Assembly (NCBI GenBank): GCA_026996165.1
Contig: JALWMP010000108.1
Coordinates: 1 to 43,322, forward strand
DNA: 43,322 nt
Direction: 5' to 3'
DNA from: Campylobacteraceae bacterium
GTDB taxonomy: Bacteria; Campylobacterota; Campylobacteria; Campylobacterales; Sulfurovaceae
Below, one piece after another: positions 1-43,322 of this stretch; positions within the stretch are counted from its first letter, which is position 1; each line of letters starts with the position of its first letter. The notes under the pieces are model-generated. The model had not been told where the DNA came from. It ran no database searches and worked only from the letters and a program-made list of their open reading frames with translations. Made by a program: the position numbers and the translations under genes.

Positions 1-217
1 AGCTTAAAAATGAAAATAGTTTAAACCTATTTCAGAAAATCACTTAAAAATTTCTAATTAAGTTCTCTCTTTATCGTGTTTTTATTTAAAAACTTCGAAA
101 AAAACTCAAATAGACGTTTGTTTTGTTTTCTTATATTTAGTTGTTAAAGACCATTTAAAAACTCTAGGAACTTTATCGACTTAAACTCTAAGTAGTCCCC
201 AATGTTCTTGGACGCGT
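1..217 (-). other. rRNA operon leader (16S leader, leftward)
   Basis: No coding region is visible here. Read leftward, the sequence lies directly downstream of a consensus promoter (218-246). It carries TGGTCTTTAACAA at 141-153, which differs by one base from the boxA antitermination site of the E. coli rrn leader (TGCTCTTTAACAA). Strong promoter, GC-rich discriminator, long AT-rich untranslated leader and boxA is the standard arrangement of a ribosomal RNA operon. The 16S gene itself is not in the window and is inferred to begin just beyond position 1. The alternative would be another stable RNA transcript. Confidence 0.75.
141..153 (-). promoter_or_regulatory. boxA-like antitermination site
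   Basis: The minus strand reads TGGTCTTTAACAA, about 60 bases downstream of the predicted start of the leftward transcript. It matches the rrn boxA (NusB/NusE binding) at 12 of 13 positions, which supports identifying the transcript as a ribosomal RNA precursor. Confidence 0.7.
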
Positions 218-246
218 ATTATAGGAGATTTTCTTTTGCTTGTCAA
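218..246 (-). promoter_or_regulatory. Consensus sigma70 promoter (probable rrn P1)
   Basis: On the minus strand TTGACA (241-246) and TATAAT (218-223) are separated by exactly 17 bases, so both hexamers and the spacer are perfect consensus. An A/T-rich stretch upstream (about 247-285) looks like an UP element. The discriminator after the -10 (bases 211-217, minus-strand ACGCGTC) is GC-rich, as in stringently controlled stable-RNA promoters. Transcription should start near 210-212 and run off the left edge. Confidence 0.85.
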
Positions 247-305
247 GGGTTTTTTGAAATTTATTAAAAAAAATTCAAATTTAATGTTACAAAATAATTC
301 ACTTA

Positions 306-818
306 CTATATAATAGCTTTTTTATGTATCTCTTTTATAATACTCTTTAACTCTTTTCCCTCCATATCAATAATAACATCAGCAACTTTTTTATAAGCTT
401 TTTCTCTCTCTTTATATAATTTCTTTGCTTTTTTAGGTTCTGAAAAGAGTGGACGCTTTTTTAATTTTGATTTTGAATTTTCTGCTGTAGATAATCTATT
501 ATATATCCAATCATAAGAAGCATTTAAAAGAACAACTGTTCCTAACTTCTTTAAATTATTTACATTATAGAATCCACCTCCACAAGAGATAAGTGTATTA
601 TCAACTGATTTTTCAATCCAATCTGCACACTCCTGTTCTAATGCACGAAAGTACTTCTCACCCTCTTTTTCAAAGATAGATTTAATTTTTCTATTTGCCT
701 TAGATTCAATTAAATCATCTGTATCTATATTAAAACATTTATATTTTTCTGCATAGGCTCTTGCTGTTGTTCCCTTGCCTACACCCATAAAACCTATGAG
801 AATAATATTTTTCTTCAT
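306..818 (-). CDS. aroK: Shikimate kinase AroK
   Basis: Phosphorylates shikimate to shikimate-3-phosphate with ATP in the cytoplasmic chorismate pathway. The 170-residue length is normal for AroK. Visible features are an N-terminal P-loop (residues 9-17, GFMGVGKGT), the shikimate-binding IDTDD segment near residue 32, the CGGGFY glycine cluster near residue 79, and the lid region RPLFSEP near residue 122. A GGTAAAAG ribosome site precedes the ATG. It is the last gene before the leftward rRNA promoter and lies 37 bases downstream of the S24 repressor on the same strand, so the two may be co-transcribed. Chorismate is also the substrate of MqnA, encoded at 4141. Confidence 0.95.
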   Translation of the reverse strand: MKKNIILIGFMGVGKGTTARAYAEKYKCFNIDTDDLIESKANRKIKSIFEKEGEKYFRALEQECADWIEKSVDNTLISCGGGFYNVNNLKKLGTVVLLNASYDWIYNRLSTAENSKSKLKKRPLFSEPKKAKKLYKEREKAYKKVADVIIDMEGKELKSIIKEIHKKAII

Positions 819-855
819 CTTTTACCTTTTTTTAGTAAATTATACTAAATTTTTA

Positions 856-1509
856 CTACAGACTTTCGATATTTCCCACAACTCTTCCAACAATTTCAAC
901 TTCACTAGGTGTAATTATCTCTGAACTATATGCTTTATTATCTGATATTAACTCTATCATTCCATCAGCACGTTGTCGAATACGCTTAATAAAGAGTCCT
1001 GCCGTAGTTGAAGCAACAAAAATTCCATCTTTATTAATATTAGTCTGCTCTCTATCAATAAATACTATTGAACTATCTTGAAGTGTAGGCTCCATCGACT
1101 CACCATCAACATTAATTGCTTCTAAAACCCTATTTGAGGAGGGAGCAATACTCTTCATAAGAGTTTTATCTATAGAAAGAACCTTATAATTCTCATCAAA
1201 ATTAAATGCTCCTCCACCCGCACTTGCTCTTATATCTGAGAAGTAATGTACTTGAAAAAACTTATCTGTCTCCTCAGCTAACATTTCAATATCTTGATCA
1301 AAGAAGAGCCAATTTATACTTATCTTCTTATTTGCACAATACTCTAAAATCTCTTTAAAAGGAATAGAGTTTCTCTTTTTCATAGTTGCAAAGGTTGTTT
1401 GTGGAATTGCTAATGCGTTAGCTACATCTTTATCAAATATTTTTTTACCCTTTTTTTCTAATGCAATTATCTCTTTTATCTTTTTTATTACTTTTTTTAA
1501 GTCATACAT
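856..1509 (-). CDS. CI/LexA-like S24 peptidase-type transcriptional repressor
   Basis: A 217-residue regulator with an N-terminal helix-turn-helix of the phage CI type (about residues 5-70, including AIPQTTFATMKKRNSIP) and a C-terminal S24 self-cleavage domain. The predicted Ser-Lys dyad is S138 in GESMEPT and K175 in LFIKRI. The cleavage-like segment is RASAGGG at 94-100. Family knowledge: such proteins repress until RecA-stimulated or stress-induced self-cleavage. No other prophage genes are nearby, so it may be a domesticated regulator. A dyad at 1534-1552, between its start and the divergent small ORF, is a candidate operator. The exact regulon is unknown. Confidence 0.88.
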   Translation of the reverse strand: MYDLKKVIKKIKEIIALEKKGKKIFDKDVANALAIPQTTFATMKKRNSIPFKEILEYCANKKISINWLFFDQDIEMLAEETDKFFQVHYFSDIRASAGGGAFNFDENYKVLSIDKTLMKSIAPSSNRVLEAINVDGESMEPTLQDSSIVFIDREQTNINKDGIFVASTTAGLFIKRIRQRADGMIELISDNKAYSSEIITPSEVEIVGRVVGNIESL

Positions 1510-1533
1510 ATTTTAACCTTTTATTGTTTTTAT

Positions 1534-1552
1534 CAAATTATATTACAATTTG
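1534..1552. promoter_or_regulatory. Candidate operator dyad
   Basis: CAAATT (1534-1539) and AATTTG (1547-1552) form an inverted repeat with a 7-base spacer, in the gap between the leftward S24 repressor and the rightward small ORF at 1622. The position suits an autoregulatory operator. AT-rich dyads are frequent in this genome, so this is inference. Confidence 0.35.
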
Positions 1553-1621
1553 ACATATTTGTAACTTAACTAAGAAAAAAAGACTATAATCTTATGATAT
1601 TTGAAATAAAAAGGATTTTAA

Positions 1622-1741
1622 ATGAATGCAAAAACAAATAAAAAAATATTAAATGAGGCAATAAAGAGTGGATGTAAAACTGTTGCAGAGTTGGCACTCT
1701 ATCTAAAAATACGTACCAACATCGTTTACAGAAAAAATTAA
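1622..1741 (+). CDS. Very small HTH-like protein divergent from the S24 repressor
   Basis: A 39-codon ORF starting with ATG, preceded by AAAGGA at a suitable distance and by a perfect TATAAT at 1585-1590. The product is mostly a basic helical segment followed by TVAELALYLKIRTNIVYRK, which resembles the recognition helix pair of excisionase/HTH_17-type DNA-binding domains (AELA..L..S..TVYR). It is divergent from the repressor, like a cro or antirepressor partner, and its stop codon overlaps the end of moeA by 4 bases. It could be a fragment of a longer HTH protein, so the function is a guess and only the ORF, ribosome site and HTH resemblance are seen. Confidence 0.5.
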   Translation: MNAKTNKKILNEAIKSGCKTVAELALYLKIRTNIVYRKN

Positions 1742-2943
1742 TCTATAAGAAGTATCTTAACCTTATCTCCTACAGCTTTAGGTTCATCATCTTCAGATGT
1801 TACTAACAGAGCTGTTGAGCCTAACATATTAGTTAAAATTGCAGAAGTACCTGACTTTTTACCATCAAAGTCTACAAAATATTGACCATCTTCTAAACTA
1901 TATCTACACGCTGTGAACTCCTCTTTTTTAATATGTTTATTAAAAGGAGAACGTAAAGTTGCTTCAACCGTATGTAAAGGATATGGAGCATTTTGCAACT
2001 TAGCAATTAAAGGAACTACATATAATAGAGCTGTCACGGTTGAAGAGTAAGCAAAACCTGGTAATCCTACAATAAATTTATCACCCTTTTTTGCAACCAT
2101 AATATGTTGTCCAGGTTTTACACGAACTCCTTTAAATAGAACTTCACAGCCAAGTTCTACAATAACATCTTTGACAAAATCAAAATCTCCAACACTTACT
2201 CCACCTGTAGTTACTACAATATCACTCTGTTCTAATGCCAGAGCAACATTTTCTAAAATACTCTCTTTATCATCAGTAATACACCCTAACTGCATTGGCT
2301 TACCACCATATTTTCTAATCAATGCCTCTAAAATATAGTTATTTGAACTTCGTATTTGTGCATCTGAAGTCTGTATCGCCCCTAGCTCTAATAACTCGGA
2401 ACCTGTAGATAAAATAGAGACTCTAGGTTTCTCATAAACCAAAGGAGAGACAACATTTAAACTTGCCATTACACCAATATCTGCAAAGTTTATTTTTGTT
2501 CCTTCTTTTATGAGTCTTTGCCCCTTTTCATAGTTCTCACCAACAGCTCGAACAGAAAAACCATAAGGAACATCTTCATTAATAACAATCTCATTACCCT
2601 CAACTGTTACATTTTCAATAGGAATAAGTGTATCTGCTCCATTTGGCATAAGAGAACCTGTAAAGGTCTTAATACACTGCCCACCCATTACCTCATCGGT
2701 TAAGCTAGAACCTGCGGGATTAATACTTGTAATCTTTAATCGTTTTAAAGGTTGGTCTTCATGTTTAATAGCATATCCGTCCATTGCAGAAGTTGGAAAT
2801 TCTGGAGAGTTATGGTCTGCAATAATATCTTGAGCTAATACATAACCTAAAGTATCAGTTAAATATTTTTTAAATTTTTTATAGTTTCTAATCTCTATAT
2901 TTTCAATAATCTCTTGTGACTCTTCGAAGTGCATAAATGCCAT
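1738..2943 (-). CDS. moeA: Molybdopterin molybdenumtransferase MoeA
   Basis: Inserts molybdate into adenylylated molybdopterin in the last step of molybdenum-cofactor synthesis. At 401 residues it has the normal MoeA length. Seen are the N-terminal SAMDGYA motif (about residues 52-58), the molybdopterin-binding TTGGVSVGDFDFVKD stretch in the middle domain (about 245-260), and VGLPGFAYS near residue 293. A good ribosome site (AAAAGGAAAAACGA) precedes the ATG. It lies downstream of moaD-moaE on the same strand but is separated from moaE by a 446-base gap holding three small palindromes and a mobile hairpin element, so an ancestral moaD-moaE-moeA operon may have been split. Confidence 0.95.
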   Translation of the reverse strand: MAFMHFEESQEIIENIEIRNYKKFKKYLTDTLGYVLAQDIIADHNSPEFPTSAMDGYAIKHEDQPLKRLKITSINPAGSSLTDEVMGGQCIKTFTGSLMPNGADTLIPIENVTVEGNEIVINEDVPYGFSVRAVGENYEKGQRLIKEGTKINFADIGVMASLNVVSPLVYEKPRVSILSTGSELLELGAIQTSDAQIRSSNNYILEALIRKYGGKPMQLGCITDDKESILENVALALEQSDIVVTTGGVSVGDFDFVKDVIVELGCEVLFKGVRVKPGQHIMVAKKGDKFIVGLPGFAYSSTVTALLYVVPLIAKLQNAPYPLHTVEATLRSPFNKHIKKEEFTACRYSLEDGQYFVDFDGKKSGTSAILTNMLGSTALLVTSEDDEPKAVGDKVKILLID

Positions 2944-2965
2944 TTCGTTTTTCCTTTTTTAGTTG

Positions 2966-2987
2966 TTCCTAACGTTCTAGTTGGGAA
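2966..2987. repeat. Short intergenic palindrome
   Basis: TTCCTAAC (2966-2973) pairs with GTTGGGAA (2980-2987) with one wobble. Together with 3014-3037 and 3356-3381 it resembles a small family of intergenic palindromes with an inner CTCT/CTTG-type loop and nearly symmetric arms. It lies just upstream of the moeA ribosome site. Confidence 0.45.
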
Positions 2988-3013
2988 GACATATTAGAAT
3001 TTAATTTTTCCTC

Positions 3014-3037
3014 ATTCCAAAGCTCTAGCTTTGGAAT
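3014..3037. repeat. Short intergenic palindrome
   Basis: ATTCCAAAGC (3014-3023) and GCTTTGGAAT (3028-3037) are perfectly complementary around a 4-base loop. It lies a few bases left of the mobile hairpin element at 3046. On the minus strand it is followed by GAGGAAAAATT rather than a clean T-run, so a terminator role is uncertain. Confidence 0.55.
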
Positions 3038-3045
3038 ACTTATTA

Positions 3046-3310
3046 ACCTGAGTTCGATGGAATATCATATCCACAAAAGCCTAAAAATAGGTAAGATTTT
3101 CAAAATCAAATTCGCAGGACTAGCCGTAGCTAATTCAAGAATTTTATTTGGGAAAGATTGCCTATTTTTAGGCTTCCCTTCGGGTTTTGTGAGGTTTCCC
3201 ATATGCTTAGACAGATTTTTTTGAATTAACTAGTTAGTCCTGCAAAAATCTGCCGTTGCCTATGAAAAACCTCATAAAATTGTGGATATGATATTCCATC
3301 GAACTCAGGT
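3046..3310. mobile_element. MITE-like hairpin element, copy 1 (265 bp, IS982-type ends)
   Basis: Terminal inverted repeats of roughly 30 bases begin ACCTGAGTTCGATGGAATAT and return at the right end as the reverse complement. The element is flanked by the direct repeat TATTA (3041-3045 and 3311-3315), consistent with a 5-base target duplication. It has no ORF of useful length. The interior is built of nested complementary segments, including GCCTAAAAATAGG against CCTATTTTTAGGC. The first 12 bases equal the inverted-repeat tip of the IS982-like remnant at 6668-7490, so an IS982-family transposase probably mobilised it. A second copy with a longer stem is at 6900-7239. Confidence 0.85.
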
Positions 3311-3355
3311 TATTAGAGAAAAAATAAACTAAAGCTATTGTAATCTCTAATATTA

Positions 3356-3381
3356 GGTAACAAAGCAAGAGCTTTGTTACC
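3356..3381. repeat. Short intergenic palindrome downstream of moaE
   Basis: GGTAACAAAGC (3356-3366) and GCTTTGTTACC (3371-3381) form a perfect 11-bp stem with a 4-base loop, immediately downstream of the moaE stop codon. It could act as a weak terminator or mRNA stabiliser, but no U-tract follows on the minus strand. It is related in style to the palindromes at 2966 and 3014. Confidence 0.55.
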
Positions 3382-3389
3382 AATGAAAC

Positions 3390-3824
3390 CTACGCCAACA
3401 ATCCACTACCACTCATAGGTGTACTTCTATCCTCTGCATAGATTCGTTTTCCATCTTTAACATCATACTTCCAAATTGGAGCATTTGCCTTAAAGTCCTC
3501 TACAAACTCATCAATAAGCTCTAAAGCTACTCGTCGTTTAGGAGAGAAGACAGCAGATATATATGAAGAGGTATGCACAGGTACATCACCGATAGAGTGA
3601 GCCATTTTTACTTTAGCACCTAACTCTTCAGCTCTTTTTACCCAACCTTGAAACCACTGTTCTAAAATAGGTTCATAAATATCAAAACTTAATGCTTCAA
3701 TACCATCTTCAGCTCGAATTGTTCCTACAAAAGGAATATATGCTCCATAGTTAGAGTTCTTCTCTTCTTTTAACCATTTAGAAAAGATAGCCTCAATATC
3801 AAGGGGTCCATGATACAGCTCCAT
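3390..3824 (-). CDS. moaE: Molybdopterin synthase catalytic subunit MoaE
   Basis: The large subunit of molybdopterin synthase transfers sulfur from the thiocarboxylated C-terminus of MoaD to precursor Z (cPMP). The 144-residue product contains YGAYIPFVGTIR near the N-terminus, PKRRVALELIDEFVEDFKANAPIWKYD near the C-terminus and a typical MoaE length. I place the start at the ATG ending at 3824, one base past the moaD stop, because the protein then begins MELYHGPLD as family members do. A GTG start at 3836 would add four residues and overlap moaD by 11 bases. Confidence 0.94.
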   Translation of the reverse strand: MELYHGPLDIEAIFSKWLKEEKNSNYGAYIPFVGTIRAEDGIEALSFDIYEPILEQWFQGWVKRAEELGAKVKMAHSIGDVPVHTSSYISAVFSPKRRVALELIDEFVEDFKANAPIWKYDVKDGKRIYAEDRSTPMSGSGLLA

Positions 3825-3825
3825 C

Positions 3826-4047
3826 TTAACCACCACACACAGGAGGAAGAATTGAAATTTTATCTCCTGATTTTAATATCATGCTTAAATCTGACACCAT
3901 TTGGTCATTAACTGCTACAGCACACTTAGATAACCATGGAGCAATAGTCTCAATATTTTGTAGTTGAGTTGCTACATCTGCCAATGTTTTTGCCTCTAGT
4001 TCTAATACCTCTTGCGATATTGGTCCTAGAAATTCTACTTTTACCAC
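3826..4047 (-). CDS. moaD: Molybdopterin synthase sulfur carrier subunit MoaD
   Basis: A 73-residue ubiquitin-like protein ending in PPVCGG. The terminal Gly-Gly is the site that is adenylylated and thiocarboxylated to deliver sulfur to MoaE, which is encoded directly downstream. The start is GTG, supported by GGAAGAG a few bases upstream. A leftward TATAAT at 4085-4090 in the divergent gap with mqnA is a candidate promoter. Confidence 0.94.
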   Translation of the reverse strand: MVKVEFLGPISQEVLELEAKTLADVATQLQNIETIAPWLSKCAVAVNDQMVSDLSMILKSGDKISILPPVCGG

Positions 4048-4140
4048 GCACTCTTCCTTTTTTAAGATTAATACACGTTAGGTGATTATAAAAGTTGTTT
4101 GATATAATCATGCTTAAATTTTTTATGAAAGAGATGAACT

Positions 4141-4788
4141 GTGAAATTTGGCTCTATTAGCTACCTTAACCTACTACCATTTCAAGTCTTTTTAAAACGC
4201 TATCTTCCTGATTCAGGTTTAAAAAAAGGGTTAGCCTATAGAAGAGATGTTCCAAGCCAAATAAACAAAGCCCTACATAAACGTCAAATTAATGCAGGGT
4301 TTATCTCTAGCATAGAGTCAAAAAAATATAACTGTACCGATTTAGGAATTATTGCCAATAGAGCCGTTTACTCTGTATTTATTATAGAAGGGGAAAATAA
4401 AAGTGACCATGAGTCTGCCTCCTCTAATCGTCTTGCAAAAGTCCTAAATCTACAAGGAGAAGTCCTTATTGGAGATAAAGCACTTGTCTACTACTTAAAT
4501 GGAGGAGAAGGCATAGACCTAGCCACCCAATGGTACAAAGAGACTAACCTACCTTTTGTCTTTGCACGTCTATGCTACACTTGTCATGGTAAAACTGTAG
4601 AAAAAATCGCAAAAAAGTTTAGCAAACAACCAATAAAAATACCCCAATACATTTTAAAACATGAAGCTCAAAAAAGAGGCATAACTCCAAAGCAACTACA
4701 ATGGTATTTAAAGCACATTGAGTATAATATGTGTCATAAAGCTAAAAAATCTTTAAGACTATTTTTAAAAAAGAGTAATAAATTATGA
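4141..4788 (+). CDS. mqnA: Chorismate dehydratase MqnA (futalosine menaquinone pathway)
   Basis: Dehydrates chorismate to 3-enolpyruvylbenzoate, the first committed step of futalosine-dependent menaquinone synthesis. The 215-residue protein has a periplasmic-binding-protein-like fold signature: the opening KFGSISYLNLLPF is characteristic of the MqnA family, and GFISSIES and LIGDKALVYY follow. The start is GTG, with AAAGAGATGAA upstream acting as ribosome site. Its TGA overlaps the ATG of waaC by four bases, so menaquinone and LOS synthesis share a transcript. The later-step enzyme MqnD is encoded at 27542. A TATAAT at 4103-4108 is the likely -10. Confidence 0.92.
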   Translation: MKFGSISYLNLLPFQVFLKRYLPDSGLKKGLAYRRDVPSQINKALHKRQINAGFISSIESKKYNCTDLGIIANRAVYSVFIIEGENKSDHESASSNRLAKVLNLQGEVLIGDKALVYYLNGGEGIDLATQWYKETNLPFVFARLCYTCHGKTVEKIAKKFSKQPIKIPQYILKHEAQKRGITPKQLQWYLKHIEYNMCHKAKKSLRLFLKKSNKL

Positions 4789-5768
4789 AAATTGCCATTG
4801 TAAAACTCTCTGCCATGGGAGATATTATCCATGCTATGGTTGCCCTACAGTTTATAAAAAGAGCCAGACCAGATATTCAAATAGATTGGATAGTTGAAGA
4901 GGATTTTAAACAAATATTGGAGAATAACCCACATATTGACAATATTTTAACAATCAATTTAAAATCTATAAAAAAAGATAAAAAACAGCTCTTAAATGAG
5001 ATAAAAAAGATAAAATTCTATGCCAATAACCATTACGATTTAGTTATTGATGCACAAGGGCTTATTAAATCTGCTATTAGCTCCAAACTATTAGGAGATA
5101 AGATTGTAGGATTTTCAAAAAACTCTATTCGCGAGGGGGTTGCTTCCTATTTTTACCAACAAAAAGTAGAGATAGCTTATAAAGCCAATGCTATTGAACG
5201 AAACATAAAGGTACTTTGTGAACCACTAAATATTGAAGTTAAAAAAGAAGATATTTTAAATAAAGAGCCTTTTTTATATTATAAATCTACCCCTAAACTA
5301 CCTATAGAGAGCTATGTAGTCTTTGTAGTTGGAGCTTCTGTAGCACCTAAAATCTACCCAAAAGAGCTATTTTTAGAGGTAGCTAAGAGGCTCAATGAAA
5401 ATATTCTTGTTATCTGGGCAAACGATGAGGAGAAATCTGTTGCCCAATTTCTAAAAGAGCATAGCCAAAATATAACCATTGCCCCAAAAGTAAACCTAGA
5501 TGAGCTTAAAGCTCTTATTCATAAAGCCAAGTTAGTCATAGGTGGTGACACAGGTCCTACACACATGGCATGGGCATTAAATACCCCCTCTATTACACTT
5601 TTTGGAAATACCCCTGAGTATAGAAATACATATATAACCAAGATTAACAAAGTTCTAAAGTCTAGTTCAGTTGTCAATCCACTCAAACTAGACAAAAATG
5701 ACTACTCAATTAAAGAGATAGACCCAAAAGAGGTAACTACCCTAGCTAAGGAGCTTTTAGATGCGTGA
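4785..5768 (+). CDS. waaC: Lipopolysaccharide heptosyltransferase I WaaC
   Basis: A GT9-family enzyme that transfers the first L,D-heptose from ADP-heptose to Kdo of the lipid A-Kdo core, at the cytoplasmic side of the inner membrane. The N-terminus KIAIVKLSAMGDIIHAMVALQFI is typical of WaaC. The C-terminal donor-binding part has VIGGDTGPTHMAWALNTPSITLFG. Length 327 is normal. It overlaps mqnA by 4 bases and lpxL by 8 bases, indicating translational coupling. Of the four GT9 genes in the window, this and waaF (19874) are the most confidently assigned. Confidence 0.92.
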   Translation: MKIAIVKLSAMGDIIHAMVALQFIKRARPDIQIDWIVEEDFKQILENNPHIDNILTINLKSIKKDKKQLLNEIKKIKFYANNHYDLVIDAQGLIKSAISSKLLGDKIVGFSKNSIREGVASYFYQQKVEIAYKANAIERNIKVLCEPLNIEVKKEDILNKEPFLYYKSTPKLPIESYVVFVVGASVAPKIYPKELFLEVAKRLNENILVIWANDEEKSVAQFLKEHSQNITIAPKVNLDELKALIHKAKLVIGGDTGPTHMAWALNTPSITLFGNTPEYRNTYITKINKVLKSSSVVNPLKLDKNDYSIKEIDPKEVTTLAKELLDA

Positions 5769-6666
5769 TTACCTCTATTTAGGTCTCTACAAAACCTTCT
5801 CTTTTCTCTTAAAGGTTCTACCCCACTCTATGGAACGCTCCTTAATGAAAGCTCTTGGACGCTTTGCATACTTTGTTAGCAAAAAGCACCAAAAAATTAT
5901 TAACAATAACCTTGATTTAGCTTTTGATAAAAGACTTACTAAAGAGGAGAAAAAAGAGATAGGTATTTCAGCTTTTATAAACCTAGCCGATACCACTTTT
6001 GGCATTATAAAGCGTGACAATATGCCAAAGGAACAAGTTCTAAAAAATGTAACCTTTGAAAATGAAGAGATAGTTAAAAAGTACCAACAAGAGAAAAAAC
6101 AGTTTATCTTTATTACAGGACACTATGGAAATTGGGAACTTCTCTCACAAGCCATTGCTATCTATTTTGACTTAACTCTTGTAGGAGTAGGAAGAAAACT
6201 AGACTCTGATGTAATGGACGAGATTCTTAAAAAAAATAGAGAGCGTTTTAATGTAGAGATGGTCTACAAAAAAGGGGCAATGAAAGGGTGCATTAGAGCC
6301 ATTGCCAAAAAGAAGACTATAGGTATCTTAGTTGACCAACATCTACCACTTGAACAATCTATTGTGGTAGACTTTTTCAATCATAAAGTAACTCATACCC
6401 CTATTGCCTCTATTTTATCTCGTAAGTTTGGGGTTGACCTTATTCCTGCTTTTATCTCAACTGATGATTATGAACAGTACACTGTTAGGATTTATGAGCC
6501 AATTAAGAGTATAAAAACAGAGAATCAAGAGGCTGATTTAGAGACAACGACCATTGCCCAAGCTAAAGTGATGGAGAGAATAATTAAAGAGAACCCAAAG
6601 CAGTGGTTTTGGATGCATAAACGTTGGAAAGAGTTTTATAAAAAAGAGTTGTATGACTACCTATAA
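5761..6666 (+). CDS. lpxL: Lipid A biosynthesis lauroyl/myristoyl acyltransferase (LpxL/HtrB family)
   Basis: Transfers a secondary acyl chain from acyl-ACP onto Kdo2-lipid IVA. The 301-residue product has an N-terminal membrane-associated helix (YKTFSFLLKVLPHSMERSLMK), the catalytic HX4E motif in GHYGNWE (about residue 120), the downstream VDQHLP segment and a WMHKRWK C-terminal stretch, all classical for the family. It overlaps waaC by 8 bases. Its stop codon at 6664-6666 is immediately followed by the left end of the IS982-like remnant, whose 6-base target duplication TATAAA includes that stop. The chain specificity cannot be told from sequence. Confidence 0.92.
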   Translation: MRDYLYLGLYKTFSFLLKVLPHSMERSLMKALGRFAYFVSKKHQKIINNNLDLAFDKRLTKEEKKEIGISAFINLADTTFGIIKRDNMPKEQVLKNVTFENEEIVKKYQQEKKQFIFITGHYGNWELLSQAIAIYFDLTLVGVGRKLDSDVMDEILKKNRERFNVEMVYKKGAMKGCIRAIAKKKTIGILVDQHLPLEQSIVVDFFNHKVTHTPIASILSRKFGVDLIPAFISTDDYEQYTVRIYEPIKSIKTENQEADLETTTIAQAKVMERIIKENPKQWFWMHKRWKEFYKKELYDYL

Positions 6667-6700
6667 AACCTAAGTTCGACAAAAAAGAAGCCTAAAAGAG

Positions 6701-6745
6701 TAGTCACCTTATAATTTTAAAGCCAAAAAAACAAAAAGGTGACTA
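6701..6745 (+). promoter_or_regulatory. Hairpin able to sequester the transposase ribosome site
   Basis: TAGTCACCTT (6701-6710) is perfectly complementary to AAGGTGACTA (6736-6745). The right arm contains the GGTGA ribosome site of the transposase ATG at 6751. In transcripts entering from lpxL the hairpin would form and block translation. This RBS-hiding design is known for other insertion sequences. A TATAAT at 6709-6714 lies inside the left arm and loop, so transcripts initiated there would lack the left arm. Confidence 0.6.
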
Positions 6746-6750
6746 AAAAA

Positions 6751-6900
6751 ATGTTAACAAAAATATTCTTTGAGATAGATGACTTTATGCAAGAGTTTGA
6801 AGAAGAGTATAAAAAAAGATTATTGACTAGCAAAAAAGAGAGAGTAAAGTATAATTCACGACTTACACTTAGTGAAGTGATGAGTATTTTAGTCTATTAA
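6751..6900 (+). pseudogene. IS982-type transposase, N-terminal fragment
   Basis: ATG at 6751 follows GGTGACTAAAAAA. The 49 codons read MLTKIFFEIDDFMQEFEEEY and end in LTLSEVMSILVY, matching the start of IS982-family transposases (EIDDFC..FE and LSLSEIMTI). The TAA stop at 6898-6900 spans the junction with the hairpin element at 6900, so the insertion itself created the stop. The remaining transposase domain, including the first catalytic acidic residues, is lost. Confidence 0.8.
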
Positions 6901-7239
6901 CCTGAGTTCGACGGAATACCATATCCACAAAAGCCTAAAAATAGGTAAGATTTTCAAAATCAAATTTGCAGGACTAGCTGTAGCTAATTGTCCTCACTTC
7001 GTTGCGGAGTTACTCCAAAAATTTTATTTTGGGAAGATTGCCTATTTTTAGGCTTCCCTTCGGGTTTTACGAGGTTTCCCATATGCTTAGATAGATTTTT
7101 TTGGTAAAACTCCGCAACGAAGTGAGGACAATTAACTAGTTAGTCCTGCAAAAATCTATCGTTGCCTATGCAGTGCTTTGCACTCTCTTCGAGAAAAACC
7201 TCGTAAAATTGTGGATATGGTATTCCGTCGAACTCAGGT
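6900..7239. mobile_element. MITE-like hairpin element, copy 2 (340 bp) inside the IS remnant
   Basis: Same ends as the copy at 3046-3310 (ACCTGAGTTCGACGGAATAC and its reverse complement) and same internal order. It has an extra perfectly paired 26-base stem (6986-7011 with 7108-7133) and an extra small hairpin in the right half (AGTGC-TTT-GCACT near 7170). The immediate flanks TATTA (6895-6899) and TATCA (7240-7244) match at 4 of 5 bases. About 145 transposase codons are missing at the insertion point, so either a deletion accompanied insertion or the flank match is accidental. It has no convincing ORF. Confidence 0.85.
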
Positions 7240-7241
7240 TA

Positions 7242-7466
7242 TCAGGAAAACTTTATGCTGACAAAGGGTATATCTCAAAAAAACTATTTGAAAATCTTTT
7301 TGAAAAGGGTATAACATTGGTAACTTCTATCAAAAAAAATATGAAAAATAGGTTGATGCCTTTATTCGATAAACTACTTTTACGTAAACGTTCTGTTATT
7401 GAAACTATTAATGACCAACCTCTTAATGTTCATAGTTCAAGTGATGATTTGGTGGGAATTAGATAG
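7242..7466 (+). pseudogene. IS982-type transposase, C-terminal fragment
   Basis: From 7245 the frame reads GKLYADKGYISKKLFENLFE, followed by TLVTSIKKNMKN, LMPLFDKLLLRKRSVIETIND. This is the signature C-terminal catalytic block of IS982 transposases (DKGYI and KKNMKN..MP..DK..LRKR..IET). After VIETINDQ the similarity fades and the frame stops at 7466, some 30 residues early. An open frame from 7173 joins hairpin-element sequence to this fragment, but that fusion is an artefact of the insertion and not a gene. Confidence 0.85.
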
Positions 7467-7624
7467 GATTTAATGTTGTCGAACTCAGGTTATAAAAAAT
7501 ATTGCTATCATGTAGATATAGTATTTAGCTAACTGTTTTATGATTTTCATCTGTTTTCCTTATATATTCACAGAATTTTACCTAAGTTTAGATAAAATTG
7601 ACACTTTAAGGAACTATTAAAATT

Positions 7625-8635
7625 ATGAATAAAAAAAGAGTACTTATTATACGTTGTGGGGCATTAGGCGATTTAGTCTATGCTACCTCTGTTATAGATG
7701 CACTAAAAAGAGAGTTTGGAGAGGAGACCACTATTGACTTTGTCTCAACTCCTGGTACAGCAGGTATCTTTAAAGCTGACCCTAGAGTTAACCATATCTA
7801 CCCTCTAAAACATAAAAAAATACCAATCTTTTTGAGTTCTCAAAAAAAAGAAATTATCTCTGCTTCAAAAGAGAGTCCTTATGATATTCTCATTAACTTT
7901 GAGTTTGGAAAACAGTTTAAGAGTCTACTCTATGCTATTGAAGCTAAACAAAAGATAGGAGCTCAATTAGAAGAGATAAATTTTCCAAAAGAGCTAAAAC
8001 ATGCTGTAGAGATTACTAAATATATGTTTAAATCTATTGTGAGTCAAAAGGTCTTTCAGCAGAGCTTTCCACATCTTATTGGAACTCCTGAAGAAGAGGT
8101 AAAGAAGCTATACAATCTACCAAAAAAATATCTAATTATTAGTCCAAGCAACTCACACCAAAAACGAAATATCTTAAACTATCGTGCTTGGGAAAATGAG
8201 TATTGGAAGGAGCTAATTGCTAAATTAAACCAAGATATTTCTGTTGTAATTATTGGAAATAAGGGAGAAGATGAGTTTTTTACAAAATTAAAGCCCTACC
8301 CAAATGGAGTAGTTGACCTTGTGGGAAAGACCTCTTTGCCTGACTTAATTGCTGTGATAGAAGGAGCAAGTGGATTAGTTGCCACAGATACAGGTACTGC
8401 ACATATTGCCTCTGCTGTCAATACAGAGGTATTTGCTCTAATTGGTCCAACACCTGCTGAGGTTACAGGTCCATATAAGACAGAGTATAACAAGGTTCAC
8501 ATTATATCTGCAAACCTAAAGTGTAGCCCATGCTACAAAACAGAGGTTATGAAAAAGTGTAAAGATAATATCTGTATGAAACAGATTAGTGTTAATCAGG
8601 TATACAATACAATAAAATTAACAAATTTAATATAA
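7625..8635 (+). CDS. GT9 heptosyltransferase-family glycosyltransferase
   Basis: A 336-residue GT-B enzyme of the ADP-heptose:LPS heptosyltransferase family. The N-terminal KRVLIIRCGALGDLVYATSVIDAL and the C-terminal GLVATDTGTAHIASAVNTEVFALIGPT are the family's two hallmark segments. A tail with Cys residues (LKCSPCYKTEVMKKCKDNICMKQI) resembles the Cys-containing tail of WaaF-like proteins. It is probably a core-extending heptosyltransferase, but the acceptor is unknown. A candidate -10 lies in TAGATAAAAT upstream, within the gap left by the IS remnant. The next gene begins 20 bases downstream. Confidence 0.85.
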   Translation: MNKKRVLIIRCGALGDLVYATSVIDALKREFGEETTIDFVSTPGTAGIFKADPRVNHIYPLKHKKIPIFLSSQKKEIISASKESPYDILINFEFGKQFKSLLYAIEAKQKIGAQLEEINFPKELKHAVEITKYMFKSIVSQKVFQQSFPHLIGTPEEEVKKLYNLPKKYLIISPSNSHQKRNILNYRAWENEYWKELIAKLNQDISVVIIGNKGEDEFFTKLKPYPNGVVDLVGKTSLPDLIAVIEGASGLVATDTGTAHIASAVNTEVFALIGPTPAEVTGPYKTEYNKVHIISANLKCSPCYKTEVMKKCKDNICMKQISVNQVYNTIKLTNLI

Positions 8636-8655
8636 AATTTTAAGCAGGAGAAAAA

Positions 8656-9522
8656 ATGAAAAAGAGAATATTAGTCACAGGTGGTGCTGGTTTTGTTGGT
8701 AGCCACCTTTGCGAACGTCTAGTTCAGATGGGTTATGAGGTACACAGTTTAGATAACTACTTTACAGGTAGCAAAAACAATCATATAGAGGGTGTCAACT
8801 ACATAGAGGGAAGCACTAAAGATATTGCCAAACTAGTTAACTTTTACCCAGATATGGTCTACCACTTAGGAGAGTACTCTCGTGTTGAGCAGAGTTTTGA
8901 CGACATGGACAAAGTTTGGGAGTACAACAAAGATGGTACATTTGCTGTTTTAGAGTTTGTTAGAAAAGCTGGTTGTAAAATTCTCTATGCAGGAAGTAGC
9001 ACCAAGTTTGGAGATGGAGGAACAGGTAGAGTTGCCTCTCCATATGCTTGGACAAAAGCTACCAATACAGAGTTAGTTAAAAACTATGGTAACTGGTTTA
9101 ATGTACCTTATGCTATTACCTACTTTTACAATGTCTATGGTCCTAGAGAGATAGAGAGTGGAAAGTATGCTACGCTTATTGCACTATTTAAAGAGAAAAT
9201 GAGAAAGGGTGAACCTTTAACTGTTGTCTCTCCTGGAACTCAAAAACGTAACTTTACTCATATTGAAGATATTATTAATGGTTTAGTTCTTGTAGGAGAA
9301 GAGGGATATGGTGATGAGTTTGGAATTGGAAGCCAAGAGGCATTTACTATTTTAGAGGTTGCTAAGATGTTTGGTGGAGAGATAAAGATGTTACCTGAAC
9401 GTAAAGGAAACCGAATGAGTGCCGATGTTGTATCAGCTAAGACAGAAGCATTGGGGTGGAAACCCAAACGTAAACTTAAAGAGTATATTGAGAGTCTGAA
9501 AGCAAACCAATGGGAGCATTAG
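8656..9522 (+). CDS. NAD-dependent sugar epimerase/dehydratase (extended SDR)
   Basis: A 288-residue extended short-chain dehydrogenase acting on a nucleotide sugar. The Rossmann motif GGAGFVGSH is at residues 9-17, the catalytic SPYAWTK (YxxxK) is near residue 131, and YNVYGPRE and RNFTHIEDI follow as in UDP-glucose 4-epimerase-like enzymes. The central segment lacks the usual long sugar-binding insertion, so the protein is about 30 residues shorter than GalE. The ribosome site AGGAG precedes the ATG. It lies between a GT9 gene and LOS decoration genes, so it likely makes a sugar for the outer core. The exact substrate cannot be told. Confidence 0.85.
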   Translation: MKKRILVTGGAGFVGSHLCERLVQMGYEVHSLDNYFTGSKNNHIEGVNYIEGSTKDIAKLVNFYPDMVYHLGEYSRVEQSFDDMDKVWEYNKDGTFAVLEFVRKAGCKILYAGSSTKFGDGGTGRVASPYAWTKATNTELVKNYGNWFNVPYAITYFYNVYGPREIESGKYATLIALFKEKMRKGEPLTVVSPGTQKRNFTHIEDIINGLVLVGEEGYGDEFGIGSQEAFTILEVAKMFGGEIKMLPERKGNRMSADVVSAKTEALGWKPKRKLKEYIESLKANQWEH

Positions 9523-9539
9523 TTCTCTCTGCTCTATAG

Positions 9540-10088
9540 TTAAAGTTTATCTCTCCACTCTATATTATCTTTAACTATTTTAGCAGGATTTCCTACACAA
9601 ACAACAGAAGGTGGAACATCTTTTACAACGGTTGAGTTTATACCAACTACACTTCCATCTCCTATATTAACCCCTTTTAAAATTGTAACATTATCAGCCA
9701 CCCAAATATGTGAACCTAACACTATATCTTTTGCCTTATTAATTCGTTTTCCATCTTTAAAAATTGGGTGTCCATCAGATGTCATTATCTTCACATTACG
9801 TGACAATCCACAATCATTACCAAAAACTAAAGCTGTTCCCTCTTTTACAGACAAATAGCAGTTATCGCCTATCATGCAGTTTTTACCTATTTTAACAGAA
9901 CAGTTATCTCCTATAATTTCAACTATCATATTGCGTAATCGTGTACCAGACTGGACTACAAAGTGGTTATTTTTACCTTTAATTAAAATATGACAACCAA
10001 CTATTTTAGATGATTTAGAAATCTCTACTATAGTAGAGTTATCAATTTTAATCTTATTTCGCAATCTCTGAATTAAACTAAAACTCAT
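9540..10088 (-). CDS. Hexapeptide-repeat acyltransferase (LbetaH family)
   Basis: 182 residues with left-handed beta-helix hexapeptide repeats (VKIGKNCMIGDNCYLSV, IVLGSHIWVADNVTILKG, VNIGDGSVVGINSTV) and the closing VGNPAKIV signature of the WbbJ/maltose O-acetyltransferase group. The candidate catalytic histidine is in SDGHPIF near residue 81. It probably O-acetylates a surface sugar using acetyl-CoA. It overlaps the upstream glycosyltransferase by four bases and is the last gene of a tight leftward operon 13843 to 9540. Its end lies 17 bases from the convergent epimerase. Confidence 0.85.
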   Translation of the reverse strand: MSFSLIQRLRNKIKIDNSTIVEISKSSKIVGCHILIKGKNNHFVVQSGTRLRNMIVEIIGDNCSVKIGKNCMIGDNCYLSVKEGTALVFGNDCGLSRNVKIMTSDGHPIFKDGKRINKAKDIVLGSHIWVADNVTILKGVNIGDGSVVGINSTVVKDVPPSVVCVGNPAKIVKDNIEWRDKL

Positions 10089-10906
10089 AATTTCATAATC
10101 CCATTTTTAGCTACAAACTCTTTTTGTTGTTGCTTTTTACGAATAAGCCTCATATTCTCCTCCTCTTCATCTCTTCTGTCATTTCGTGAATGGTTTAGAT
10201 GAAACATATTGGCACAATACTTTACCGATACTAACTTACAACCAATGCCAACCATTCTCCACTCCAAATCGGTATCGTCTCTATGTGGAGCATTGGGTAA
10301 ATCTTCATCAAAACCATTTACAGCAAAAATATCTTCTCTAAAACAAGAGAAATTAGAAGCTACTATGTGTACATTTTTATTTAACTTCATTAATATTTTT
10401 TGGACTATTCCATTAGCTTTAAAATAGAGTCCCTGCTCATAGTGGCGAGAGTTATCATCTTTAATTAAACGATAATATTTTAAATAGTGTCTCTCTAATT
10501 CATAAGCACTTATTTTTCCCTCTCTTAAAAGAGTTGAGACCTTATCTCCTAAATTGACTCTACGACCACACAAGACTACTCTCTTTTTAGCTAAAGCTAC
10601 ATGAGATTCAACAAAGGTTGTATAGGGAATAGTATCTCCATCTATAAAAACAATATACTCTCCCCTGCTCTCTTTTAATGCTTTATTCATAATAATAGCT
10701 TTTCTATTACCTAAGTTTTCATGAAAAAGATGATAAATAGAATATTTACTTTTATATTCTTTAAGAAAATCTTTTAACTCATTAGAGTTATCATCTTCAG
10801 CCACAATAACCTCAAAGTTTTGATATGTTTGAAGCTTTAGGGCATCTAAAATAAGTTCTAATGCTCTAATATCTTTATATGTAGGTATTAGTACACTAAC
10901 TCTCAT
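10085..10906 (-). CDS. GT2-family glycosyltransferase
   Basis: 273 residues with a GT-A fold. The N-terminus VSVLIPTYKDIRALELILDAL, the nucleotide-binding AEDDNS, and the DxD motif in VFIDGDTIP (near residue 93) are standard for inverting GT2 enzymes. HRDDTDLEWRM near residue 218 supplies the acceptor-side acidic residues (ED/DD motif). It overlaps the upstream GT4 gene by 11 bases and the downstream acyltransferase by 4, so the three are translationally coupled. It presumably extends the outer core or an O-chain. Donor and linkage are unknown. Confidence 0.88.
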   Translation of the reverse strand: MRVSVLIPTYKDIRALELILDALKLQTYQNFEVIVAEDDNSNELKDFLKEYKSKYSIYHLFHENLGNRKAIIMNKALKESRGEYIVFIDGDTIPYTTFVESHVALAKKRVVLCGRRVNLGDKVSTLLREGKISAYELERHYLKYYRLIKDDNSRHYEQGLYFKANGIVQKILMKLNKNVHIVASNFSCFREDIFAVNGFDEDLPNAPHRDDTDLEWRMVGIGCKLVSVKYCANMFHLNHSRNDRRDEEEENMRLIRKKQQQKEFVAKNGIMKL

Positions 10907-11981
10907 AAATCACCCCTAACAACCTCTCTAACTGCGTTTTAGCATCAAACATATCTCTAGCCTTTTTATACCCTGCTAAAGCCAACTGCTTATTTAATTT
11001 GGGATTTCGATACAACAGCTCTATATTTTTAGCCAAATCTTCACTACTTCTATCAAAGAGTAGACCATCTTTTTTATGCTCTATTATCTCTAATGGTCCT
11101 CCCTTATTAGTAGCAATAACTGTGACTCTATTAACCATAGCCTCAATAACTACCAAACCAAATGTCTCTTGCTTAGTTCCTAATACTACAGCACTACATA
11201 GACTCATATGAGCATTTACCTCTTTTGTAAAACCTGTAAAAACAACTCTATCTTCAATGCCCAAATCTTTAACTTTTTGCTTTAGAGTATTTAAATAGCC
11301 ATCATCCATAGTATGACCAACTATCAAAGCCTTAATATCTAACTCTTTTAACCTAGCTATAGCCTCTAAGACCAAGTACTGCCCTTTACCCTCCTCTATA
11401 CGCCCAACAATACCCACTACAAAACTATCACCAAGTGCATAAATCTCTCTAAGCTCTTCAACTCTTTCTTTTTGCTCTTTAGGCTCATCTGTTCCCATAT
11501 AGACAACCTTAATCTTTGGACGAACATCTTGTGGAATAAACCTTTCTAACTGCTCTTTAACTTGGTAGGTTACAGCATGGAGTGTATCAATATTTTTGTA
11601 GAGCCACTTATGGTAAATATCATCTTTAAAACGTGTCATAGTCATATTTCTAGTCTGCATAATTTTAGGTTTTCTCTTACTTAGAGTTTTTGCTAAAACC
11701 ACAGTAGCAATATCTCTTGTCCAATGAAAATGCACTATATCTATCTTATGCTCATCAATAAACTTTGCCAATTTAAGTGCAGGAACAATAGGAAAAAACT
11801 TATTTCTCTTTAGATAGAACTTCTCATCACTCTCAATATAGTTATCTAACTTCTTTTTAGGAGCTACTACTATTTGACAACCTGTTTTTGTTTTAAAGTA
11901 GTCATAACAACTCACCATAAATAGTTCCAACCCACCCAAATCAGGAGAGAGGCATATCTCTAATATCTTTTTTTGACTCAT
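10896..11981 (-). CDS. GT4-family glycosyltransferase
   Basis: 361 residues of GT-B fold. The N-terminal half has KILEICLSPDLGGLELFMVS with the Gly-Gly acceptor loop. The C-terminal half has VVGIVGRIEEGKGQYLVLEAI and the EX7E motif in ETFGLVVIEAM followed by ATNKGGPLEII, the retaining nucleotide-sugar binding site. It sits second in the leftward operon, overlapping the phosphoglycerol-transferase-like gene by 4 bases. It likely adds a sugar to LOS or a surface glycan. The donor is unknown. Confidence 0.88.
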   Translation of the reverse strand: MSQKKILEICLSPDLGGLELFMVSCYDYFKTKTGCQIVVAPKKKLDNYIESDEKFYLKRNKFFPIVPALKLAKFIDEHKIDIVHFHWTRDIATVVLAKTLSKRKPKIMQTRNMTMTRFKDDIYHKWLYKNIDTLHAVTYQVKEQLERFIPQDVRPKIKVVYMGTDEPKEQKERVEELREIYALGDSFVVGIVGRIEEGKGQYLVLEAIARLKELDIKALIVGHTMDDGYLNTLKQKVKDLGIEDRVVFTGFTKEVNAHMSLCSAVVLGTKQETFGLVVIEAMVNRVTVIATNKGGPLEIIEHKKDGLLFDRSSEDLAKNIELLYRNPKLNKQLALAGYKKARDMFDAKTQLERLLGVIYES

Positions 11982-13843
11982 TTTTGATTCCTATACTCTA
12001 TAAATTTATCTGTCTTCCCCTCAAAAAGAAGCGACTGAGAGACCTCTGTAAATGAGAGCATTCTATTTTTAAAAGAGCGTATCTCATCACTACACTCTAT
12101 TTCATTATTTTTAAAGCCTCTTAACTCATAACATCTCTCTTTATTTGTCACAAGATTTAACTCTAATATTTTATCTTTCTCTACCCAACCTAAAATTCCA
12201 TTATGATAATAATCTGCAAAAAATCGTTGGTCATCTAAAAGAGACTTTCCACTAAAGTTTATATTATCTTTTTTATAGTCTCCTATAGCTAAATCATATA
12301 CGGTAGGAGCAATATCACGTTGAGAGAGAATAACATCATAACTCTTAGCCTCTAAATCTTTATGATAAATAGTAAAAGGAATAAGATAACTCTGAAAAGT
12401 AGTTCCCCTTACACCTCCACAATGGTCAGCAAAAAAGACAAAAAGTGTATTTGGGTACTTTTTTTCAACTCTTTTAACAAACTCACCTAAAGCCATATCG
12501 GCAAAGTGTAGTGCATTAAGCTGCCTATTGTAAGCTCTATCTTTACTAAATTCTTTAGGCTCAATACCTTTTGGCAAAATATCATCATGAGTAGTTGCTC
12601 CATTGATACCAATAACAAATGGCTTTTTCATACCATCTATCTTTTTTAGAGCAAAGTTATACAAATCTACATCTTGAACACCCCAATAGTTTTCACTATA
12701 TTTTCTCTCTTTTATATCATGTTTACCATAACTTTTAGAAAAGCCTAAATCTTGTGCTAAAGAGCCTGTACCACTTGTCTCTTTTGAAGTTCCTTGAAAA
12801 AATGCAGACTCATACCCTTTTTGTTTTAAAATTTTAATAATTGAGGTATAGTCAAACCCTTGAAGATTGCTCTTTGCTACACTTCTGCCAAGTGGATTTT
12901 GATAGGAGACTAAGGTTGCAAATATTCCCTCTGTAGTTCTATGACCACTTGCCATCATTGCTTTTGGGTGAATAGATTTTTTTAACATCTTATCAAAAAA
13001 AGGAGTGGTTGCTTTAGGGTAGCCATAACTTTTCATATTGACAGCACTCCAGCTCTCTAAAAAGAAAAATATAATATTTGGCTTTTTAAGTTGTGGTGTA
13101 GTTTGTTTTCTGTTATCTTTAGGGTACAACTCTCTAAAAGCTACTGTTATCTTATCTTTATCTACTTTAGGAAGCTTCATCTTTTTTAGTTTTTTACCAC
13201 TATTAGATAAAACGTAAAGTACATTATATGAGCTATTAAGTGCTAAGTTAGCTAACTTTCCCTCTCCTATTTGATTAGACTGCCAAGGATTTAAAGGAAT
13301 ATGCTGTGCCATTCCTCTTACAAAAAAAACAGTTAAGACAATGAGGATAAGTTTTTGAGCCACATAGATTTTACGCAACTTGGTTTTAGGAAACCCAATA
13401 AACCATCTATAGAGTCCAATAAAAAGAAAAATAGCTAAACTTAAAGAGCTTAAAGTAAGTATGGTATGTTGCCCATAAGCTGTCATAAAAAGGCTACTAG
13501 CATCGGTAAAGGTATCGGTTATCTCATAGCCAATGTGTCTGTTTGCTTCATTATAGTAGAGTATATCACCTATTTGTAACAGAAAAATAGAGACTACTAA
13601 AAGTGAGCCTACCAAAGCAAAAAGTTTTTTACTCCAATCAAAAAGAGTAGCTAAAAAAGCAACTACCCCTGCAATGGCAAAGTCAAATTTATAACCCCAC
13701 AACATAGCATAAAAAGCCTCTTTAGAGGAGAAGTCGCTAAACTCTTTATGTAGATAAATATAAAAAACAACTTTTGTAAAAAGCACTACAATATAAACAG
13801 TTAAAAAGATACTAAAGTACTTTTTTAAGAAATCTAATTTCAA
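11978..13843 (-). CDS. LtaS-like sulfatase-fold phosphoglycerol/phosphoethanolamine transferase
   Basis: 621 residues. About five transmembrane helices fill residues 1-200, followed by a periplasmic alkaline-phosphatase-superfamily domain. Metal-site and nucleophile motifs of the LtaS family are visible: Glu in FFLESWSAVNMKSYGY, the candidate nucleophile Thr in GHRTTEGIFATL, and Asp-His in FVFFADHCGG. Such enzymes move sn-glycerol-1-phosphate or a similar head group onto glycans at the outer face of the inner membrane. As first gene of a leftward operon of glycosyltransferases it probably modifies the LOS or a surface polymer. Sulfatase activity is unlikely, since the Cys/Ser-x-Pro-x-Arg motif is absent. 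Confidence 0.85.
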   Translation of the reverse strand: MKLDFLKKYFSIFLTVYIVVLFTKVVFYIYLHKEFSDFSSKEAFYAMLWGYKFDFAIAGVVAFLATLFDWSKKLFALVGSLLVVSIFLLQIGDILYYNEANRHIGYEITDTFTDASSLFMTAYGQHTILTLSSLSLAIFLFIGLYRWFIGFPKTKLRKIYVAQKLILIVLTVFFVRGMAQHIPLNPWQSNQIGEGKLANLALNSSYNVLYVLSNSGKKLKKMKLPKVDKDKITVAFRELYPKDNRKQTTPQLKKPNIIFFFLESWSAVNMKSYGYPKATTPFFDKMLKKSIHPKAMMASGHRTTEGIFATLVSYQNPLGRSVAKSNLQGFDYTSIIKILKQKGYESAFFQGTSKETSGTGSLAQDLGFSKSYGKHDIKERKYSENYWGVQDVDLYNFALKKIDGMKKPFVIGINGATTHDDILPKGIEPKEFSKDRAYNRQLNALHFADMALGEFVKRVEKKYPNTLFVFFADHCGGVRGTTFQSYLIPFTIYHKDLEAKSYDVILSQRDIAPTVYDLAIGDYKKDNINFSGKSLLDDQRFFADYYHNGILGWVEKDKILELNLVTNKERCYELRGFKNNEIECSDEIRSFKNRMLSFTEVSQSLLFEGKTDKFIEYRNQK

Positions 13844-13899
13844 ATATATCCTTGGAAAATAGCCTAGTTCAATAGAATGCTACCATTTAATAAATGTGC

Positions 13900-13905
13900 T
13901 ATAAT
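13900..13905 (+). promoter_or_regulatory. -10 element for the MBOAT gene
   Basis: TATAAT at 13900-13905 lies 34 bases before the TTG start at 13939. No strong -35 is visible 17 bases upstream. The position argues against any start codon upstream of about 13912. Confidence 0.5.
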
Positions 13906-13938
13906 ATCGAAAAACCAATTAGACCATTAAGGACTCCA

Positions 13939-15336
13939 TTGCTATTTAATTCCTATGAGTTTATCTTTGCCTTTTTACCTATTACTTTTTTTATCTATTT
14001 TTTTCTACTTCAAAAACGATTTATTATAGGTGCTAAAGGTTTTTTAGTATTTGCTTCACTCTTTTTCTACTCATGGTGGAATATAGCCTATCTACCACTT
14101 ATCTTAAGCTCCATGCTTTTTAACTATCTACTTGGCTCAGCACTCAATACACCAAATAGACTAAGCAAAAAAAGAGTTCTTAGCCTTGGAATTTTTACCA
14201 ACCTTGCACTACTAGGGTACTTTAAATATGCAGATTTTTTTATAGAAAATTTTAACCATCTGACAGGAAAAGAGCTTCCTCTTCTTCATTTAGCTCTGCC
14301 TCTAGCCATAAGCTTTTTTACCTTCCAACAAATTGCCTACTTAGTCGATAGTTATAGAGGCGAGACAAAAGAGTATGATTTTTTAAACTATGCTCTATTT
14401 GTTACCTTTTTCCCTCAACTTATAGCTGGACCTATTGTTCATCATGCAGAGATGATGCCGCAATTTGCTTCAAAATGGAACTTAGCTAAAAAGTATAAAA
14501 ATATTGCACTTGGTATCTTTATATTCTCTATTGGACTCTTTAAAAAAGTGGTTATTGCTGATACCTTTTCTATTTGGGCTACTAATGGATTTGACAAAGC
14601 AGAGACACTAAATCTCATTGAAGGGTGGGCAACATCTCTCTCATATACCTTTCAGCTCTATTTTGACTTTTCAGGCTATACAGACATGGCTATAGGCATT
14701 GCTCTTCTATTTAATATTAAATTACCTATAAACTTTAATAGCCCCTATAAATCTATATCTATTCAAGATTTTTGGAGACGTTGGCACATTACACTCTCAA
14801 ATTTCTTAAGAGACTACATCTATATTCCTCTAGGTGGAAACCGAAAAGGAGAATTTAGGACATATACAAACTTAATAATAACTTTTCTATTGGGTGGTCT
14901 TTGGCATGGTGCAGGTTGGACTTTTGTTTTTTGGGGTTTTTTGCATGGTGTAGCATTGGTTGTTCATCGACTTTGGAAAAAACTTAATATTAAAGTAAAT
15001 ACTCTTTTAGCTTGGTTTATTACCTTTAATTTTATAAATATTACTTGGGTATTTTTTAGAGCTAAAGAGTGGAACGATGCAATTAAAGTTTTAAAAGCTA
15101 TGTTTTTTGGAGAGTTAGTTACCAATGATATTTGGCTTAGTAATATATATGCTGACAAATATCTTATGCTACAATTAGCTCTTGCAGGAGGCTTGGTCTT
15201 TTTGGCAAAAAACTCTATGGAGTTACAAAAAAAGTTTGCAATAAACAACTATACACTCACCTTTATTGTTCTACTTTTAGTGAGTTCATTTTTAAATCTA
15301 AGTGGGGTTCATGAATTTCTTTATTTCAATTTCTAA
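13939..15336 (+). CDS. MBOAT-family membrane O-acyltransferase (AlgI-like)
   Basis: A 465-residue polytopic protein that moves acyl groups across the inner membrane for O-acetylation of a glycan. It starts LLFNSYEFIFAFLPITFFIYF, the usual start of AlgI/PatA/DltB-like proteins, and has the conserved QDFWRRWHITLSNFLRDYIYIPLGGNR block and the catalytic histidine in LGGLWHGAGWTF. I choose the TTG at 13939 because AAGGA is 5-6 bases upstream and the -10 element at 13900 excludes the upstream ATG at 13894. The following gene encodes an SGNH-like partner and overlaps its end. Confidence 0.9.
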   Translation: MLFNSYEFIFAFLPITFFIYFFLLQKRFIIGAKGFLVFASLFFYSWWNIAYLPLILSSMLFNYLLGSALNTPNRLSKKRVLSLGIFTNLALLGYFKYADFFIENFNHLTGKELPLLHLALPLAISFFTFQQIAYLVDSYRGETKEYDFLNYALFVTFFPQLIAGPIVHHAEMMPQFASKWNLAKKYKNIALGIFIFSIGLFKKVVIADTFSIWATNGFDKAETLNLIEGWATSLSYTFQLYFDFSGYTDMAIGIALLFNIKLPINFNSPYKSISIQDFWRRWHITLSNFLRDYIYIPLGGNRKGEFRTYTNLIITFLLGGLWHGAGWTFVFWGFLHGVALVVHRLWKKLNIKVNTLLAWFITFNFINITWVFFRAKEWNDAIKVLKAMFFGELVTNDIWLSNIYADKYLMLQLALAGGLVFLAKNSMELQKKFAINNYTLTFIVLLLVSSFLNLSGVHEFLYFNF

Positions 15337-16330
15337 ACAGAGTTACTATCCAAAAAAATGGCTAAAAAGAGTTGCCCTTTATACAGCACTCATAAGTTTC
15401 ATTATATTTGCTATTAACTACATTGTTGACCCATATAATATTACTAATCATAATCTACTAAATATTAAATATAAATTTGCAAGAGATGACCGAACCCAAA
15501 AAGTTAACTATTTTAAAACCCTACCAAAAAAAGATAATATTCTTATTGGAAGTAGCCGAGTATATAGTATAAACCCTCAAACAGTTACTAAAATTTTAGG
15601 TGGAACAACCTATAACTTTGGAGTAGGAACAGCTACAGTAGAAGACCATTTAGGTATTATTAAATATCTCATTAAAACCAATAAAATACCTAAAAATATT
15701 ATTATTGGTGTTGATTTTTATACTTTTAACCCACAAATACCTCCTAATGGATATTTTCTAAAAAACAGAGAGTTAAACTTTCTCTCTTATGGTAACTATA
15801 AAGAGAATTACCTTGCTAAGTTTTTCTCTATTGATGCCTTTAGAGCCTCAATAAAGACTCTAAGTAGACATTTTTCAAATAAAAAAGAGAAACCAAGATT
15901 TGACAAAAATGGTTGGGCAGGAAAGTATGAAAACTATGATAATCGTAAACTAGAAAAAGAGCTACCAAAAGTAAAAAAAGAGATAAGTGAAAACATTGAG
16001 TTCTTCTATTCTAATATGAGCTATAATCATATTGACCCAAGACGAAAAGCATACTATCAAGAGTTAGCAAAAATCTGTAAGGAACATAACATCACACTCT
16101 ATCTCTTTACTACCCCTCTTCACCCTCTTTTGCTTAAAAAGCTCAATAGTTCACCAAATACAGCTAATGCCCTTAAAGAGTTTATCTCTTTTCTCTCTAC
16201 CTTTAAACACTTTACCAATTTTTATAATGATATGGAGTTTCAAAAAGAGTTAAGACATTTTCATGGTTCAAGCCATACTACTACTAATGCTGGAGATATT
16301 ATTTTAGATAAAGTTCTAACAAAAAATTAG
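15311..16330 (+). CDS. Membrane-anchored SGNH/AlgJ-DltD-like partner of the MBOAT protein
   Basis: 339 residues. One N-terminal transmembrane helix (ALYTALISFIIFAINYIV) anchors an extracytoplasmic domain. IGSSRVYSINP near residue 79 resembles block I of SGNH hydrolases, with S81 or S82 as nucleophile candidate. A C-terminal histidine-rich stretch (HFHGSSH, residues 316-322) could supply the catalytic His. Proteins of this type work with MBOAT transporters in alginate or teichoic-acid acylation. I choose ATG 15311; an upstream GTG at 15302 is possible. It overlaps the MBOAT gene by 26 bases. Function is by context and motif, with no close family recognised. Confidence 0.7.
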   Translation: MNFFISISKQSYYPKKWLKRVALYTALISFIIFAINYIVDPYNITNHNLLNIKYKFARDDRTQKVNYFKTLPKKDNILIGSSRVYSINPQTVTKILGGTTYNFGVGTATVEDHLGIIKYLIKTNKIPKNIIIGVDFYTFNPQIPPNGYFLKNRELNFLSYGNYKENYLAKFFSIDAFRASIKTLSRHFSNKKEKPRFDKNGWAGKYENYDNRKLEKELPKVKKEISENIEFFYSNMSYNHIDPRRKAYYQELAKICKEHNITLYLFTTPLHPLLLKKLNSSPNTANALKEFISFLSTFKHFTNFYNDMEFQKELRHFHGSSHTTTNAGDIILDKVLTKN

Positions 16331-16342
16331 ATAAAATACCTC

Positions 16343-17101
16343 ATGATAAAATATGAGATAAACCCAAAATATGCCTTAGAGTTTACAGATTTTCTAAAAA
16401 ATATTAAAGAGCATTTTTCAAAAAATAGTGATACTATTCATAAAGCACGAAATGAACTAAAAATTATTAGTCATAACAAGGTTGATACCGTAGTTAAATC
16501 CTTTAGAGTGCCTAATATTATTAACCAATTTGCCTATGCCTATCTGAGAGGAAGTAAAGCTAAAAAATCATATCTAAATGGAATAGAACTTCTTAAATTA
16601 GAGGTTGAGACTCCTGAACCTATTGGATATATTGAGTTTTATAAAAAGGGTTTATTACAAGAGTCCTTTTTTGTAAGTAAATATCAACCTTATGACTCTC
16701 TTATTCGTGAACCTCTTTATAATAGTGATTTTAAGGATAGAGAAAACATCATAAAACAATTTGCAAAGTTTACATATAAACTTCATCAAAAAAATATATT
16801 TCATAAAGATTATTCAGCAGGAAATACTCTAGTAATGTCCCAAGAAAATGGTAAATATGACTTTAGTATTGTAGATATTAACCGTATGGAATTTAGAAAG
16901 ATTGATCTAAATCTTGCTATGCAAAACTTCAATAAACTATGGGCAGATAAAGCAACTTTAACCATCATAGCCAAAGAGTATGCAAAGATTGCACAGATAG
17001 ATGAAGCTAAAGCTATTAAACTTATTGTGAAATATGACAAAGAGCTAAAAGCATTTGTAGAGAGACGACGAGCCATAAAAGCATTTTTTAAAGGGAAATA
17101 A
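16343..17101 (+). CDS. Lipopolysaccharide kinase (Kdo/WaaP-type) family protein
   Basis: 252 residues with an eukaryotic-like kinase fold. K52 in VVKSF is the candidate ATP lysine. The catalytic loop is HKDYSAGN (H154, D156, N161), and the metal-binding Asp is D178 in VDINR, in place of the usual DFG. This arrangement is typical of Kdo kinase/WaaP proteins that phosphorylate inner-core Kdo or heptose. The gene begins 12 bases after the SGNH gene and ends two bases before the next glycosyltransferase. The ribosome site is weak. The sugar position phosphorylated is not predictable. Confidence 0.82.
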   Translation: MIKYEINPKYALEFTDFLKNIKEHFSKNSDTIHKARNELKIISHNKVDTVVKSFRVPNIINQFAYAYLRGSKAKKSYLNGIELLKLEVETPEPIGYIEFYKKGLLQESFFVSKYQPYDSLIREPLYNSDFKDRENIIKQFAKFTYKLHQKNIFHKDYSAGNTLVMSQENGKYDFSIVDINRMEFRKIDLNLAMQNFNKLWADKATLTIIAKEYAKIAQIDEAKAIKLIVKYDKELKAFVERRRAIKAFFKGK

Positions 17102-17103
17102 CT

Positions 17104-17865
17104 ATGACAAAAATTTCAGCAACTATCATAACATATAATGAAGAGAAAAATATTAAACGCTGTATAGAGAGCTTAGATTTTGTAGATGAGATTGTAGTAG
17201 TTGACTCACTAAGTAGTGACAATACATCTACTATTGCAAAAGAGCTTGGAGCTAAAGTAATTGAGCAAAAATTTTTAGGACACATAGACCAAAAACAGTT
17301 AGCTGTAGAGAGTGCTAAACACGATTGGATACTAAGCCTAGATGCCGATGAGGAGGTCTCTCCTGAACTAAAAGCCTCTATTGTAGAGCTTATTAAGAAG
17401 CCTTTAGAGTATGATGCTTATGAGATGAAGAGGGTTAGTTTTCATCTTGGCAGATGGATACGCCATGGTGGCTGGTATCCAGACAAAAAAATACGCCTTT
17501 TTAACCGACAAAAAGCCTACTGGGGTGGCTACAATCCTCACGACAAAGTAATTGTAAATGGCAAAATAGGTATGTTAGATGGAGACCTAAAACACTATGT
17601 ATTTACAGATTTACGACACAATATTGACACTAACAACTCCTACTCCTCCATTATGGCTGAAGATTTATATAAAAAAGGTAAAAAATTCTCTTATCTAAAA
17701 CTCTTTTTTAAACCTGTAGGAAAATTTTTAGAGGTCTACATCTATAAAAGAGGTTTTTTAGATGGTACGGCAGGGTTTATTATTGCTGTTGGAGCTTCTT
17801 ACTCTATGTTTTTAAAGTTTGCAAAACTTTGGGAGCTGGAGAGGGTTAAAAAGGAACAAGTATAA
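17104..17865 (+). CDS. WaaE/KdtX-like GT2 glycosyltransferase
   Basis: 253 residues. ISATIITYNEEKNIKRCIESL opens a GT2 domain, with VVDSLSSD, the DxD equivalent in LSLDADEEVSPEL, and the WYPDKKIRLFNRQKAYW block that is characteristic of the WaaE family of LOS core beta-1,4-glucosyltransferases acting on HepI. It is in a chain of tightly packed core genes, consistent with that role. The exact donor is inferred from the family. Confidence 0.88.
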   Translation: MTKISATIITYNEEKNIKRCIESLDFVDEIVVVDSLSSDNTSTIAKELGAKVIEQKFLGHIDQKQLAVESAKHDWILSLDADEEVSPELKASIVELIKKPLEYDAYEMKRVSFHLGRWIRHGGWYPDKKIRLFNRQKAYWGGYNPHDKVIVNGKIGMLDGDLKHYVFTDLRHNIDTNNSYSSIMAEDLYKKGKKFSYLKLFFKPVGKFLEVYIYKRGFLDGTAGFIIAVGASYSMFLKFAKLWELERVKKEQV

Positions 17866-17866
17866 A

Positions 17867-18829
17867 ATGAATATCTTAGTCACACGTCACGATAAAATAG
17901 GTGATTTTGTTACTATGCTTCCTGTCTGTAAAGTTCTAAAAGAGCAGACAGAGCATAAGGTAGTTATGCTTGTAGCTAAAGTCAATGTAGCTTTGGCTAG
18001 AGAGCTTGATTTTGTTGATGATGTTATTGAGTATACCACAGATAGTAAAGCCTTAATTAAAGAGATTAAATCTCATAATTTTGATGTAAGTATCTCTGGT
18101 TACATAGATACTACTTTAGGAAAAGTTCTTTTTAAATCAGGTATTCCACAGCGTATTGCACCTGCTACTAAAATAGCTCAAATTTTTTTTAACAAACGAG
18201 TTAAACAAAGACGTAGTGAAGTTAAAATGCGTGAGTTTGAATATAACCTACAACTACTTAAAGCTTTTAATAAAACTTTACTCTTAGAGTTTCAAAAACC
18301 ACTGTTAGCAGTAGGTTCAATTTCATCGAACGAAAATTCCAATAGGCATTCTCAATCTAGTGCGTGTGGACGAGAAGATTTTGTTATTTTTCATGCTGGT
18401 TTTGGGGGTAGTAGTGATGGTAATTTAACCTTAGATGACTATCTTAGACTAGCGAAAAAAGCCTCTAACTACACAAATGTAGTCTTCTCTTTTGGTCCTG
18501 ATGATAAAGAGTCAAAAGCCTATATAGAAAAACATCTAAACTTTAGTGCTACAATTAGAGATGACTTTAAGAGCTTAATGGAGTTTACCCTTTTTATAGC
18601 TAAATCTAAACTCTTTGTTAGTACCTCAACAGGTCCAATGCACCTAGCAGGAATGACAAACACCCCTACTCTTTCATTTTTTGGAGAAAATCTTTTTGCA
18701 TCTGCTAAACGATGGGGAACAATTAGCAATGAAGAGTTGCAACATAACTTTACAGTTGGAGAAAATTATGGGAGTGAGGTCTATAGTAAGATTGAAAAAA
18801 AATTGGTGGATATTTTAAATGAGATTTAA
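17867..18829 (+). CDS. GT9 heptosyltransferase-family protein with an in-frame insertion
   Basis: 320 residues beginning MNILVTRHDKIGDFVTMLPV, the family N-terminus, with LFVSTSTGPMHLAGMTNTPTLSFFG as the donor-binding C-terminal block. I start it at ATG 17867, which has AAAAAGGAACAAG upstream. Extending to 17819 would overlap the previous gene by 47 bases. Residues 149-171 (18311-18379) form a Ser/Asn-rich segment (SISSNENSNRHSQSSACG) between the two Rossmann domains, with richer GC than its surroundings, which looks inserted. It overlaps the next gene by 11 bases. Acceptor sugar unknown. Confidence 0.85.
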   Translation: MNILVTRHDKIGDFVTMLPVCKVLKEQTEHKVVMLVAKVNVALARELDFVDDVIEYTTDSKALIKEIKSHNFDVSISGYIDTTLGKVLFKSGIPQRIAPATKIAQIFFNKRVKQRRSEVKMREFEYNLQLLKAFNKTLLLEFQKPLLAVGSISSNENSNRHSQSSACGREDFVIFHAGFGGSSDGNLTLDDYLRLAKKASNYTNVVFSFGPDDKESKAYIEKHLNFSATIRDDFKSLMEFTLFIAKSKLFVSTSTGPMHLAGMTNTPTLSFFGENLFASAKRWGTISNEELQHNFTVGENYGSEVYSKIEKKLVDILNEI

Positions 18830-19874
18830 TTTTTCTTGGGACTCATACTCTGACCAGCCATATATTTTAAAAAAAGAAACTAAAAAAGCTTTACGAAATG
18901 GTCATACTTTTGACTATTTAAAGCTTATGGGAACTAACCTCATCTATTTCCCTTATCTATTTCTAAAATTTCTTATAGGTTCAATTTTATTGAACAAAAA
19001 AAACAACAAAAATAAAACTACAATGTTTTATGGTCTTTGTGTAAATTTTGACAAAGGTAAAGAGCAATATGAACTCATAAAAGAACTAGGAGTTAAATCT
19101 CTACAGATACGAGTTTTTTTAAATGATATAGAAAATATAGACAAATATGTAACTTTTGCAAAAAAATTTGGAGAGGACAAAGAGATACTTATAACCATTA
19201 TTCAAAGCAGAGAACACATAGAAAACCATAAACTCTTAGCTAAAGATGTAACAACTATTTTTAAAAAGTTTAGAAAAATTACCAATGAATTTATGATAGG
19301 AAATGCTATCAATCGTATAAAGTGGGGATTTGTCTCTATGGAGGAGTATTTAGAGTTCTATAAAGTAGTCCAAAATATTAGAGATAGATACTTTAGAGAT
19401 ATTAAACTAATTGGCTCATCTGTTATAGATTTTGAGTACCACTTTACTATTAGAACCCTATTTAACCACTACCCAATTTTCTACGACAAAGTAGCCTCTT
19501 TACTCTATGTTGACAGACGTGGTAGCCCCCATTCTACTCAGATGGGTATTTTTGATTTAAAAAAGAAGATAGAGTTTCTTGATACCATTGTAAAAAGCTC
19601 CTCTAAATGTAACAATTATATCTATATTACAGAGACAAATTGGCCTTTAAGTGGTACAGCACCATATGCTCCTACCTCTGAAAAAGAGTGTATAGATGAA
19701 GAACTATATGCTAAATATATGTTGGAGTATTTTGAGATTGTCCTAAAAACTCAAAAGGTAGAGAAGGTATTTTGGCATCAACTTATTGCCCCTGGTTATG
19801 GATTGGTTGACAATAGAGACGGTAAAATACGCAAAACTAAAGCTTTTTATGCTTTTAAAGAGATGGTAAAATAA
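18819..19874 (+). CDS. TIM-barrel glycoside-hydrolase-like protein, function unknown
   Basis: 351 residues embedded between two heptosyltransferases, overlapping the first by 11 bases and sharing one base with waaF. There is an N-terminal hydrophobic segment near residues 40-60 (LIYFPYLFLKFLIGSILL). The rest resembles a clan GH-A barrel: the GNAINRIKWG strand (residues 161-170) is where clan GH-A enzymes have N-E, ITETNWPLSG has E272 as candidate nucleophile, and VFWHQLIAPGYGLVDN is the last strand. The acid/base Glu position is Ala163, so hydrolysis may be lost. Possible roles are a core-modifying enzyme or a glycan-binding protein. I cannot assign a function. Confidence 0.6.
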   Translation: MRFNFSWDSYSDQPYILKKETKKALRNGHTFDYLKLMGTNLIYFPYLFLKFLIGSILLNKKNNKNKTTMFYGLCVNFDKGKEQYELIKELGVKSLQIRVFLNDIENIDKYVTFAKKFGEDKEILITIIQSREHIENHKLLAKDVTTIFKKFRKITNEFMIGNAINRIKWGFVSMEEYLEFYKVVQNIRDRYFRDIKLIGSSVIDFEYHFTIRTLFNHYPIFYDKVASLLYVDRRGSPHSTQMGIFDLKKKIEFLDTIVKSSSKCNNYIYITETNWPLSGTAPYAPTSEKECIDEELYAKYMLEYFEIVLKTQKVEKVFWHQLIAPGYGLVDNRDGKIRKTKAFYAFKEMVK

Positions 19875-20815
19875 TGACAAAAATCCTAATAGAAATCCCA
19901 ACATGGCTAGGTGACTGCGTCATGGCAACCCCTGCTATTGAAAATATCATTAAAACATATCCAAATGCAAAACTAACAATATTTGGCTCATATGTATCAA
20001 CATCACTCTTTGAAGAACACCCAAATGTTGAAAAGATTGTATTAGATGAAAGCAAAAAAGCACCCTCTAGGCTAAAATGGATTTACCAAACAGCTAAAAA
20101 TTTAGGAGAGTTTGATGTAGCTATTAGCTTTAGACGTACACTTTTTGCTAAACTCTTTATATGGTTTAGCCATGCTAAAACTAAAGGGTACTATAGACGA
20201 TATACAAAAAAGGTTATTCACCAAGCTATTCGCTATAATGATTTTATAAACAGAACCTTTAAACTAAATACCACAGCTCAAGATTTAAAAATCTACTTTA
20301 AACCTTTTAAATACAAAAAACCAATGCTTGGCATTAACCCTGGTGCTTCATATGGAAGTGCAAAACGTTGGTATCCTGATAAATTTGCAAAAGTAGCAAA
20401 AGAGATGAGTTCTACTTATGACATTGTTATCTTTGGTGGTCCTGCTGAGATAGATATTGCTACAGATATAGAAAATGAACTTAAAAAAGATAATATACAA
20501 TGTATAAATTTAGCAGGAAAAACATCTATTAAAGAGCTATGTCAAAAAATAGCAGGATTAAACCTTTTCATCACAGGAGATAGTGGTCCTATGCACATAG
20601 CAGCTGCTTTTAAAGTACCAACTATTGCAATTTTTGGGCCAACCAAAGAGAGAGAAACCTCTCAATGGAAGAACCCTAAAGGAGTAATTGTAAAAAGAGA
20701 TATAGAGTGTTCACCTTGCATGAAACGTACATGTCCCCTAAAACATCATGAGTGTATGAAACTTATTGAAGCTGAAGATATTTTAGAAAAAATCAACTCA
20801 ATTCATTATCAATAA
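19874..20815 (+). CDS. waaF: Lipopolysaccharide heptosyltransferase II WaaF
   Basis: Adds the second heptose to HepI of the inner core from ADP-heptose. 313 residues with [22 protein letters not shown] at the N-terminus, the [24 protein letters not shown] central block and [27 protein letters not shown], the last two being typical of WaaF. The Cys-rich tail ([21 protein letters not shown]) is also usual in this subfamily. It converges on gmhA, overlapping its end by 23 bases. Confidence 0.94.
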
Positions 20816-21365
20816 CTTGACAAATGGTATGTCCAAAAAGTATGTGCATCTCTTGAATACGAGGGGTGTCATCTGATGGAACAACTAAATTAATATCACA
20901 AGCATAATTCATTTTTCCTCCACCTTTTCCAGAAAAACCTAAAGTATAAGCACCCATCTCTTTTGCTAAAAGAAGTGCAGAGATTATATTTAGAGAGTCT
21001 CCAGAAGTAGAGATACCAATAAGTAAATCACCTTCATTAACTAAAGCTTCTACTTGTCTATCAAATATTCTGTCATATCCATAGTCATTTCCTATAGCAG
21101 TCAATGCAGAAGTATCTGTAGTTAACGCAACTCCTGCTAAACCTCTTCTTTCAATTTTATAACGACCTGTTAATTCAGCTGCTATATGTTGTGCATCGGC
21201 AGCTGAACCACCATTTCCACAAAGTAGTATTTTATTTCCTCTTTTTAGAACCTCTACAGCTAAAGTTGATGCTTGAGCTAACTTATCTTCCATATTATCA
21301 ATAACTGCCTCTATGGTCTCTAAATGTAGTTTTAATTCTCTAGCAATAGTTGTTTTTATCTCCAT
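20793..21365 (-). CDS. gmhA: Phosphoheptose isomerase GmhA
   Basis: Converts sedoheptulose-7-phosphate to D-glycero-D-manno-heptose-7-phosphate, the first step of ADP-heptose synthesis. 190 residues with the SIS fold: [33 protein letters not shown] and the C-terminal [15 protein letters not shown], which carries catalytic/zinc His residues. It starts inside the end of hldE (26-base overlap) and belongs to a leftward series gmhB, hldD, hldE, gmhA that supplies the substrate of the heptosyltransferases encoded nearby. Confidence 0.96.
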
Positions 21366-22782
21366 CTTTAATCCTTTCTATAGTCTTTGTAGTACTCTTT
21401 CCTTCAACAAAATTTACTAAGCGAAGCTCATCAACAATATCTTGACCTACTACCTCTTTACCTTCATAGTCACCACCTTTAACTAAAATATGAGGTTTTA
21501 TAGCTTTAATAAGCTCATAAGGAGTATCATCATAAAATTTTACCACATAATCTACAGCCTCTAATGAGGCTAAGATATAAGCTCGGTCATCTTCTGTATT
21601 TACAGGTCGTGTAGGACCTTTTAGACGACTAACACTCTCATCAGAGTTTAATCCTAAAATAAGCACATCACCATAACTTTTTGCCTCTTCAAGATACTTT
21701 ACATGTCCTACATGTAAAATATCAAAACAGCCATTAGTAAATACTACTCTTTTACCTCTTTTTTTTAGCTCTTGACTAAGTAATGTTATCTCTTCGAATG
21801 ACTTAATATGAGAATCAGAAGTAGATTTATTTAAACTTGATTCATACTCTATAATCTCATTTAGTGTAGCTGTAGCTGAACCAATTTTACCAACTACAAC
21901 ACCAGCAGAAAGATTAGAGAATTTAACAGCTTTATCAATCTCATATCCACAAGATAAAGCAAAAGCTAAAGAGGCAATTACTGTATCTCCTGCACCTGTT
22001 ACATCATATACTTCTCGTGCAACGGTTGGGTGTACTCTTAATTCATTATCATAAATAGCAATACCATCTTCACTAAGGGTAATAAGCCCTATATCTAACG
22101 AACAGTCATTTTTTAGTTTAGTAATTGCCTCTAAAAGTGTTGCTTCATCTTTAATATTTACTTTTGAAGCCTCTATAGCCTCTTTTTTATTTGGTGTCAA
22201 AAGGTAAGCTCCAGAGTACTTTGTATAATCTTTACCTTTTGGGTCAACTAGTACTTTTTTATTGTTAGCATTAGCAATTTCAATGAGATTTTGAGTTAGT
22301 TCTGTAGTTAAAACACCTTTTCCATAATCAGAGAAAATAACAATATCAGAACTCTTAATATGCTCTTTAAAGTTTTTAATAATCTTTAATTGAGATGCTT
22401 TAGAGATGTCATCAGTACTCTCTTTATCATAACGAACAACTTGTTGTTGAGAAGCAATAATTCGACTCTTTTTAGATGTATTTCTCCCCTCTTCAACTAT
22501 AAGATTTTTACTATTTACATCAATTTTAGCTAACATCTCCTTTAACTCTTTGGCATTAATATCATCTCCAATAACACTTAAAACAGATATTTTTGCACCT
22601 AGCGTATATAAGTTATTAATAACATTCCCTGCACCACCAAGTACAGCTGTCTCTTTCTCTATGGCAACTACTTGAACTGGTGCTTCTGGTGAAATTCTTT
22701 CACACTTCCCCCAAAGATAGTGGTCTATCATTAAGTCACCTACAACTAAAACTTTTGGGTGTTTATTTTTTAACTCTATCAC
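21340..22782 (-). CDS. hldE: Bifunctional heptose-7-phosphate kinase/heptose-1-phosphate adenylyltransferase HldE
   Basis: 480 residues with two domains. An N-terminal ribokinase-like kinase (1 to about 315) has [14 protein letters not shown] and the [19 protein letters not shown] catalytic block. A C-terminal cytidylyltransferase-like domain (about 345-480) has [21 protein letters not shown] and [15 protein letters not shown]. It makes the heptose-1,7-bisphosphate and later the ADP-heptose. Gene order and 26-base overlap with gmhA indicate coupling. A REP-like repeat separates it from hldD. Confidence 0.96.
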
Positions 22783-22796
22783 TTTTTTCCCTTATT

Positions 22797-22866
22797 GGTA
22801 CGATAGCAATCGCACCCTGCATTTTTCAATATGCCAATTAGAGGCAAACACGGAGGTCACCCCTAC
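22797..22866 (-). repeat. REP-like palindromic repeat overlapping the hldD stop codon
   Basis: Read on the minus strand, the unit opens GTAGGGGTGACCTCC at the hldD stop and closes with the hairpin GGTGCGAT-TGCT-ATCGTACC (22797-22816), joined by an AT-rich linker. A GTAG start followed by an imperfect palindrome is the form of REP elements linked to RAYT (TnpA-REP) proteins. The base composition is much richer in G and C than the flanks. The TAG stop codon of hldD (22863-22865) is formed by the repeat's own GTAG. No second copy is seen in the window. Confidence 0.6.
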
Positions 22867-23864
22867 AGTTCTTCTTTATACATTCTAATAATCTCTGGTA
22901 GATAATCTTTGATTCCCTCTTCTAACTCCCACTCTGGCTCATAACCTAAAAACTCTTCTGAAGTTGAAATATCTGCTTGAGTGTGCATTTGGTAACCTGT
23001 AAATGGATTTGGAAAGTAGTCTGTTCCATAATCTGTTCCTAGCTCTTTTTGTAAGATGTCTGCTATGTCTTGAAAACTTCTAGGCTTAGCTGTTCCTACA
23101 TTGTAAACTCCTGATTTTTTAGCATCACATGCTTTGATATTTGCTTGAATAACATCTTTAATATAGACAAAATCTCTAACTATTTTATCACTTCCTTCAA
23201 AAAGTCTAGGTGCTTTTCCTGCTAATATTTGGTGTCCAAATTGAATAACAGTTGAAGCTGTTTTATCTTTAAAAAACTCTCTTGCTCCATATACATTAAA
23301 ATATTTTAGACCAACAATATTCATAGCTGGGTTCTCTCTGATATATCGATAAGCAATCTGATCCATTGCATATTTAGAGAACCCGTAAGGATTCTCTGGA
23401 GACTCTTTACCAACTGTTTGAGGAGATGGCATAGAGCCATAAGTTGCAGCAGAAGAAGCATAAACTAAAACAGCATTATCTTTTTTAGCTTTTTCTAAAA
23501 AGTAGTAAAAGGAGTTAACATTAGTCTGCATAACTATCTCTTGGTCATAGACTCTTGTATCGGAAATAGCTGCTTCATGAAAGATATAATCAAAACTATA
23601 CTCATCTAAAAGAGCTAAATCTTTAGCTGAATTAAGATTACCACAAACAGTATCTCCTCTATAGCCAATAAGATTTTTGTAGTGTCCAAAGCTTTGTAAG
23701 TTACCATTTGAAAAGGTAGATTCAGAACGAAATCTATCAAAAATAACTATCTTTGATTTAGGAAAATTATCTTGAAAGTAGAATGCTAAATTAGAGCCAA
23801 TAAATCCTGCTCCACCTGTAATAAGAATAGTTTTGTTATTAAAGTCAATGTTATTATATTTCAT
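22863..23864 (-). CDS. hldD: ADP-L-glycero-D-manno-heptose-6-epimerase HldD
   Basis: Epimerises ADP-D-glycero- to ADP-L-glycero-D-manno-heptose, the last step before transfer to LPS. 333 residues of extended [18 protein letters not shown] near residue 16, the catalytic [11 protein letters not shown] (YxxxK) near residue 167, YFNVYGARE, and [16 protein letters not shown]. It begins inside the last bases of gmhB (4-base overlap). Its stop codon falls within a REP-like repeat, so the natural C-terminus may have been altered by the insertion. Confidence 0.95.
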
Positions 23865-24391
23865 AATGCGATTATATCCTTATTTTTTTCTAAAAACTCT
23901 TTAGACTCTAAGATTGTTTTAAAAGAATAATTAACATTTTCAATTTTTCTCTCTCCTATGGCAATAGTATTAGCAATTTTTATATTATAAGCTAAATCTA
24001 TATCACTCTGTTTATCACCAATAAGCCATGATTTGTCTAATCTTATCTTGTATTTAAGAAGAATTTTTTCAATCATACCTATTGCAGGTTTACGACAACT
24101 ACATCTCTCTTCGGGTGCATGAGGGCAATACTCTACAGATGTTATTTCAATCTCTCTTTTTTTAAACTCATCTAACATATAAGAGGTTAGAGTCAAAAAA
24201 TCCTCTTTAGTGTAATAACCTCTACCAATTCCAGATTGATTAGTAACAATAAAGAGTAGGTAACCTTCATCTAAAAATAGTCTAAGCAACTCAAATATTC
24301 CCTCTGTAAATTGGAAATCTTCTACTTTAGAGACATAACCATAGTCAATATTTATAACACCATCACGGTCAAGAAAGAGAGCCTTTTGCAT
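23861..24391 (-). CDS. gmhB: D,D-heptose 1,7-bisphosphate phosphatase GmhB
   Basis: Removes the 7-phosphate from heptose-1,7-bisphosphate between the two HldE reactions. 176 residues of HAD fold: [15 protein letters not shown] (nucleophile Asp), [15 protein letters not shown], and the zinc-binding [19 protein letters not shown], followed by [16 protein letters not shown]. All are diagnostic of GmhB. It overlaps hldD by 4 bases and follows a small acidic-protein gene by two bases. Confidence 0.95.
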
Positions 24392-24393
24392 TA

Positions 24394-24654
24394 CTATTCG
24401 TTAACTGTCTTCATATCGACTAATTCACTAAGAATATCTTTTGCTTCCTCTTCTTCCATCTCACCCGATTCAATCTCTGAAACAATATCTTTACACTCAG
24501 AGTGCATCTCTTGAAGCTCTTTAAGCTCCTCTTTGTCTGCAATAGATGCCATTTTAGCCTTCTCTATAAAAGCAAACATCTCATCTATTGCCTCTTCTAA
24601 ATCGGGAATAATCTCTTGAGTTAGAAAGTTTTTAAGTTTTTCTGAATATGTCAT
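24394..24654 (-). CDS. Small acidic helical protein of unknown function
   Basis: 86 residues, strongly acidic, predicted fully helical with heptad-like spacing ([22 protein letters not shown]). No family is recognised. It starts with ATG after a plausible ribosome site (AAAAAAGGTC) and lies two bases upstream of gmhB on the same strand, so it is probably first in the ADP-heptose operon. The tight spacing and normal codon usage support a real gene. Confidence 0.7.
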
Positions 24655-24835
24655 AGTAGACCTTTTTTATGGGTATTTTATCTAAAAGTTTTATATATGG
24701 GGGTTATATTTTAAAGAGTAATTTAATTTTTAAAAAAAAGATTATATATACAAATACAATAATAGCCATAAAAACTATATATAGATATATAAAAAAGAAA
24801 AATTTTATAATAAAATTATATATGGACATATAAAA

Positions 24836-25012
24836 ATGATAAACAGATTACGCATGTATCAACGAAAGTTTATAAAATGAACTACAAAGACCTATAGACG
24901 CTACCTCTTTAAAGAGGTTAATTTTGACAATAGACTTATTGGAATTGTTGGTGCTAGAGGAGTGGAGAAGACAACTTTTCTTATTCAGTATCTAAAGTTA
25001 TCTCCTCTTTAA
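24836..25012 (+). pseudogene. Relic of an AAA ATPase (AAA_14/DUF4143 type)
   Basis: One frame reads MINRLRMYQRKFIK, a TGA stop at 24878-24880, then TTKTYRRYLFKEVNFDNRLI, GIVGARGVEKTTFLIQYLKL and a stop at 25010-25012. This is the start of the AAA_14/DUF4143 ATPases, in which the P-loop would be GARGVGKTT. Three lesions are visible: the in-frame stop, Gly to Glu in the P-loop, and loss of everything after about 56 codons of a gene normally about 400 codons long. It is directly followed by an 18-bp perfect inverted repeat. Confidence 0.75.
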
Positions 25013-25013
25013 T

Positions 25014-25061
25014 GTGAACCTCACTCTCCCAAATCAAAGATTATGGGAGAGTGAGGTTCAC
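25014..25061. repeat. Perfect 18-bp inverted repeat (strong hairpin)
   Basis: GTGAACCTCACTCTCCCA (25014-25031) and its exact reverse complement (25044-25061) flank a 12-base loop. The stem is much richer in G and C than the surroundings. It lies between the ATPase relic and the end of mrp. It could be an end of a former mobile element, a terminator for the leftward mrp transcript, or a structured RNA. The plus strand is followed by CAAAAATAATG rather than a T-run. Confidence 0.7.
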
Positions 25062-25065
25062 AAAA

Positions 25066-25100
25066 ATAATGAAGCAAAAAAACTTGCCTCATAATTATAA
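25066..25100 (-). terminator. Probable mrp terminator
   Basis: After the mrp stop codon the minus strand reads GAGGCAAG, a T-run and GCTTCATTATTTTT. The stem (TTGCCTC with GAAGCAA, one mismatch) ends in a T-rich tail, as expected for an intrinsic terminator. Confidence 0.5.
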
Positions 25101-26216
25101 CTACTTCATACTACAAGCAGATACACCTGGAGGTGTTGTAGGTTGAATAGCTTGGTTATCAGCACCACCCTCTGCATTTACTTTATCAATAAAGGCTAAA
25201 AGGTTAGAGGCTGCTTTATGGTAGCGTTTTGCTGTCTCGGAATCTGGTTGATGGAAAGTAACAGGTTGACCAGTATCTCCACCTATACGAATTGCAGGTT
25301 CAATAGGTATTTGAGCAAGAAGTTCAGTATTATAAGCAGATGCAACCTCTTTACTTGTTCCCATACCAAAAATATCTGATTCAGTCTCACAATTTGGACA
25401 TATAAATCCACTCATATTTTCAACTACACCAGCAATAGGAATATGAAGCTTTTCAAACATATCTAAACTTCTTTTTGAGTCATCAAGGCTTACTTGTTGT
25501 GGAGTGGTTACTACAACACCAGCGGTTACAGGAACTGACTGTGCAAGAGTAAGTTGTGCATCTCCTGTTCCAGGAGGCATATCTATAACCAATACATCTA
25601 GCTCTGACCATAATATATCACGCAAGAACTGCTCAATAGCTTTCATAATCATTGAGCCTCTCCAGATAAGTGATTGACCCTCTTCCATAAGAGAACCCAT
25701 TGACATCATCTCTACACCATAGGCTTTTAATGGTTGAACTTTGTTTCCTTGAATCTCTGGCTTTACACCATTTAGACCCATCATTCGTGGAATATTTGGT
25801 CCATAAATATCGGCATCTAATATACCAACTTTTTTACCCTGCATCGCCATTGCAATAGCAATATTTACAGATGTAGTTGACTTACCAACACCACCCTTTC
25901 CTGAACTTACCATTACAAAGTTTTTAACTTGTGGGGCAATGTTCTTTCCTGAAACAGAGTTACTCATCTGTTTTGGAGGTTGTGGAGCTTTGATATTTAC
26001 ATTTATATCTGAAAAACCAAGCTTTTGTAACTCTGTAGTTACATCATTTTGAATCTGAGATTTTACCTCTTGAGCTGATGATGTAATATCTACAGTTAAA
26101 GATACTTTATCTCCATCTATAGCAACATCTTTTACAAAACCAAAAGTTACAATATCTTTTGTAAAACCTGGATATGTTACACTTTTTAGTGCTTCTAAGA
26201 CATTTTCGTTTGTCAT
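25101..26216 (-). CDS. mrp: Mrp/NBP35-family iron-sulfur cluster carrier protein
   Basis: A P-loop ATPase that carries Fe-S clusters to apo-proteins. 371 residues. An N-terminal DUF59/MIP18-like domain (about 1-80) is followed by the deviant Walker A VSSGKGGVGKSTTSVNIA near residue 103 and by VIDMPPGTGDAQLTLAQ. The cluster-binding CPNC is in MSGFICPNCETESDIFG. The C-terminus ends PPGVSACSMK. Length is normal for the DUF59-containing form. It is preceded by an intergenic gap of 148 bases to the next upstream leftward gene. Confidence 0.95.
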   Translation of the reverse strand: MTNENVLEALKSVTYPGFTKDIVTFGFVKDVAIDGDKVSLTVDITSSAQEVKSQIQNDVTTELQKLGFSDINVNIKAPQPPKQMSNSVSGKNIAPQVKNFVMVSSGKGGVGKSTTSVNIAIAMAMQGKKVGILDADIYGPNIPRMMGLNGVKPEIQGNKVQPLKAYGVEMMSMGSLMEEGQSLIWRGSMIMKAIEQFLRDILWSELDVLVIDMPPGTGDAQLTLAQSVPVTAGVVVTTPQQVSLDDSKRSLDMFEKLHIPIAGVVENMSGFICPNCETESDIFGMGTSKEVASAYNTELLAQIPIEPAIRIGGDTGQPVTFHQPDSETAKRYHKAASNLLAFIDKVNAEGGADNQAIQPTTPPGVSACSMK

Positions 26217-26364
26217 TAGTACTCCTCATTATTTTATTAAGCTTCATACTTTTATACTTAATAACATAAGAGTTTGCTTAGCTATGAAATTTTTTAAAGG
26301 CTTTCTTTTTAAAATTCTAATTCTTCCCAAATGCTTTTTAGTAGATTGTTTTTAATTTCTTAAC

Positions 26365-27072
26365 TTACTTAATTACTAAAAAGCCCTCAAAATTCATATA
26401 TTTTTGAACACTTAAAATATCTACAAACCCTGCACGTTTTAACATATCTATATTTCCTTCTGTAGAGAATGGTTCTAGCACTCCTTTTAGACTTTGTGCT
26501 TTAGAAATAATTTCATTGGCATCATAACCCTGCTCTAGTTTATACTCCATATAAAGGTTAGTGATTATATCTTGAAAACGTGCATCATTAGCACGTACTT
26601 TTTCATAAAAAATAAATGCTCCTCCCCAATTTAATGACTCATAAATTTTATCAATTAATTGCTGTCTTAGTTTTGGGTGAATAAACTGAATAGTATAGTA
26701 AGATACTATCAAATCAGCTTTTTCAAAATTGGCAATATTCATATCATCGCAAACAAAAGATAGGTTAGGAGCATGATAGAGTTCATTAGCCTTCTTAACC
26801 ATATCAGGCTCTATCTCCATACCTATAAATTTTGCCCCTCGAAAGCGATGATGTTGTGCTAATTTATTTATTAATGTTCCTGCTGAAGAGCCTAACTCAT
26901 AACATATAGAGTCATCTTTAACAAAATAGTCACTCAACTTTACAATAAGATTATGTCCTTCTTCATAAAGAGGAACAGACTTTTTTATATGTTCCTCAAA
27001 ATGCTCTACCATTGAACCATTGAATTTCCAATTTGCATTTTTTGCCTCTATGGTATCTCCTAATTGTCCCAT
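26365..27072 (-). CDS. CmoA-like SAM-dependent methyltransferase-fold enzyme
   Basis: 235 residues. The SAM-binding glycine motif is YELGSSAGTLINKLA near residue 59, and the surrounding segments FNGSMVEHFEEHIKKSVPLYEEG, ELYHAPNLSFVCDDMN and LNWGGAFIFYEKVRANDARFQ match CmoA, the enzyme making carboxy-SAM for wobble uridine modification of tRNA. No cmoB-like partner is visible here. It is preceded by the lipoprotein gene with a 15-base gap. It could instead be a related tRNA methyltransferase. Confidence 0.8.
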   Translation of the reverse strand: MGQLGDTIEAKNANWKFNGSMVEHFEEHIKKSVPLYEEGHNLIVKLSDYFVKDDSICYELGSSAGTLINKLAQHHRFRGAKFIGMEIEPDMVKKANELYHAPNLSFVCDDMNIANFEKADLIVSYYTIQFIHPKLRQQLIDKIYESLNWGGAFIFYEKVRANDARFQDIITNLYMEYKLEQGYDANEIISKAQSLKGVLEPFSTEGNIDMLKRAGFVDILSVQKYMNFEGFLVIK

Positions 27073-27087
27073 ATTTAGACTCCCATT

Positions 27088-27498
27088 TTATTTAATCAAT
27101 AAATCTTTTTTTAATCTATCAAAACCCTCTTTAATATCATCTTCATCAACATTTGAATATAAATCAACATAGTAAGAATACTCTACCTTCATACCTTTGC
27201 GAAGCTCTAATTTAACAAAACTTTTAGGGAATTTACCCATATTTTTACTCATAACATTATTTGTACTATTACAAACAATATCTTTTTTAGATGAAAGAGT
27301 TAAGGTAAATATACAACTCTGATTAAAATCATATAGTTTCTCTAAACTCTCTAGTAACTCTTTATCTCCACCTATTTTATTAAGTTTCATACAACTTATA
27401 GGTCGTTCTAAATCTGAGCTTATAATAACACTTGGTTTTTCCTTCTCTTCACAAGCAATAAATAAAATGAGAGTAATAATGTATAAAATCTTTTTCAT
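27088..27498 (-). CDS. Putative lipoprotein of unknown function
   Basis: 136 residues. The N-terminus KKILYIITLILFIAC is a signal peptide with a lipobox (LFIAC) and Cys16 as the likely lipidation site. The mature part is charged and mixed, with no recognised domain. It lies between mqnD and the cmoA-like gene on the same strand, 15-43 bases from each, and may share their transcript. Function unknown. Confidence 0.7.
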   Translation of the reverse strand: MKKILYIITLILFIACEEKEKPSVIISSDLERPISCMKLNKIGGDKELLESLEKLYDFNQSCIFTLTLSSKKDIVCNSTNNVMSKNMGKFPKSFVKLELRKGMKVEYSYYVDLYSNVDEDDIKEGFDRLKKDLLIK

Positions 27499-27541
27499 AA
27501 TATGATTATACTATCTTATATTTAAATAGATAATTTAAAAC

Positions 27542-28405
27542 TTAACTATTTCGTATGGCTGTATACTCCTTAGGAATCAAATACTCTTCTACCTTAATAG
27601 GCTCAGAAAAAACACCTCTCTCAAATCCAAGTTTATAGAGCTTATCTAAAGCTTTTAGTTGTATTGGACTAAGCTCTACAGATTCATCTGAGGCATACAT
27701 ATCAAGATATTTTATTAACATACTATCAGAGATTCTTACTAATTTCTCCTCTTCAAGTCGTTTGCATAACTCATCTTTTTTTTCATTAGCAACCTTAACA
27801 CCATCTATAAGTATATTTTCTATCTCAATAGCACGATTTAAAGGGAGTGAACGACGAATAACCATACCACCTAAAGGTAAAGGAAGCTCATTACCTGCAA
27901 GTTCTACCCAAATATCCCATATCTCTTTTTCTACCTCTAAACTATTATCAAAATCTAAAATAGACTCATGAATAAGTACTCCTGCATCTACTTTACCACT
28001 TACAACAGCCTCTTCAATCTCTAAAAAATCCATATATATAGGTCTAGCTTCAGGATAGTAAAGTCTAAATAGCATTGCATTAGTTGTATATTTTCCAGAA
28101 AGAGCTACTCTAAAATTTCGTTTTAATCTTTTATCTTTTCGCTTTATGAGTTTTGGGCCATACCCATTACCAAAACTAACTGCTGTTCTAAGAAGAGCAT
28201 ACTCATTTTTAATTAATGGATACATTCCAAAACTTATAGCACTCACATCATAAGTACCTTTTAAAGCTTCTACATTAAGCGTCTCTATATCTAATCCTAT
28301 ATTAGTAAACTCATAATCTTTAGTATCTACCCAACCAAATTTAATAGCAAAATACATAAAAATATCATCAGCATCAGGGGAATGGGCTAGTTCTATATGT
28401 TTCAT
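27542..28405 (-). CDS. mqnD: 1,4-dihydroxy-6-naphthoate synthase MqnD
   Basis: Converts cyclic dehypoxanthinylfutalosine to 1,4-dihydroxy-6-naphthoate in the futalosine menaquinone pathway. 287 residues. The N-terminus IELAHSPDADDIFMYFAI, then YDVSAISFGMYPLI and NELPLPLGGMVIRRSL, are MqnD hallmarks. It complements mqnA at 4141. The other pathway genes (mqnB, mqnC, mqnE) are not in the window, so they must lie elsewhere, as is usual in this phylum. No neighbouring gene belongs to quinone synthesis. Confidence 0.95.
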   Translation of the reverse strand: MKHIELAHSPDADDIFMYFAIKFGWVDTKDYEFTNIGLDIETLNVEALKGTYDVSAISFGMYPLIKNEYALLRTAVSFGNGYGPKLIKRKDKRLKRNFRVALSGKYTTNAMLFRLYYPEARPIYMDFLEIEEAVVSGKVDAGVLIHESILDFDNSLEVEKEIWDIWVELAGNELPLPLGGMVIRRSLPLNRAIEIENILIDGVKVANEKKDELCKRLEEEKLVRISDSMLIKYLDMYASDESVELSPIQLKALDKLYKLGFERGVFSEPIKVEEYLIPKEYTAIRNS

Positions 28406-28563
28406 AATCTCTCTTTACTCTCATTCCAAGCTTTAATATTGGAAAGAGAAAAATTTTTTTGTATTTTATCTAATTTTTTCCATAGCTCCCATTAGATAAA
28501 TTACGAGCTACTCTAGTTAAAATTCCTAAAAAGTCTTAAAAGAACTTTTTAAGAGTATTAGAA

Positions 28564-28569
28564 TATAAT
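28564..28569 (+). promoter_or_regulatory. -10 element for the BON-LysM gene
   Basis: TATAAT lies 36 bases before the chosen ATG at 28605, in the gap divergent from mqnD. No clear TTGACA is visible 17 bases upstream. The gap 28406-28598 also holds a weak dyad around 28419-28447 (ATTCCAA with TTGGAAA). Confidence 0.45.
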
Positions 28570-28604
28570 AATTTGTAACAAACTTAATTTAAAAGGAAAT
28601 GATT

Positions 28605-29069
28605 ATGGGTTTTTTTGATTTTATGTCAGATGCAGGTAAAAAGGTACTAGGTAATGGTAATGATGCCCAAGCAGTAAAAGAGGAGATTGAGAGTAGTTTT
28701 GATGAACTTCCTGTTGATGGTCTAACTGTTGAGGTAAATGGAGATACTATAACTTTAGCAGGTATAGCAAAAGATTATCCTACTCGTGAAAAGGTTATCT
28801 TAATTGCTGGTAATATTGAAGGTATAGCAAAAGTAAATGCAGACCAGCTAATTACTATGGAACAGATTTCAGAGGAGAATGTAAGAGAAATTCCTGAAGA
28901 GATTTTTTACACTATTGAAAAGGGTGATAATCTATGGGGAATTGCTACTAAATTTTATGATGATGGAAGTAAATATACACATATTGTAGATGCAAATATT
29001 GAGGTAATTAAAGATGCAGACCTAATCTACCCTGGTCAAACTATTAGAATTCCAGAAGTTCTTGCTTAA
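28605..29069 (+). CDS. kbp: BON-LysM domain protein (Kbp/YgaU-like)
   Basis: 154 residues. The first residues, GFFDFMSDAGKKVL, match Kbp, the potassium-binding BON-LysM protein of E. coli. A BON domain (about 20-85, VEVNGDTITLAGIAKDYPTREKVI) is followed by a LysM domain (about 103-150, YTIEKGDNLWGIATKFY to YPGQTIRIPE). I choose ATG 28605, with AAAAGGA 7 bases upstream; ATG 28599 would be too near that site. Kbp in E. coli is cytoplasmic and K+-responsive, and that role here is inferred. A convergent hairpin separates it from minE. Confidence 0.9.
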   Translation: MGFFDFMSDAGKKVLGNGNDAQAVKEEIESSFDELPVDGLTVEVNGDTITLAGIAKDYPTREKVILIAGNIEGIAKVNADQLITMEQISEENVREIPEEIFYTIEKGDNLWGIATKFYDDGSKYTHIVDANIEVIKDADLIYPGQTIRIPEVLA

Positions 29070-29092
29070 AAAAATGCCTATTTAGGCATTTT
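29070..29092. terminator. Bidirectional terminator between kbp and minE
   Basis: AAATGCCTA and TAGGCATTT form a perfect stem with a two-base loop and A/T-runs on both sides, so it can terminate transcription from both directions. The minE stop codon (29082-29084) lies inside the hairpin. Confidence 0.8.
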
Positions 29093-29324
29093 TATCAAGC
29101 TCTACATCAATAGCCAATGCCTCTATATCGCCATCAATCTCTTTTCTAATTTCAACCCCTTTTACACCAACATATTTTTGGACAACGTCCATAATTTCAG
29201 CTTTCATATCATCCATAAATGGGTATCCGTTAGTACGGTCTCTATCTGACATAATTGCAATAGTTAATCTATCTTTTGCAACAGAAGCACTCTTTTTCTT
29301 TCCAAAATTAAAAAAATTAAACAT
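29082..29324 (-). CDS. minE: Cell division topological specificity factor MinE
   Basis: 80 residues. The N-terminus FNFFNFGKKKSASVAKDRLTIAIMSDR is the MinD-binding/membrane segment, and the C-terminal dimerisation domain has EIMDVVQKYVGVKGVEI and IDGDIEALAIDVEL. It stimulates MinD ATPase so that MinCD oscillates. It overlaps the last base of minD. Order minC-minD-minE on one strand matches the usual operon. Confidence 0.95.
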   Translation of the reverse strand: MFNFFNFGKKKSASVAKDRLTIAIMSDRDRTNGYPFMDDMKAEIMDVVQKYVGVKGVEIRKEIDGDIEALAIDVELDKNA

Positions 29325-30136
29325 TATTTAAATATCCCTGCTATTTTTTTGAAGAGTCCACTATCTGAAATCTCAACATTTTTCATATCTACTTTTTGTC
29401 CACATAGACGACCAGAGATACGAGTATAGGCTTGACCTGCTATAGATTTCTTATCTAAAATAACAGGTTTTCCTTGGTTAGAAGCATCAATAACTCCTTT
29501 GTCTTCTGGTATTTTACCAATAAGCTTAATATCTAAAATTTCTAAAATATCATTACTTCTTAACATCTCACCACTCTCAACCATATCTGCAACAATACGA
29601 TTGATAATAAGCCATTTAAGTACCTCTTCACCATTTTTAACTTTTGCTGACTTGGAGTCTAATATTCCTATTGCTCTATCTGCATCACGAATGGAAGAGA
29701 CTTCAGGGTTGACTACGATAATAGCTGCATCTGCAAACTCAATAGTATGTTCAAATCCACTCTCAATTCCAGCAGGAGAGTCTAAAATAACAAAATCGAA
29801 ATCCTCCTTCAACTCTGAAATAAGTTTTTCTACCTTTTTAGAATTAAGCACTGACTTATCTTTTGTCTGAGAAGCTGCTAAAAAATAAAGGTTTGGACTT
29901 ACTTTACTCTTTATAAGTGCCTGTTTAAGATTTGCTTCTTCTTCCATTACTTGAACCATATCATAAACAACACGATTTTCTAAACCTAAAATCATATCTA
30001 AGTTACGTTGACCTATATCAAAATCAACCACCACGCATTTTTTACCATTTAAAGCAATACCTAAACCAAGATTTGCTGTTGCCGTTGTTTTACCAACACC
30101 ACCTTTACCACTTATAACTGCTATTACAATGCCCAA
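29324..30136 (-). CDS. minD: Septum site-determining ATPase MinD
   Basis: 270 residues. The deviant Walker A motif VISGKGGVGKTTATANLG is near residue 7. FDIGQRNLDMILGL and FVILDSPAGIESGF follow, and the protein ends with an amphipathic membrane-targeting helix (SGLFKKIAGIFK). It recruits MinC to the membrane to block FtsZ assembly away from midcell. It overlaps minC by 13 bases and minE by one. Confidence 0.97.
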   Translation of the reverse strand: MGIVIAVISGKGGVGKTTATANLGLGIALNGKKCVVVDFDIGQRNLDMILGLENRVVYDMVQVMEEEANLKQALIKSKVSPNLYFLAASQTKDKSVLNSKKVEKLISELKEDFDFVILDSPAGIESGFEHTIEFADAAIIVVNPEVSSIRDADRAIGILDSKSAKVKNGEEVLKWLIINRIVADMVESGEMLRSNDILEILDIKLIGKIPEDKGVIDASNQGKPVILDKKSIAGQAYTRISGRLCGQKVDMKNVEISDSGLFKKIAGIFK

Positions 30137-30756
30137 TTTATCTCCTTTTTTAATACAGGTGTTATTATGATTTCATCATTCTTTAACTCAACACGATTTA
30201 ATCTATTTTCAAGTAGCGAATTGTCAACTTCTACATTATTAAAAACAATATTTGCTTTAGGTGAAGCAGTTAACATCATAAAGCTTCCATTACAGCGAAT
30301 AGCACCCTCCACTACTTGAGTAATAATTAAATTTCCTGTTGTATTGATAGTCGCACCACTATTGACTCGATTTAACAATAAAAGATCTCCATCAATATTG
30401 AGTTCTCTACCACTACGTATCATACCATCTAAAACTGTTAGATTATTTTGTAATTTATGGGAAAGTTTTTTGAGTTCAGCCTCAGCTATCTGTTTAGTAA
30501 CAGCAGACTCAATCTCTAACCTTTTAAACTCTTTCTCCAAGGCTTTTCGAGACCGACCCTTTGGTAAGTTCATATTTTGAAGATACTGTAACTTTTTATC
30601 TTTCAAATAGTTTTTAATATCATCACTCATTTCGCCTTGTATCAAAATAAGATGGTCTTTAAAGAGAGTATAGTTAATATTAAAGAACTCTTTAAACTCT
30701 TGCTCATCACTAATGGTCGTTTCAAATACTTTTACTGAATATTGATTACTCTGCAC
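30124..30756 (-). CDS. minC: Septum formation inhibitor MinC
   Basis: 210 residues. The C-terminal beta-helix domain (about 110-205) shows NRVNSGATINTTGNLIITQVVEGAIRCNGSFMMLTASPKANI, the characteristic MinC repeat pattern, though divergent from the enterobacterial form. The N-terminal FtsZ-interacting part is poorly conserved, as is common. It overlaps minD by 13 bases and is divergent from the PqiA-like gene, with 166 bases of AT-rich promoter region between them. Confidence 0.92.
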   Translation of the reverse strand: MQSNQYSVKVFETTISDEQEFKEFFNINYTLFKDHLILIQGEMSDDIKNYLKDKKLQYLQNMNLPKGRSRKALEKEFKRLEIESAVTKQIAEAELKKLSHKLQNNLTVLDGMIRSGRELNIDGDLLLLNRVNSGATINTTGNLIITQVVEGAIRCNGSFMMLTASPKANIVFNNVEVDNSLLENRLNRVELKNDEIIITPVLKKEINWAL

Positions 30757-30922
30757 AAAAAACTCCCCAATGTTATTATTTATTATTTACTAACAGTTTA
30801 TCAACTTTTTAATTAATTAATGGTTTAAATATTCAAATAAAATCATTTTTTTAGAGTTATATAATAAATAAATCGTAATAATCAGTAGATATTAAAGAAA
30901 AATTAAATAAGGTTCAACAAAG

Positions 30923-31738
30923 ATGAGATTACTAAAAATAACATTAATATTAAGCCTACTTATTCTTATGAATTATTTCGGATATATTACATATAAAGAA
31001 GCAAAAATATATGAACAGCAAACTAAACAGATTGCTATAATGTCAGATGCAAATGGATTAGCTTCTAAAAAACTAGATAGCCTTAAATCTGTAATATCTT
31101 TAGGTTTTGTTAAAAATAAGAGTAGAGAAAAGTTAGAAGAGCTTAAACGTAACAAACAACTAGCCAATCAAAAGAGTAAAAACTATTTTTACTTCTTTCT
31201 CATAACTCTTATAGGAATCATTTTCCTTTCATTTAGTTGTAGTTTAAGAGGTGCTGCTATGTCTCTTAGTTTTTCAACTCTTATTACACTTATTTATGGT
31301 CTTATAAATCCTATACTTATGGTTACTATTCATAAAAATATAGAGTATCTAGGTGATGTAATTCTATCTTTTGAGTCAAAAGGAATTATTGGTTCTATCT
31401 TAAAACTTTTTGAATCAGGAGAGATAGCAATAGCACTAACAATTCTTCTTTTTTCAGTTACAATGCCCATATTAAAGAGTCTCACTCTTACATTTACTCT
31501 GCTCTTTTATAATAAATCATGGAGTATTAAATTAGTAAATTTCTTTAAACATTTAGGAAAATGGTCTATGCTAGATGTATTTGTTGTTGCAACTTTTCTA
31601 GTCTATATTACTACAAATCAAGGAGAGTTGACCCATGCAGAGATAGAGGTAGGACTATACTTTTTTCTTATTTATGTTATATTATCTATGATTGTAGCAC
31701 TTTTAACTCAAAAAGTACTACAGAAGTATCACTCTTAG
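30923..31738 (+). CDS. PqiA-like paraquat-inducible membrane protein
   Basis: 271 residues with an N-terminal membrane anchor and about four transmembrane segments in residues 90-265. The LGKWSMLDVFVVATFLVYI block near residue 210 and the NPILMVTI segment are typical of PqiA. The usual N-terminal zinc-ribbon Cys pairs are not present. PqiA acts with PqiB/MCE proteins in lipid transport between membranes, and no pqiB follows here. It ends convergently with the DUF493 gene, overlapping it by four bases. Confidence 0.8.
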   Translation: MRLLKITLILSLLILMNYFGYITYKEAKIYEQQTKQIAIMSDANGLASKKLDSLKSVISLGFVKNKSREKLEELKRNKQLANQKSKNYFYFFLITLIGIIFLSFSCSLRGAAMSLSFSTLITLIYGLINPILMVTIHKNIEYLGDVILSFESKGIIGSILKLFESGEIAIALTILLFSVTMPILKSLTLTFTLLFYNKSWSIKLVNFFKHLGKWSMLDVFVVATFLVYITTNQGELTHAEIEVGLYFFLIYVILSMIVALLTQKVLQKYHS

Positions 31739-32004
31739 ATAACCATCTTAACATCATCATGGTCTTGAAATGCTTTAAAAATAGCATTTCTATCCTCTTC
31801 TGACTCAACTTGACATCGCATATTGCAGGAGTGAAACTTTCCTTTACTAGAGCTATTTCCTTCTTTTTGTGTATACTCTCTATCACCCATAATTTCACAA
31901 ATAACTGCTTCTAAAGCCTCTTTGTCCTTTCCTATAATCTTATAACCCCACTCACATGGGTACTCAATTTCTGGTCGTTCATTACATTTATCGTCTAAAA
32001 TCAC
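31735..32004 (-). CDS. DUF493 (YbeD) family protein
   Basis: 89 residues with an ACT-like small domain: [26 protein letters not shown] and [35 protein letters not shown] follow the DUF493 pattern. Function unproven. Its start overlaps the end of moaC by 17 bases, so it is probably translated from the moaC transcript. Confidence 0.85.
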
Positions 32005-32458
32005 CTGATTTACCTCCTGATTTTTTTTCTAATTGTACATTTTTAATTATCATACCTTTATCAATAGCTTTTAACATATCATAGATAGTTAACAAACCTA
32101 CACTTACTCCTGTTAAAGCCTCCATCTCAACACCTGTTCTACCTTTTAACTTTACAGTTACAGTTAGTTTAAAAGCAGGTAGCTCAGGTAACTCTTCTAC
32201 ATCTGTCTCAATAGAAGAGAGTAACAGAGGATGACACATAGGAATTAGTGTACTCGTTTGCTTTGCACCCTGTATTGCAGCAATCACAGCAGTTTGTAGG
32301 ACAGGACCTTTTTTTGTCTCATTCTTAACTACTGCTTCAAACACTTCAGGAGTCACTTCGATAATACCAGAAGCAACAGCAACACGAGTAGTTTCATCTT
32401 TATTAGAAACATCAACCATTTTTGGTTTATCTTTCTCATCTAAGTGTGTTAAATTCAT
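31988..32458 (-). CDS. moaC: Cyclic pyranopterin monophosphate synthase MoaC
   Basis: Together with MoaA, makes cPMP, the first molybdenum-cofactor intermediate. 156 residues: the opening [43 protein letters not shown] with conserved His, [32 protein letters not shown] and [15 protein letters not shown] are all MoaC signatures. It is separate from the moaD, moaE and moeA genes in this window, and no moaA is present. Confidence 0.96.
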
Positions 32459-32639
32459 TTTTTACCTTCTTAAAGTATATAGTTTGAATTTTAACTAAAA
32501 TCCACTAATTTCAAATTAAAACACTTTTTTTAATTTGATTTTCAAAAAAATTTCTTATACTCTTAAAATAATTTTTAACAAAATATTACATACTTTTTGT
32601 TATTATTTCATATATGCAAATAAGCTGGAGATTCAAAAA

Positions 32640-33380
32640 ATGAAATATATTTTATCATTAATCATACTTATAATATTTAGTGGATGTAGTTTTAAAAACG
32701 ACTATGTACTATTCAATGAAGCTAAAATAAATCAAAACAGTGAAGTTTTACAATCTAAAAATATCAAATTTGAATATAAAATTCTTCCTCATGATAGGAT
32801 ATCTGTTATTGTTTATAAACACCCTGAGCTTAGTACAGTTAGCTCAGGTAGTCTTCAACAAGAGAGAGGTCTATTAGTTAACTCTAAAGGAGAGATTAGA
32901 TTACCACTTATCAAAAAAATTAAAATTGCAGGATTAACACAAACAGAGGCAGAAAATAAAATCTCTAACGCATTTAGAACATATTTAAAACATCCTGATA
33001 TTCAACTTGAGGTATTAAACAAAAGAGCCTATATTATAGGTGAGGTTAATAAACCAGGAGCTATTCCACTCGATAATGAGCGTATGACTCTACTACAGGC
33101 CATTGCATTAGGCGGAGACTTAACAGTTCAAGCTAATAGAAAATCTATCCTTGTATTTAAAAGTGGAGATAGTAAAAATGTACGCTCAAGATTAGTTGAT
33201 TTAACTAATAGAAACTCTCTAATGACAGCTAATTTAATGATAGAACCTAATGATATAATATATGTTATGCCAAATACAATGAAAACATTTAATAATAAAG
33301 TTGGAGAAATTAGCCCTATCTTTAACCTATTAGGTAGCATATTAAATCCATTTGTAACACTTAGAGTATTATCAGATTAA
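32640..33380 (+). CDS. Polysaccharide export lipoprotein (Wza/SLBB family)
   Basis: 246 residues. KYILSLIILIIFSGC gives a signal peptide with lipobox (IFSGC). A poly-export domain follows (EYKILPHDRISVIVYKHPELS and GEIRLPLIKKIKIAGLTQTEAE), then an SLBB domain (RAYIIGEVNKPGAIPLDNERMTLLQAI). It is an outer-membrane exit channel for capsular polysaccharide. I use ATG 32640, which has GGAG upstream and puts the signal peptide at the N-terminus; an upstream start at 32535 would bury it. It is shorter than Wza (379), lacking much of the C-terminal part. The Wzc gene begins 13 bases downstream. Confidence 0.9.
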   Translation: MKYILSLIILIIFSGCSFKNDYVLFNEAKINQNSEVLQSKNIKFEYKILPHDRISVIVYKHPELSTVSSGSLQQERGLLVNSKGEIRLPLIKKIKIAGLTQTEAENKISNAFRTYLKHPDIQLEVLNKRAYIIGEVNKPGAIPLDNERMTLLQAIALGGDLTVQANRKSILVFKSGDSKNVRSRLVDLTNRNSLMTANLMIEPNDIIYVMPNTMKTFNNKVGEISPIFNLLGSILNPFVTLRVLSD

Positions 33381-33393
33381 AAAAGAATATATA

Positions 33394-35733
33394 ATGCAAA
33401 AAAATTTATCACTTAAGAAACCTAAAAAAGAACTAAAATTTCAAGATATATTAAATATCTTGAAAGCATATAAATGGTCTATATTATTTATTGTATTCAT
33501 TACTACTTTATTAAGTTATATTTATGTCTACTTTCAAGCACCTATTTATAACTCTTATTCAATTATTAAAGTAAAAGCTAATAAAAATCAGCAATCAGAG
33601 GATGTAATTAATAGTACAACTGCTGCTGTTGATACCAAAGATGTTATTGAAGAGATAACTCTATTAAAGACATTTAAAATAAATAAGCGTTCTTTAGATA
33701 AAGTTAATTTTAATGTTGCCTATTTTGTAGATGAAGGCTATAGAAAAAAAGAGATATTTGGAGATTCTGTACCTATTGATATTACTAATATAAAAATTTT
33801 AGATTCAAATATTATTGGTAAGATGCTCACACTAACCCCTACAGAAAAAGGGTACAATATCTCTTATAGTATACCTTACATATCTAAATTAAAAAAGATG
33901 CTTTTTAAGAGTAATGAGTTTATTTTTCCTGTTTTAAAAAGTAGTAAGTATAACAATACAATTAAAAATCAATATTTTGAGTTAACAGTCAATAAAAAAT
34001 TTAATTTTTCAACCCCAATACACTTTATTTTACACGGTGACACAAGAGATATATTTGAAAATATGATTCATGATAGACTTGACATTGTTCAGTTAGAACA
34101 CGATACTTCACTTATTAAAATTAATTTTCAAGACACTATACCAAAGAGAGCAAATCTATATGTTGATGCCTTAACAAAAAGTTTTATTGACTATAGTATT
34201 GAGAGTAAAAATACACATAACAGTAAAACATTAAAGTTCATTACTAAAGAGTTAAAAAATATTGAAAAAGAGCTAAAAAGGTCTGAAGAGAGATTAGAAA
34301 AACAACAAATAGAAAAAAATATTGTAAAACCATCAGAAGAGGCAGCTCTTTATATTAAAAATTTAAGTAATATAGAGATTCAAATTTCAGAAAATAAACT
34401 TAAGAAAAAACTTATTTTAAATTTAATTAATTTTGTCCAGCACAATGATAATTTAGATGCTATTGCACCATCTGTCTCTAGACTAAAAGAGGACAACACC
34501 TTAGATTTAATTAAAAAATTACAAGAGCTTAAAGTTAAAGAGGCTGATTTAACACTAGAGTATACTGATGAGTTTCCTCAGCTACGTACAACTAGACAAC
34601 AAATATCAACTATAAGAAATCAAATTATATATAATCTTAAAAGCCTTAAAGAGAATATTGAGTATGAAAATACAAATTTGTTAAAACAGCAAAAAACTTA
34701 TGAAAATGATATGAAGAAACTCCCTTCAAAAGAGAGAGAATTAGTTAATATTAAAAGAAATTATGAAGTAAAATCAAAAATGTATGAATATCTACTTAAG
34801 AAACAAGCTGAAAATAAGATTATTCAATTAGCAACTTTTTCAAATTATCAAATAATTGATGATGCTTATAACTCAAATATTCCAATTAAACCAAAAAAAT
34901 CATTGATTTTACTTTTAAGTCTATTTCTTGGTCTACTAATTGGTTCTATTTTGGCTTTTATTAGACACAATAGAAATAACTATATTCAAAATAAAAATGA
35001 ATTAGAAAATCTTACCTCTTTACCTATTTATGGAAGTATTCCATATTTAAAACAAGATAAAAATAAAATTTATGTACACCAAGAGGTTAAGTCACCTTTC
35101 TCTGAAAGTTACAGAACATTAAGAACAAATTTACAATTTGTAAGTCAAAAAAATAGTGCTACAACTATCTTAATTACATCAACAGTAGCAGGAGAAGGAA
35201 AAAGTACAACTTCGGCTAACTTAGCAACCATACTAGAAATGGCTAAATACAAAACAGTTCTTGTAAATTTTGACTTAAGAAAACCTACTATTCATAAATT
35301 TTTTGATGTAGATAATGATATGGGAATTAGTAACTTTTTAGATGGAGAAGATATAACAGTAGATGATATTATTAAAACTACTGAATTTGCTAATTTAGAT
35401 ATTATTCCTTCTGGACCTATTCCTTCAGACCCATCTGAGCTTATTCTTTCAAAGAGACTACCTATACTTTTTAAAGAATTAAAAGAGAAATATGAATATA
35501 TTATTATTGACACAGCACCAATAGGTATAGTTAGTGATACTAAAACTCTTATGCAATATACAGATTTAAACTTAATAATTATTCGTGAAGATTATGCAAA
35601 AAAAGAGTTTATAGATACGTTAGAAGAGATAATAGAAAAACATAACTTTAGAAATATTGGACTTATTCTAAATGCCTCTAAAGCTAAAGATGGTGAATAT
35701 GGCTATGGATATAGTTATGACTATAAGAGTTGA
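33394..35733 (+). CDS. Wzc-like polysaccharide co-polymerase and bacterial tyrosine kinase
   Basis: 779 residues. An N-terminal Wzz chain-length domain has one transmembrane helix (about residues 27-47) and a long coiled coil (about 290-480). A second transmembrane helix (about 505-525) leads to a cytosolic BY-kinase domain. Walker A is AGEGKST around K603, Walker A' is VNFDLRKP, and Walker B is IIIDTAPIG. The C-terminus EYGYGYSYDYKS is the autophosphorylated tyrosine cluster. It controls polymer export and length and is dephosphorylated by a phosphatase, presumably the next gene's product. It is followed by its PHP partner with overlapping or near-contiguous reading frames. Confidence 0.95.
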   Translation: MQKNLSLKKPKKELKFQDILNILKAYKWSILFIVFITTLLSYIYVYFQAPIYNSYSIIKVKANKNQQSEDVINSTTAAVDTKDVIEEITLLKTFKINKRSLDKVNFNVAYFVDEGYRKKEIFGDSVPIDITNIKILDSNIIGKMLTLTPTEKGYNISYSIPYISKLKKMLFKSNEFIFPVLKSSKYNNTIKNQYFELTVNKKFNFSTPIHFILHGDTRDIFENMIHDRLDIVQLEHDTSLIKINFQDTIPKRANLYVDALTKSFIDYSIESKNTHNSKTLKFITKELKNIEKELKRSEERLEKQQIEKNIVKPSEEAALYIKNLSNIEIQISENKLKKKLILNLINFVQHNDNLDAIAPSVSRLKEDNTLDLIKKLQELKVKEADLTLEYTDEFPQLRTTRQQISTIRNQIIYNLKSLKENIEYENTNLLKQQKTYENDMKKLPSKERELVNIKRNYEVKSKMYEYLLKKQAENKIIQLATFSNYQIIDDAYNSNIPIKPKKSLILLLSLFLGLLIGSILAFIRHNRNNYIQNKNELENLTSLPIYGSIPYLKQDKNKIYVHQEVKSPFSESYRTLRTNLQFVSQKNSATTILITSTVAGEGKSTTSANLATILEMAKYKTVLVNFDLRKPTIHKFFDVDNDMGISNFLDGEDITVDDIIKTTEFANLDIIPSGPIPSDPSELILSKRLPILFKELKEKYEYIIIDTAPIGIVSDTKTLMQYTDLNLIIIREDYAKKEFIDTLEEIIEKHNFRNIGLILNASKAKDGEYGYGYSYDYKS

Positions 35734-35735
35734 TT

Positions 35736-36476
35736 ATGTTTTTTTCTTCTCTATTAAAAAAATCTAATCTAAAAGATAATAATCCCTTTAAGGTCGATAT
35801 TCACTCTCATCTACTTCCTAAAATAGATGATGGAGTTCAAAGCTTAAAAGAGTCTATTGACCTTATAAAAAAATTTAAACTTCTTGGATATACAAAACTA
35901 ATTACTACCCCTCATGTTATTAGTGACTTTTATCCTAATAATAGAGAAATTATTATAAATAAATTACATACTGTTCAAGATGCTTTAAAAGAGAATAATA
36001 TAGATATTTCTATTGAAGCAGGAGCAGAGTACTATCTAGATATGTCTTTTTTAGAACTTATTGAAGAGGGAAAAGTTATAACATTTATGAAACACTATGT
36101 CCTTTTTGAAACTTCATATAATGAAAAACCAATTATTTTAGAATATGTAATAAATAGATTACTTGAAAATGGTTATATTCCTGTTCTAGCACATCCAGAA
36201 CGATATAGATATTTACATAAAAATATTGAGAAGTATAAAAGATTAAAAGCACTAGGAGTACTTTTTCAAGTTAATGCAAAATCCCTTTATGACCATTCAA
36301 GAGTTGAATATAAAATTGCTCTTAAACTTATTGAATTAGGGTTAGTTGATTTTATAGGCAGTGATGCTCATCGAATGAGAGACATAAATAAATTAGAAAC
36401 TTTTTTAAAGAGTCGAACTTGTAAAAAAGTAATTAAACTTAATCATATTAAAAACAAGGATTTTAATGCAGTATAA
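35736..36476 (+). CDS. PHP-type protein-tyrosine phosphatase (CpsB/CapC/YwqE-like)
   Basis: 246 residues with a PHP metal-dependent hydrolase fold. VDIHSHLLPKIDDGVQS carries the metal-binding HxH, with ITTPHVISDFYPN, EAGAEYYLDM, VLAHPERYRYL and IGSDAHRM further on. This is the Gram-positive-style phosphatase that reverses BY-kinase phosphorylation, here paired with a Wzc protein of Gram-negative architecture. The start is ATG 35736, with AAGAG a few bases upstream. It overlaps the epimerase gene by 11 bases. Confidence 0.92.
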   Translation: MFFSSLLKKSNLKDNNPFKVDIHSHLLPKIDDGVQSLKESIDLIKKFKLLGYTKLITTPHVISDFYPNNREIIINKLHTVQDALKENNIDISIEAGAEYYLDMSFLELIEEGKVITFMKHYVLFETSYNEKPIILEYVINRLLENGYIPVLAHPERYRYLHKNIEKYKRLKALGVLFQVNAKSLYDHSRVEYKIALKLIELGLVDFIGSDAHRMRDINKLETFLKSRTCKKVIKLNHIKNKDFNAV

Positions 36477-37509
36477 CTATATTAGAGAACAGCTACTAAA
36501 AAATCAAAAAACTTGGTTAATTACAGGTGTAGCAGGATTTATAGGCTCTAATCTTGCAGAAGCACTCTTAAAACTTAATCAAAGAGTAATCGGTCTTGAT
36601 AATTTTTCAACAGGACATAAGCACAATTTAGAACAAATAAAAGAGTCAATAACAGACAAACAGTGGAAAAACTTTAATTTTCAAGAGGGAGACATTACCA
36701 ATTTTGAAACATGTCAAACTATAACTAAAGATGTAGATATTGTTCTACATCAAGCAGCATTAGGCTCTGTGCCTCGTTCAATAGATAATCCTATTTTAAC
36801 CAATCATAATAATGTTACAGGATTTCTCAATATGTTAACAGCAGCAAAAGATAATGGCATAAAACGATTTGTCTATGCCTCTTCATCTTCTGTTTATGGT
36901 GACTCTCAAGAACTTCCAAAAGTAGAAAAGCGTATAGGTAATCTTCTCTCTCCCTACGCTGTTACTAAATATGTTAATGAACTATATATGGGTGTCTTTC
37001 AAAAATGTTATGGAATGGAAGCCATTGGTTTACGCTATTTTAATGTTTTTGGAAAACGTCAAGATCCAAATGGAGCTTATGCAGCTGTAATGCCAAAGTG
37101 GATTTCACAGATACTTAATGGAGAAGATGTCTTTATTAATGGTGATGGAGAGACGAGTAGAGACTTTACCTATATTGACAATGTAGTTCAAGCAAATATC
37201 TTAGCTGGGACAACTACTAATGAAAAAGCATTTGGAGAGGCATTTAATACTGCTATAGGAGGAAGAGAGACACTTAATAATCTATATCAAGCCATTGTAA
37301 AAGGAGTAAAAGAGAATCTTCCAGAGCTAGAGATTAAGAAACCTATCTACAGAGATTTTAGAGCAGGTGATATTCGTCACTCTAATGCAAATATTGATAA
37401 AATCCAAAAACTCTTAGGCTATAAACCTACACATACATTAGAGAGTGGTCTAAAAGAGTCTATAGAGTGGTACATTCAAGACATTAAAGGGAGAAAAAAG
37501 AGTGAATAA
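36466..37509 (+). CDS. UDP-N-acetylglucosamine 4-epimerase (WbpP/TviC family)
   Basis: 347 residues of extended [21 protein letters not shown], the [15 protein letters not shown] block that is a WbpP signature, [16 protein letters not shown], catalytic [14 protein letters not shown] (YxxxK), and [18 protein letters not shown]. It interconverts UDP-GlcNAc and UDP-GalNAc, or the corresponding uronic acids, for capsule synthesis. It overlaps the 6-dehydrogenase gene by 8 bases. Confidence 0.93.
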
Positions 37510-38749
37510 CAAAATAGCAGTAATAGGGTTAGGTTATGTAGGATTACCTCTAGCTCATGCCTTTTCATCAAAATATAAGGTAGTGGGATTTGACATAGCC
37601 CAATGGCGAATAGATGAGTTACGCTCAGGAGTTGATAGAACACTAGAACTATCAACTCAACAAGTAAATGAAGCTATTGCCAATAATATGCAATTTACAA
37701 ATCAACTAGATGATATAGCTGATTGTAATATATATATTGTAACTGTACCAACACCCATAGATAAACATAAAAAACCTGATTTAACTCCTCTTATTAAAGC
37801 GAGTGAATCGATTGGTAAAGTTCTTAAAAAAGATGATATTGTTATCTATGAAAGTACCGTTTATCCAGGTGCTACAGAAGAGGAGTGTGTTCCTATTTTA
37901 GAGAAGTTCTCAGGCTTAAAATTTAATGAAGATTTCTTCTGTGGTTATAGCCCAGAGCGTATTAATCCTGGAGATAAAGAGCATACCGTTACTAAAATTT
38001 TAAAAGTGACATCAGGTTCAACACCAGAGATAGGTAAGAGAGTTGATGAACTATATGCCTCAATTATTACAGCAGGAACTCACTTAGCACCTACAATTAA
38101 AGTAGCAGAAGCTGCAAAGGTTATAGAAAACTCACAAAGAGACATTAACATTGCTTTTGTAAATGAACTCTCTATGATATTTAATAAACTAGGAATTGAC
38201 ACCCATGCTGTACTAGAAGCTGCAGGAACAAAATGGAACTTTTTACCATTTAAACCTGGTTTAGTAGGTGGACACTGCATCGGTGTTGACCCATACTACT
38301 TGACTCATAAAGCTCAAGAGGTAGGCTACAACCCAGAGATTATCTTAGCAGGTAGAAGGCTCAATGACAATATGGGTATCTATGTAGCAAATCAAGTAAT
38401 TAAGCTAATGATTAAAAAAGGTAAAAAGATAGAGGGTTCAAAAGTTTTAGTACTTGGTATTACATTTAAAGAGAACTGTCCAGACATTAGAAACTCTCGT
38501 GTTATTGATGTTATTCGTGAGCTACAAGAGTTTGGTTGTAACGTTGAAGTAAGTGACTACTGGGCAGATAAAAAAGATGTTCAAAGAGAGTATAATTTAG
38601 AACTAAAATCAGATACAAATATAGATGACTATGATGCTATAGTTCTTGCTGTCGCCCATGATAAATATAAAAATATGAAACTCAATAATAAAAATCAAGT
38701 TATTTTTGATATTAAGTCTATTTTAGAAAAAGCAGATGGAAGATTGTAA
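37502..38749 (+). CDS. UDP-N-acetyl-D-hexosamine 6-dehydrogenase (WbpO/TviB family)
   Basis: 415 residues of the UDP-glucose/GDP-mannose dehydrogenase family: [57 protein letters not shown] and [20 protein letters not shown]. The last contains the catalytic Cys. It oxidises UDP-GlcNAc or UDP-GalNAc to the uronic acid with two NAD+. With the adjacent WbpP-type epimerase this supplies UDP-GalNAcA. The start is GTG preceded by GGGAG. Together they suggest an acidic capsule or O-chain. Confidence 0.94.
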
Positions 38750-38754
38750 AAATA

Positions 38755-38785
38755 AAGTTCTAAGGTTTTATAGACTTTAGAACTT
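38755..38785. terminator. Bidirectional terminator between wbpO-like gene and GT4
   Basis: AAGTTCTAA (38755-38763) pairs with TTAGAACTT (38777-38785) in the gap between the two converging genes. The left side is A-rich and the right side T-rich. It therefore likely ends both transcripts. Confidence 0.65.
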
Positions 38786-38788
38786 AGA

Positions 38789-40012
38789 CTATTTCTCTTT
38801 ACTAGAAACTATATCTTTAATAATCTGAAGCATCTCTTGAGCTAACCTTTTTCTATCATATGCCTTTGCAAGTTCTTTACAGCCTTTTTGACAACTATTA
38901 TAGATATTTTTTTTATCTTTTAGTATTTTAAGTTTCAATAAAAAATCATCTTCATCTTCTGGTAAAAAACACAACCCTGCATTATATTTTTCAATAATCT
39001 TTTGTGCCTCTCCTTCTACTCCTAAAAGAGTTGGTTTTCCCATTGAAGATGCTTCAAAAATTTTTGAAGGGATTACCGTTTTAAAGTTCTCATTTCTCTT
39101 TAATGGAGCTAATGAAATATCACAGATAGAGAGATAATCAGGGACTTTATCTTTAGATATTGAATCTAAAAATGTTATATTGGTTAATTTTAGTTCATTT
39201 GCTAATTTAATAATTTCTTGTTTACTTGCACCATCTCCAACAAAAAGAAAGTGAATGCTACTATCTTTAATTTTTTTAATTGATTTAATAATAAAAGGTA
39301 AACTGTGTGCCATACCATGTGTTCCTATGTAACCAACAATAAACTTACCATTTAACTGTAATTCATCTATTATTTTTTGATTTTTAGGTCGTTCTCTAAA
39401 AAGTTTATTGTTAGAGCCATTTGTAATAACTGAAATTTTATCTGCTTTAATACCTCTAGCAATAAGATTTCGTTTAAAAGCCTCTGTAACAGCAATAACT
39501 TTAGTTGAATCTCTATATAAGCCTAACTCAATTTTCTCTAAAAAGTTAATAATATTCTCATACTTTATTGCACCTACGGTTCTTAAACTCTCAGGCCAAA
39601 TATCTCTTAACTCAAATATCCATGGTTTTCTTTTTAATTTAGATAAACTCCAACCTGTCCATGTAGTAAAAAATTGAGGAGATGTAGCAACAATAATATC
39701 AAATTTTTGAAAAACTCCAACAAGTAATGCGACTATAGCATAACTTAAATAATCAAAAACTCGTTTAAAAAAACCTCTGTTTGCAGTCATATACGTCCAA
39801 ATACGAATAACTTCAATTCCATCTATCTGCTCTTTTTGATAAAATTTATTTTTATATCCTTTATACAAGTGTCCATGTGGAAAATTTGGATTACATGTAA
39901 TAACTGTTACATCTACTCCTTTAGAAATCCATTCTAAACAATGTTCATAAGTTCTAGTTGCAGGGGCATTCACTTCTGGTGGAAAATTATCTGTTAAAAA
40001 TAATATTTTCAT
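38789..40012 (-). CDS. GT4 glycosyltransferase (WbuB/WcaI-like)
   Basis: 407 residues of GT-B fold. The N-terminus ILFLTDNFPPEVNAPATRTYEH is the WbuB-type acceptor domain, with TVITCNPNFPHG. VGYIGTHGMAHSLPFIIKSIK and FVGDGASKQEII follow. IPSKIFEASSMGKPTLLGV is the nucleotide-binding segment that includes the retaining EX7E-type region. It likely adds an amino sugar during capsule or O-chain repeat assembly. It lies opposite to the rest of the capsule module, converging on the dehydrogenase gene, and diverges from the large secreted protein gene. Confidence 0.88.
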   Translation of the reverse strand: MKILFLTDNFPPEVNAPATRTYEHCLEWISKGVDVTVITCNPNFPHGHLYKGYKNKFYQKEQIDGIEVIRIWTYMTANRGFFKRVFDYLSYAIVALLVGVFQKFDIIVATSPQFFTTWTGWSLSKLKRKPWIFELRDIWPESLRTVGAIKYENIINFLEKIELGLYRDSTKVIAVTEAFKRNLIARGIKADKISVITNGSNNKLFRERPKNQKIIDELQLNGKFIVGYIGTHGMAHSLPFIIKSIKKIKDSSIHFLFVGDGASKQEIIKLANELKLTNITFLDSISKDKVPDYLSICDISLAPLKRNENFKTVIPSKIFEASSMGKPTLLGVEGEAQKIIEKYNAGLCFLPEDEDDFLLKLKILKDKKNIYNSCQKGCKELAKAYDRKRLAQEMLQIIKDIVSSKEK

Positions 40013-40135
40013 CTATGTTCTTTTTATTAAATTTTATAAGTTAAGTAAAAAAAATTATAACATAACTCTATTTAATTTAATTTTTTAAAACACAAATAGT
40101 TTTTTTATATTTCTAATTATTCTTTTTCATATTGT

Positions 40136-40141
40136 TATAAT
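40136..40141 (+). promoter_or_regulatory. -10 element for the large surface protein gene
   Basis: TATAAT lies about 53 bases before the ATG at 40194, in the 181-base divergent gap. No -35 with a clear match is seen at 17 bases, so it could be a weak or activator-dependent promoter. The ribosome site AAAGGA is at 40178-40183. Confidence 0.45.
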
Positions 40142-40193
40142 TTGTTTTATGTAATAATAATTTAAATAAACTATTTCAAAGGAATTTCTAGTT

Positions 40194-43100
40194 ATGTCTA
40201 TAAAAAATTATATTTTTTTTAAAATTTTATTCTTCTTTCTATTTTCTATTCAAATGCTATTTGCAAATATAAGTGGGGTTGTTTTTCAAGATTTACCAGT
40301 CAATGGTTCAATATTAAATCAATATGGAGTAAAGGATAGCAATGAAATAGGTATCAAAGGTATCAAAGTAACTGCTTTTCCATCTGGATTAACTACAATT
40401 ACAGATGATAATGGTACTTGGGAACTCAATACTACTCAAAATTCAAGAATTGAGTTTTCAAATTTCCCATCTTATTTAAAAGAGAGTCCTAGTGCTAATA
40501 TCTATAACAGTTCTGTCCAATTTGTTCATAATGGTCAGACTAACATTACATTTGGTCTACATAATCCTGCTGATTTCTCAAATACTACAAACCCTAAATA
40601 TGTATCTAATTTACAACAAAATGGTACACATCTAACAAGTGATTTACAAAACTTACAGACAGTTCATTATAATGCCAATGGACTTAATGCTGACTATTCA
40701 ACACATACAGGAGTACAAGGGATAGGAGAAGTTCCACAAGATTCAATCTTAATGAATAGCTTAGGTTCGGTATGGGCTAAAGCATATCAAAAAAATAAAA
40801 AAAGACTTTTTGTTGCAAGTATGCTTCAACGTCATGTTGGTTTTGCTAATACTCCATCTGATATATACGTTATTGACTACTCTTCAGGTAGTGCTGATAA
40901 CCTTCTTGGGAAATTTCAACTACAAGGAAGAGTACCAGATAATGGTGGAGCAGTAATTGATGTAGGAGATGTTAATCGTACAGTTGGCAATAGAGACTAT
41001 GAGTTATATGATGACCCAACACAACCAAATATTGACCTTGATGCTTATGCTAAAGTAGGTAAAATATCTTATGGGGGTATGGATATTGACTATACAACAA
41101 ATACCCTATGGTTAATTAATCTTAATCAAAAAGGAATTATTTCTGTTGATATTTCAGGAGATGTTGACTCTCTTAGTACAGCTACAACTAATCAATACCT
41201 TATTGAATCTCTACCAAATGCACCAACTTGCAACAATGGAGAACTTAGACCTTGGGCATTAAAAATTCATGAGGGCAAGGGATATATTGGAACTATATGT
41301 GATGCTTCAACTTCTCACTCTACAAATGATTTATCAGCTGCTATTTTATCTTTTGATTTATCTAATCCATCATTAGGTTTTCAAATAGTACAAAATTTTC
41401 CACTAAATTATGCTCGTCAAGTCAAAAATTGGGAAGCATGGGAAGATAGTTACTTTGACCCTACCCCTCCTAAAACTAAATATGGAGTTATCTATAGTGA
41501 ACCAATTTTAAGTGATATTGAATTTGATAAAAACAATAATATGTATATTGCATTTTTTGACCGATATGCAACAAAATTAGGTACAGATAACTACCGTGCT
41601 ATATCTGGTACTACAGAGTTTGAAGGCTCTTACGAATATGGAGAGATTTTAAAATTTTGTAACAATAATGGTAATTATGAAAGAGAAGGTACAGGAAATT
41701 GTCTTACTACTAACTATTCAGACTTGGGTATTTCAGAATTTTTTAATGACCAAGCAGGAGACAGGAATAGAGAAGGCTCTCTTGGAGCATTAGCTATTCT
41801 TAAAGGAAGTAACCATTTACTTCTTTCTACCATAGACCCACATCCCGAATCAACTACAGGAAACAATATTAATACCTATTGGTATACACAAGGAACACAT
41901 ACTTTAAATTTAAAAACTGGTTCTATTGATAATTGGTACTCTTTTGCTTATACAAAAGGAGATGGTTTAAATGAAAAAGCTAATGGTTTAGGTGATATAG
42001 AGCTTATTACCGATGCAGCACCTATTGAGATAGGAGATAGAGTGTGGAATGATGCTAATGCAAATGGTATTCAAGATGCAGAAGAGAGTACAATTTCAGG
42101 TGTAACTGTAAATTTAGTCTGTGCGGGTACAACTGTTGCTAATGCAATAACAGACTCGAATGGAACTTACCTCTTCTCAAATGATACAGAAGGAGTATCA
42201 ACCAATAGTCAAAAATTTAATATTTCACAACTTGTAGAAAACAATGAAAATAACTGTAGTATTGTTATTCCAAATGTACAAGGAGTCAATCAACAAAATG
42301 CTCTCAATAATTATCAACTAACATCTCCTCTCAAAGGAGAAGGTATTAACAAAACTCTAAATGATAGTAATGCTTATCTAAATGAAAATAATGCAACTAT
42401 TACAATTTCTCCAAATGATATTCCTATTGCAGGAAACAATAATCATAGCTTTGATATTGGGTTTAAAAAATTATCTAATGTACATACAAACCATAATCCT
42501 AATCCAAACCATAGTACAAATATAAACCATAGAATAAATATAAATACATCTACACTAGTAACAAATCTAATTTTAGGAGACTATCTTTGGTTAGATAGTA
42601 ACCATAATGGAGTTCAAGATAGTAATGAATCTGGTATCAATGGGGTACATGTAAATCTATATAATAATGCTGAGTGTTCAGGAGCTACTCTTAGCTCAAC
42701 AGATACAGCTAATGGTGGAACACCTGCACGAGATGGATTCTATCAATTCAATAATCTTAGTGCAGGAGACTACTGTATTGAGTTTATTCTTGATGACAAT
42801 ATGACAGTCTCTCCTAATAGTGATGCAGATAGCTCTAACAACTCTGATGCTAATGCCTCTGGATTTATTACCAATATTCACCTTACAGCTAATGATTTAG
42901 ATGAAGATATTGGTATCTACCCTACACCAATAACAAATCTAATTTTAGGAGACTATCTTTGGTTAGATAGTAACCATAATGGAGTTCAAGATAGTAATGA
43001 ATCTGGTATCAATGGGGTACATGTAAATCTATATAATAGTGCTGAGTGTTCAGGAGCTACTCTTAGCTCAACAGATACAGCTAATGGTGGAACACCTGCA

Positions 43101-43322
43101 AGAGATGGATTCTACCAATTTAATAATCTTAGTGTAGGAGACTACTGTATTGAGTTTGTTCTTGATGACAATATGACAGTCTCTCCTAATAGTGGTGCAG
43201 ATAGCTCTAACAACTCTGATGCTAATGCCTCTGGATTTATTACCAATATTCACCTTACAGCTAATGATTTAGATGAAGATATTGGTATCTACCCTACACC
43301 AATAACAAATCTAATTTTAGGA
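40194..43322 (+). CDS. Very large secreted protein with SdrD B-like repeats (3' end outside window)
   Basis: An uninterrupted frame of 1043 codons runs to the right edge. MSIKNYIFFKILFFFLFSIQ and the following MLFA form a signal peptide cleaved near residue 24. A first prealbumin-like domain (about 25-120, SGVVFQDLPVNG..KGIKVTAF) follows. A long middle region (about 170-600) is rich in VIDYSSGS, LWLINLNQKGIISVDIS-like strands and resembles a beta-propeller. A SdrD B-like domain starts near residue 612 (IGDRVWNDANANGIQDAEES). Then come an Asn/His-rich linker (about 761-789) and 124-residue repeats beginning LGDYLWLDSNHNGVQDSNES with Asp-rich calcium-binding-like loops. It is probably a cell-surface or secreted adhesin. 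Its sorting signal must be further right. Confidence 0.88.
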   Translation, partial: MSIKNYIFFKILFFFLFSIQMLFANISGVVFQDLPVNGSILNQYGVKDSNEIGIKGIKVTAFPSGLTTITDDNGTWELNTTQNSRIEFSNFPSYLKESPSANIYNSSVQFVHNGQTNITFGLHNPADFSNTTNPKYVSNLQQNGTHLTSDLQNLQTVHYNANGLNADYSTHTGVQGIGEVPQDSILMNSLGSVWAKAYQKNKKRLFVASMLQRHVGFANTPSDIYVIDYSSGSADNLLGKFQLQGRVPDNGGAVIDVGDVNRTVGNRDYELYDDPTQPNIDLDAYAKVGKISYGGMDIDYTTNTLWLINLNQKGIISVDISGDVDSLSTATTNQYLIESLPNAPTCNNGELRPWALKIHEGKGYIGTICDASTSHSTNDLSAAILSFDLSNPSLGFQIVQNFPLNYARQVKNWEAWEDSYFDPTPPKTKYGVIYSEPILSDIEFDKNNNMYIAFFDRYATKLGTDNYRAISGTTEFEGSYEYGEILKFCNNNGNYEREGTGNCLTTNYSDLGISEFFNDQAGDRNREGSLGALAILKGSNHLLLSTIDPHPESTTGNNINTYWYTQGTHTLNLKTGSIDNWYSFAYTKGDGLNEKANGLGDIELITDAAPIEIGDRVWNDANANGIQDAEESTISGVTVNLVCAGTTVANAITDSNGTYLFSNDTEGVSTNSQKFNISQLVENNENNCSIVIPNVQGVNQQNALNNYQLTSPLKGEGINKTLNDSNAYLNENNATITISPNDIPIAGNNNHSFDIGFKKLSNVHTNHNPNPNHSTNINHRININTSTLVTNLILGDYLWLDSNHNGVQDSNESGINGVHVNLYNNAECSGATLSSTDTANGGTPARDGFYQFNNLSAGDYCIEFILDDNMTVSPNSDADSSNNSDANASGFITNIHLTANDLDEDIGIYPTPITNLILGDYLWLDSNHNGVQDSNESGINGVHVNLYNSAECSGATLSSTDTANGGTPARDGFYQFNNLSVGDYCIEFVLDDNMTVSPNSGADSSNNSDANASGFITNIHLTANDLDEDIGIYPTPITNLILG
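42561..43322 (+). repeat. Tandem 372-bp coding repeats (2 full units, third started)
   Basis: Unit A is 42561-42932 and unit B 42933-43304, and unit C begins at 43305 and is cut by the window edge. By eye, units A and B differ at only seven of 372 positions, four of them silent or conservative in frame. Each unit encodes one 124-residue SdrD B-like domain. Near-identity at the DNA level points to recent duplication or ongoing homogenisation. Confidence 0.95.

Follow-up and report, generated by a model that had tools for sequence, protein, structure and literature searches.

Bacterial MITEs are usually viewed as dead, shrunken insertion sequences, each bound to one transposase, and a family as a rule takes its definition from the ends of a single parent insertion sequence; an interior derived from that parent is common, but not required. 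The palindromes of REP/BIME sequences are 20-40 bp in length and carry a GTAG/CGTC tag, without terminal repeats or target duplication. The element described here resembles MITEs such as QMITE2 of Coxiella, MITEAba12, Correia/NEMIS, RUP and Nezha in being short, non-coding and bounded by terminal inverted repeats, as well as in its target duplications, intergenic location, predicted stable transcript folding and probable mobilisation in trans by an insertion sequence. It differs from them in that one core of approximately 200 nt is common to 25 types of end in three phyla. With REP/BIME sequences and their RAYT transposases (PMC2817692, PMC3733652) it shares the arrangement of inverted hairpin pairs between genes, but its hairpins are about three times longer, are enclosed by terminal inverted repeats and target duplications, and are conserved at the apex and an internal loop rather than at the tetranucleotide of the foot.

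Two copies of the element are present in the window, i.e. the whole 43,322 nt stretch of a Campylobacteraceae contig that was analysed. Their features are as follows:

3041..3045, no strand: left 5-bp target duplication of copy 1, TATTA
3046..3310, + strand: copy 1, full 265-bp element with hairpin A leading
3046..3076, + strand: left terminal inverted repeat of copy 1, the 5' arm of the outer stem P1
3077..3175, + strand: copy 1 hairpin A, which has the apex GCAGGACTAGCCGTAGCTAATTC and its functional (+) form on the + strand
3176..3184, + strand: junction mini-hairpin of copy 1, region of CCCTTCGGG, limits approximate
3184..3280, - strand: hairpin B of copy 1, with its functional (+) form on the - strand (77.8 bits to the hairpin model R1 described below)
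3280..3310, - strand: right terminal inverted repeat of copy 1
3311..3315, no strand: right target duplication of copy 1, TATTA
6668..6899, + strand: left part of an IS982-family remnant, corresponding to nt 1-232 of a 1036-bp relative (L252) at 92% identity, with the tip ACCTAAGTTCGAC and the N-terminal 49 transposase codons
6900..7239, + strand: copy 2, full 340-bp element within the IS remnant, flanked by TATTA/TATCA
6990..7015, + strand: copy 2, 26-nt insert in the hairpin A apex
7104..7129, - strand: copy 2, 26-nt insert in the hairpin B apex, approximately the reverse complement of that in hairpin A
7240..7490, + strand: right-hand portion of the IS982-family remnant, with DDE_Tnp_1_3 (PF13612, E 7e-24) and the end GTCGAACTCAGGT

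Both copies start with ACCTGAGTTCGA and close with its reverse complement, and the limits of 3046-3310 and 6900-7239 given in the initial annotation are precise from tip to tip (ACCTGAG...CTCAGGT). All of the stems quoted there exist in both copies, including that of GATGGAATATCAT, which starts at 3056 and has its partner arm from 3288. The two copies can be aligned end to end, as had been claimed, save for three additional stretches of 26, 26 and 23 nt in copy 2. Fifteen substitutions separate them, and ten of these make up five base pairs altered on both sides; this compares with a chance mean of 0.33 (maximum of 4 in 20,000 random draws), bearing out the suggestion that changes in one arm are compensated in the other. 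Both copies are much more stably folded than their shuffled equivalents (z = -15.4 and -19.3), and copy 1 contains no ORF of at least 60 aa.

A search of this genome and its relatives, as the initial annotation had advised, found matches to copy 1 at around 30 places in this genome and copies in many genomes of the same genus. An exact 5-bp target duplication (for instance TATTA, TTATA or TAAAA) is present at 40 of 55 distinct tip-to-tip sites, against an expectation by chance of 8.6%, and for two insertion sites a matching empty site exists in the genome of a relative. No element lies inside an ORF among the loci examined. Copies 1 and 2 are non-autonomous, MITE-like transposable elements. 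For the IS982 tip group, the element has the DNA-level features that define a MITE: a length within 50-600 bp, no coding capacity, terminal repeats, duplications, dispersed copies, empty sites and ends shared with an insertion sequence. By contrast, its interior does not come from a parent insertion sequence, the core being common to different tip groups.

The shared ends are seen at a locus of the same genus (L252), where a near-complete IS982-type element of 1036 bp (PF13612, E 8e-46) has ACCTGAGTTCGAC at both ends and is flanked by the duplication TTTTA. The remnant in the window is 90-92% identical to this sequence and has tips that match those of the element, but is without nt 233-636, in the place of which copy 2 is found. 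The likeness of the element to IS982-family insertion sequences consists of this tip and the 5-bp duplication; the element itself encodes no transposase, and nothing in the insertion sequence corresponds to its core. Given that the element has both its tips and its 5-bp duplications in common with the insertion sequence, the agent that moves it in this genus would most likely be an IS982-family transposase that works in trans on ACCTGAGTTCGAC tips, a link that applies to the IS982 tip group alone among the 25 tip groups. Around 25 elements with GGGCACCTCTAATAAC tips are present in one complete genome (G268), in which no IS-length partner for them was found; for its GGGCACC-tip group no autonomous insertion sequence with matching ends was found. 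Duplications of 4 bp were seen in this tip group, and no transposon-length partners of GGGCACC tips were found in the complete genomes searched. The initial annotation had missed that its hairpin element was transposable, together with the target duplications and the IS982-family partner.

Between the tips, the interior consists of two hairpins of approximately 97 nt in inverted orientation and a mini-hairpin, which together form a cloverleaf. B-type hairpins were used to build R1, a covariance model of a single hairpin; it also recognises hairpin A in copy 1 (43.9 bits, 3084-3168), which implies that hairpins A and B are homologous, in inverted orientation. Weak matches in other genera involved only the interior, and turned out to be complete elements with different terminal repeats. 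A 20-base apex pattern identified further matches in MAGs of Sulfurovum, Sulfurimonas, Nitratifractor and Sulfurospirillum, and also matched MAGs of Saprospiraceae and Gammaproteobacteria, with some of the matches attributable to chance. Nearly all of 48 divergent representatives are composed of a terminal stem, a hairpin of about 99 nt, a mini-hairpin and a hairpin of about 97 nt. The terminal inverted repeats range from 14 to 48 matched bases, and most elements, in most groups, measure 263-275 bp from tip to tip. In a non-redundant set of 91 elements, comprising 25 tip groups, the four-way fold is found in 85, with no unpaired base at the junction in 65.

The length of the core, which unites conserved loops and covarying stems, is constant between these 25 different terminal repeats across the Campylobacterota, Gammaproteobacteria and Bacteroidota. 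The same core, at a constant length, between at least 25 terminal repeats suggests many tip switches; the core would appear to have changed its tips, and presumably its transposases too, many times. Such recurrence between unrelated tips in other phyla was not knowable when the initial annotation was made. A REP/BIME-like system, in which pairs of inverted palindromes are moved by a REP-associated tyrosine transposase, might be considered on account of the inverted hairpin pairs, high copy number and intergenic location of the element, and REP repeats have been reported in Sulfurovum (PMC3733652). However, hairpins of around 97 nt, as opposed to 20-40 bp, that lie within long terminal inverted repeats with target duplications, and tips matching a DDE-type IS982 element, render this exceedingly unlikely.

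The distribution of the hairpin between genomes was studied with R1. Matches were present in 46 of 298 Campylobacteria genomes, representing 20 of 59 genera, and these include single-contig complete genomes, although many of the genomes surveyed are metagenome-assembled. The model also matched 77 of 369 genomes in the class of a Thiodiazotropha MAG and 9 of 395 in the phylum of a Saprospiraceae MAG, both counted without regard to kinship. Hence the hairpin occurs in approximately one sixth of the sampled Campylobacteria genomes and one fifth of the sampled gammaproteobacterial genomes. The sole match in the plasmid and phage collections, a partial one, is on the Azotobacter chroococcum plasmid pAcX50f. 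Five matches in viral contigs, all within one coding sequence, are due to chance, as is a coding match at L143, the genome of which has no match to the model.

Covariation was assessed on 35 divergent B hairpins, aligned as A1; all column pairs of this alignment were tested with our own simplified version of the R-scape scheme, using a null that preserves the tree and the types of substitution. All 15 column pairs with E < 0.05 fall in the proposed helices, and the top covariation score is 70 when the highest null score is 37, with the caveat that the hairpin tree behind this phylogenetic null derives from short sequences and short alignments. Paired cells amount to 96.6%, compared to 64.7% with shuffling and at most 50% with sliding. 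Among 46 related elements with the same tips, double changes, in which both partners of a pair are altered on one tree branch, number 24, 8 and 13, against 3.7, 1.0 and 2.3 with shuffled partners, and for every helix the observed count was matched by none of 2000 shuffles. A G-test of column pairs within the close IS982-tip set, where diversity is low, revealed nothing significant, and the claim of covariation consequently rests on the divergent alignment and the branch counts. The covariation predicted by the initial annotation is evident in these two data sets, but not in the G-test of the close group.

Conservation is not restricted to the stems. An unpaired AAGGC facing AACGNAG, and an apex of the form GCAGGAC-TAGC-NNNN-GCTA-ATTCAA, are both conserved; a bulged GCA and the C·A of the apex are, like the AAGGC/AACGNAG loop, retained across three phyla. 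No match above the gathering threshold was found among the 4227 families of Rfam 15, nor any match to copy 1 at E values up to 1, and a gammaproteobacterial copy elicited only matches of plant-miRNA or snoRNA type that were far below threshold. A search for tRNA and tmRNA found none. In agreement with the initial annotation, which knew of no described family, no description of the element was found in the open-access literature. Comparison by eye revealed no GTT/AAC pairing at the foot of the hairpins, as for an integron attC site, and no catalytic core of a known ribozyme fold, and on this visual comparison both identities were rejected. The strong covariation and conserved loops would be expected of a conserved structured RNA gene that stands alone and has repeatedly received transposon ends within or around it. 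Nevertheless, there is very little chance that such an arrangement accounts for tip-to-tip boundaries, duplications, empty sites and many different locations per genome, and alongside the lack of an Rfam match, no single-copy, syntenic form devoid of tips was seen.

Any mismatch that reads G·T on one strand reads A·C on the opposite strand. Processes acting on double-stranded DNA lead to equal numbers of the two. Counts from the outer stems of 85 non-redundant elements give a ratio of G·T to A·C of 42:50 in the terminal stem, 81:7 in the first hairpin and 9:65 in the second, and a smaller set of elements gives the same picture; automatic folding may favour G·T on the folded strand, but cannot yield the reversed ratio of the second hairpin. 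This implies that the terminal repeats act like double-stranded sites, and that each internal hairpin is maintained in just one of the strands. The hairpin maintained on either strand is the 5'-proximal one, and the polarity is an RNA-like constraint effective on either strand. Within the close group, changes between Watson-Crick and G·T pairs in hairpin A account for 21 and 17 events, and changes to A·C for 5; in the terminal stem there are 24 direct two-sided changes.

The copying of arms is a well-established phenomenon in inverted repeats, able both to create and to maintain hairpins (PMC8794818). Two loci look like cases in which one arm has been overwritten by the other: hairpin 1 of L114, which reads GGGCAATCTTCAC...GTGAAGATTGCCC where its relatives retain the mismatched loop, and hairpin B of L011. 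Together with the concerted changes of the terminal stem, which lack strand polarity, these are the features that the element shares with template-switch hairpins and quasipalindrome correction. They would also suit a fold with no function, whereby long inverted repeats homogenise themselves through template switching, a known process (PMC8794818), with the core no more than passenger DNA that is inherited. Yet homogenisation removes mismatches, whereas the AAGGC/AACGNAG loop, bulged GCA and apex C·A persist; it is strand-symmetric, and hence cannot produce ratios of 81:7 and 9:65; and it leaves the constant length of the core between 25 tips unexplained. Neither the conserved mismatches nor the strand polarity are explained by these processes, and arm copying alone is insufficient, as it would erase both the conserved internal loops and the polarity in the hairpins. 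A functionless fold is consequently improbable. The initial annotation had offered maintenance of the folded form and repair of the arms through hairpin intermediates as alternatives, and both appear to occur, in different parts of the element: the former in the internal hairpins, to judge from their covariation, conserved internal loops and strand-polar tolerance of G·T, and the latter in the terminal stem. The element thus offers a natural data set in which template-switch homogenisation, seen as a terminal stem without polarity, can be compared with selection on a fold, seen as hairpins with strong polarity.

That the DNA does fold is shown by single-hairpin losses that are exact at the junction (L014, L150, L205 and L218) and by remnants in which only the terminal stem is left (L416-L418). 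The selected form may be single-stranded DNA, with the hairpins folding, and being recognised, on a strand exposed during replication or transposition; they could serve, for example, in pairing the terminal repeats for any DDE transposase, in fork stalling or in the start of second-strand synthesis. The core brings the terminal repeats into one duplex beside a four-way junction, and the many different terminal repeats suit a general advantage at the DNA level. Polarity is also expected, because G·T destabilises less than A·C. On the other hand, at some helix positions (columns 17/87) G·T is the most frequent pair and there are six pair types with no A·C, which is usual for RNA but unusual for DNA helices; furthermore, polarity is absent from the outer stem, the part on which a DNA mechanism would rely most. 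Selection on single-stranded DNA is therefore rather unlikely, although less so than a fold with no function.

This combination of mobility, cloverleaf geometry, covariation, strand polarity and tip diversity, each of which is observed here, is probably best explained by a non-autonomous, MITE-like transposable element whose folded core is conserved. Each strand can fold into a four-way cloverleaf between the tips. The arms of the terminal stem may be kept in step because both tips must match and template switching at replication copies one arm onto the other, while those of the internal hairpins would be kept in step by selection on the folded single strand. The likely form of that strand is RNA, as judged from the tolerance of G·T, but not of A·C, in the 5'-proximal hairpin of each strand. 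The milder nature of G·T as a mismatch in DNA too counts against an exclusively RNA reading.

If RNA is indeed selected, a transcript entering from either neighbouring gene would make one functional hairpin first, which might serve to offer the conserved bulged loops as a contact for RNA polymerase, the ribosome or a protein that binds RNA; insertions between co-transcribed genes could be tolerated as the outcome. A role in the tolerance or control of read-through transcription is, at best, a tentative suggestion from the sequence data. The orientation of the element relative to flanking genes is unbiased (30 vs 25, p = 0.59), which fits an element working from both strands but gives no positive support for a role as RNA. 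No promoter or terminator is predicted in copy 1, and convergent gene pairs are under-represented among the locations of the element; a terminator or promoter role was rejected.

The novelty of the element is its interior, a core shared between otherwise unrelated ends, and if the RNA reading holds then it would be more than a variant of a MITE. It is plausible, if just short of probable, that these sequences constitute a superfamily of mobile structured-RNA modules, each with two hairpins and independent of strand, that occur flanked by 25 or more unrelated sets of transposon ends in three phyla. Such modules would be copied by hitch-hiking, with transposases being switched while the RNA fold stays. 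One cloverleaf between 25 types of end represents a conserved folded core that outlives its ends, making two matters testable: the way in which a non-coding element comes by transposon ends that are new to it, and what a hairpin of RNA, or of single-stranded DNA, that is mobile and works both ways does for itself or its host. A 114-bp sequence at the hairpin apex in two contigs, suspected of representing a gene-bearing autonomous form, proved to be the end of an IS1182-like element.

Copy 2 of the cloverleaf element (window 6900-7239) lies in an IS982-family remnant at window 6668-7490, where it replaces nt 233-636 of the IS982-family element. Because the sequences flanking it differ (TATTA vs TATCA), this arrangement reflects either a deletion next to the insertion or two insertions that recombined with each other. 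Copy 2 also contains three extra stretches, which recur in various combinations in other copies (L002, L003, L004, L008 and L009):

6990-7015, 26-nt sequence in one hairpin tip
7104-7129, the same 26-nt sequence, inverted relative to the first, in the other hairpin tip
7171-7193, 23-nt insert containing the mini-palindromes AGTGCTTTGCACT and CTCTTCGAG

Elsewhere, a hairpin tip appears to have been the target of an insertion sequence. In two copies of the element, a 114-bp sequence is joined to the apex of hairpin A at ACTAGCC^GTAGC:

L007/L365, end of contig C171, own genome, 114-bp sequence at the hairpin A apex
L011, start of contig C80, 114-bp sequence at the hairpin A apex

At a further locus, L366, the same 114-bp sequence stands ahead of the start of an IS1182-type transposase (MSNIYKEGENRKQQLLFPPSIDDYV...).

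Three loci (L416, L417 and L418) are hairpins of 48-52 bp that consist of the GGGCACC-type terminal stem only, without the core; these may be deletion remnants, or empty hairpins able to take up a core. The complete genome G268 (contig C1) carries approximately 25 elements whose GGGCACCTCTAATAAC tips hardly differ from one another. No pair of such tips at insertion sequence length was found in this genome, hence the transposase is either missing or has diverged ends.

Immediately outside copy 1 (window 3046-3310), one at each end, are the short palindromes CAAAGCTCTAGCTTTG (3018-3033) and CAAAGCAAGAGCTTTG (3361-3376), which are 94% complementary to one another. A third, incomplete copy (L019/L021) is located directly past the end of the window, at the contig end (G000 contig C108, 43737-43828), and many contigs in the G000 assembly end within these elements. 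At locus L023 (994-1060), two left tips occur in tandem (ACCTGAATTCGAC...ACCTGAGTTCGAC), apparently through insertion of one element into another or partial duplication.

Follow-up and report, generated by a model that had tools for sequence, protein, structure and literature searches.

The surface protein gene and its repeat array

The window, that is the whole stretch of 43,322 nucleotides that was analysed, ends within a gene for a secreted surface protein carrying SdrD_B repeats, from a marine sulfur bacterium. The contig itself is 43,863 bp long, and the window stops at 43,322 because the next 100 bases, 43323–43422, are N, an assembly gap. The features of the locus, together with an exosortase gene on another contig of the same genome, are listed below.

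32535..38749, + strand: exopolysaccharide export and sugar-nucleotide genes (Wza-like, Wzc-like, Cps4B-like, TviC-like and TviB-like), the context of the surface protein gene
40194..43322, + strand: start and visible part of the surface protein gene, which crosses the 100-N gap and has its stop at contig position 43724
40194..40265, + strand: probable N-terminal signal peptide, 24 codons, a hydrophobic stretch judged by eye
40266..42026, + strand: unique N-terminal region, about residues 25–611
42027..42470, + strand: first SdrD_B-like domain, divergent, borders set by eye
42484..42544, + strand: 18-bp short tandem repeat giving an Asn/His-rich linker
42550..42921, + strand: 372-bp unit 1 (SdrD_B domain)
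42922..43293, + strand: 372-bp unit 2 (SdrD_B domain), 363/372 identical to unit 1
43294..43322, + strand: start of unit 3, 29/29 identical to unit 2, with the assembly gap directly 3'
Contig C55, 5107–5652: small exosortase gene, TIGR04178 score 43.2 bits against a cut-off of 23

For the upstream genes TIGR01007 and TIGR03026 exceeded their cut-offs, while the equivalog matches fell below theirs. The open frame from 40194 has a hydrophobic signal sequence at its start and is still open at the window's end, as the original prediction had it. The same prediction called the protein giant, which is an overstatement: its predicted length is 1,176 residues with the gap counted as written, or, by arithmetic, 1,213 if there are exactly three units. 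The proposed likeness to SdrD B repeats was confirmed by Pfam, with SdrD_B (PF17210) matching in four stretches at E 6.7e-63 and 210.3 bits against a gathering score of 29.7. The model for the MSCRAMM adhesin SdrD (NF012181), on the other hand, gave 120 bits where its cut-off is 2500. The Asp-rich loops have the pattern DxNxNGxxDxxE, a sequence motif for which calcium binding is plausible, given membership of the SdrD_B family. Relatives of residues 1–740 were found in 36 of 150 genomes of the same family, the Sulfurovaceae. The N-terminal region has no sequence relative among solved structures, and a prediction of its structure from the single sequence (pLDDT 30) was left unused.

TRF reports a period of 372 with 2.1 copies and 97% matches over 42550–43322, so that the tandem repeat described from the sequence stands, as two full units and the start of a third. 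Units 1 and 2 differ at nine of 372 positions (97.6% identity), six of the differences being amino-acid changes. A count of seven by eye had been given; this holds for the rest of the unit because two of the nine lie within its first nine bases. The earlier SdrD-like domain is indeed divergent: when gaps are allowed, it aligns with the tandem units at 74–78% DNA identity. Past the gap, 43423–43552 corresponds to unit positions 241–370 and is identical to unit 2 at 129 of 130 positions; after this last partial unit come the C-terminal tail and the stop. The array had been said to continue past the window, and the unit sequence does resume, though the window edge is itself the assembly gap. The size of the array is 3+k units, with k not fixed by the assembly.

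The genome carries a second gene with SdrD_B domains, on contig C25, whose seven SdrD-like motif domains are at most 76.5% identical in pairwise comparison. Since the two units here are 97.6% identical, the comparison supports recent duplication and expansion, or homogenisation, as the probable origin of the array, in line with the original prediction. Near-identical tandems are seen in a few relatives, though not in most, with pairs reaching 97.5% (L044) and 92.9% (L037). Homologues of at least 50% identity with a stop codon at their end have between one (L035) and eight (L038) SdrD-like motifs, in a collection of whole genomes that represents each species once. The repeat suggests that the gene may be quick to change in length. 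It is very unlikely that the near-identity of the units, the one point this alternative addresses, is an artefact of assembling a short-read bin. The contig does break inside the repeat, and the contigs of the relatives L010, L013 and L044 end within SdrD_B domains, but a real long repeat gives gaps and contig ends with short reads. False duplications, moreover, are usually identical, whereas the two complete units carry their nine differences, are read through in one contig and have distinct flanks.

A C-terminal tail and a small exosortase

The C-terminus of the protein, on the far side of the gap, is a tripartite tail, usually made up of CxC...S, a membrane helix and an R/K-K/R-E end in which the Glu is conserved. 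A profile of 28 tails, from which a spurious tail (L022) and a near-duplicate (L018) were left out, found the tail in 93 of the 150 Sulfurovaceae genomes, a count that includes the genomes supplying the 28 rows. The tail lay at the end of the frame in 49 of 49 rows read, some of which share one gene or are in the profile itself, and in 21 of 21 in a second set of carriers. The frames range from 35 to 7,099 residues, the shortest being cut by contig ends. Of 21 carriers judged by eye, 13 had a readable start, which was signal-peptide-like in 12; in L266, a carrier with a readable start, no signal peptide was visible. LamG, DUF11, CshA, Big_9 and SdrD_B domains scored above cut-off among six carriers scanned. 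The tail is therefore a tripartite C-terminal suffix on diverse proteins with signal peptides (as judged by eye), which is the form of a sorting signal.

None of the NCBIfam CTERM or sorting models reached its cut-off in 31 tails, the nearest being LPXTG_anchor (14.1 against 15.9); for seven other rows of the profile the NCBIfam matches were seen as E-values only. With Pfam, the best sorting-type match in 28 tails was Gram_pos_anchor, at E 0.0037 in two tails, likewise seen as an E-value only. By its sequence, the tail appears to be a sorting tag undescribed in NCBIfam 20.0, in Pfam and in the literature searched. CxC is present in 61 of 75 distinct tails, a set that includes 28 chosen for having it; 11 tails have one Cys and three have none. 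A 91-codon frame on contig C159 is an example of a tail lacking Cys. The idea that CxC defines the tail was withdrawn because of that selection and because other tails lack it.

The exosortase has about 160 residues (range about 160–180) and belongs to the exosortase family by its TIGR04178 score above cut-off and by Cys70, Arg111 and His130, which are invariant across 24 aligned rows. It reached the cut-off of no named subfamily (XrtH 49.4 against 86, XrtX 46.3 against 170, the rest lower), and six relatives were likewise below these cut-offs. The predicted structure is confident (pLDDT 88.6); compared with the PDB it gave no structural match at E≤0.001, and there was no sequence match either. 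The enzyme profile was built from 20 of 28 available sequences (L143–L145 failed the motif filter and L144 was restored by eye) and matches 83 of the 150 genomes, this one included.

Across the 150 genomes, tail and enzyme occur together in 72, the tail without the enzyme in 21, the enzyme without the tail in 11 and neither in 46 (Fisher p 2e-12); stratified by genus the association weakens but persists (OR 7.1, p 1.6e-5). In the order Campylobacterales (248 genomes) the enzyme is present in all 11 genomes whose tail matches at E≤1e-4 and in 11 of 237 others. Outside the Sulfurovaceae a relative of the enzyme was found in 11 genomes and a tail match in only one. No association is seen within the genus of the focal genome, because 33 of its 34 members have the tail. 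G108 has neither an enzyme nor a tail match, and its homologue of the surface protein ends in a Peptidase_C25 domain.

The threshold of E≤1e-4 for tails was set after inspection of the table and takes out seven genomes. At this threshold, fourteen tail genomes are without an enzyme match. Nine of these lack the relevant stretch of assembly, while in G045, G065, G080, G109 and G135 the missing enzyme is not explained in this way. An assembly explanation was considered for G109 and G080 and withdrawn: in G109 gspE is followed by further genes. The G080 contig stops 614 bases beyond gspE, and no pseudopilin was seen there. Proximity was compared between 86 enzyme places and 155 tail places, the latter covering 80 of the 93 tail genomes. 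Among the tail matches listed, the enzyme lies within 10 kb of a tail gene in at least six of the 83 genomes and within 1 kb in G004, G020 and G124. Tail and exosortase are thus co-distributed, with exceptions, and sortase was found in 0 of the 150 genomes.

Three other explanations of the tail have to be weighed against processing by the exosortase. It could be a plain membrane anchor at the C-terminus that stays uncut, with the exosortase acting elsewhere and co-occurring through shared ancestry. The weakening on stratification and the unexplained exceptions would fit this, but motif, helix and charged end as a suffix on different proteins typically mark a sorting signal, and neither the pairing in all 11 tail genomes of the order nor the neighbouring genes would be expected. 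We regard this explanation as unlikely. Alternatively, the tail could be a Cys-type signal cut by an Rce1-like (CPBP) protease, as is MYXO-CTERM, the motif of which contains Cys according to the part of PMC11980579 consulted. Most tails do have CxC and there is one CPBP gene in the focal genome. Judged by association over the 150 genomes, however, CPBP proteases do not track the tail: they occur in 44 genomes, namely 30 of 93 with the tail and 14 of 57 others (Fisher p 0.36; stratified by genus, OR 1.1, p 1.0), and 14 of the 75 tails are without CxC. There is very little to recommend this route. The same holds for a rhombosortase-like rhomboid protease, as for GlyGly-CTERM, which we consider just as improbable. 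Rhomboids occur in 101 of the 150 genomes, with a weak association with the tail (p 0.07; for tails at E≤1e-4, p 0.04) that disappears when the genomes are stratified by genus (p 0.95 and 0.50). They are mostly single copy, like a housekeeping rhomboid, and GG_III-CTERM matched one tail, with 15.1 bits against a cut-off of 22.

Linkage to type II secretion and a possible route to the surface

The exosortase gene is at most 10 kb from gspD in 45 of the 83 enzyme genomes, including the focal one. In 44 it is on the same strand; 23 are upstream and 21 downstream. In the other 38 it was not found near gspD, being on another contig in 35 and far off on the same contig in three. GspD-type secretins themselves were found in 147 of the 150 genomes (107 over cut-off), a far wider spread than that of the tail.

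It would seem fairly likely, on this evidence, that the tail and the exosortase form a sorting-signal/enzyme pair coupled to type II secretion and acting on a Sec-exported repeat surface protein. The protein would be exported by Sec with its signal peptide, unique N-terminal region, SdrD_B stalk domains and C-terminal sorting signal, the last three or more stalk domains being the putative recently duplicated array. The predicted signal would comprise a short motif (usually CxC with a nearby Ser-rich stretch), the membrane helix and a cytoplasmic R/K-K/R-E end, and the helix would retain the exported protein in the inner membrane. We infer that the tail is then cut off by the small exosortase, which probably attaches the protein to a new anchor, after which the type II secretion system would carry it over the outer membrane to the cell surface. 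The cysteines may also have a role. A more specific proposal, which we put forward tentatively and hold to be somewhat doubtful, is that the Sulfurovaceae exosortase is a dedicated type II accessory that trims and re-anchors a new class of mostly Cys-containing tags, such that long repeat adhesins are displayed and not released. If CxC were lipidated, an exosortase would here take the place of an Rce1-like protease in serving a Cys-type signal.

The link between the exosortase and the type II operon offers a testable account of how folded, membrane-tailed proteins reach the outside in Campylobacterota, and the tails would pick out surface proteins of vent and seep bacteria. None of the titles and opening lines of abstracts searched dealt with an exosortase from Sulfurovum or Campylobacterota, or with one located in a type II operon. 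The one paper among them to mention both exosortase and type II secretion, PMC12288469, has a planctomycete as its subject.

Comparison with known systems

The protein shares SdrD_B domains (PF17210) with staphylococcal SdrC and SdrD. It differs from them in falling far short of the SdrD model, in coming from a family of genomes without sortase and in the tails checked having no LPXTG_anchor match above cut-off. The enzyme shares with the exosortase/archaeosortase family TIGR04178 its score and the invariant Cys, Arg and His, and is below the cut-offs of the nearest named subfamilies, XrtH (TIGR04177) and XrtX (NF046081). As in the PEP-CTERM/exosortase system, going by the portion of PMC1569441 available, there is a C-terminal motif, helix and charged end with an exosortase partner, and the focal gene adjoins exopolysaccharide genes. 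Unlike PEP-CTERM, the tail is without a Pro-Glu-Pro motif, matches no PEP-CTERM model and has the conserved Glu in its charged end. The enzyme gene, too, often adjoins type II secretion genes, unlike the epsH homologues described there, which sit among exopolysaccharide genes.

MYXO-CTERM and myxosortase resemble the present pair in the Cys-containing motif, membrane helix and surface proteins. As far as the text of PMC11980579 at hand goes, that system depends on type II secretion and its enzyme is a CPBP protease, whereas the tail here tracks an exosortase. GlyGly-CTERM and rhombosortase are alike in the tripartite C-terminal signal and in enzyme and target sometimes being adjacent. In the part of PMC3237569 seen, GlyGly-CTERM genomes generally have type II secretion, the enzyme is a rhomboid and there was no evidence of rhombosortase marking a type II subclass; the Sulfurovaceae exosortase gene differs in its frequent position beside gspD. 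In the passages of these sources consulted, exosortases are linked with exopolysaccharide loci, and the enzymes connected with type II-dependent display are rhomboid and CPBP proteases.

Repeat array and assembly gap

The frame of the focal gene, which encodes a predicted secreted SdrD_B-repeat surface protein, holds two full 372-bp units and, before the window ends, the opening 29 bases of a third.

32535-40012, exopolysaccharide export and sugar-nucleotide genes and a glycosyltransferase, immediately before the focal gene
40194-43724, + strand, focal gene, with its tail and stop beyond the gap
42550-42921, + strand, unit 1
42922-43293, + strand, unit 2
43323-43422, N, assembly gap of contig C108 (43,863 bp) at the window's right edge

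The original prediction described near-identical tandem units differing at seven positions; near-identity holds, though the differences number 9 in 372, with 6 of the 9 amino-acid changing. That the array extends beyond the window was borne out by reading to the right, where the 100-N gap is followed by 130 bases of a unit (129 the same as in unit 2), the tail and the stop at 43724. Because these bases resume at unit positions 241-370, the true missing sequence is 211 + 372k bases; the array is 3 + k units, and the reading frame is consistent across the gap, 211 and 100 both leaving remainder 1 when divided by 3. Near-identical neighbouring domains also occur in the related loci L044 (top three pairs 97.2-97.5%), L037 (92.9%), L052 (87.4%) and L034 (86.7%), and the contigs of L010, L013 and L044 break off within SdrD_B domains, which fits repeated local duplication or conversion. 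The proposed recent expansion or homogenisation is supported. Near-identity is confined to some relatives: the best pairs in the remaining relatives giving a value reach 70-82%, and the seven SdrD-like motif domains of the second SdrD_B gene of the window's genome (contig C25, 1,879 aa) share at most 76.5% DNA identity, the gap-tolerant alignment inflating such low values. The repeat is genuine and modestly interesting, and the gap leaves it unfinished; the larger result is the probable pairing of a sorting signal with an exosortase.

The C-terminal tail

Residues 1-740 of the focal protein have relatives in 36 of 150 same-family genomes (E ≤ 1e-20), and many of these relatives share a C-terminal suffix: CxC, then a short stretch containing Ser, a membrane helix and R/K-K/R-E. 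A profile of 28 tails, chosen for having CxC, matched 93 of the 150 genomes (E ≤ 0.01), a count that includes the genomes from which the 28 came. Wherever position was read, the match lay at the frame end (all 49 rows of one set and all 21 of another). CxC is present in 61 of 75 distinct tails; a further 11 have a single Cys and 3 have no Cys. Glu comes directly, or one residue later, after a basic residue in 73; of the other two, one has a basic-Asp pair at its end and one was clipped by the script window. The CxC may carry a lipid, form a disulfide or only guide recognition, though strict lipidation is disfavoured because 14 of the 75 tails are without it. Across the six carriers scanned, SdrD_B, LamG, DUF11, CshA and Big_9 domains scored above cut-off. 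No NCBIfam model reached cut-off against 31 tails, and Pfam gave weak matches only. The window's genome has three matches (E ≤ 0.01): the focal gene, the second SdrD_B gene on contig C25, and a frame of 91 codons on C159 (L244:1324-1596). The last consists of little more than a signal peptide plus a tail lacking Cys and is a possible minimal substrate.

Co-occurrence with a small exosortase

C55:5107-5652, small exosortase of the window's genome

Searching the 150 genomes with PF09721 gave a ~165-aa exosortase in 42 (40 above cut-off), not including the window's own; a profile from 20 of these found the enzyme in 83, now including that on C55. Cys, Arg and His, proposed as the family's catalytic residues in passages of PMC1569441, are kept in all aligned rows (alignments of 20 and 24). 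Every named exosortase subfamily model scored below cut-off against the enzyme. Three genomes of the window's genus carry paired adjacent copies by the type II operon (L208:7388-8536 in G097, L209:3857-5371 in G123 and G121:C229:7970-9024), one G123 copy having a stop within the match.

Tail and exosortase across 150 same-family genomes
Tails counted: both / tail only / enzyme only / neither; odds ratio; genus-stratified
E ≤ 0.01: 72 / 21 / 11 / 46; 14 (p 2e-12); 7.1 (p 1.6e-5)
E ≤ 1e-4: 72 / 14 / 11 / 53; 25; 15 (p 1e-8)

The association is driven mainly by genera g4 and g10; the window's genus adds little, since 33 of its 34 genomes have the tail. In the order set of 248 genomes, which partly overlaps the same-family genomes, the enzyme occurs in 22 and the tail (E ≤ 1e-4) in 11, all among the 22, with only 1 of the 11 outside the family. 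Beyond the family, 11 genomes (in family f18 and elsewhere in the order) have an exosortase relative, with a tail match in one only; the substrates there may carry a different tag. As controls, CPBP proteases showed no association with the tail in the 150 genomes (p 0.36, stratified 1.0), and rhomboid gave p 0.07 (strong tails 0.04) unstratified and none within genera (p 0.95 and 0.50). Sortase was found in 0 of 150.

Fourteen genomes have a strong tail and no enzyme match. Three (G057, G088, G105) have no gspD above the family cut-off, and in six (G016, G075, G085, G113, G127, G141) the contig ends short of the enzyme site seen in relatives; neither accounts for the absence in the other five (G045, G065, G080, G109, G135). 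G087 has a broken exosortase copy (L210, contig C192) and no tail match. G108 matches neither profile, and its relative of the focal protein (L039:4593-13319) ends in a Peptidase_C25 domain in place of the tail.

Linkage to type II secretion

The exosortase gene of the window's genome is flanked by a pseudopilin gene and, in our reading, a putative dapF, immediately after gspE, gspD and gspC. By NCBIfam gspD and gspG are above cut-off and gspE (553.7 of 630) and gspC (95.1 of 101.6) below, while gspJ, gspK, gspL, gspM and gspN were assigned by their position among the genes, a prepilin motif being the most that any of them matched. The enzyme lies within 10 kb of gspD in 45 of 83 enzyme genomes; these 45 are not independent, as gene order is inherited, and 10 kb each side is ~1% of a 2-Mb genome. 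On the same strand it is ~5-6 kb upstream of gspD in 23 and 2.5-3.1 kb downstream in 21, with one more on the opposite strand, and its presence on both sides suggests that the link was made or retained more than once. Among the tail matches listed, the enzyme is 675 bp (G004), 711 bp (G020) and 740 bp (G124) from a tail gene, and within 10 kb also in G104, G122 and G144. In the one-contig genome G020 (L192, C1:312001-332000) three consecutive frames (1,898, 2,230 and 178 aa) whose tails are almost identical precede the exosortase gene. Four genomes of the genus have a second GspD-like secretin (G091:C57, G097:C93, G121:C304, G127:C110; E 1e-87 to 3e-91, below cut-off).

Together these results probably describe a new sorting-signal/exosortase pair in Sulfurovaceae, genomically tied to type II secretion. 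By analogy, Sec would export the focal protein, the tail helix would retain it, the exosortase would cut the tail and the type II machine would carry the protein outward. The exosortase may be a transpeptidase, an action suggested in passages of PMC11980579. The analogy is with MYXO-CTERM and GlyGly-CTERM proteins, which, according to the same passages, depend on type II secretion.
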